The translations under genes were made by a program, and so were the position numbers. The notes below the pieces were generated by a model. It was not told the origin of the DNA and did no database searches. It saw nothing but the letters and a program-made list of their open reading frames with translations. From a virus, in the IMG/VR virus record IMGVR_UViG_3300032296_000933, positions 1 to 29,445 of that record: a stretch of 29,445 nt of DNA. One strand, written 5' to 3'. The first letter of the stretch is position 1. Each line of letters starts with the position of its first letter. Of the stretch, positions 1-29,445 are shown piece after piece.

Positions 1-123
1 AGCGACCACCATCAGTAACAAGAATACTACCATTGACAGCATCGTCAACATCAGTGCTAATGGATAGCGTAGTAATTCTTTCATTTGTGTCAATAACCGA
101 TGGAATAACCGCAAATAATTTTA
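1..123. repeat. Terminal direct repeat, left copy
   Basis: These 123 bases are identical, base for base, to 29323-29445. A gene reads in frame through the join, so the repeat most likely marks the closure of a circular assembly or a terminally redundant phage genome. It lies inside the coding sequence of the junction gene, which argues against a conventional long terminal repeat with its own function. Confidence 0.97.
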
Positions 124-241
124 GTGTAATCTCATTTTGTAAGATTAACAGATAGTCCGTAAAGGAAGGTAAAAGCAAAACCCCTTCCTCTAATGAAAGA
201 AGAAGGGTTTGCGAGGCGGTATTAGTCTGTAAGTAATTCAC
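1..241 (-). CDS. Junction gene, N-terminal part (conserved beta-rich virion-module protein), continues at 29445-29159
   Basis: On the closed circle this is a 134-residue protein running from a GTG at 241 through base 1 to a TAA at 29159-29161. It begins MNYLQTNTASQTLLLSLEEG and contains YNYIIYGQNSSTNLDP. There is no ATG anywhere in the frame, and an in-frame TAG lies just two codons upstream, so the GTG is the start. Small beta-rich proteins opening with YLQTNTASQ are, from memory, common in structural modules of Bacteroidota siphophages, where they are usually unnamed; a neck or virion accessory role is inference. It sits between the tail tube gene and the portal gene, whose start it overlaps. 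A promoter-like element lies directly upstream. The window ends cut it into two partial pieces. Confidence 0.85.
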   Translation of the reverse strand, partial: MNYLQTNTASQTLLLSLEEGVLLLPSFTDYLLILQNEITLKLFAVIPSVIDTNERITTLSISTDVDDAVNGSILVTDGGR

Positions 242-247
242 TACCTA

Positions 248-277
248 CAAATATAAATTAAATAGTTGGGGATACAA
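248..277 (-). promoter_or_regulatory. Bacteroidota-type promoter-like element upstream of the junction gene
   Basis: Read on the minus strand there is TTG (277-275), exactly 19 bases, then TATATTTG (255-248), the consensus for the Bacteroidota primary sigma factor. The TTG lies in the last codons of the tail tube gene. The start codon of the junction gene is only six bases after the -7 box, so a transcript from here would be almost leaderless. It may be functional or a chance match inside the operon. Confidence 0.5.
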
Positions 278-803
278 CAGTGATAGAGGCAAAGTTATCG
301 AAAGGAGTACTTGTGAAAGATTCCAAACGATAAGCCTTGTGCGCCTCTTCTGCGGTGAAAGTAATGGTGTAACCATTCAAGTCACCTTTGGCAGTACCAG
401 TTGATGTAGTCATAGCGGTAACTTCTGCACCATCCATTCTACCAACCATCCAAATGTTGTTGTTGTTATCTTGAACAAAAACAATAAGACGATTTTTAGC
501 AACCAATTCCAATTGCTTTCTACGTGCAGCACTCAAAGCAAAGAAGGTAGCAGCAACTGTTTGCGTGTAGAATATTGTGCCATTCTCAACGCTTGACGCA
601 ACTTCCTCATTGAAGCTACCAGTGTGCTTAGGGCAAGTATATTTGTAGATGGATGCGGTAGGCAATCCATCAACTTCTTCACTGGATGCATCAATAGTTA
701 CACCACTCAAAAAGTCTTGATGTTGTTGCAAGTAAATTGCTTTGATACCACCAATGGTATCTTTGCAATCAAGTGTAAATCCTGCGGTTAATTCACAAGC
801 CAT
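258..803 (-). CDS. Putative major tail tube protein
   Basis: 181 residues, directly downstream of the major capsid gene. The sequence opens with MACELTAGFTLDCKDTIGG and is beta-rich. It has a central stretch with KNRLIVFVQDNNNNIW and a Gly/Thr-rich segment ending in LNGYTITFTAEE, the pattern of small all-beta tail tube or major tail proteins that I recall next to capsid genes in Bacteroidota siphophages. Expected role: self-assembly into the hollow tail tube around the tape measure. No catalytic motifs, membrane segments or signal peptide are visible. A hairpin just upstream (831-863) may set the ratio of capsid to tube mRNA. A second virion structural role, such as a head decoration protein, is possible. 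Confidence 0.6.
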   Translation of the reverse strand: MACELTAGFTLDCKDTIGGIKAIYLQQHQDFLSGVTIDASSEEVDGLPTASIYKYTCPKHTGSFNEEVASSVENGTIFYTQTVAATFFALSAARRKQLELVAKNRLIVFVQDNNNNIWMVGRMDGAEVTAMTTSTGTAKGDLNGYTITFTAEEAHKAYRLESFTSTPFDNFASITVVSPTI

Positions 804-830
804 ATTTTTATTTTTTTAGTTAGTTAAAAT

Positions 831-863
831 AAAGGGAAGGCAGAGTTAACCACCTTCCCCTTT
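831..863 (-). terminator. Hairpin between capsid and tube genes, possible partial terminator
   Basis: A ten-pair stem with one bulge (831-840 pairing with 853-863, loop about 12 bases) lies right after the capsid stop codon. On the minus strand it is followed by TTTATTTT, a weak U-tract. It probably acts as a leaky terminator or mRNA-stabilising 3' end for the capsid message. Confidence 0.55.
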
Positions 864-877
864 ACTTGTGGTTAATA

Positions 878-1801
878 TTAGTTGTGACCGATTACGCAGT
901 CAGTCAACACTCCAACTTGAACACCTACACGGTAGCGCATTGCCATACGTACGTTATCGGATGCGTCAGTCAAAGACATATCTACAACCTTAACTTCTGC
1001 AAAGTCGCTATTAGCGTCAACACCTACAAACAAGTTAGATGGTTGAGCAGCTACGATTGTTCCAGTTGACATTCCGGGACAAACATAAATGTCATATCCG
1101 TTGAATTGCAAGTTGAAGCTATCAGCAGCTTGATACATTTGCATATAACCCAAAGCAGTGATGGCTTGGCGATAGAACTGAGCAGTAGCACGGTTCATAT
1201 ACAATTTGGTTTCAGGTGAACCAATCAAGGCAGCAGGCAACGCATTGATAACAGCATTCAAGTTAGCGATAACAGTTGATGCGCTCAAAGTAGCAGCCCA
1301 AGTTTGGTCAGCAGAACCGCTCAATCCAGCCTTCAATTTCTTTTCAAATCCATCGAATGCATCATAAGTACCTAAGGTATCACCTTGCCAAATAGTATAT
1401 TCGATAGTCTCACCAACTTTTGCAGCAGCATAACCGATTAAGAAATCAGCAAAGTTAGAAGGAACAACATCGTTGATGAATCCGCGACCTGTTTGAGCAG
1501 CTTCAAAATCACGTGCGAACTCACTCTTGCACAATTCCAAGTTAGTCTTTAAATCACTTACTTCCAAAACTGCTTGATCCAAATTTAATTCACCAGCTTG
1601 TGAGAAATCGCAAGCAGTTCCATCTTGAACCAAAGATGCAGCGTTTGACAATTTTTTCAAAACTGCCTTGTACTTAACACCTTCTTTAAGAGTTACATAA
1701 TTTTTAGCCAAAGTGTCTCCTGACAAAATAGCTGCGTTGATGTAAGGCAACGCTAATTCACCTGCGTAGGTTGAACTGTTGATGGTCAATGATGATGCCA
1801 T
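878..1801 (-). CDS. Major capsid protein (HK97-fold type)
   Basis: 307 residues, a typical size for a small HK97-type capsid subunit in Bacteroidota phages. It follows the scaffold-like gene and the prohead protease in transcription order, the usual maturation module. Toward the C-terminus it has NLFVGVDANSDFAEVKVVDM and then NVRMAMRYRVGVQVGVLTD, the C-terminal pattern I associate with these capsid proteins (a surface beta strand followed by the final P-domain strands). The central part has an alpha-helical spine-like segment with KLYMNRATAQFYRQAI. There is no separate N-terminal scaffolding domain; that role seems to fall to the gene at 1823-2413. The leader is T/A-rich with no clear Shine-Dalgarno sequence. 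Confidence 0.85.
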   Translation of the reverse strand: MASSLTINSSTYAGELALPYINAAILSGDTLAKNYVTLKEGVKYKAVLKKLSNAASLVQDGTACDFSQAGELNLDQAVLEVSDLKTNLELCKSEFARDFEAAQTGRGFINDVVPSNFADFLIGYAAAKVGETIEYTIWQGDTLGTYDAFDGFEKKLKAGLSGSADQTWAATLSASTVIANLNAVINALPAALIGSPETKLYMNRATAQFYRQAITALGYMQMYQAADSFNLQFNGYDIYVCPGMSTGTIVAAQPSNLFVGVDANSDFAEVKVVDMSLTDASDNVRMAMRYRVGVQVGVLTDCVIGHN

Positions 1802-1822
1802 TTTTTTTCTTTTTTATTTTGA

Positions 1823-2413
1823 TTATTTATATTTATTCATTACTGCAAACACTCTATTCTTGACATCCATTTTAGCCAAGTCCATAGGTGCGCTATTTTG
1901 TGCAACTGCAACAGACTTTTTAACTGAATCAACAGCAGGTTGCTTTGACATCTTTTCGATGGTTGCAGAAAGAGTTTCTTTCTCAGCGTTCAATGTTGCA
2001 ATCTTAGCTTCAAACGCTTCAACCAAAGAGTTGATTGTTGACTCGAATTCTTCACGACTTACTCCATCAAATGCAGCTTGTTTTTCTTCTTCGATTTCAA
2101 TCTCTACCTTTGGTTCTTCTTCAACTGGCTCTTTAATCTCAGCGATAACTCCACCGCTTACCACGATTACTTTGCCCTCAGCAGTTGTGTGTTCTCCATC
2201 GGGAGCAGGAACGGGATTGCCATCGGCATCCATTACGAATAGTTCGCTACCAACTTTGAATTCAGCATCGGGTGAATACACCTCAGTGCCATCGGCAAGA
2301 ATGGCCATTGCCATCTGTTGCTCTTTTTTGATTTCGCCATCCGCAGAAAGTTGAATGCCAAATGCCTTCAATCTATCAGCGTACTTTGAAACAATCTCTG
2401 TGACTTTGTTCAT
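1823..2413 (-). CDS. Putative capsid scaffolding protein
   Basis: 196 residues between protease and capsid genes, where scaffolds usually lie. The N-terminal third has a small beta domain (MAMAILADGTEVYSPDAEF and LFVMDADGNPVPAPDGEHTT). A strongly acidic linker of E/V/P repeats (about residues 94-111) follows, then a predicted coiled coil (about 120-165: EEFESTINSLVEAFEAKIATL and onward). The C-terminus is basic. This build (acidic, helical, basic tail that can bind capsid) is that of internal scaffolds cleared by the protease. The assignment rests on position and composition; no family signature is certain. Confidence 0.65.
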   Translation of the reverse strand: MNKVTEIVSKYADRLKAFGIQLSADGEIKKEQQMAMAILADGTEVYSPDAEFKVGSELFVMDADGNPVPAPDGEHTTAEGKVIVVSGGVIAEIKEPVEEEPKVEIEIEEEKQAAFDGVSREEFESTINSLVEAFEAKIATLNAEKETLSATIEKMSKQPAVDSVKKSVAVAQNSAPMDLAKMDVKNRVFAVMNKYK

Positions 2414-2511
2414 ATCTACTTTTTTGTTTTTCTACCTATTAGTAGCAAAACCCCTATTTTTGTTCCCGCATAGTTTTTGTTTAGGTTCGTTTGTTTAGTT
2501 GTTACAACAAG

Positions 2512-2540
2512 AAAGGCCCCCAAACGTGGAGGCCTTTTTT
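2512..2540. terminator. Bidirectional-looking hairpin terminator before the scaffold/capsid genes
   Basis: The stem AAAGGCC (2512-2518) pairs with GGCCTTT (2531-2537), with one mismatch and two further GC pairs below a six-base loop. On the plus strand it ends in six Ts. On the minus strand, the coding direction here, it ends in TTTCTTG, a weaker tract. It lies in the 205-base gap between protease (2619) and scaffold (2413). This separates the tail/protease message from the scaffold/capsid message, so a separate promoter near 2414-2500 is expected; no consensus promoter is visible there. Confidence 0.7.
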
Positions 2541-2618
2541 GTCGGGTAAACAATACACCTGCACCGGTGTAATGAAAAACATCCAAAGTGTGCATCGTTG
2601 AGAGGCAATGGATGTGTA

Positions 2619-3215
2619 TTACATTCCAGTCAACTCTTTTTCGAGTTCCTTCATTATCTTTTCGATTTCTTGTTGTGTCATATACTCGTCACTTATCTCA
2701 GTGAAGAATCCTTCAAGTGAAAAGCCTTTTACATCGCCTTGTTTTATTGATGCCCATACTTCGTCATTGTCAATCTTCATACCGATACACCAAGTACCTT
2801 CCGGAAAGGAGAAACCAAAGTTTTGGCTCTTATCATATTGCCCTTCTGTTATCCAAGACTCCACAACCGTGCATCCTGCAACTGGTATCTCGTGTTCTAA
2901 ATTGGAGTTGTGGTGCATATTGCGTTTAAGATATTCTTGTGCTATCTTATTGATTGTCTCCTTTGAATATTTGCAGTAGTATTCTCTACCTACGGCATCA
3001 ACTCGGTATATCAATTGTTCTGGAATCATCACCGCACCATACACCATCTTGCGCTCACCTTCTTCAACCGCAGCCTGTTGGACTTTGCGAGTCTTTGACA
3101 ATGCTACAAAATCTACTTCAATAGCAGGATTTTCAACAAGGCTCATTGCGTGAACACCAAGATATCCACTATCATCAATGGTGTACTCAATAACTTTTAC
3201 TTCTTCTTCTTTCAT
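2619..3215 (-). CDS. Prohead maturation protease, XkdF-like serine peptidase
   Basis: 198 residues. It resembles the XkdF phage protease family: an N-terminal segment about VENPAIEVDFVALS, then conserved elements around HHNSNLEHEIPVAG (101-114), VVESWITEG (118-125), FPEGTWCIGMKI (138-148) and a GFSLEG motif (164-169) near the C-terminus. These proteins cleave scaffold and capsid during head maturation. The probable catalytic His and Ser lie in the HH and GFS motifs, respectively; that assignment is from family knowledge and is not proved here. It is the first gene after the tape measure gene, one base from its stop, and it is followed by a hairpin and the scaffold gene, fitting a protease-scaffold-capsid module. 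Confidence 0.8.
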   Translation of the reverse strand: MKEEEVKVIEYTIDDSGYLGVHAMSLVENPAIEVDFVALSKTRKVQQAAVEEGERKMVYGAVMIPEQLIYRVDAVGREYYCKYSKETINKIAQEYLKRNMHHNSNLEHEIPVAGCTVVESWITEGQYDKSQNFGFSFPEGTWCIGMKIDNDEVWASIKQGDVKGFSLEGFFTEISDEYMTQQEIEKIMKELEKELTGM

Positions 3216-3216
3216 T

Positions 3217-4800
3217 TTATTTAATTAATTTTGATTGGTCTAAAATCTTCTGTTGTGCATCTTGTGCGCTGGTTACATTAGTAGCTAAAACGTAGGTTTG
3301 TAACGGTTGTGCTTTCGTTTGTCCATTGTTTAAAAAGGAAAGGTCAAGTGCAGGTGCAGATGTAGAACCTCCACCGCCTCCACCCATTGCACCACCCATA
3401 CTTGTAGTTGATGAAGATGCAGTTGCGGTTGTACCTGGATTAAATTTCATTGCTGAAATCTTTGCGACATTCGCAGCACCTGCAACAGCAGCAGCAGCAG
3501 CAGCTATAAAACGTGCAGGGCCAATCAAAGTTGGGTCAGCTAAAACTGATTGCACTGATTGTACTGCGCTCATTCCTGCTTGTGCTAATTGTAAAGATTT
3601 GTTGACTTTAAAAGATTGCTTTGCATTTAATACACCATTTGCAGTTAACGCATCCGCTAATGAGCCTATTGCACCCAATGATGTTTGCGCCAACATATAG
3701 CGATGTTGATACAAACTATCTTCAATTGCTTTCTTATTTTCTGCGCTTTGATATTCAACAAGTTCTTCATCAGTTGCAAATTGAATGGTTGAACGTAAGT
3801 TATCAGTTTTTATTTTTATATCTTCTTTGTCTGCTGTTTTTTTAATGTCTTTTGATGCAGTAAAATATTTTGATTCAACCCCTAATCTTTGTGCATTATA
3901 CGCATTTTCCAATTGTAATAAAAGTTCTTTGTCTCCGTACGCAAGTTTTTTCTTTTGCTCATATTCTAATTCAAGTTGACGAAGTTCTTTTTCACGATTG
4001 CTTAAAAAGTTTTGATAACGCTTTTCATTTTCAGTTTTAATAAAGTCGGTTAATGACTTTTGGTCATCCTTAATCTTTTGAATTCTTTGCGCCTCTTTCT
4101 CTGCTGCCTCTTTCGCTAACTTTTCTTTTTGTTCTTCAACTTCTTTGGCCTTTTTAAGTTCCTCATCTTTTAGCTTTTTATTTTCCTCTGCTCTTTTCTT
4201 ATCATTCTCCGCACGTTCCGCAGCTTTGGAATCGGTTAACCCTATCCAGTCCATAAAATCTACAAGACCTTGTGTAACTGAATCAATAGTTGTTTTGAGA
4301 AATCCAAACATTTTACCAACCAATCCACCTGCCTCTGTTAATGCTTCAAAATTGGATATGATTAAAGCAATAATTCCACCTATTAAAAAGATTGGATTGG
4401 TCAACAATGCTTTACCCAAATCCATCATCGTGCTTCCAAATCCTTTGGCCGCTTTTGATAGGTCTCCAAATTTAAAATCTTTAATCGCACTGGTTACTCC
4501 TTGCAATCCAGTTTGTGCTGCGCCAAAATCAAGTGATAAGATAGATGAGCCAATCATCCCAAAGGAGTTATTCAACCTCTCCAATGGATCACCTGCTAAT
4601 GTATTAACCGACTTACTTAAATCACCAACTTTATCAGTCAGTTCTCCGAGTTGCCTTTGCACTTTGTTGTATTCCGCAGTGCCTTCTGGAAGTCTTGCAA
4701 GTTCTTCCCTCAATTGACGCATCTGCGCCCTTAATGATTGCGTTTTTTCGGTTGCGTTGCCTTGTAATTCGAATTCTAAAACTACCTTATTGTCAGCCAT
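3217..4800 (-). CDS. Tail tape measure protein
   Basis: 527 residues, short for a tape measure; at about 1.5 angstrom per residue it predicts a tail of roughly 80 nm. The N-terminus has a coiled coil (SLRAQMRQLREELARLPEGT) of the type found at the start of Bacteroidota phage tape measures. Hydrophobic segments follow at about 125-165 (LLTNPIFLIGGIIALIISNF). A long charged coiled coil (about 195-320) comes next, then an Ala-rich helix (PARFIAAAAAAVAGAANVAK), a Gly/Ser-rich linker and the ending QTYVLATNVTSAQDAQQKIL. The first codons overlap the small membrane protein upstream by 8 bases. Unusually, the tail assembly chaperone gene is about 8 kb upstream and not adjacent. Confidence 0.85.
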   Translation of the reverse strand: MADNKVVLEFELQGNATEKTQSLRAQMRQLREELARLPEGTAEYNKVQRQLGELTDKVGDLSKSVNTLAGDPLERLNNSFGMIGSSILSLDFGAAQTGLQGVTSAIKDFKFGDLSKAAKGFGSTMMDLGKALLTNPIFLIGGIIALIISNFEALTEAGGLVGKMFGFLKTTIDSVTQGLVDFMDWIGLTDSKAAERAENDKKRAEENKKLKDEELKKAKEVEEQKEKLAKEAAEKEAQRIQKIKDDQKSLTDFIKTENEKRYQNFLSNREKELRQLELEYEQKKKLAYGDKELLLQLENAYNAQRLGVESKYFTASKDIKKTADKEDIKIKTDNLRSTIQFATDEELVEYQSAENKKAIEDSLYQHRYMLAQTSLGAIGSLADALTANGVLNAKQSFKVNKSLQLAQAGMSAVQSVQSVLADPTLIGPARFIAAAAAAVAGAANVAKISAMKFNPGTTATASSSTTSMGGAMGGGGGGSTSAPALDLSFLNNGQTKAQPLQTYVLATNVTSAQDAQQKILDQSKLIK

Positions 4801-4975
4801 TGAAAATCATTTTAATTAAATAAATAGTACCTATAAGTAAAGTAGCAACAACGCTTAAATTGATGCCTTTCGTGAGCCAATTTGGTAGCTTATTTTCGCT
4901 TGATGGATGGGTTGACTTGATGCCCATCTTTTGCATCTCGCATATGTTCTTAAATGTCTGCTGTGGATTATTCAT
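4793..4975 (-). CDS. Small single-pass membrane protein in the tail module
   Basis: 60 residues. The N-terminal half is polar (MNNPQQTFKNICEMQKMG) and the C-terminal half holds one hydrophobic helix (INLSVVATLLIGTIYLIKMI). It overlaps the preceding tail gene by 8 bases and the following tape measure gene by 8 bases, so it is translationally coupled to both and is very likely expressed. It is not recognised as a named family. Position next to the tape measure might suggest a role in tail assembly or DNA entry, but that is only inference. Confidence 0.65.
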   Translation of the reverse strand: MNNPQQTFKNICEMQKMGIKSTHPSSENKLPNWLTKGINLSVVATLLIGTIYLIKMIFNG

Positions 4976-7900
4976 AATGGTATTGATTGTAAATTAATTG
5001 ACCTCCAACAAAGATATTGTCTTGTGGATAGGTATCATTTTTAAGTAATAAACGTGGTGCAAAAGTTAGTCCGCTAATGTCAATGTCAAATTGGAAATTG
5101 CCTGAGAATGTTTCAAGATTTTCACTTACAATGATTGCATCTTTGATGGACAGCACCCCTGCGCTTGTAGCCAAATGAAGGTTGAATTCTACCACTCCAT
5201 TGCCATCAATACCGAGATTGATTTGTCCAACTGTCAACATCAATTTCGCATACCAAACAGAGTCATCTGGCATTGTAATATAGGCACTTGAATTAGTGAG
5301 TGTTATTGGTGTGGTATCATTGGTGAAATCACCGCTACCGTTTAACTGAATTATTCCACTTTGGTATTGACCTGCATACGTGCCACCGCTACCAATGGTC
5401 ACACCTCTATTGATTGCTTTTGCATAAGTGCCACCAACCAAGCTATTAGATACGCTTCGCGTTACTACATTATTTTCACCATAGATAACGCTATTCAATA
5501 CGCTCTTATCAATGTTATTATTTGGAGTTGCAATCAATGTAGTGGCATCGGTCACTTTAACTGGATTAGGTAAAAGCAATTCATTTGAGTTTCCTGCTTT
5601 CAAAGTCTTTTCCTTTCCATCAGGTACTTTCGCAAAGCAATTGCCACCCACCCATAAGTATCCGTAAAAGTTGCAACATGATTCAGTTGCCTCGGCAGGG
5701 TTGCCATCCCCATCCAAAAATGGTACAGTACCATTGGCATTGATAACGCTATCCGGAATAAGTAAGCAATCAGGTTGTGCGCTCACTACTTTGATGAGTT
5801 TCACCTTCACACTATCCTGCATACCAACAACATAGTCGCTGATTTCAAGGATGCGCCAGTATGCATCTTTGATGAATATTTGGTCATTGTATTTGAATTG
5901 ATAAATGTCCGCAAATTCAAGGGCAAAGTATGCTTCAATGATACGTGCATCAGGTGCGTAAATGTCAGCTATATAATCATTCCAATAACGTGCATAAAGT
6001 GTTTTCCAAGGTTGTGATTCGATACGTTGTAAAGAGACCTCTTGTCCAAAGTTCAAATCTTCATCCGCAAGTGTTGGAATGTTACTTGTGTAATGGTTGA
6101 ACAATGGGAAAAATCTTGAAACAAAATTGCCAGTCTCATTATCGTAAATGTCAATCTTTATTTGGTCAGCAGTTTTGTAAAGAATTCTTGCACCAGGTGC
6201 TACATAACTACCTGCATCATTGATGTATTTAGGAATGGCTAAATCAGTGTTGTTAATCAAGGCGCAAGGTGAAGGAAAGAATAATGATTCAACCTTGTAA
6301 TCATTGGTAGCAAAATCATTTTCGGGATCAACCAACTCCAATCTACCATAAATGCGGTCTCCTTGTGAATTGTAGATATTGTTTAAATAGTCATTTGATG
6401 CTTTGTAAGTCCAAAGATTTTTTTTCGCTTGATAGTCAGCAGTTGATGTTATTGTGATATCCTTTGATATGTCCAACTTATTTGACCAGTCCTTTGTTGA
6501 GCCTTCACCAAGATATTCTTGGATGGGTTTTAAGGTGAGCAATTTTGGGTTAACATCATCTGGAATAACAACAAGATTGAACATCTTGAAAAGAGACGAA
6601 ATGAATTCACTGCATTTCATTATCGGTGCATTGACAGCCCAATCAATTGCATTGCCATAGGTCTTGGATGCCTCAATACAAGTAATGTTTGAATTTTCAT
6701 TATATGGTGGACTTCCATAAGTAGACAAATCTTTGAACACTAAAACCCCAGCAGGAACAGATGTTATATCAGCGACCTCGCACCACAACACTAATTCAAC
6801 TGTTGCTCCGACCTCTAAAAAATATGAATCAGTAGTTGTTTCACCCAAACTAACAGCAGCAGCTCTATTTCCAGAGGAACTGAAAATATAGATGTTTGAT
6901 AAAGTTACTGGTGTGATGAATTTGTCACCTATTGGAGTTGTTACTATAAATCCTAATCCAAGATTTGGAATACCTCCAAGTGTTGTATTGATGGATAATA
7001 CCGAATTGATTATGTAGTTACCGCTAAATGGAGCAGTGTAAATGTTAGCACCTGATACGTTTGACCCTGGATCATTAATAACAGTCATCGCAGGAACGGT
7101 GTAACTATAAATAGTTGTACCATCCGCAAGAGTTACAGGTGCAAAATTGCTTCCATCAAATCCTACGTTATCAATCCCACCTTCAACTTTGTAAACAGCT
7201 TGGTCACCATTGCCACCAATCATCACCATTGTGTTCCCTTCACTTGTCCAAGGTATCCACATCTTATCTAATTGGTCAGCTAATGTGGTGCTATTTGCTT
7301 CATTGAATTGGAATCCACTGAGTGTAAAAATCTTATCAAAAATATAACGAGCCAAAACAAATGGAGTCAGTTCAAATGGTTTTACTATCTCCGCTAAGAT
7401 AGCCTCCGATGTATCAAATGGGTTAACGTAAATTGAGCGACCATCCGATAAGCTATTGCCCACCCATTTGTTACCTCTATCCGTTAATCCAAATTGAATA
7501 TCTGTATAAGCAGCAACCGTATCAATTGAGCTGAATGTTACATCAATGGGATAGTCAGTTGTTAATTCACCTGCTATGTAGTTTTTGAAATCAGCATCTC
7601 CAATGGTCTTGAAAAAGTCAACCACATTTCCAAAAAATACAATCTCCAAGTCTGTGACCTCACCATTGGTTGTATATGCAGCTTTAAATTGCACATATCC
7701 GTCAATGATTGGAATGGTATCAACTGTTATTGATGCGTTAATCTTTCGCTTTGGATTGAAGCCACTAAACTGAAAAGTATTTTCTTGTATGAATCCAAAA
7801 ATCTTTGCGTTTGTCTCAGTAAAGGGAATTCTAAAAGTCCTCGAATAGTTACCTCTTGGAGTGAGGTCTTTGATGTCATTAAATGAGTAATTCAATGAGA

Positions 7901-7976
7901 TGTTTTCGTTCTCATATAAGTCCACCAAGTACGGAGTATTGTCCGCTTGGGTGTATAATATTAATGCTGTTTCCAT
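4968..7976 (-). CDS. Large tail tip / baseplate-like protein
   Basis: 1002 residues, the largest protein in the genome. The N-terminus (ALILYTQADNTPYLVDLYEN, then LTPRGNYSRTFRIPFTETN) matches, from memory, a frequent large tail protein of Bacteroidota siphophages encoded beside the tape measure; a distal-tail/baseplate-hub role is likely. The middle (about 480-720) has W- and Y-rich segments such as YARYWNDYIADIYAPDARI. The C-terminal 180 residues differ: a short linker with ESCCNFYGYLWVGGNCF, a Gly/Asn/Val-rich stretch (NSVIYGENNVVTRSVSNSLV) suggesting short beta-helical turns, and a terminal beta domain that could bind receptor. It overlaps the small membrane gene by 8 bases. Confidence 0.7.
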   Translation of the reverse strand: METALILYTQADNTPYLVDLYENENISLNYSFNDIKDLTPRGNYSRTFRIPFTETNAKIFGFIQENTFQFSGFNPKRKINASITVDTIPIIDGYVQFKAAYTTNGEVTDLEIVFFGNVVDFFKTIGDADFKNYIAGELTTDYPIDVTFSSIDTVAAYTDIQFGLTDRGNKWVGNSLSDGRSIYVNPFDTSEAILAEIVKPFELTPFVLARYIFDKIFTLSGFQFNEANSTTLADQLDKMWIPWTSEGNTMVMIGGNGDQAVYKVEGGIDNVGFDGSNFAPVTLADGTTIYSYTVPAMTVINDPGSNVSGANIYTAPFSGNYIINSVLSINTTLGGIPNLGLGFIVTTPIGDKFITPVTLSNIYIFSSSGNRAAAVSLGETTTDSYFLEVGATVELVLWCEVADITSVPAGVLVFKDLSTYGSPPYNENSNITCIEASKTYGNAIDWAVNAPIMKCSEFISSLFKMFNLVVIPDDVNPKLLTLKPIQEYLGEGSTKDWSNKLDISKDITITSTADYQAKKNLWTYKASNDYLNNIYNSQGDRIYGRLELVDPENDFATNDYKVESLFFPSPCALINNTDLAIPKYINDAGSYVAPGARILYKTADQIKIDIYDNETGNFVSRFFPLFNHYTSNIPTLADEDLNFGQEVSLQRIESQPWKTLYARYWNDYIADIYAPDARIIEAYFALEFADIYQFKYNDQIFIKDAYWRILEISDYVVGMQDSVKVKLIKVVSAQPDCLLIPDSVINANGTVPFLDGDGNPAEATESCCNFYGYLWVGGNCFAKVPDGKEKTLKAGNSNELLLPNPVKVTDATTLIATPNNNIDKSVLNSVIYGENNVVTRSVSNSLVGGTYAKAINRGVTIGSGGTYAGQYQSGIIQLNGSGDFTNDTTPITLTNSSAYITMPDDSVWYAKLMLTVGQINLGIDGNGVVEFNLHLATSAGVLSIKDAIIVSENLETFSGNFQFDIDISGLTFAPRLLLKNDTYPQDNIFVGGQLIYNQYHYE

Positions 7977-7986
7977 TTCAATTTAT

Positions 7987-9834
7987 TTATGGACAATTAC
8001 CAAAACCGAATTCAATGTAGATATTACCGCTTACCGTTCCACCTCCCGACCAACCGGGTAACACTAATCTAAAATAGTTGTAAGTAGTTGTTGAATGAGT
8101 ACCCCATACTGCGTTAGTAATGATTGATGTACCAGGTGATTGTAAGCCTTGTAAAGAGATAACTGCACCTCCACCAGTACTCGCGTTACCAAGTTGGACA
8201 CTGCCCATACGAATTGGACTGACTGGCGTAGTAAAATTGTAATCAATTTTCACGTAGTACGTTTGTCCTGCTATTGGTGTATTGTTGAATGAATCACGTA
8301 CACTGATAATAATATCCCTATCCCTTGTTGCATTATTTACAACTATGTTACACGCATTGCCGACATTACTACCCAATGTCATTAAACCGCCACTCATATA
8401 ACCGAATACCGTGTAGTAATCGCAAGGAGTTGGCGCAGGAATAGGATACTCGGAAGCAGTAATATTCAGCGTGTCATATTCGTTAGCCAATTGCAGTCTC
8501 AATTGTTGGTTATATTTGCGACTATTGCGCTCCCTTCTCATCAAGAAATTATTGTCCTCAACTACAACAGGAAGAATGTTATACCCATCCACGTTATCGT
8601 CAACCATCCACACCGATTTCGATTGGAATAAGTCCTTCATAAATTTGAATTCACTCTCCGTTACCCAATCGCTTGTTAAGTTAATGAATGTCTTAACGAT
8701 AGGCTCTCTTTCAGTGAGTGACCTTGAATAGTTCTTGGTCTCAAATGGACTTGATGCGGTAGCACCATTGTAATCTCCAAGATACTGCTTGTATCTTTTC
8801 TTTTCTACCTCAATGCTACGCTCGTTCTTTTTGATGAAAGAGAAACTATCCCATCCACCCTTTTGATTGAGCCAATAAACGTGGACTGGATTGTGCTTAC
8901 AATCATCATCAATGTAGAATCCGTATTTAGCACTCAATTGAATACCTCCCGAACCATACGCATACACTGTCCAAAATGCAGTCGCATCCGCTTCGCCTTG
9001 ATCTATGTAACCGCTCAATAAATTCTTTAACCCAACTGGCAAGTGATACAATGAACCTGCGCCATAATTGTAAGGAATAGTAAATGATGTCACTAAATTG
9101 TATTCGTTATCGTAAAGGTCAAAATAAAATCCTGTTACTTGACCGCTTGGAAAGATGTAGTTGTTATTCAAATAAGTACCATCATCACCTATCCACGTGA
9201 GAATCTTGAATGCGCTATCTTCTGCCCCAGTCACGTTTGAACGTGAGACTCTTTGCCAATTAATCACCTCTTGTTGTAATGCCAAAGGAATGTTGATGCG
9301 TGAAGCTATGGTCTCAGCGTTGAAGCCTATTGTATTGTCGAAACATTCGCTTAATGCAATGGGTAAAGTGTCATTGCTACCCATCACTAAAAAGTTACCT
9401 TTGCCCTTACCATAAATGCACATCAAATCATAACTCACCATCACTGACAAATCCTCCGTGAATACCCCTCCGACATCATACCCTTCAAATAATTCAACTT
9501 GAAAAGTATTGACCATCATTTCGTCACTCACAATAGGTGCGCTTATTTGGATGAGAATATCATCACTACCTGGTATCACAAGTGATGTAGGAACAAGTTG
9601 ATTGAAAATCGTTTTAGCATTGAACACACCACTACCTGCTGCGTTTGGTGCAATATAAAATTTATATTCATCGTTCGTTGCGTTGTCAACTATGTTCACC
9701 ACGTATTTAAACCCACTATTGGCGAATTCGCTTGATGTCATCGTGAACGATGTATCGTTATTGGAGTAGCATAACCCCTTGAATTCATCTGCGCCTTGTG
9801 CGGTTAACCCTGTTAATGCTGTACTATATGCCAT
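7987..9834 (-). CDS. Tail structural protein with C-terminal beta domain
   Basis: 615 residues. The N-terminal part is beta-rich and contains VYWLNQKGGWDSFSFIKKNE (about residues 320-340), with a basic segment after it, a pattern I recall in the second large tail protein of Bacteroidota phages. The last 125 or so residues (from about DYYTVFGYMSGG) look like a separate jelly-roll-like domain with GQTYYVKIDYNFTTPVSPIR, so a host-recognition or carbohydrate-binding tip is plausible. Its start codon overlaps the last base of the gp10-like gene upstream, and it precedes the 1002-residue tail protein by 10 bases. The exact virion location is unknown. Confidence 0.65.
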   Translation of the reverse strand: MAYSTALTGLTAQGADEFKGLCYSNNDTSFTMTSSEFANSGFKYVVNIVDNATNDEYKFYIAPNAAGSGVFNAKTIFNQLVPTSLVIPGSDDILIQISAPIVSDEMMVNTFQVELFEGYDVGGVFTEDLSVMVSYDLMCIYGKGKGNFLVMGSNDTLPIALSECFDNTIGFNAETIASRINIPLALQQEVINWQRVSRSNVTGAEDSAFKILTWIGDDGTYLNNNYIFPSGQVTGFYFDLYDNEYNLVTSFTIPYNYGAGSLYHLPVGLKNLLSGYIDQGEADATAFWTVYAYGSGGIQLSAKYGFYIDDDCKHNPVHVYWLNQKGGWDSFSFIKKNERSIEVEKKRYKQYLGDYNGATASSPFETKNYSRSLTEREPIVKTFINLTSDWVTESEFKFMKDLFQSKSVWMVDDNVDGYNILPVVVEDNNFLMRRERNSRKYNQQLRLQLANEYDTLNITASEYPIPAPTPCDYYTVFGYMSGGLMTLGSNVGNACNIVVNNATRDRDIIISVRDSFNNTPIAGQTYYVKIDYNFTTPVSPIRMGSVQLGNASTGGGAVISLQGLQSPGTSIITNAVWGTHSTTTYNYFRLVLPGWSGGGTVSGNIYIEFGFGNCP

Positions 9835-10373
9835 TATACTTTTATTTTACCTTGTAAATTTTCTTCTATCGCAATTGTTATCTCACCCTTTAATGCAGCT
9901 AAAAATCTATCGTTAAAATCCACCACCGTCTCGTTCACTGCATCTCTAAAATAGAACAATGGCTTGATGCCTCTTGCACCTATTGCCCTGCTGATATTAA
10001 ACGCTATCCCTTCCATCGCATTTTCTTTGGCCTTTGGAGTAGCAAATTTTTTAAATGAGCCATTCTCATTTCTTGGTTGGATTCTTTTTATTTTCATCCA
10101 CTCCAATATCTTATCCGTTGGCGGTCTCTTTCCTGCCTTTCGACCTTCCTCTACATAGTAGGCATATTCACTTGCACTACCTTTCGCAAAGAAATCAATG
10201 CGCTTGTATTTATTGTCATATCGGTAAGCCAATGACTTACGCAAGTTATCACTCGCCACTGCTCTACGCTTCTTTCCGTTCACTGTGCGATATACCCCAA
10301 GATTCAGCATAGCACGTTCAACAACCTCCTGCCCGAATTCGTTCATCAATTGAGTGATTGGATTAGTAGCCAT
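9834..10373 (-). CDS. HK97 gp10-like neck / tail completion protein
   Basis: 179 residues. The pattern of a basic N-terminal helix, then YRYDNKYKRIDFFAKGSASE, YAYYVEEGRKAGKRPPTD, and KPLFYFRDAVNE near the end is typical of the HK97 gp10-like minor head-tail joining family, in which the EEGR-x-x-G-KRPP turn and a C-terminal helix are conserved. The role would be joining the tail tube to the head connector. It overlaps the 65-residue gene upstream by 11 bases and shares one base with the tail gene downstream. Confidence 0.7.
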   Translation of the reverse strand: MATNPITQLMNEFGQEVVERAMLNLGVYRTVNGKKRRAVASDNLRKSLAYRYDNKYKRIDFFAKGSASEYAYYVEEGRKAGKRPPTDKILEWMKIKRIQPRNENGSFKKFATPKAKENAMEGIAFNISRAIGARGIKPLFYFRDAVNETVVDFNDRFLAALKGEITIAIEENLQGKIKV

Positions 10374-10560
10374 TGGTGAAATTTAAGAATGCTGTGTTAC
10401 TATCGGCTATAAGTAGATCAACAAAGGCATCCACTCCTTTTTCAATTAGTGCGTTCCGGAATGGTGCGTAATCATCACTCCCATCGAATGCAAAAAAGAT
10501 ATTGTGTGTAAACACGTGAATGGTTGTCACACCATTATTTTCAGTGATATTATATCTCAT
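10363..10560 (-). CDS. Small hypothetical protein between fibre and neck genes
   Basis: 65 residues, beginning MRYNITENNGVTTIHVFTHN and acidic/aromatic in the middle (FFAFDGSDDYAPFRNALIEK). It has no membrane segment or metal site. It overlaps the genes on both sides by 11 bases, a tight arrangement that supports real translation. I do not recognise the family; the position among tail-neck genes suggests a structural or assembly accessory. Confidence 0.65.
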   Translation of the reverse strand: MRYNITENNGVTTIHVFTHNIFFAFDGSDDYAPFRNALIEKGVDAFVDLLIADSNTAFLNFTNGY

Positions 10561-11917
10561 ACATAATACAATTATTGACTATTGCACCTGTTGATGATGT
10601 TGCATTGTTCTGCGCTTGAAAACTAACCAAGTCACCTTGCACAACTGATACGCTTGTTGTTGTGTTGTAATATTTATTCGATAACGAACCTGCTGCAATT
10701 GTAATGGTCATTGCGGTAGTCACTGAATTGACTCGCAAGGTAAAAACAAGACTGCCAGTAGCAGGTTGGTTACCCACACTTATTGCCCAATTTTTAAGAG
10801 TTCCTGCAACTGGGATAATTGTATTACGTGCAAATTCACTCGCTGCTGCTGCGAATGTTGTAATTCCAGACCATCCACCAACACTTGTTGTACTACCTGT
10901 AATAGCAACACCTCCGTGATTTTGATTCAAGATGGATTGCGAAACAAAAGTGGTGCTATAATTTGGAATGTTCAAAGTGCTACCTACCAAAGTAGCTGCG
11001 CCACTCGTTCCAGTTGTGGTTAAAGTGATGTTATCTTGTTTAGTGGATAAGACATTGCTTTTTTCCCACAAAGAAGTTGAAGTATTATATTTTAAGATGT
11101 CATTATTCGCAGGTGAAACCGCACTCACATTATGCAACTCATCCATTTCATAACCATTCTGCACACGTACGTACATACGCCCTGCACTACCATTACTCGC
11201 AGTTGTCACGAATCCAAGATATACAAGATGATTTGGTGCAAGTGGTTTGGTCTTGCTGAAACTACCTGCGGTTGCGCCAAGATATACAGCATCTCCATCC
11301 GCCCACGTTGAAGTAGGAAATAAGTTAAGACCATCAATTTGGCCTTGCATAATGATGAGTCCTTTTTGATTTGCTGCAATGGAAGTAGATAACACTACAC
11401 CAATGGTCTGCGCCGATGTCGCATCGCCTGAATTGTTAGCCAGCTTCACGGTTAATCGGTCACCCGTTCCACCGAATGCATACACAGCCTGTCCTTTGGT
11501 TATGGTTGTGCTTTCCGCATTGGTCACGTATGAAAGGAGAGTGTTTGGTGCAGTTCCAATAACTTGGAATCTATTAGTAGTGGAGTTGTAAACGCATAGC
11601 ATTTCAGCACCATCTATAATATCCCCACCTATTAACTCACCATTATTATTTCTGTACAATGGAATCGCACCAAGTGAATTGATATTCAAGGTGCATTGTG
11701 TTGTATTGCCAGTGGCAAATCTAATTAAGAAGGCATCTCCATCATTATAGGCAGTGACTCCCGTAATGGTTGTTGTGTAGGTATCAGTTCCCGATGTTGT
11801 TCCTTTTGGAATGCCACTACCACCCCCACCACCTGGTATTGTTTTCCAAGTGTTATCCGCAGCCAAGTAATCGGTAGTTGCAGATGGATCATTGGTTGTG
11901 TATTGCAGTTTTTTCAT
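10550..11917 (-). CDS. Putative tail fibre / receptor-binding protein
   Basis: 455 residues from the ATG at 11917; a GTG three bases earlier gives one extra residue, but the ATG forms a TGATG stop/start overlap with the gene upstream and is preferred. The N-terminus (MKKLQYTTNDPSATTDYLAA, then a GGGGGSG hinge) looks like a short attachment segment. The body is rich in Thr, Gly and Asn with repeated beta patterns (TYTTTITGVTAYNDGDAFLI; AVSPANNDILKYNTSTSLWE), the latter a recurring motif in Bacteroidota phage fibres. The C-terminal 110 residues form a likely trimeric beta tip. No chaperone or enzymatic domain is apparent. Confidence 0.65.
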   Translation of the reverse strand: MKKLQYTTNDPSATTDYLAADNTWKTIPGGGGGSGIPKGTTSGTDTYTTTITGVTAYNDGDAFLIRFATGNTTQCTLNINSLGAIPLYRNNNGELIGGDIIDGAEMLCVYNSTTNRFQVIGTAPNTLLSYVTNAESTTITKGQAVYAFGGTGDRLTVKLANNSGDATSAQTIGVVLSTSIAANQKGLIIMQGQIDGLNLFPTSTWADGDAVYLGATAGSFSKTKPLAPNHLVYLGFVTTASNGSAGRMYVRVQNGYEMDELHNVSAVSPANNDILKYNTSTSLWEKSNVLSTKQDNITLTTTGTSGAATLVGSTLNIPNYSTTFVSQSILNQNHGGVAITGSTTSVGGWSGITTFAAAASEFARNTIIPVAGTLKNWAISVGNQPATGSLVFTLRVNSVTTAMTITIAAGSLSNKYYNTTTSVSVVQGDLVSFQAQNNATSSTGAIVNNCIMYEI

Positions 11918-12387
11918 CACTCTCCGATATATGGTATCTCACACGCATTCCACTGATAATCTACTGTGATGTCAATGGACAACTGAACACCCGTCAACAC
12001 GTGGCTAAACTCTTCAATGAAAGGTTGTGCGCTTATTGGTTTGCCCAAGACTACTGACTCATCGAATATAGAGCCATTCTCCAACATTGCCACAAAGTCA
12101 CCTGCCAACTGGATGCACTCGCTCATTGACTGCCTTTGATATTCAGTCTTATCATCTTTGTCACGTGGTAAGTCAGCGAAATAAACATCAAATGAATAGG
12201 TCAAGGATCCTGCATCAAATGAAAATGATGTTGGTGTAACGTGCATCCAAGGCCACTCGCCTTCCTTTTCAAGGTCAGCTTGTGATATTTGTCCGTGCGT
12301 GAACCTGCGAAGGAGTGCGTGTGTATTGGCGAATTGTTCGAATTTACCAATGACTACGTTGTATGTGTATAGTGATGATGCGCTCAT
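11917..12387 (-). CDS. Tail terminator / neck-like conserved protein
   Basis: 156 residues, beginning MSASSLYTYNVVIGKFEQFA. It contains WPWMHVTPTSFSFDAGSLTY, SFDVYFADLPRDKDDKTEYQ and a C-terminal beta segment GVQLSIDITVDYQWNACEIP. This alternating alpha/beta pattern with a YF-x-D-L hairpin is, from memory, shared by a Bacteroidota phage family placed between the tail chaperone and tail-tip genes and is probably a tail terminator. Its stop codon overlaps the start of the fibre gene (TGATG). It begins 18 bases after the end of the -1 frame of the chaperone gene. The family name is inferred. Confidence 0.55.
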   Translation of the reverse strand: MSASSLYTYNVVIGKFEQFANTHALLRRFTHGQISQADLEKEGEWPWMHVTPTSFSFDAGSLTYSFDVYFADLPRDKDDKTEYQRQSMSECIQLAGDFVAMLENGSIFDESVVLGKPISAQPFIEEFSHVLTGVQLSIDITVDYQWNACEIPYIGE

Positions 12388-12405
12388 ATTAGTTAAGTAG
12401 CTTAA

Positions 12406-12687
12406 TTAGTCTTTTTTAGACATCAATTGCTTTTGATAATTATAATAATCCAATCTGTATGAAAGATGTGCAAAGATTGTTGATGCTTGTGTCTCTGTGA
12501 TTGCCTCAAATTTGGTCACATCTCTATCCGCCAGTTCTTCGATAACGTGAAACCATCCGTAACGCTCGGCTAATTCACTTGTTGCAACTCCTCCTCCATC
12601 ATCGTCATCGCCTTCGTCAAGTTGGTCTGTATCTGTTGTTCTAAAAACGAGAGGGAAGTGGTCACTAATTCGCTTTCGATAGTCGAA
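12406..12687 (-). CDS. -1 frame extension of the tail chaperone (T-like), no start codon of its own
   Basis: 93 codons in the -1 frame from the T run to TAA. The frame has no ATG or TTG before its last five codons and only one internal GTG, in the middle of what looks like a domain. It is closed upstream by a TGA. An acidic/glycine linker (DEGDDDDGGG) leads to a protein-like domain: SELAERYGWFHVIEELADRD and VTKFEAITETQASTIFAHLS. The LAxxYGW-x-x-V-x-x-L-A-x-x-D-[IV]-T-x-F pattern resembles the C-terminal part of tail assembly proteins of related phages (recall). It ends 18 bases before the next start codon. Alternatives: a true gene split by mutation, or a sequencing indel in the homopolymer. 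Confidence 0.6.
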   Translation of the reverse strand, partial: FDYRKRISDHFPLVFRTTDTDQLDEGDDDDGGGVATSELAERYGWFHVIEELADRDVTKFEAITETQASTIFAHLSYRLDYYNYQKQLMSKKD

Positions 12688-13148
12688 AAAAAAAGCAACG
12701 CACCATTGGCAATGGATAAAGGCATTTGCTCAAAGTCTTTCGCATTGGATAAGTGATCCGCAGTGTATTGCTCTATTTTATATTTCGTTCCTATCTCCGA
12801 ACTGATAGGTCGGTAAAGGATGGACAATAGCTTGGGTAGATTCTTTGGAAAGTCTTTGCAATTGGTATCCAAGTCAAGCCATTCACCAAATGAGATTTTG
12901 TTTATATCCGGAATGAATCCATACCCCTTCCATTTGTGCTGATGATTAGCCAATGGATTAGTTATCACCTCACGAAAGGCAGTAATAGCTTTCTCCATAT
13001 CTTCGGGAGTAAGTTGCCTCACGAAATCTTTGGGTTGTCCGAGAATAGCGGACACTTGCCCAACATCATTGCCTTCGTTATTTAGAAAGTCAACATATTG
13101 CTTCACCGTAATGGTCGAATAGTCAAGGTTTACTTTAATCTTTTGCAT
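12570..13148 (-). CDS. Tail assembly chaperone, zero-frame product (G-like)
   Basis: 192 residues from the ATG at 13148, chosen because GGAGGAGGT sits six bases upstream; a start at 13187 would add 13 residues without such a site. The protein begins MQKIKVNLDYSTITVKQYVD and contains YGFIPDINKISFGEWLDLDT and KLLSILYRPIS, then ANGALLFF and a C-terminal helix. I recall this family from Bacteroidota phage tail modules at the place where other siphophages keep their frameshifting chaperone. Nine consecutive Ts follow codon Leu in ANGALLFF, and the -1 frame then stays open for 93 codons. Likely role: coating the tape measure during tail assembly, in a short and a long form. Confidence 0.65.
   Translation of the reverse strand: MQKIKVNLDYSTITVKQYVDFLNNEGNDVGQVSAILGQPKDFVRQLTPEDMEKAITAFREVITNPLANHQHKWKGYGFIPDINKISFGEWLDLDTNCKDFPKNLPKLLSILYRPISSEIGTKYKIEQYTADHLSNAKDFEQMPLSIANGALLFFSTIESELVTTSLSFLEQQIQTNLTKAMTMMEEELQQVN
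12686..12694 (-). promoter_or_regulatory. Slippery T9 run, candidate -1 ribosomal frameshift site
   Basis: The zero-frame codons are CTT TTT TTT TCG, which contain the heptamer T TTT TTT allowing both tRNAs to re-pair one base back. Immediately after it, on the minus strand, TTTCGA and TCGAAA form a six-pair hairpin around a three-base loop. After the slip the -1 frame is open to the TAA at 12408-12406. Long T runs can also cause transcriptional slippage or assembly indels, so the mechanism needs testing. Confidence 0.6.
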
Positions 13149-13311
13149 TCTGTACCTCCTCCAATACTTTATTGAGCCATTCGTCAAAGAGTCTTACCAT
13201 TTCAGTTTTAGCAATTCTCTTGCGTTGCTCCTTTTGTTGTAGCCACAACCCGAATAACACGCACATTGTGTACGTGTGCTTGGCTTGGTCTTTTGATTGT
13301 TCTTGATCCAT
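13135..13311 (-). CDS. Small helical hypothetical protein
   Basis: 58 residues, beginning MDQEQSKDQAKHTYTMCVLF and continuing into a basic amphipathic helix (LQQKEQRKRIAKTEMVRLFD) with an acidic end. Its ATG shares one base with the TGA of the 76-residue gene upstream (TGATG), and its stop overlaps the chaperone start region by 14 bases; the chaperone Shine-Dalgarno sequence lies inside its last codons. No family is recognised. The couplings on both sides support real expression. Confidence 0.6.
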   Translation of the reverse strand: MDQEQSKDQAKHTYTMCVLFGLWLQQKEQRKRIAKTEMVRLFDEWLNKVLEEVQNAKD

Positions 13312-13541
13312 CAATCTATTTTTACGTTATTATCATTAAGTATCTCATAAAACTTATCCCGTAGCTTATCAATCGCATCCACCTGCTCACCTGAATAATC
13401 TTCGCTATTGTACTTGATTTGTCTTCTCATCTCTTGGTCGAATTCCCATAGCGCAATATACACCCCATTCAAATTGGTGAAGCGTTTGTGCGCCTCAATG
13501 TCGGTAGGCTCATCAAGGTCGAATTCGATTATTGCTCTCAT
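13311..13541 (-). CDS. Conserved small phage protein
   Basis: 76 residues. It begins MRAIIEFDLDEPTDIEAHKR and contains NLNGVYIALWEFDQEMRRQI and KLRDKFYEILNDNN. Short proteins with an N-terminal beta strand R/KAxxEFxLxxP, an ALWEFDQxLR centre and a KxRxxFxEIxNxxN ending are, from memory, very common in many phages, usually among early or nucleotide-metabolism genes. The function is unknown. The start overlaps the upstream gene by four bases (ATGA). Confidence 0.75.
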   Translation of the reverse strand: MRAIIEFDLDEPTDIEAHKRFTNLNGVYIALWEFDQEMRRQIKYNSEDYSGEQVDAIDKLRDKFYEILNDNNVKID

Positions 13542-13750
13542 TCGGTTAAAATTGAATTATATAAATGGCGACTTTTTGCAAAGTCAATCCATTGTTCCAA
13601 AGTAATGTGAGGTCTATTGTATCCATCGGTTGTGTACATATGTGTATCACCATCAATTACACAACTGTAACGTATCACATCTGATAAATCAATATCATAC
13701 ATGACTATGCGCTTGGCATCTTTAACTTCTATTTGTCCCTTTGTTTTCAT
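13538..13750 (-). CDS. Small hypothetical protein
   Basis: 70 residues: MKTKGQIEVKDAKRIVMYDI, then DGDTHMYTTDGYNRPHITLE and a C-terminal helix. It is mostly beta strands with a short helix; no cysteines pair up as a zinc site and there is no membrane segment. It overlaps the next gene by four bases. No family is recognised. Confidence 0.65.
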   Translation of the reverse strand: MKTKGQIEVKDAKRIVMYDIDLSDVIRYSCVIDGDTHMYTTDGYNRPHITLEQWIDFAKSRHLYNSILTE

Positions 13751-13767
13751 TTTGTTCAGTGAATTGC

Positions 13768-14058
13768 TTACAATTTGTCCGATATGATTATTTGTACTGG
13801 TGCGTCGGAATCGCCGACAATGGTATTCCTCGCTTGTTTGGGTTTGAAGTATTCCAATGTCTTTAAGTATAGTTCACTCGCTATCATCTTGTCTTCATCG
13901 TTCCTGCTATTCCACAACTTATCCAAGAATGCATTGAATTGCTCCGCTTGTTGACCGGTAATAGACTCACCCAGTGCCTCCCATTGCAAAGTCTTTTGAC
14001 CTTTTGCACCTATTGGCTTTCCGTTTGGATTACCTGATTTTCCTTTTTCAAATGGCAT
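13768..14058 (-). CDS. DUF5681-like protein, possible small terminase or DNA-binding protein
   Basis: 96 residues. The N-terminus FEKGKSGNPNGKPIGAKGQK is the basic, Gly/Pro/Asn-rich motif of DUF5681-like proteins encoded near terminase genes in many phages. The remainder is helical (AEQFNAFLDKLWNSRNDEDK; ASELYLKTLEYFKPKQ). In several phages such proteins take the place of the small terminase; here the large terminase is 7.6 kb away on the other strand, so that role is inference. It could instead be a general DNA-binding factor. Confidence 0.6.
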   Translation of the reverse strand: MPFEKGKSGNPNGKPIGAKGQKTLQWEALGESITGQQAEQFNAFLDKLWNSRNDEDKMIASELYLKTLEYFKPKQARNTIVGDSDAPVQIIISDKL

Positions 14059-14079
14059 ATAATTGTAATTTGTTGATAC

Positions 14080-14442
14080 TTACAATGTTACTAAAATCTC
14101 TTTAAGATTAGGCTTAGAATAATTTTCACCCTTCATCACTTTGCCATCTTCACGATAAATAGGCTGACCATTCGCATCCAGCTTGGACATATTAGAACGG
14201 TGAACCTCATCGAATAATGCCTCTAATTTGTCTTCAATTTGCAAGTTAATTGCATAACCGATGAGAAGATACATTTGATCTATAATCGCATCGGCTATTT
14301 CGATATTATTACTTGCAACCTGAATTTCATTAAATTCTTCGTAAATTAAATCACAGTGTAAGTTATGGTCACAATCGTGGACACTCATTGATAGGTTAAA
14401 TGCCTTCCTGAATTCACGGACTTGTTCAATCTGTCTTTTCAT
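14080..14442 (-). CDS. MazG / PRA-PH-like nucleoside triphosphate pyrophosphohydrolase
   Basis: 120 residues, the usual size of a single all-alpha NTP-PPase domain. The metal-binding pattern is visible: EEFNE at residues 35-39 (E-E-x-x-E), then E48 and D51 (E-x-x-D), followed by a hydrophobic helix QMYLLIGYAIN. The tail contains SNMSKLDANGQPIYREDGKV and GENYSKPNL, typical of the phage-encoded subgroup. The enzyme would hydrolyse (d)NTPs or related nucleotides to monophosphates, cleaning the pool or countering alarmone-type host responses. It overlaps the gene upstream by four bases. Confidence 0.8.
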   Translation of the reverse strand: MKRQIEQVREFRKAFNLSMSVHDCDHNLHCDLIYEEFNEIQVASNNIEIADAIIDQMYLLIGYAINLQIEDKLEALFDEVHRSNMSKLDANGQPIYREDGKVMKGENYSKPNLKEILVTL

Positions 14443-14795
14443 ATCTCCAACTTGGTTTTGAAATGGTTTATTAACTGCTCCATCTTATGATCGTAATACT
14501 TAGTAAAGGTAAGGAAACCTTCTTTGTCCTGCTCATATAGTTTATAGAGGACATTTCTTAACCTTTGACCATTCGATTTCTTTTCAATCTCAAAGTCAGC
14601 TTTAAGGTCATTTAGAACATCCCTTTCATTAGTAGCGAATTCTTCCTCTTTTAGAGCGCAATAGACGAACGAATTTTGAAGGGAGAATATTTGCCCCGCT
14701 TGGTCAGGAGTTAATTCATTAGTGCCAATCACAATGGCAGTAGTCCTATCCTTTCGAGATTTGATGGATTCAATTTGTGCGGGTAGTATTATCAT
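14439..14795 (-). CDS. Conserved phage protein of unknown function
   Basis: 118 residues. It begins MIILPAQIESIKSRKDRTTA, followed by ELTPDQAGQIFSLQNSFVYC, NDLKADFEIEKKSNGQRLRN and a C-terminal YYDHKMEQLINHFKTKL. From memory this pattern (SRSDRTxxLxxxTxELxPxQ, then K-x-x-S-Q-R-L-R-x-V-L) recurs in Bacteroidota phages next to replication and recombination genes, often without a name. It is a compact alpha/beta protein with no metal site. It overlaps the pyrophosphohydrolase gene by four bases and abuts the small membrane protein gene upstream. Confidence 0.75.
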   Translation of the reverse strand: MIILPAQIESIKSRKDRTTAIVIGTNELTPDQAGQIFSLQNSFVYCALKEEEFATNERDVLNDLKADFEIEKKSNGQRLRNVLYKLYEQDKEGFLTFTKYYDHKMEQLINHFKTKLEI

Positions 14796-14971
14796 TATAG
14801 TTTTATGATTTTATATATCATCCAATACAAGAAAATTGATGCTATTAATGCTATGCTTATAACCACATAATTTAATATATGCTTAGGTAATATCAACAAT
14901 ATTACAAAAAATATGACAAATGACAATATGAATGCTATTGTTTTTAGATGTATTTTTAGTGATTCCATCAT
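14795..14971 (-). CDS. Small two-helix membrane protein
   Basis: 58 residues with two hydrophobic segments (IAFILSFVIFFVILLILP and VVISIALIASIFLYWMIY) linked by KHILNY. The ATG at 14971 gives an ATGA overlap with the TGA of the gene upstream; a second ATG at 14968 and a GTG at 14977 are alternatives. No family is recognised; small membrane proteins of this kind may be superinfection or host-takeover factors. Confidence 0.6.
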   Translation of the reverse strand: MMESLKIHLKTIAFILSFVIFFVILLILPKHILNYVVISIALIASIFLYWMIYKIIKL

Positions 14972-15198
14972 CTGCACTTGTATATGTTTTCACCTGGTTT
15001 GCCATACATTTTCAAATAGTAATCTTCACACATACTGCATCCACCTCTCTCACCTACTATATATGCATTTGTAATTTGTGTTCTTTCCATATTTTTAGCC
15101 ATTTCCCAGATTGCATCTTCAATGATAATATCATTCTTTTCTAGAATCTCTTTCATCTTAATTTCTAGCCAATTGACTGCAGTTTGTTTCTTATCCAT
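14968..15198 (-). CDS. Small conserved phage protein, paralogue of the gene at 19386
   Basis: 76 residues from the ATG at 15198; an upstream ATG at 15285 would add 29 residues with unlike composition and is not favoured. The protein reads MDKKQTAVNWLEIKMKEILE, then MAKNMERTQITNAYIVGERG and YYLKMYGKPGENI. It shares the K-x-TAV-x-WL opening, the ME-x-x-QI-x-x-AY centre and the YY-x-x-x-YG ending with the early gene at 19386, so the genome carries two copies of this family. CSMC near the end could bind metal. Function unknown. Confidence 0.7.
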   Translation of the reverse strand: MDKKQTAVNWLEIKMKEILEKNDIIIEDAIWEMAKNMERTQITNAYIVGERGGCSMCEDYYLKMYGKPGENIYKCR

Positions 15199-15291
15199 AT
15201 ATATATAATAATATTTAATCCAGAGAATAGATCCTGAGCTAAAAGAGAATGAGAATATCCCACTGATAATTACATCAGTTGTCATTCACTC

Positions 15292-15456
15292 TCTTTGCTT
15301 AAAAGTTCATTCAATCCGTCGAATGAGTCCTTTCGCTTTCAAGTTTCAAAGTATCACCGTTGACCTTTGACCTGGACACTACTTTAACGAGATATTCGGC
15401 TCTCGTGATGGTCTTGCGGCTTTGTCCTTAATGCTACCGCTGCGCTGTGCCATCAT
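15292..15456 (-). pseudogene. Possible decayed small reading frame
   Basis: A 25-codon frame starts at an ATG at 15456 (SD-like AAGGGG just upstream) and ends with TAG at 15379: MAQRSGSIKDKAARPSREPN, then ISLK. Past that stop the -1 frame continues in a protein-like way (RAEYLVKVVSRSKVNGDTLK, stop at 15311), and the third frame continues again (KDSFDGLNELLSKESE, stop at 15292). This looks like one short gene broken by two indels, but it may be chance. It is the only coding signal in the 15286-15773 gap. Confidence 0.3.
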
Positions 15457-15515
15457 CCCCTTGTAACGCTTAAAACAATCACCCAAGCGTATTTGCACCG
15501 CCAATGATTGAGTTG

Positions 15516-15607
15516 CAGTCAGGACAGGACTCGAACCTGTACGCAAGGATCAACGTGTAGCCTTGCTCTCTTATTCGTTATAGCGTCTACCATTCCGCCA
15601 CCTGACT
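15516..15607 (-). tRNA. Class II tRNA-like gene (Leu/Ser-like), anticodon arm not foldable
   Basis: Read on the minus strand there is a 7-bp acceptor stem AGTCAGG/CCTGACT and then TG. The D arm GCG/CGC has a GGTAGA loop. A long variable arm GCAAGG/CCTTGC follows, with a T arm ACAGG-TTCGAGT-CCTGT and discriminator G. This is the layout of leucine or serine tRNAs; the D-arm sequence is most like tRNA-Leu. No CCA is encoded. The 17 bases that should form the anticodon arm do not pair as a 5-bp stem with T at position 33, so no anticodon can be assigned. It may be a degenerate, edited or non-decoding tRNA. Confidence 0.6.
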
Positions 15608-15613
15608 AAAAAC

Positions 15614-15655
15614 GCTCACCCTATGCGCCCTGTTCTAATGGGAAGGGGGATGAGC
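15614..15655 (-). terminator. Second hairpin just upstream of the tRNA-like gene
   Basis: On the minus strand GCTCA-T-CCC pairs with GGG-TGAGC, leaving a single bulged T, and is followed by GTTTTT. The loop contains a further CCC/GGG pair. It lies between the T9 terminator and the tRNA-like gene, so it is either a second terminator in tandem or a processing signal in the tRNA leader. Confidence 0.5.
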
Positions 15656-15658
15656 AAT

Positions 15659-15733
15659 AAAAAAAAACTCCCCCAATCGTATTAACTTGTTGAGGGTTAT
15701 AACGAAAGGGGGAAAACGTGTAACCACTCAACA
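15659..15733 (-). ncRNA. Compact structured RNA / intrinsic terminator with pseudoknot potential
   Basis: On the minus strand CCCCC (15712-15708) pairs with GGGGG (15674-15670). Above it is a 2x2 A/T internal loop, then CGT-x-x-type pairing of 15705-15702 with 15680-15677, then a five-pair upper stem. Nine Ts (15667-15659) follow directly. The apical loop CTCAACA (15694-15688) is perfectly complementary to TGTTGAG at the 5' side (15733-15727), so a seven-pair pseudoknot or alternative fold is possible. This looks like a 70-75-nt RNA or an attenuator controlling readthrough into the tRNA-like gene and the structural operon. No known riboswitch class was recognised. Confidence 0.6.
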
Positions 15734-15736
15734 CTA

Positions 15737-15744
15737 CAAAGATA
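15737..15744 (-). promoter_or_regulatory. Promoter -7 box upstream of the structured RNA
   Basis: TATCTTTG on the minus strand fits the Bacteroidota -7 consensus TAnnTTTG. There is no TTG at the expected 19-21 base distance, so the promoter may be weak or use a different -33 contact, for example through the phage sigma factor. A transcript from it would begin near 15730 and end in the T9 run. Confidence 0.4.
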
Positions 15745-15773
15745 GTTAATCAGTTAAATGGTTGCCTTGTTAA

Positions 15774-15971
15774 TTACTCATTAGTTTTGAACAATTCAAT
15801 AATTGTCATTGCAAGCACTACTGGCCAACAAATAGCGGTAAAGATTACTCCCAAAATATTTTCACGAGTAAAAGGTAGGGAGTGGTACCGGATTATTACC
15901 AACATCAAGCCAGTAAGTAATAAGGCGATCAGTGAATGCCACATAAAAAAAGAAGCTACAAGGTTGCTCAT
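15774..15971 (-). CDS. Small two-helix membrane protein
   Basis: 65 residues from the ATG at 15971; a GTG at 15974 overlapping the upstream TAG is the alternative. Two hydrophobic helices are clear (LIALLLTGLMLVIIRY and ILGVIFTAICWPVVLAMTII), with a short charged tail. It lies two bases after the Cys-rich gene and is the last gene before the structured non-coding block. No family is recognised. Confidence 0.65.
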   Translation of the reverse strand: MSNLVASFFMWHSLIALLLTGLMLVIIRYHSLPFTRENILGVIFTAICWPVVLAMTIIELFKTNE

Positions 15972-15973
15972 CA

Positions 15974-16462
15974 CTATTGAGATTTAGATTTTCTTCCACG
16001 TTTTTTCTTTTTGGGTTGCTCCTCCTCCATAAGTAGCACCTCCTCACTTTTTAGTTGGTTGTGAAGGTCATCCACCATCTTTTTAACGCAAGGTATACAA
16101 CTACTCACCTTGCCTTTGCTACCCTTCATCATCTCATCGAATTCAGCTAACAACCTTCTTTGTGGATCAGTTAGCACATTGGTTGCCTTAACGGACTCCA
16201 CAAGTTCCTTTGCTTGTGCTTTCTTTTCAGCATCCACAACAACTGGCCATCTTCCACCTGGACAATCTTGGAATGTCATCTTTGTCTTTAAGTCAAGAAA
16301 ACACCCACAAGGTTTGAAGGTCACACCATCCAAAGTTACAGGTGTAGCGAATGGATTAAGTTTATTTAATGGAGTGCCACAAGTTCGGGTTGTCGAATTG
16401 TAGACCGGACATTCTCGGCAAATAGCCATCCGTATATTGGCCATTTCAATTATCTTATTCAT
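15974..16462 (-). CDS. Cysteine-rich, probably zinc-binding phage protein
   Basis: 162 residues. The N-terminal half has several cysteines in zinc-ribbon-like spacing: CRECPVYNSTTRTCGTPLN, then KPCGCFLD and DCPGGRW, with a further CIPC near residue 120. The C-terminus is strongly basic (PKKKKRGRKSKS), suggesting nucleic acid binding. From memory, proteins with CxxCPxY...CG, a CGCxLxxK segment and CPxxxW recur in Bacteroidota phages without a known function. It overlaps the sigma-like gene by four bases. A role in transcription control alongside the sigma-like factor is inference. Confidence 0.7.
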   Translation of the reverse strand: MNKIIEMANIRMAICRECPVYNSTTRTCGTPLNKLNPFATPVTLDGVTFKPCGCFLDLKTKMTFQDCPGGRWPVVVDAEKKAQAKELVESVKATNVLTDPQRRLLAEFDEMMKGSKGKVSSCIPCVKKMVDDLHNQLKSEEVLLMEEEQPKKKKRGRKSKSQ

Positions 16463-16941
16463 ATCACTATTGCTTTTTTTATTTCGTTTTTAGCGTATTT
16501 AACAGCGTTGTAAAGCACTTTCTTTGGTATTCCTGTATCAATGCTCAAATCATTATATGAAAAGTCATTTAAGGCATATAAATAAAAGACCTCACGTTCA
16601 AAGAAAGGAAGTCTACTTATCAAAATATCTAATTGCTCATTGGTGATTCGGTCACCTAACCACACGGTCACACTCTCATAGTCACGCAATTGTGATTCAG
16701 TAGGCTCATCACTCATTTGATTAAACTTGCGAATGGTGTTGTGGTAGTGGGAACGATTCGACCAGTGTGCAATCTTTAATGCGTGGTTGATGTAATGCTC
16801 ACTATTCCTTATCTCATTTCCGTTTTCGAATATGCAAAGTAAAGTATCGTGCAGAAGGTCATCCGCTTCGTACACGTTACCGCTACAAAGATTAATGGCT
16901 AACCGCCTATGTTGGTCATATTGCGTTTTTGAAATATGCAT
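16459..16941 (-). CDS. RNA polymerase sigma-70 family factor (phage-encoded)
   Basis: 160 residues with the two-domain layout of a small ECF-like sigma factor. The region-2-like part is residues 8-45 (AINLCSGNVYEADDLLHDTL; the ADDLLHDT element is the usual -10-binding core start). The region-4-like part is residues 104-158 (ILISRLPFFEREVFYLYALN, then FSYNDLSIDTGIPKKVLYNA as the helix-turn-helix). It would redirect host RNA polymerase to phage promoters, most likely late ones. It overlaps the nuclease gene by 26 bases and the Cys-rich gene by four. No anti-sigma is seen. Confidence 0.8.
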   Translation of the reverse strand: MHISKTQYDQHRRLAINLCSGNVYEADDLLHDTLLCIFENGNEIRNSEHYINHALKIAHWSNRSHYHNTIRKFNQMSDEPTESQLRDYESVTVWLGDRITNEQLDILISRLPFFEREVFYLYALNDFSYNDLSIDTGIPKKVLYNAVKYAKNEIKKAIVI

Positions 16942-17311
16942 CTATCAATTTAATGGCATCTTCCGAGCCTTTTACATAAGTAGCATAATACCCACGTTTG
17001 TTCAGTTGTTTAATCCATTCCTTCTGTTCCTTGCTCACCATACCTTTGTCAGTCTTGACCTCAATGAATAATCCGTGATATTTATCATTGGGTTCGCATA
17101 TTTGGAGATCAGGAAACCCCTTGACATATCCAGTCATTTTCATCTTGATTGCCTGTTTCATTGATGTGAACATACCGCCCGCAGATGCGCAATACAAGGC
17201 ATTGGGGTACTGCATTTTAATGTATTGAACAATGGCAACCTGCACACCAGCTTCACCTGCCAATGGTTTTTTAGCGCGTGGCTTCATTGATTGGATTATT
17301 TTCCCTTTCAT
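16916..17311 (-). CDS. VRR-NUC domain nuclease
   Basis: 131 residues, essentially one VRR-NUC domain. Visible motifs: E20 followed by a helix, GFPD with D68, then FIEVK (E84-x-K86) and Q96 in KEQKEWIKQL, the PD-(D/E)xK active-site pattern of this family. These stand-alone phage proteins are expected to cleave branched or recombination-intermediate DNA, helping to prepare DNA for packaging. It is the first gene of the leftward unit, facing the divergent early promoter region, and overlaps the sigma gene. Confidence 0.85.
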   Translation of the reverse strand: MKGKIIQSMKPRAKKPLAGEAGVQVAIVQYIKMQYPNALYCASAGGMFTSMKQAIKMKMTGYVKGFPDLQICEPNDKYHGLFIEVKTDKGMVSKEQKEWIKQLNKRGYYATYVKGSEDAIKLIDAYFKNAI

Positions 17312-17410
17312 TGGACTAAATTAAACACAATTTTAATACCAACCACAAAAAAAAATGCATCTTGAAAACCCCGTAAACATTGGAAAACTAAAAATATTTT
17401 AATTTTTTTC

Positions 17411-17440
17411 TTGACATATTAAAATTTATTTCTATATTTG
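17411..17440 (+). promoter_or_regulatory. Early promoter, exact Bacteroidota consensus
   Basis: TTG at 17411-17413, exactly 19 bases, then TATATTTG at 17433-17440. An A-rich leader of about 20-28 bases leads to the first ATG at 17468. This is the clearest promoter in the window and fits host-sigma-driven early transcription of the rightward unit. The rest of the divergent gap (17312-17410) is A/T-rich with no equally good promoter for the leftward unit; it holds an imperfect repeat CATTGGA-CTAAA near 17309 and 17379. Confidence 0.85.
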
Positions 17441-17467
17441 CCAAACAAACAACGAAACAAAAACAAA

Positions 17468-17650
17468 ATGAAAACAGCAAACAAAATCTTTTGGAATCTT
17501 AGAAAGTTTGAAGTGGAATATCTTTACACTGAGAACGGTAACTTCGCATCTATCAAAGAAGATGGAAAAGAAATCTGGAGTTTATATGCTCACACTGAAA
17601 GAACCTTAAATTCACAAGTTACCAAATGGTGCAAAGCTAATTGGTTCTAA
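17468..17650 (+). CDS. Small early protein, first gene of rightward unit
   Basis: 60 residues from the ATG at 17468; a TTG at 17438 lies inside the promoter and is rejected. The sequence MKTANKIFWNLRKFEVEYLY, then FASIKEDGKEIWSLYAHTER, is beta-rich with aromatic residues. No family is recognised. As the first gene behind a strong host-type promoter it is likely made immediately after infection and could be a host-takeover protein, which is inference from position. Confidence 0.75.
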   Translation: MKTANKIFWNLRKFEVEYLYTENGNFASIKEDGKEIWSLYAHTERTLNSQVTKWCKANWF

Positions 17651-17720
17651 AAAATAAAAAGAGGGGTGCGGCTCTTCAACGCACATCACTAAACATTAAA
17701 CAACTTAAAAACAAAACACT

Positions 17721-17915
17721 ATGTATCAAGTTTATCAAAAGAAAGACGGTGTATATAAGCACCACGAATTCCAAACATTGGAAGAGGCAAACGCATCAGT
17801 AATTAGAATCGCTGAAGCTACTGGCGCACTCATCACATACGATGAGGACCTTTGGGTAAGTTGCCAAACAGATGATGAGTCAATTGATTGTTTCATAATG
17901 CAAATCATAAAGTAA
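17721..17915 (+). CDS. Small early acidic protein
   Basis: 64 residues: MYQVYQKKDGVYKHHEFQTL, then a helix EEANASVIRIAEATGALI and an acidic end. It is preceded by a 70-base gap holding a short hairpin (GTGCG/CGCAC near 17668-17686). The TAA overlaps the next ATG (TAATG). No family is recognised. Confidence 0.7.
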   Translation: MYQVYQKKDGVYKHHEFQTLEEANASVIRIAEATGALITYDEDLWVSCQTDDESIDCFIMQIIK

Positions 17916-18151
17916 TGGGAAATCTAAGAAAACCAGTAATGATCATTGGTGACGACATCAGTGGTTTCGATAAGATGCATTGTCCTTTGGATTCATCTAT
18001 CTTCGTTTTAAACATTAACGAACGTGCAGCTTTACTCGCTATTCTTAAAATATGGAAAGATGATACAGGGCGCAGATGGTTGATGAGTCGTGAAGAATAT
18101 GATATTTTAATTGAGAAATTAAAAAAGACGATTATCTATGAAACAATTTGA
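17915..18151 (+). CDS. Small early hypothetical protein
   Basis: 78 residues from the ATG at 17915, which shares a base with the preceding TAA; an ATG at 17888 inside the previous gene is less likely. The protein reads MGNLRKPVMIIGDDISGFDK, then SSIFVLNINERAALLAILKI and a helical C-terminus. No family is recognised. It overlaps the following small gene by 14 bases. Confidence 0.7.
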   Translation: MGNLRKPVMIIGDDISGFDKMHCPLDSSIFVLNINERAALLAILKIWKDDTGRRWLMSREEYDILIEKLKKTIIYETI

Positions 18152-18311
18152 TTTAACCTACCCACGCAAGTACATCTGTGTGATGTCCTCCAGTATGCCG
18201 AATGAGCAACTTGACTTTAACGCAATTGCTCAACACATTGCGGACAGTTCACCACGCAAACCATTTGAAAGAATGGAGGCATTGTTAACTGAAAAAACCT
18301 ACAAACGATGA
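18138..18311 (+). CDS. Small early protein
   Basis: 57 residues: MKQFDLTYPRKYICVMSSSM, then FNAIAQHIADSSPRKPFERM. Its ATG lies inside the end of the preceding gene and its TGA overlaps the next ATG (ATGA), so it is embedded in the coupled chain of early genes. No family is recognised. Confidence 0.7.
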   Translation: MKQFDLTYPRKYICVMSSSMPNEQLDFNAIAQHIADSSPRKPFERMEALLTEKTYKR

Positions 18312-18646
18312 GAGATTGGAAAGAATTGGATGAGCAGGACTGCATTCAAAGGATGGATGCGCTCAATGTCAAAGGCAGTTATGGAGGTGCGACCTACATA
18401 GTTAACTCCATCAATGGCGAATTTTGGGAATGGGTTATGCCGATAGCACAGGTACACGGACACAAATTAGATAACAAGTTCGTTGTGTGGTACGATTGTC
18501 AAGACAAATTTATGCGATTGAGAGGGATCAATAAAGACAAAACCGCATCATCTTCGATGAAAATTTGGGAAGGTATAATGCCACCGCAGTTACTCGCAGT
18601 ATATAACGAATTAAAACAAGTAAAAATCAAAATCACAGATATATGA
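18308..18646 (+). CDS. Early hypothetical protein
   Basis: 112 residues. It begins MRDWKELDEQDCIQRMDALN and has a Trp/Tyr-rich central beta region (GEFWEWVMPIAQVHGHKLDN, VVWYDCQDKFMRLRGINKDK) and a C-terminal helix. It ends four bases into the SSB-like gene (ATGA overlap). No family is recognised; pairing with the SSB-like gene suggests a DNA-related role, but nothing in the sequence shows it. Confidence 0.65.
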   Translation: MRDWKELDEQDCIQRMDALNVKGSYGGATYIVNSINGEFWEWVMPIAQVHGHKLDNKFVVWYDCQDKFMRLRGINKDKTASSSMKIWEGIMPPQLLAVYNELKQVKIKITDI

Positions 18647-19098
18647 AAACAAGTAAAATCAAGTCCATTCAAAACAATGGCACATGGAAAGACCTCTTCA
18701 AATTTGAGGTCGAAATGGAAAATGGAGATGTCGGTGGATGCTTTGCTGCATCACAAGAACCTCCATTCAAAGTTGGAGATGAAAAGCAGTACGATTATAC
18801 CCAAAACGGTAGGTACTGGAATATCAAATTTGCAAAAGAGCAGAAACCTGCGTGGAATGGTGGAGGTAAGTCATTTGGAAAATCAAATGAAGATAAGTCC
18901 GCAGATATTGCACGTGCGGTAGCTTTGAAGGCAGCAGTTGACTTGCATAAAGGCGAAGGCGAACCCATCAACCAACAGATTGGGATGATATGCGCCACTG
19001 CTCAGGCATTCGAAATCTATCTTACTACCGGTGAAAATCCTTACAAGGATGCTATTCAAGATGGTAAAATGAATAACGCTGATGACCTCCCTTTTTAA
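18643..19098 (+). CDS. Single-stranded-DNA-binding-like protein with acidic DDLPF tip
   Basis: 151 residues. The N-terminal 60 or so form an OB-fold-like pattern (FKFEVEMENGDVGGCFAAS; YDYTQNGRYWNIKFAKE). Next is a Gly/Lys-rich linker, then a helical segment (IARAVALKAAVDLHKGEGEP; QQIGMICATAQAFEIYLTTG). The C-terminus is NNADDLPF, the acidic-then-Pro-Phe ending by which bacterial SSBs recruit partners. Likely role: coating single-stranded DNA during replication in the same unit as the initiator. The last two sense codons and the stop sit in a strong -1 frameshift cassette (19089-19123) that would add 21 residues after the tip. Overlaps the upstream gene by four bases. Confidence 0.65.
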   Translation: MKTSKIKSIQNNGTWKDLFKFEVEMENGDVGGCFAASQEPPFKVGDEKQYDYTQNGRYWNIKFAKEQKPAWNGGGKSFGKSNEDKSADIARAVALKAAVDLHKGEGEPINQQIGMICATAQAFEIYLTTGENPYKDAIQDGKMNNADDLPF

Positions 19099-19123
19099 GG
19101 GGGGTTATCAACTTTGATAGCCC
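19089..19123 (+). promoter_or_regulatory. -1 programmed frameshift signal: heptamer plus stem-loop
   Basis: The zero-frame codons CTC CCT TTT TAA contain C CCT TTT (19089-19095), an exact X_XXY_YYZ heptamer. Six bases later starts a nine-pair hairpin: GGGTTATCA (19102-19110), loop ACTT, TGATAGCCC (19115-19123), with one G-T pair. The spacing matches known -1 frameshift stimulators. Slippage would bypass the TAA at 19096. Confidence 0.75.
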
Positions 19124-19160
19124 GAAAGAATTAATTGATTACTTAAAAAAATTGAAATGA
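19095..19160 (+). CDS. -1 frame extension of the SSB-like protein
   Basis: After the slip the frame reads LRGVINFDSPKELIDYLKKL and a final K before TGA at 19158-19160, a 21-residue amphipathic helix-like extension. The frame has no ATG or GTG, is closed upstream by a TGA at 19083-19085, and can only be reached by frameshifting. Its TGA overlaps the ATG of the next gene at 19157 (ATGA), the same junction seen between many genes here, which supports real translation. The long form would bury the DDLPF tip. Confidence 0.65.
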   Translation, partial: LRGVINFDSPKELIDYLKKLK

Positions 19161-19384
19161 AATTTAGAACACTAATTAGAACCCACTACCCAAGTACCTA
19201 CGAATTCGCGAAGGCAATGGGAGTGACTTGGCCAACTGGCAGGAAGTACGAAACGTACCCAATCACAATGAGCATTCAGCACATTGATAAGTTATCGAAA
19301 ATGATAAACGTTGACAAATGCGAATTGATCTTATTGGCAGTAGCTGAAAATGAAAACGAACACGAACCTGTAAATTATTTGTAA
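19157..19384 (+). CDS. Small HTH-like protein
   Basis: 75 residues: MKFRTLIRTHYPSTYEFAKA, then MGVTWPTGRKYETYPITMSI and a hydrophobic C-terminal helix. The order of helix, short turn (MGVTWPTGRKYE) and second helix resembles a small phage helix-turn-helix protein related to Cro/CI-type folds, but it is short and lacks a clear recognition helix signature. It may regulate early genes or bind the replication origin. It directly follows the frameshift extension of the SSB-like gene. Confidence 0.5.
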   Translation: MKFRTLIRTHYPSTYEFAKAMGVTWPTGRKYETYPITMSIQHIDKLSKMINVDKCELILLAVAENENEHEPVNYL

Positions 19385-19385
19385 G

Positions 19386-19601
19386 ATGAAAAAGAAAAAA
19401 ACGGCGGTGCAATGGTTAGCGGAACAACTAATACCAAATGCGATGAGAATGTTTGACGCAAAAACTTGCAATGCTATTGAAAAAGCACTCCAAATGGAAA
19501 AGGAGCAGATTGAAGATGCTTATTACGAAGGAAAAGAGTATGGATTTAAAGAACAAGGAGAGCAATACTACAACGAAACATACGGAGGTCAAGATGAATA
19601 A
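19386..19601 (+). CDS. Small conserved phage protein, paralogue of the gene at 14968
   Basis: 71 residues: MKKKKTAVQWLAEQLIPNAM, then EKALQMEKEQIEDAYYEGKE and YYNETYGGQDE. The KTAVxWL opening and the ME-x-E-QI-x-x-AY centre are, from memory, widespread in Bacteroidota phages. A second, diverged copy is in the leftward unit (14968-15198). The last codons contain GGAGGT followed by the ATG of the next gene, so the ribosome-binding site of the next gene is built into its C-terminus. Confidence 0.75.
   Translation: MKKKKTAVQWLAEQLIPNAMRMFDAKTCNAIEKALQMEKEQIEDAYYEGKEYGFKEQGEQYYNETYGGQDE
19584..19599 (+). repeat. 16-bp direct repeat carrying RBS and start, first copy
   Basis: GGAGGTCAAGATGAAT, identical to 19741-19756. 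Each copy encodes the C-terminal GGQDE of the gene before and supplies the Shine-Dalgarno sequence and ATG of the gene after. The two copies flank the 54-residue zinc-ribbon gene. Confidence 0.85.
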
Positions 19602-19758
19602 AATCCTACAATTCATAAAAAAACTATATACCTATAATCATTGTGATACTTGTGGTTTTACAAAAGATTCAGTTTATGTAACAGATTTTTTTTTAGAAGC
19701 TGGTATAATACAATGTGAAAAATGCGTTTTAAAACACAAAGGAGGTCAAGATGAATGA
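19594..19758 (+). CDS. Small zinc-ribbon-like protein
   Basis: 54 residues with two C-x-x-C pairs: CDTC (residues 17-20) and CEKC (41-44), a compact zinc ribbon: MNKILQFIKKLYTYNHCDTC, then an aromatic spacer and CEKCVLKHKGGQDE. Both its start region and its end are copies of the same 16-bp repeat, so it may have entered between the flanking genes by repeat recombination. Partner or target is unknown. Confidence 0.7.
   Translation: MNKILQFIKKLYTYNHCDTCGFTKDSVYVTDFFLEAGIIQCEKCVLKHKGGQDE
19741..19756 (+). repeat. 16-bp direct repeat carrying RBS and start, second copy
   Basis: Second copy of GGAGGTCAAGATGAAT, at the end of the zinc-ribbon gene and the start of the DnaA-domain-IV-like gene (ATG at 19751). 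Confidence 0.85.
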
Positions 19759-20308
19759 GATAATACTAAACGCAATTGATTCAATCGAAAAACAACTTGC
19801 ACACCTGCGTGAGTTGGTGGTTAACCAACCAGAAGAAATGAAATCAATTCAAGAAACAAAAGTTATTGATGACATTATCAGCGATGCGTGTCTTAATTTG
19901 ATGAATGTCAAATACAGTGAGATTCAAAGTCGCACACGCAGGAGGGATGTAGTGGATGCACGTGCTATCGTTATTGCCTTCAACTATTTCACGAATAACA
20001 AAAAGACCTTGCGTGACATTGGTGCGCCTGTTGGAGTTGATCACTCAACCGTACTCCATTCAATCAAAAAATTCTGTGACCTTTACAAGATAGATGGTCA
20101 ATGGAGATTCATAGTGAATGATTTTTTTGAGGCATTCGAAAATAATGGTTATAATTGCACAACAACTAAACAATACTTAACAGATGGACATCAATACTTT
20201 AATATGCGAGGTACTCTCACTAAAAGAGAGAGTGAGCCAGTTGGAAAGTCAGTTGAACAACCAACAAATAAAATCGAAAGGATGTCTTTTCACTGCGCCA
20301 TCTCTTGA
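19751..20308 (+). CDS. DnaA domain IV-like replication initiator
   Basis: 185 residues. Residues 38-110 match the DNA-binding domain IV of DnaA: SDACLNLMNVKYSEIQSRTR, then RRDVVDARAIVIAFNYF and the signature GVDHSTVLHSIKKF (DHSTV at 97-101). The ATPase domain of DnaA is absent, so this is a stand-alone DNA-binding module that probably marks the phage origin. The N-terminus is a helical region that could oligomerise or bind partners. The last 40 or so residues overlap the following gene by 125 bases and look less protein-like, so the true functional end may be earlier. No DnaA-box cluster was located by eye. Confidence 0.75.
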   Translation: MNEIILNAIDSIEKQLAHLRELVVNQPEEMKSIQETKVIDDIISDACLNLMNVKYSEIQSRTRRRDVVDARAIVIAFNYFTNNKKTLRDIGAPVGVDHSTVLHSIKKFCDLYKIDGQWRFIVNDFFEAFENNGYNCTTTKQYLTDGHQYFNMRGTLTKRESEPVGKSVEQPTNKIERMSFHCAIS

Positions 20309-20558
20309 AGAAGTCGCTGACTATTTCCTTGAAAGGATGCCCAATAGCAACTCCGAAGATGCCCTTCATTTTGCGGATGTCTTTATCAGCCATTACACCA
20401 ATACCGGTTGGAAGTATGGTAAAAACAAAATGAAAGACTGGAAGGCAGCAGTGAGATCCGCTTGGGATTTAAGTAAATTTGTAACAACTAAAAATCAACA
20501 CAATGACACAATTGGTCGTATACAACGAAACAGCCTACACGAGTGGGTTAACGCATAA
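20184..20558 (+). CDS. Replication-associated protein, WKxGKNKMKDWKAAV family
   Basis: 124 residues. The N-terminal 35 are a coiled coil (LSLKERVSQLESQLNNQ). After TAPSLEEVADYFLERMPN comes a conserved block HYTNTGWKYGKNKMKDWKAA and then VRSAW. From memory the WKxGKNKMKDWKAAVRxW block is found at the C-terminus of replisome-organiser-type proteins of many phages, so this protein may be a fragment of such a protein acting with the DnaA-like gene. The start at 20184 is within the previous gene (125-base overlap); its end overlaps the next gene by 56 bases. Confidence 0.65.
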   Translation: MDINTLICEVLSLKERVSQLESQLNNQQIKSKGCLFTAPSLEEVADYFLERMPNSNSEDALHFADVFISHYTNTGWKYGKNKMKDWKAAVRSAWDLSKFVTTKNQHNDTIGRIQRNSLHEWVNA

Positions 20559-21270
20559 CGAAAAGGCATTTATCACAAGTCTTGAATCGCCTCGCATTAA
20601 TGAGATTACGCTATCCATTTTTAAGCAATCAATCGCATATGGTATTGTGCTGTATGGCATCAAGAATCTACCTTCCGATGAAGAAACAAATCTTCTTTAT
20701 GTAACGATGCAGACGCATTACCCATATCTCACAACAGGCGAAATGGCTCTTGCCTTCCAACTTAATGCAGTTGGTAGCGAATGGGTGAGAGTGGAATGCT
20801 TTGGGATGATGTCGGTAGCGTTTCTTTCCGATGTCTTGAAATCGTACAATGAATTCAAGATGAAAACGAATTTAGCACTTGACAAAAAGAAAGCTAAAAT
20901 CGAATTGCCATCCAACACAACCGATGAGCCAGTTGATTGGACTGAGACCTTCAATGAGGACATCAGGTTGTGGAGAGAAAACAAAAGAGATTTTGTCCTG
21001 ATGTTAGCACCTATGAAAGTCCGGACATTCTACGATAAAAAGATTCTGCGAGATGAAATGTGGAGTGAAGATGAGTGGAAAAAGTGGCAATTTATGGCCT
21101 ATAAAAAGACGCTTGATGCTCAATCAATGAGTGCGTATAAGGCCAAAAGATTGGATAAGATAACACGCCAACGCTTCAAAGATGATTACCAGTGTGAATT
21201 GTCAAGGCTCATCTACGCTGATATTATGGATAGTCATTTGTTGCAACAAAAAATAAAGGATGCGTTATGA
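20503..21270 (+). CDS. Putative replication protein
   Basis: 255 residues. It begins MTQLVVYNETAYTSGLTHNE and contains YPYLTTGEMALAFQLNAVGS with EWVRVECFGMMSVAFLSDVL, a helical pattern I recall in Bacteroidota phage replication modules, and a long basic helical C-terminus (YKKTLDAQSMSAYKAKRLDK). No Walker motif or polymerase/primase motif is visible. The function is likely helicase loading or a structural part of the replisome, by position after the initiator-like gene; this is inference. Its TGA overlaps the next ATG. Confidence 0.55.
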   Translation: MTQLVVYNETAYTSGLTHNEKAFITSLESPRINEITLSIFKQSIAYGIVLYGIKNLPSDEETNLLYVTMQTHYPYLTTGEMALAFQLNAVGSEWVRVECFGMMSVAFLSDVLKSYNEFKMKTNLALDKKKAKIELPSNTTDEPVDWTETFNEDIRLWRENKRDFVLMLAPMKVRTFYDKKILRDEMWSEDEWKKWQFMAYKKTLDAQSMSAYKAKRLDKITRQRFKDDYQCELSRLIYADIMDSHLLQQKIKDAL

Positions 21271-21647
21271 TTGAACAAGAAGATTTTGAAGAAGATTTGA
21301 ATGTTCAAACTGATTTTGAATGGAACGATCATGGTGTTTGCAAAAACGAAAAGTTGTGTACTTTCAAATGCATTAAAAAATTTACTGCGCAAGTTAAATG
21401 GGCTAAGAATATGAATAACCGTTGGGTATATGGATTAACTTTTCAAGGTATTAATCAAGGATGGAGTGAGCCAGTATTGAATCACGCTTACGGATATGAT
21501 ACCGAAGATGAGGCATATTTTGCAAGTGTGAATAGATTGGTTTATTTAATTGGTAACAACAATGACCACTGCAAATATGATGGTATTTTGCGGATGCTCT
21601 GTGATGAATTGCCCAATGAAACAACCAACCAACTAACTCTTTTCTAA
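21267..21647 (+). CDS. Small early protein with C-terminal beta-clamp-binding motif
   Basis: 126 residues. An acidic N-terminus (MIEQEDFEEDLNVQTDFEWN) is followed by a Cys/His-containing region (GVCKNEKLCTFKCIKKF), a beta-rich stretch and a helical end. The last five residues are QLTLF, matching the QLxLF consensus by which proteins bind the bacterial sliding clamp. A protein tethered to the host beta clamp near the fork would fit a replication role. It lies between the replication genes and the large terminase, sharing ATGA with the upstream gene, and the terminase ATG follows its stop directly. Confidence 0.65.
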   Translation: MIEQEDFEEDLNVQTDFEWNDHGVCKNEKLCTFKCIKKFTAQVKWAKNMNNRWVYGLTFQGINQGWSEPVLNHAYGYDTEDEAYFASVNRLVYLIGNNNDHCKYDGILRMLCDELPNETTNQLTLF

Positions 21648-22934
21648 ATGATACAATTCCACGATAAGCAAAAAGAGGCATTATCCTATCTTGCGATAGA
21701 TAACGAATGTAGGCAGTTGTTATATGGCGGAAGTGCTGGTTCTGGAAAATCTTTTCTTGGATGCGATTGGCAGATTAAAAGGAGATTAAAGTATCCAGGT
21801 ACACGTGGATTAATCGGTAGAGCTGAATTAAAAAAGTTGCGACTATCTACATTGGCTACGTTCTTTGAGTTGTGTACCAAATACAATCTCATTGCAGGAA
21901 AACATTTCACCTACAATGGGCAAGACCACGTAATCAATTGGTACAATGGCTCACAGATTATCTTGATGGATTTGGCTGATATGCCATCGGACGCAGATTT
22001 TTCACGCTTTGGATCACTTGAAATCACAGACTACTTTGTAGATGAGGCAAGTGAGGTGAGCGAAAAGTGTATCAATATCTTGAATTCACGTGTGAGGTTC
22101 AAGCTAATCAATGACAATCCCAAAGGACTACTCACGTGCAATCCCCACAAAGGTTGGTTATATCGGGAGTTCTTTGATGCTCAACGTAATGGCTCAATAA
22201 GAAAGGACAGACGCTTTATTCAAGCACTACCAACGGATAACCCACATATCTCCCCAGTGTACATTGAGTCGCTTCAAATGTTGCCCGATATTGACCGCAA
22301 AAGACTTTTAGAAGGCGATTGGGACTATGATGAGACCAAAGATAGACTTTACGAATACGATGATTTACTCCGATGCTTCCGACCATCCACTACTTTGGGA
22401 GATAAATTCATCACTGCGGATATTGCACGGATGGGAGATGATAGGACAGTGATAGTTGTATGGAATAACTTGCACGCAGAAAAGTTCGTGGTGCTAAAAC
22501 ACAAACCAATAAACGAGGTTGTGGACACTATCAATGACCTGATTAAAAATCATAACGTGCGTCTTTCCAACGTACTGGTAGATGAGGATGGGATTGGGGG
22601 AGGTTGCAAAGATTATCTCCACTGCAAAGGATTCTTGAACGGATCAAAGGCGGTGCGTGACAATTATATGAATCTCAAAAGTGATTGTTATTTCAAGTTG
22701 GGTGAATTGATAAGTAGTAATGCTATCACATTTGAAGGTACGCATAAGGACACCATCGTCAAAGAATTGGAGATGATACGCAGGGAGAAGATTGATAGCG
22801 ATGGAAAGTTAAGAGTCACAAACAAAGAAGATTTGAAAAAGAGACACGGAATCAGTCCCGACTTTGCAGATGCTATAATGATGAGGGCATTCTACGAATT
22901 AAAAAAGAATTTTGGAAAGTACGCTTTCGCTTAA
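21648..22934 (+). CDS. terL: Terminase large subunit
   Basis: 428 residues, a normal length for a compact TerL. The ATPase domain shows Walker A GGSAGSGKS (27-35), a Walker B acidic pair in YFVDEASEVS (131-134), and motif III LLTCNPHKGW (161-170). The nuclease domain (RNase H fold) has FITADIARMGDDRT (metal site D258), VLVDEDGIGGG (D312/D314) and a late acidic site in SPDFADAIMM. It cuts concatemeric DNA and drives it into the prohead through the portal. It is unusual in lying in the early replication unit on the strand opposite to portal, protease and capsid. Confidence 0.95.
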   Translation: MIQFHDKQKEALSYLAIDNECRQLLYGGSAGSGKSFLGCDWQIKRRLKYPGTRGLIGRAELKKLRLSTLATFFELCTKYNLIAGKHFTYNGQDHVINWYNGSQIILMDLADMPSDADFSRFGSLEITDYFVDEASEVSEKCINILNSRVRFKLINDNPKGLLTCNPHKGWLYREFFDAQRNGSIRKDRRFIQALPTDNPHISPVYIESLQMLPDIDRKRLLEGDWDYDETKDRLYEYDDLLRCFRPSTTLGDKFITADIARMGDDRTVIVVWNNLHAEKFVVLKHKPINEVVDTINDLIKNHNVRLSNVLVDEDGIGGGCKDYLHCKGFLNGSKAVRDNYMNLKSDCYFKLGELISSNAITFEGTHKDTIVKELEMIRREKIDSDGKLRVTNKEDLKKRHGISPDFADAIMMRAFYELKKNFGKYAFA

Positions 22935-22946
22935 TAAATTAGCACT

Positions 22947-23105
22947 ATGGCAGATATTACAAAATGCAAAGGCACGAATTGCCCAATGAAAGAATCTTGT
23001 TATCGTTACACTGCAAAAGATGGAATGATGCAGTCTTATTTTCTGCACGTTCCTCTAAAAAATAATGAGTGCGATATGTACTGGCACACAACTAAAAACA
23101 AATAA
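22947..23105 (+). CDS. Small Cys-rich zinc-binding-like protein
   Basis: 52 residues: MADITKCKGTNCPMKESCYR, then YTAKDGMMQSYFLHVPLKNN and ECDMYW. The pattern C-x(4-6)-C-P-x-K-x-x-C-Y-R-Y-T-A ... QSYF ... E-C-x-x-Y-W is, from memory, a widespread small protein of Bacteroidota phages; four cysteines could hold one zinc ion. It is placed just after the terminase in a run of small genes. Function unknown. Confidence 0.75.
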   Translation: MADITKCKGTNCPMKESCYRYTAKDGMMQSYFLHVPLKNNECDMYWHTTKNK

Positions 23106-23106
23106 A

Positions 23107-23340
23107 ATGAAAACAGAAATTACTCAGGATGAGTTGGAATTTGAAAAAAGAAAGAAAAAAATTGAATCATTCAAAACAGAATTAAAAACCTTAATGGATA
23201 AATATAATTTTGGTTTTGATTACAGTGATAACTACAATGGTTTGGAAGAATATTGCGGCACTGATTATTATTTGATTGTTGATGGTGTGATATGGTATAA
23301 TGAAACTATTGTTGAAATTTTTAACGAATTTATAGATTGA
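23107..23340 (+). CDS. Small protein sharing its N-terminus with the next gene
   Basis: 77 residues from the ATG at 23107; a start at 23065 would lie inside the Cys-rich gene and is rejected. It opens MKTEITQDELEFEKRKKKIE, then a basic helix, then a beta region FDYSDNYNGLEEYCGTDYYL. The first eleven residues are identical to those of the next gene although five of the codons differ, which points to selection on the peptide and not to a fresh DNA duplication. No family is recognised for the rest. TGA overlaps the next ATG. Confidence 0.7.
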   Translation: MKTEITQDELEFEKRKKKIESFKTELKTLMDKYNFGFDYSDNYNGLEEYCGTDYYLIVDGVIWYNETIVEIFNEFID

Positions 23341-23687
23341 TGAAAACAGAAATTACGCAAGACGAACTTGAAAAAATCAAGGTGCTGAACCTATTAATGT
23401 GGTTACAGGCTTCACTCTATGCAGGAGATGAATGCGAGGAAATCAAATGGTTTTACAATCATCAAACAAAGATGTTATTAAAGAGGCTCAATGAGTCTAT
23501 CCAACGTGAACACGGAAAGACAATTACAGCTTTATGGGATGCGGATGGTGCGACCTTACCCGAAATCACTAAACACCTTGATGATTTTACTTATGAAATG
23601 GCAACCTATGGCTATTGGATGCTACCAGAACTCATCAAGTTAATTCAAGATGCAAAAGAAAATCAACCTAAATTAGAAATTAAATGA
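23340..23687 (+). CDS. Conserved small phage protein
   Basis: 115 residues from the ATG at 23340 (TGATG overlap); a TTG three bases earlier is rejected. It begins MKTEITQDELEKIKVLNLLM and contains WLQASLYAGDECEEIKWFYN, NHQTKMLLKRLNES and DDFTYEMATYGYWMLPELIK. This helical protein resembles a family I recall in many Bacteroidota phages. Whether it has enzymatic activity is unknown; no metal-binding E/D cluster is evident. It overlaps the next gene by four bases. Confidence 0.7.
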   Translation: MKTEITQDELEKIKVLNLLMWLQASLYAGDECEEIKWFYNHQTKMLLKRLNESIQREHGKTITALWDADGATLPEITKHLDDFTYEMATYGYWMLPELIKLIQDAKENQPKLEIK

Positions 23688-23893
23688 ATATAACGCACGA
23701 TTTTGACAACTGCCAGAGTGATGTCTACAAAGAGGTTATCACTGATCTTATCTCACGTGAGAAAATGGGCAGGATTAAGTATGGCACAACGGTGGATAAG
23801 GCGAATCTATCGGAGAAAGAATGGATGCAACACGCATACGAGGAGGCTCTTGATTTTGCTATCTACTTAAAACGAATGATGTCAAAAAAATGA
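23684..23893 (+). CDS. Conserved small phage protein, last gene of the rightward unit
   Basis: 69 residues: MNITHDFDNCQSDVYKEVIT, then DLISREKMGRIKYGTTVDKA and WMQHAYEEALDFAIYLKRMM. The block R-x-x-x-G-x-x-K-Y-G-T-T-[VL]-D, then W-x-x-H-A-Y-E-E-x-L-D, is seen (recall) in a common phage family with a MazG-like helical core. The end of the gene overlaps the last codons of the leftward gene 23859-24233 by 35 bases, a convergent overlap, and the terminator follows within 20 bases. Confidence 0.75.
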   Translation: MNITHDFDNCQSDVYKEVITDLISREKMGRIKYGTTVDKANLSEKEWMQHAYEEALDFAIYLKRMMSKK

Positions 23894-24233
23894 CATTAAC
23901 ACCAACTATCAAAAGAGTGGCATTGCGCCACTTTTTTTTTGCTTCAATTTCTCGGTCAATAACTTGTCTTAAATGGGACAAATCAGCCTCTAATTGTTCG
24001 ATATAAGCCACATTAACTGCATTCATCTTGGTTAGTGACTGATTCTCCTTACTTAAATTTGAGTTTACTACAATATAGTAGTCAAGTGAACGTACACCCA
24101 GTACAACCAATCGTCTTTCAGTTCGTAAAGAATCCAGCTCCTTCCATCTCAATGAGTCGCTCAATTGCCTTTGTGTATGCGCTATCAATGGCAGTAGTAT
24201 CCATAAGATAGATAGTATCAATATCCTTTTCAT
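23859..24233 (-). CDS. Spanin-like membrane protein, partner gene
   Basis: 124 residues. It has an N-terminal hydrophobic segment or signal (MKRILILSILWILLPLIAHT), a coiled-coil middle (LSKENQSLTKMNAVNVAYIE, then EADLSHLRQVIDREIEAKKK) and a second hydrophobic helix near the end (ATLLIVGVNVIFLTSFVLS). It starts inside the upstream gene in another frame (116-base overlap), like the Rz/Rz1 architecture of lysis cassettes. Likely role: late envelope disruption. Its last codons contain the convergent terminator. Confidence 0.55.
   Translation of the reverse strand: MKRILILSILWILLPLIAHTQRQLSDSLRWKELDSLRTERRLVVLGVRSLDYYIVVNSNLSKENQSLTKMNAVNVAYIEQLEADLSHLRQVIDREIEAKKKWRNATLLIVGVNVIFLTSFVLSR
23911..23940 (+). 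terminator. Intrinsic terminator ending the rightward unit
   Basis: AGTGGC (23916-23921), loop ATTGC, GCCACT (23927-23932), followed by nine Ts to 23940. A run of As on the 5' side gives weaker terminator character on the minus strand as well. It lies inside the end of the minus-strand gene 23859-24233, so its two sides serve opposite transcripts. Confidence 0.8.
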
Positions 24234-24432
24234 ATATGGTCTTTAATTTAATGCGTTCAAGTTTCAGCGTATCAATTCTCGCCTTTAACACAACAATCGT
24301 ATCGTTTTTCGTAACATTTTTATATGTGGAATTGTTACGATTTTCACATAATAAAACACCAATTGCAATACCAATGCTAATAGATATTGCCTTGATTAAT
24401 ACGATAGTTTTTAACGTGAAATTCTTTTCCAT
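24118..24432 (-). CDS. Spanin-like membrane protein
   Basis: 104 residues. One N-terminal membrane anchor (TIVLIKAISISIGIAIGVLL) ends at a Cys. A charged helical region rich in K/R/D/E (NDTIVVLKARIDTLKLERIK) and an acidic end follow. This is the shape of an inner-membrane spanin (Rz-like). The Cys at residue 29 follows VLL, which is a poor lipobox. It overlaps the metallophosphoesterase gene by 56 bases and the next gene by 116 bases. It closes the lysis module with holin and endolysin, which is the main support for the call. Confidence 0.55.
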   Translation of the reverse strand: MEKNFTLKTIVLIKAISISIGIAIGVLLCENRNNSTYKNVTKNDTIVVLKARIDTLKLERIKLKTIYEKDIDTIYLMDTTAIDSAYTKAIERLIEMEGAGFFTN

Positions 24433-25363
24433 TGCCTCTGGTTATTATAGCAAATCCGTGATTGTACTTTGAGTAGGGATTATAGTCCGGACTTAACTCA
24501 CTCAAACAACCGACACCCCAACACGTAATCACTTTTCCGTTAACATCTCTTTCGGTATGCTCGGCAGTTTGGTGATGATGTCCACACATTGCGTTTGCTT
24601 TTGTCTTCAAAAACAACCCTCTCGCCACGTTTACAGATGGGATAAATTGCTTTCCGAATTCGTGACCGTGAAAGATGGATAGACCGCCTACGTTCAGCTT
24701 GTTTTTCCCTTCAATCCACTGCACGTTGTATTTATCAAGATGGCAAAGTGAGGCGAAATCAAACGCATCTATATCAAATAACTCAGGTGCTTTCACGCGC
24801 ATATATCGCCAGTAGCGTTCTTCGTGGTTGCCTTCCTTGTAAATGATTTCAGCATTCGGAAAGGTTTGCCTCAATTCATAAATAAAAGTACGCATTGCAT
24901 ACAACTCATCTTTGAATTTACGTTTCTTTGGATCTTTCACAAAGTCGCTAATCATATGGCAGTCCAATGCATCACCATTCAGCACCACAGTGTCTACTCC
25001 TTCGTCAAGTCCACACTGGATAGCTGTTGACAATGCATCAATATCGTGATATGGGATGTGGATGTCCGATAAGATTAAAATCTTTTTGCCTTTAATGTCA
25101 ATGTGTTTGCGACCTTTCGCATATGACTTTGGTAACTTAAATGGGTTGCGAGGTCTTTCTTCGGTGCGATATAGTGATTTATCTTTGGAATTTTTTTTGC
25201 CTATCTTACCTTCAATCCTGCGGAGAGAATCTCTCGCATCTTCAACTCCTAAGAAGGTCTCAAAATGTTCTTTGCTTAATTTCTTCGCTAATGTCAGCGT
25301 TGGTGTATCAGGAAAACGCTCACGCACTTCACGTGCTAACTTTGTTTTTTGACTTTCTGCCAT
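24377..25363 (-). CDS. Calcineurin-like metallophosphoesterase
   Basis: 328 residues. After a basic helical N-terminal region (about 1-85) that may bind nucleic acid, the five metallophosphoesterase motifs are present: LSDIHIP (D100, H102), LNGDALD (D131), EGNHEER (N179, H180), FHGHEFG (H232, H234) and CGHHHQ (H262, H264). The active site should bind two metal ions and hydrolyse phosphodiesters, either nucleic acid ends or cyclic/dinucleotide signals; the substrate cannot be read from the sequence. It lies in the lysis region, seven bases after the endolysin gene, and may be a defence-related or late DNA-processing enzyme. Confidence 0.85.
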   Translation of the reverse strand: MAESQKTKLAREVRERFPDTPTLTLAKKLSKEHFETFLGVEDARDSLRRIEGKIGKKNSKDKSLYRTEERPRNPFKLPKSYAKGRKHIDIKGKKILILSDIHIPYHDIDALSTAIQCGLDEGVDTVVLNGDALDCHMISDFVKDPKKRKFKDELYAMRTFIYELRQTFPNAEIIYKEGNHEERYWRYMRVKAPELFDIDAFDFASLCHLDKYNVQWIEGKNKLNVGGLSIFHGHEFGKQFIPSVNVARGLFLKTKANAMCGHHHQTAEHTERDVNGKVITCWGVGCLSELSPDYNPYSKYNHGFAIITRGNGKEFHVKNYRINQGNIY

Positions 25364-25369
25364 ATTATT

Positions 25370-25831
25370 TTAGAATGGTTGGTATACTGTTCTACCACCA
25401 CTCTTGACCGCACGTAACACTTGACCTCTATTCCCTTGACTATTGTAACTTACGTGAACCCAAGATGGTGCATTCTCACTTCCGAATTCCCATATCAGTT
25501 GGTCAAATATACAATTCTTTCTTATCCAATCAAATATCTCTTTGTTATTTATGCCACCGTGAATATCAGCATCAATATCCAATGCCTTCCCTTCCATATG
25601 CTGTGAACTTTTTGAACCACCAATGCGTGTATTAAGTTCGTGACTGCGGAAACCTGATGAGATACCGATTGGTTTACCAAAATGCTCACGTACTTTGTCA
25701 AATACATTGGTGCAAACCAGCTTCAAGTTACCCAATTGTTCAGCATTTGGAATATTGCTTATCCTTAATGCCTTCGCTTGATTGCTATGCGTTACCTCAA
25801 AGTAACTCACGTATTTACTTACCTTGTCCAT
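25370..25831 (-). CDS. Endolysin, peptidase M15 family
   Basis: 153 residues. The zinc peptidase signature is clear: SSGFRSHELN, SSQHMEGKALDID (H78 and D85) and WVHVSY (H126), the three zinc ligands of M15 (D-Ala-D-Ala-type) peptidases. It would cut peptidoglycan cross-bridges at the end of infection. No signal peptide is present, so release through the holin is expected. It overlaps the holin gene by 17 bases, the usual holin-endolysin pair. Confidence 0.9.
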   Translation of the reverse strand: MDKVSKYVSYFEVTHSNQAKALRISNIPNAEQLGNLKLVCTNVFDKVREHFGKPIGISSGFRSHELNTRIGGSKSSQHMEGKALDIDADIHGGINNKEIFDWIRKNCIFDQLIWEFGSENAPSWVHVSYNSQGNRGQVLRAVKSGGRTVYQPF

Positions 25832-26222
25832 CGGTCATTGCATCGGTTAAATCTTCGCTTTTTCTTCCAATGATTGCTTTTATCTTTGACCACAAATCCT
25901 TTCCTGTCACTGACTCAATTGATTCAATGATTGACTTGAATTCAATGATAGCCACAACAGTTGCTATCAACTTAGTAATGGGGATAAGTTCGGTGATTAT
26001 GTAGGTCTCAATCAAGAATCCGCTAACGATTGCGATTTGATACAACATCAATTTTGTTATTGTATCACTCATCCGTCTTGACCTAATTCGCTGACCTAAT
26101 TTGATAGCTTTCCAAATACCCACCACCATATCCATAGCCACCAAAAAACCAATGGTAATCATCAATTCTTTGATTGGTAGAAACACCGTTGCAATACCCA
26201 ACAACCACAACTTTACTTTCAT
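25815..26222 (-). CDS. Holin, phage_holin_4 type
   Basis: 135 residues with about four hydrophobic segments: LWLLGIATVFLPIKELMITI, GFLVAMDMVVGIW, KLMLYQIAIVSGFLIETYII and KLIATVVAIIEFKSII. A polar C-terminal tail follows. The MDMVVGIWKA segment followed by a basic SRRM-like turn is typical of the phage_holin_4 family of Bacteroidota and Firmicutes phages. It would form pores that set lysis timing. The start codon overlaps the stop of the 35-residue gene (ATGA) and the end overlaps the endolysin gene. Confidence 0.85.
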   Translation of the reverse strand: MKVKLWLLGIATVFLPIKELMITIGFLVAMDMVVGIWKAIKLGQRIRSRRMSDTITKLMLYQIAIVSGFLIETYIITELIPITKLIATVVAIIEFKSIIESIESVTGKDLWSKIKAIIGRKSEDLTDAMTDGQGK

Positions 26223-26326
26223 CTCTTTTCTTGTTTTTTAAGATACTGCTTCAATAGTTTTTCGTACTCCTTTCGCTTTAATACGATGGGGGTAGAAAGT
26301 CTTTTATTGACCACTTGTTTCTCCAT
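26219..26326 (-). CDS. Very small basic protein upstream of the holin
   Basis: 35 residues: MEKQVVNKRLSTPIVLKRKE, then YEKLLKQYLKKQEKR. The ATG at 26326 lies inside the end of the connector gene in the -1 frame, and the TGA overlaps the holin ATG (ATGA). It is a very basic helical peptide, possibly a holin modulator by position; no family is known to me with certainty. Confidence 0.6.
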   Translation of the reverse strand: MEKQVVNKRLSTPIVLKRKEYEKLLKQYLKKQEKR

Positions 26327-26853
26327 TCTTTATATGAATTACTTATCAAAAAATTACTCTTTCCGTATGGGTTACGATCAGGGAAAATGTTGTTATCTGT
26401 ATTGTTGGTGTACTCGGGGAATAGTTCGCTATTGTAACACAAATAGTCTACCATTCTTTTGGTGTACCATCTCGCATTTTGTCTCGCAGCCTCTTTGAGT
26501 GACTCCATTTCTAACTTGGTCACAGGTGTGGTATCTTCGCTTTGTCTGCTTACCAAGTTTCCGTTATCGTGCTTGTACAATAATGATGGATACAACTCCA
26601 CCATTGTCCACCACAACACAACTTTCAACACGTACTCATTGAGCAATGTCTCATAATCACCTGATAACGTGCTATTGGCTACATCATCCTTTAATTTTAC
26701 CGTCAAATTTGTCCCCAAAAAGTTGGTCAAATACTTATCCTGAGCCAAATAGATGGCAGGTCTAATTAAATTGGGATCAACTGCATCGGTTAAAGGTGTA
26801 AACTTCTTGATGTAGTCCTCATTGATGAGTAATATTTCTTGTGGTATTGGCAT
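26278..26853 (-). CDS. Head-tail connector-like protein
   Basis: 191 residues, three bases after the portal gene. It begins MPIPQEILLINEDYIKKFTP and is mostly helical, with NLIRPAIYLAQDKYLTNFLG, YVLKVVLWWTMVELYPSLLY, then AARQNARWYTKRMVDYLCYN. From memory, DUF6712-like proteins with I-x-x-x-Q-x-x-x-I-x-x-x-L-G-T and a WY-x-x-R-M-x-x-Y-L pattern act as head completion/connector proteins in Bacteroidota phages. Position next to the portal fits. Its last codons hold the start of the 35-residue gene. Confidence 0.65.
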   Translation of the reverse strand: MPIPQEILLINEDYIKKFTPLTDAVDPNLIRPAIYLAQDKYLTNFLGTNLTVKLKDDVANSTLSGDYETLLNEYVLKVVLWWTMVELYPSLLYKHDNGNLVSRQSEDTTPVTKLEMESLKEAARQNARWYTKRMVDYLCYNSELFPEYTNNTDNNIFPDRNPYGKSNFLISNSYKEWRNKWSIKDFLPPSY

Positions 26854-26856
26854 TTT

Positions 26857-29181
26857 TTAGGCGTATTTAATTGAACCTCTTGATGGTGTATTTATGGGAG
26901 CAACACCTTCAACTCCTTTCTTTGGAACGAATGGGTTATTGCCCACACGCTTATCATTTTCAAGACCTTCGTTAGGCAAAATTCTACCTTTTGAATCTCT
27001 CTTTCTCATATAGATTTGACGCTTCCAAAAATGATGACAAAATGCGCCACCTTTGTAGACGAAAATATCATAGGTGCTTTGTCCAGTTGGTGCGAAATCT
27101 CCATTCACTCCTTTGTCACTCATCCTCTTTATATCTTCGTATCTAAACACCGCACCTGATGCCGACATTCCCACCATATCAATGCAGAATTCTCTTGAAT
27201 TTGCAGAAAGATTTTGAGAATATGCGTAACGTAATTTGTAAAGTCCTGCATCTCCCCATTGTGATTTCTCCCCACCATTTGCATCACTCATTGAAGGCAT
27301 CTTGTTGAATAGTTGTGAGGTGTAGTTTAATTCATTTTCAGGATCAAGTACATCTTCCTCACTTATCAATTCCCATTCCTCTTTGTCTATATATTCAGCT
27401 TTGCTTTTTAATTCATCAATGAAGATTCTCCCTTCCTCATCTGTGAAATCATTTGAAGATTGACACACGTGCGCTGACTGCTCAACATTCACACGCTCAA
27501 CAATTCTCTTTGCCCAATCTCTCCCTGCATCACCTCCCCAAAGTTGCCAAGCTATTCGACCTGCTGTTGGAAATCCATCTTCACCTTGATTCCATCCAGT
27601 TGCCTCTTTGTCTACTTCGTGCCTTGAAAAGTAACTATTCATCCTTTGCACTGTATCAAAAGATAAATTCCGTTTATTACTGATGTCTCTCGCTCTTGCT
27701 ACTCCGACCTCAGTACCACCTCTACCATATTCCTCTCGCCACTTTAATCCAAGTTCCGCTTCACCTGCCATTTCATCGGTAGGCTCGTAACTTTCTAAAT
27801 TAACTTTTTTTTTTTGGACTACTTGCGTGGGATCAATAGCGACATTGGATAGGTTATCGAATATCTCGCTTATTTGAACATCGGACAACATTGGGAAAGA
27901 TGCCTTTGTGATTGCTTTTGCACTTGGAATGGTCAAGACATTTGCAGTAGTCTGTACAATGATTTCAAGTAGTGATGCAATTTGCGCACCATTCAATGCT
28001 TGACTTGCAACATCAACTGGTTGTGCTACTTCACCTGCTGCATCCACTACCATCTCATCAGCGAACAAATCATTCTGCACAATTTTAACTTCACCAAATA
28101 CACCAAATGATGCCAACGCTTCCTCTACTGCACCTGTAATTAATCTTTGAAATGGCTCAATTACTTGACGCTGAAAAATACGCATCGCAGTTTTCATCTC
28201 ATCGGTATTGCTACCCAATCCACCGCCATCACGCACACCAAATAACAAAGGAGATGTAACACGATGGCTTACCAAAATTGCCTCTACCGATTGGTCAACC
28301 AATGTGGTGAATTGCTTATCCATATCACTAACAGGAAACGGAGTGAATTCAACACCTCTATCTCTTTCTTCATTAAAGAATGTCAATACCTTCCCTGCAT
28401 TTTCTGCGCTACCCAATGACATTTGCAATTGATTCTTTATCATATGCTGTTCCTCCAATGATGGGATGCCATTATTGAAAGATGCAATCAAAGATGGGAA
28501 GAAACCATTTAAAATAAGATTGACCTGGTACTCGCTCAACTGCCTCATCTTTTCAATCTCATTGATTGCACCAACGTAATCAGGTTTGGGATAATACTCA
28601 CTACCAACCATCAAACTATGCACGAATAATACTTGCTTTGGCTCAGCTTCGTTAGTATTAACATCGAACATCGGAATATAATGCGGTGTATTCTTTTTCT
28701 TCCGCATATCCGACCAGTCACGTGAATACCACACACCAACAACATCATCTTCCTCATCACTACAAGCAAGGCGGCAATTCTCAAATGGAAGGTGGTTTAT
28801 CTGTGCGATAGTACTTCTATCCATTGACCAAATAATTTCCCAATAAAAACCTCCGTGTAACTTTAAATCTAATGAGGTTGGATGGATAATTGAATCCAAC
28901 TTCAATCGCTGAATTTCTTTTACCGCTTGTGGAGTGGATGCAGTCAATTCTTTTCCTGCAATCATATAACTAATTGAGTTCACCAGTGCGCCGTGAACAG
29001 GTGACTCATTGTAAAGTTCAATCAAGTATTGAGGGAACGCATTGCTCTCCCCATAGTTAACCCATCCCTTTCTATCTTCCTTTTCAATGGGATCAATTTT
29101 AACGTACTTGGACATCTCTATTTGAGTTGCTCCAATGCGTTGCTTTATTTCGTCAATGTTAGCCATTGTATTCGATGTCAT
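26857..29181 (-). CDS. Portal protein with extra C-terminal domains
   Basis: 774 residues, longer than a usual portal. Residues 1 to about 370 form the HK97/PBSX-type portal core (GWVNYGESNAFPQYLIELYN; ESPVHGALVNSISYMIAGKE; SHRVTSPLLFGVRDGGGLGS). About 380-450 is a helical segment like that of phage head proteins. About 460-570 holds LKWREEYGRGGTEVGVARAR, NSYFSRHEVDKEATGW and IAWQLWGGDAGRDW, a small module I recall attached to other phage head proteins. About 600-745 holds a domain with SREFCIDMVGMSASGAVFRY, DIFVYKGGAFCHHFWKRQIY, resembling the MuF-like head morphogenesis region. It overlaps the junction gene; the second Met (29166) is an alternative start. Confidence 0.85.
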   Translation of the reverse strand: MTSNTMANIDEIKQRIGATQIEMSKYVKIDPIEKEDRKGWVNYGESNAFPQYLIELYNESPVHGALVNSISYMIAGKELTASTPQAVKEIQRLKLDSIIHPTSLDLKLHGGFYWEIIWSMDRSTIAQINHLPFENCRLACSDEEDDVVGVWYSRDWSDMRKKKNTPHYIPMFDVNTNEAEPKQVLFVHSLMVGSEYYPKPDYVGAINEIEKMRQLSEYQVNLILNGFFPSLIASFNNGIPSLEEQHMIKNQLQMSLGSAENAGKVLTFFNEERDRGVEFTPFPVSDMDKQFTTLVDQSVEAILVSHRVTSPLLFGVRDGGGLGSNTDEMKTAMRIFQRQVIEPFQRLITGAVEEALASFGVFGEVKIVQNDLFADEMVVDAAGEVAQPVDVASQALNGAQIASLLEIIVQTTANVLTIPSAKAITKASFPMLSDVQISEIFDNLSNVAIDPTQVVQKKKVNLESYEPTDEMAGEAELGLKWREEYGRGGTEVGVARARDISNKRNLSFDTVQRMNSYFSRHEVDKEATGWNQGEDGFPTAGRIAWQLWGGDAGRDWAKRIVERVNVEQSAHVCQSSNDFTDEEGRIFIDELKSKAEYIDKEEWELISEEDVLDPENELNYTSQLFNKMPSMSDANGGEKSQWGDAGLYKLRYAYSQNLSANSREFCIDMVGMSASGAVFRYEDIKRMSDKGVNGDFAPTGQSTYDIFVYKGGAFCHHFWKRQIYMRKRDSKGRILPNEGLENDKRVGNNPFVPKKGVEGVAPINTPSRGSIKYA

Positions 29182-29445
29182 TAGGTATGGTTAGCGTTGG
29201 TTGGTCAAAGTATTGCGTCAGCGTAGTGAATTCGATATAACCTCTTTTAATCTCACCAACCACATCAGCATCAGCAGGATCCAAGTTAGTAGACGAATTT
29301 TGACCATAAATAATATAGTTATAGCGACCACCATCAGTAACAAGAATACTACCATTGACAGCATCGTCAACATCAGTGCTAATGGATAGCGTAGTAATTC
29401 TTTCATTTGTGTCAATAACCGATGGAATAACCGCAAATAATTTTA
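29159..29445 (-). CDS. Junction gene, C-terminal part
   Basis: C-terminal portion of the 134-residue protein that starts at 241. Its last residues read PTLTIPNDIEYNG before the TAA at 29159-29161. It overlaps the start of the portal gene (ATG at 29181, or a second ATG at 29166 giving an 8-base overlap), which suggests translational coupling. Bases 29323-29445 repeat 1-123, so this part is seen twice in the window. The function is unknown; the context is head/tail structural genes. Confidence 0.85.
   Translation of the reverse strand, partial: KLFAVIPSVIDTNERITTLSISTDVDDAVNGSILVTDGGRYNYIIYGQNSSTNLDPADADVVGEIKRGYIEFTTLTQYFDQPTLTIPNDIEYNG
29323..29445. repeat. Terminal direct repeat, right copy
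   Basis: Exact second copy of bases 1-123. Removing one copy gives a circle of 29,322 bp. The copy lies within the junction-gene coding sequence read on the minus strand. Confidence 0.97.

Follow-up and report, generated by a model that had tools for sequence, protein, structure and literature searches.

The DNA analysed here (the window, which is the whole 29,445-nucleotide stretch of IMG/VR virus record IMGVR_UViG_3300032296_000933) is a fragment of a tailed-phage genome that encodes a portal protein, a large terminase, an XkdF-like protease and an M15 peptidase. The best-covering relatives of its portal protein are those of the flavobacterial Nonlabens phages, at 31% identity, and because of this kinship the host of the window phage is likely a member of the Bacteroidota. 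A different portion of the same portal ORF (positions 26857-29181, minus strand, 774 aa), approximately residues 450-600 and separate from the part matched by the Nonlabens phages, is 50-60% identical to Roseobacter phage proteins, which suggests that it is an added domain. The locus considered below is the gene for a small protein with an acidic C-terminal tip, and its features are collected in Table 1. A few genes downstream of it, positions 19751-20308 encode a phage protein that contains the C-terminal DNA-binding domain of DnaA (Bac_DnaA_C, E 1.8e-11).

Table 1. Features of the SSB-like gene and its 3' end in the window
Feature	Position	Strand	Basis
Zero-frame ORF, 151 aa, SSB-like	18643..19098	+	OB-like N-terminal half, helical C-terminal half, DDLPF tip
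Competing upstream hairpin holding heptamer and stop	19081..19109 (19081-19093 with 19097-19109)	+	Folding
Slippery heptamer C_CCT_TTT, at the tip's Leu-Pro-Phe codons	19089..19095	+	Present in 52/52 relatives
-1 frame extension LRGVINFDSPKELIDYLKKLK, 21 codons plus TGA	19095..19160	+	Open frame, conservation, selection
Zero-frame stop TAA (TAG in some relatives)	19096..19098	+	Sequence
Downstream hairpin, 9 pairs, 4-nt loop, 6-nt spacer after heptamer	19102..19123	+	Probable frameshift stimulator
Downstream ORF (75 aa; weak match to a Cro/C1-type HTH), with an ATG overlapping the stop of the extension	19157..19384	+	

The product of the zero-frame ORF has no Pfam match and no sequence match in the PDB. 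Its predicted fold (mean pLDDT 67) has a five-strand OB-like N-terminal half at residues 2-63, and the best structural Z scores are 6.9 to RecO and 5.5 to SsbB. The DDLPF tip is present in the window, in the 33 relatives that were read out in full and in all 45 distinct sequences of the family (below). Given this tip and a modelled OB-like half in which we have moderate confidence, the protein is probably a single-stranded DNA-binding protein (SSB). Searches for its relatives among cultured phages and among genome contigs found none.

The ORF ends GAT GAC CTC CCT TTT TAA, and the original prediction was that a programmed -1 ribosomal frameshift on these codons extends the protein past its tip. 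The description of the DNA on which that prediction was built proved exact: the heptamer lies where it had been placed, the -1 frame is open for 21 residues, and the TGA that closes it is part of the ATGA at 19157-19160. It had also been claimed that this frame can be entered only by shifting, and in the window a TGA does lie three codons upstream of the shift, and the first 19 extension codons include no ATG, GTG or TTG.

Is this arrangement maintained in other phages? Loci gathered by similarity to the SSB alone numbered 53, one of which is cut by the end of its contig, leaving 52 that reach the C-terminus; removal of duplicates gave 45 distinct sequences, 44 of them full-length. All 52 keep CTC CCT TTY TAR and have a -1 frame that stays open for 20 or more residues, and in none is the extension encoded in the zero frame without a shift, so that the homologue alignment proposed as a check on the original prediction came out in its favour. 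The slip codons seen are TTT TAA, TTC TAG, TTC TAA and TTT TAG; the T/C changes at the last position of the heptamer thus leave frame 0 with Phe and a stop, and frame -1 with Leu (TTA or CTA). The tip codons CTC and CCT are invariant in 44 of 44 full-length sequences, while other Leu and Pro codons in the gene vary. In the Ala-Asp-Asp-Leu-Pro codons synonymous variability falls to 0.16 of the mean for the gene, and no other five-codon window among the C-terminal 68 codons is as low. Members of a sister clade, 44-66% identical over the first 77 residues, end for the most part in -DLPF, -DIPF, -SVPF or -NMPF and have neither the CTC CCT TTY heptamer nor the extension; from this distribution, the two elements probably originated together, in the window's own clade.

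The substitutions in the extension have a protein-like pattern. Pairwise pN/pS for the -1 frame is 0.48, compared with 1.10 and 1.49 for the other two, and it is 0.43 in the part of the -1 frame past the downstream hairpin. Of 2000 simulations of neutral evolution on the SSB tree, with divergence scaled to that observed, 7 remained free of stops, 33 had a pN/pS value as low as that observed, and none had both. By this measure the -1 frame is evolving as protein, under protein-level selection. Selection maintained over 45 distinct sequences rules out a simple indel or a decayed fusion, and readthrough of the stop was also rejected, as a stop closes the zero frame 11 or 15 codons on in nearly every member and this stretch, with the pN/pS of 1.10 given above, evolves free of protein constraint. 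The region might instead be an untranslated structured RNA or DNA element, for example one that regulates the mRNA through two competing hairpins; such an element could be at home with the strong upstream hairpin of the window (below) and with the constraint on the Ala-Asp-Asp codons, which lie before the heptamer, but it does not account for a -1 frame that is stop-free in every member and is substituted in a codon pattern even past the hairpin, and we consider it very improbable. Least credible of all is a separate small protein that starts inside the -1 frame from a rare codon or by reinitiation. Ribosomes that terminate on the SSB gene do adjoin this frame, but the first 18 extension codons contain no ATG, GTG or TTG in any of the 52 relatives, an Ile/Val codon there varies between ATC and GTC, conservation begins at the slip codon itself, and the heptamer is conserved. 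Entry from farther upstream meets a -1 frame stop 3-4 codons before every extension.

The original prediction included a nine-pair hairpin six nucleotides past the heptamer as the stimulator of the shift, and this part stands with reservations. The hairpin is present as described (19102-19110 with 19115-19123, loop ACTT); RNA folded from 19096 on gives a minimum free energy of -13.1 kcal/mol (z -3.4 relative to shuffled sequences), and the hairpin is more stable than recodings that keep the -1 frame peptide unchanged (in the window p 0.005, mean z -2.6 over 29 variants). No variant lacks it (-8.7 to -16.3 kcal/mol), and one branch (GGGGAC...GTCCCC) makes it in a shifted register. In a fixed register, however, no stem pair has changes on both sides, and the hairpin has a competitor: its 5' strand, GGGGGGUUAUC, can also pair with the upstream GAUGACCUCCCUU in a stem of 13 pairs at -20.3 kcal/mol (z -4.8). 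RNAalifold favours pairing of GAUGACCUCCCUU with AAGGGGGGUUAUC, a hairpin that encloses the heptamer and draws on the same G-rich strand, and in free RNA the upstream hairpin is the stabler of the two. A ribosome that has reached the heptamer would open the upstream stem and so free the G-rich strand for the downstream hairpin. We regard the downstream hairpin as a probable frameshift stimulator, with a role weaker than originally claimed because of the upstream competitor and because no stem is obvious in some members of a second family (below).

An extended product could also arise from the mRNA itself. If RNA polymerase were to add a U in the run of five Ts, the edited message would encode the same fusion, and most members do have TTTTT at this point, where one extra T suffices. 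But TTTC interrupts the run in 6 of 45 sequences of the window family and in 12 of 35 of the streptococcal family described below, leaving no run longer than three Ts with the frame nevertheless kept, which argues against transcriptional slippage; the invariant Leu and Pro codons upstream are, moreover, of no use to slippage on a T run. We give this explanation very little weight. Among translational routes, a slip by only the P-site tRNA, at the stop codon, would yield an identical product, and slippage on the full heptamer is favoured over it because CTC CCT is invariant. Both C_CC.U_UU.U and C_CC.U_UU.C are shift-prone in measurements made in E. coli (PMC4066793), a property that may not hold in the host of the window phage.

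SSBs of streptococcal phages with the same layout (L280, L276 and L270) emerged from a scan for DDLPF tips encoded by the heptamer. A search of phage records with the extension only found 35 streptococcal phages, and 18 SSB regions were taken for comparison. Thirteen of these have the extension and all 13 carry CTC CCT TTY; the heptamer occurs in none of the five that lack it (PH15, Javan288, Javan399, OlisA3 and Javan150). Among viral contigs, the search by extension similarity gave 35 loci (L528-L562), every one with CCCTTTY TAA on DDLPF, and a search of species-representative genomes for the extension gave none. These SSBs are named DUF669 or single strand DNA binding protein in their records, and the gathering score of PF05037 (DUF669) was not reached in one member (15.7 bits vs 21) and another was unmatched. 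The extension is 50-62 aa long in the -1 frame, with pN/pS of 0.41 there vs 1.15 and 1.09 in the other frames, and none of 2000 neutral simulations matched it. It is predicted to be a folded alpha-beta domain (pLDDT 81, pTM 0.61) with a weak match to DUF1816 (E 0.004). A Sak4-like gene adjoins the SSB gene, and the gap of about 170 nt between SSB and primase genes has no annotated gene in most of the GenBank records examined. No stem at the usual spacing is obvious in the S. pneumoniae and S. suis members that have the extension. The streptococcal family is unrelated to the window SSB, and the shared design is an independent recurrence.

Two members depart from this layout. In a prophage (L544, from position 1501) the -1 extension joins the primase in the same frame, and a shift there would make an SSB-primase fusion with 332 aa past the tip; this run-on could be a sequencing indel. 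In L562 a short tandem duplication near position 1600 breaks the extension, and relatives with an intact one exist. A scan of tips encoded by ATC CCT TTY gave no third convincing family. GC-rich SSB-like genes that end in DDIPF (L294, L311, L350, L384, L393 and L400) have a conserved ORF in the +1 frame, which is likely an ordinary overlapping gene because a start-type codon is conserved seven codons upstream. In L057 and L080 SSB-like tips are followed by runs of G, and the short, non-conserved -1 frames there were put down to chance.

A conserved cassette, a protein-like -1 frame without a start codon and the recurrence of both in a second, unrelated family make a programmed -1 frameshift very likely in the window family, and the original prediction of a frameshift is supported by these points, all of them drawn from comparison of sequences. 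Its further proposals, a fixed ratio between the two forms and a purpose in balancing partner recruitment, are inferences. In the mechanism that we propose, most ribosomes would finish at the stop after DDLPF, which yields an SSB-like protein whose acidic Pro-Phe tip is free. Some, stalled by the downstream hairpin, would slip one base back on C_CCU_UUY, the tip's own codons, bypass the stop and append some 20 residues (50-62 in the streptococcal family). The tip would then be internal, and partners that depend on it should therefore not be recruited by the extended form, or others may be recruited through the new tail. This whole explanation, with its free-tip and extended forms, we hold to be highly probable, with slightly less assurance than the frameshift by itself.

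What the shift is for is a separate question, and two of the answers, which are compatible with frameshifting and do not exclude one another, concern the far end of the extension and its content. The -1 frame could serve mainly to carry ribosomes to the next start, the peptide itself mattering little: the next ATG lies 60-63 nt past the zero-frame stop in all 52 relatives and in most overlaps the stop of the extension, and in the sister phages, which have no extension, the next gene often starts directly at the SSB stop. Such coupling is unlikely as the main purpose, for the extension is under selection at the amino-acid level and the streptococcal one is predicted to be a folded domain. The extension is also retained where the following gene has been replaced by a different one. 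(The gene behind the cassette is swapped among the phages, as seen when 19157-19384 is compared with relatives L004, L013, L024 and L032, and the cassette stays.) A second answer is that the extension adds a new docking or folding module and that hiding the tip is not the purpose. The predicted streptococcal domain and the conserved residues of both extensions speak for a module, and we think this a realistic possibility, if the less probable one, since in both families the shift is placed on the tip codons when positions that spare the tip existed. Because of that placement every extended copy loses its free tip, and we put the chance that masking the tip, or tuning its exposure, is the purpose of the frameshift at about even.

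One gene gives two forms of a replication protein by a -1 shift in E. coli dnaX as well; there, however, the shift truncates the protein, whereas the shift in the phage SSB gene would extend it and cover its docking tip. A search of open-licence papers for an SSB regulated by frameshifting found no description of one. Among phages, -1 frameshifting is known in tail chaperone genes (lambda G/GT) and in coat protein genes (T7/T3 gene 10 and Lactobacillus phage A2) (PMC5009743), where the slip is likewise near the end of the gene and puts a C-terminal extension on a minority product; those are structural or assembly proteins, whereas the protein here coats DNA and its slip site is its functional tip. 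IS3/IS911-type cassettes (PMC4066793) share the X_XX.Z_ZZ.N heptamer, spacer and stem, and differ in that here Leu-Pro-Phe codons dictate the heptamer and an upstream hairpin competes with the stem. A functional parallel is the SSB of phage HK620, a DUF669 protein that requires its six C-terminal residues to recruit the recombinase Sak4 (PMC5928155), and for which no frameshift is reported.

We suggest, tentatively and at somewhat less than even odds, that unrelated phage SSB families have converged on making the CTC CCT TTY tip slippery, so that a set fraction of subunits has its tip buried under a tail. The free tip of SSB is where replication and recombination proteins dock, which makes SSB their hub, and a frameshift on the codons of that tip would set the number of tips per strand. 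If this is correct, mixed oligomers would tune how many partners (Sak4, primase and others) are held by each coated strand, and the effect of having only some SSB tips free becomes a testable question. A frameshifted SSB would also add a replication gene to the known cases of phage recoding.
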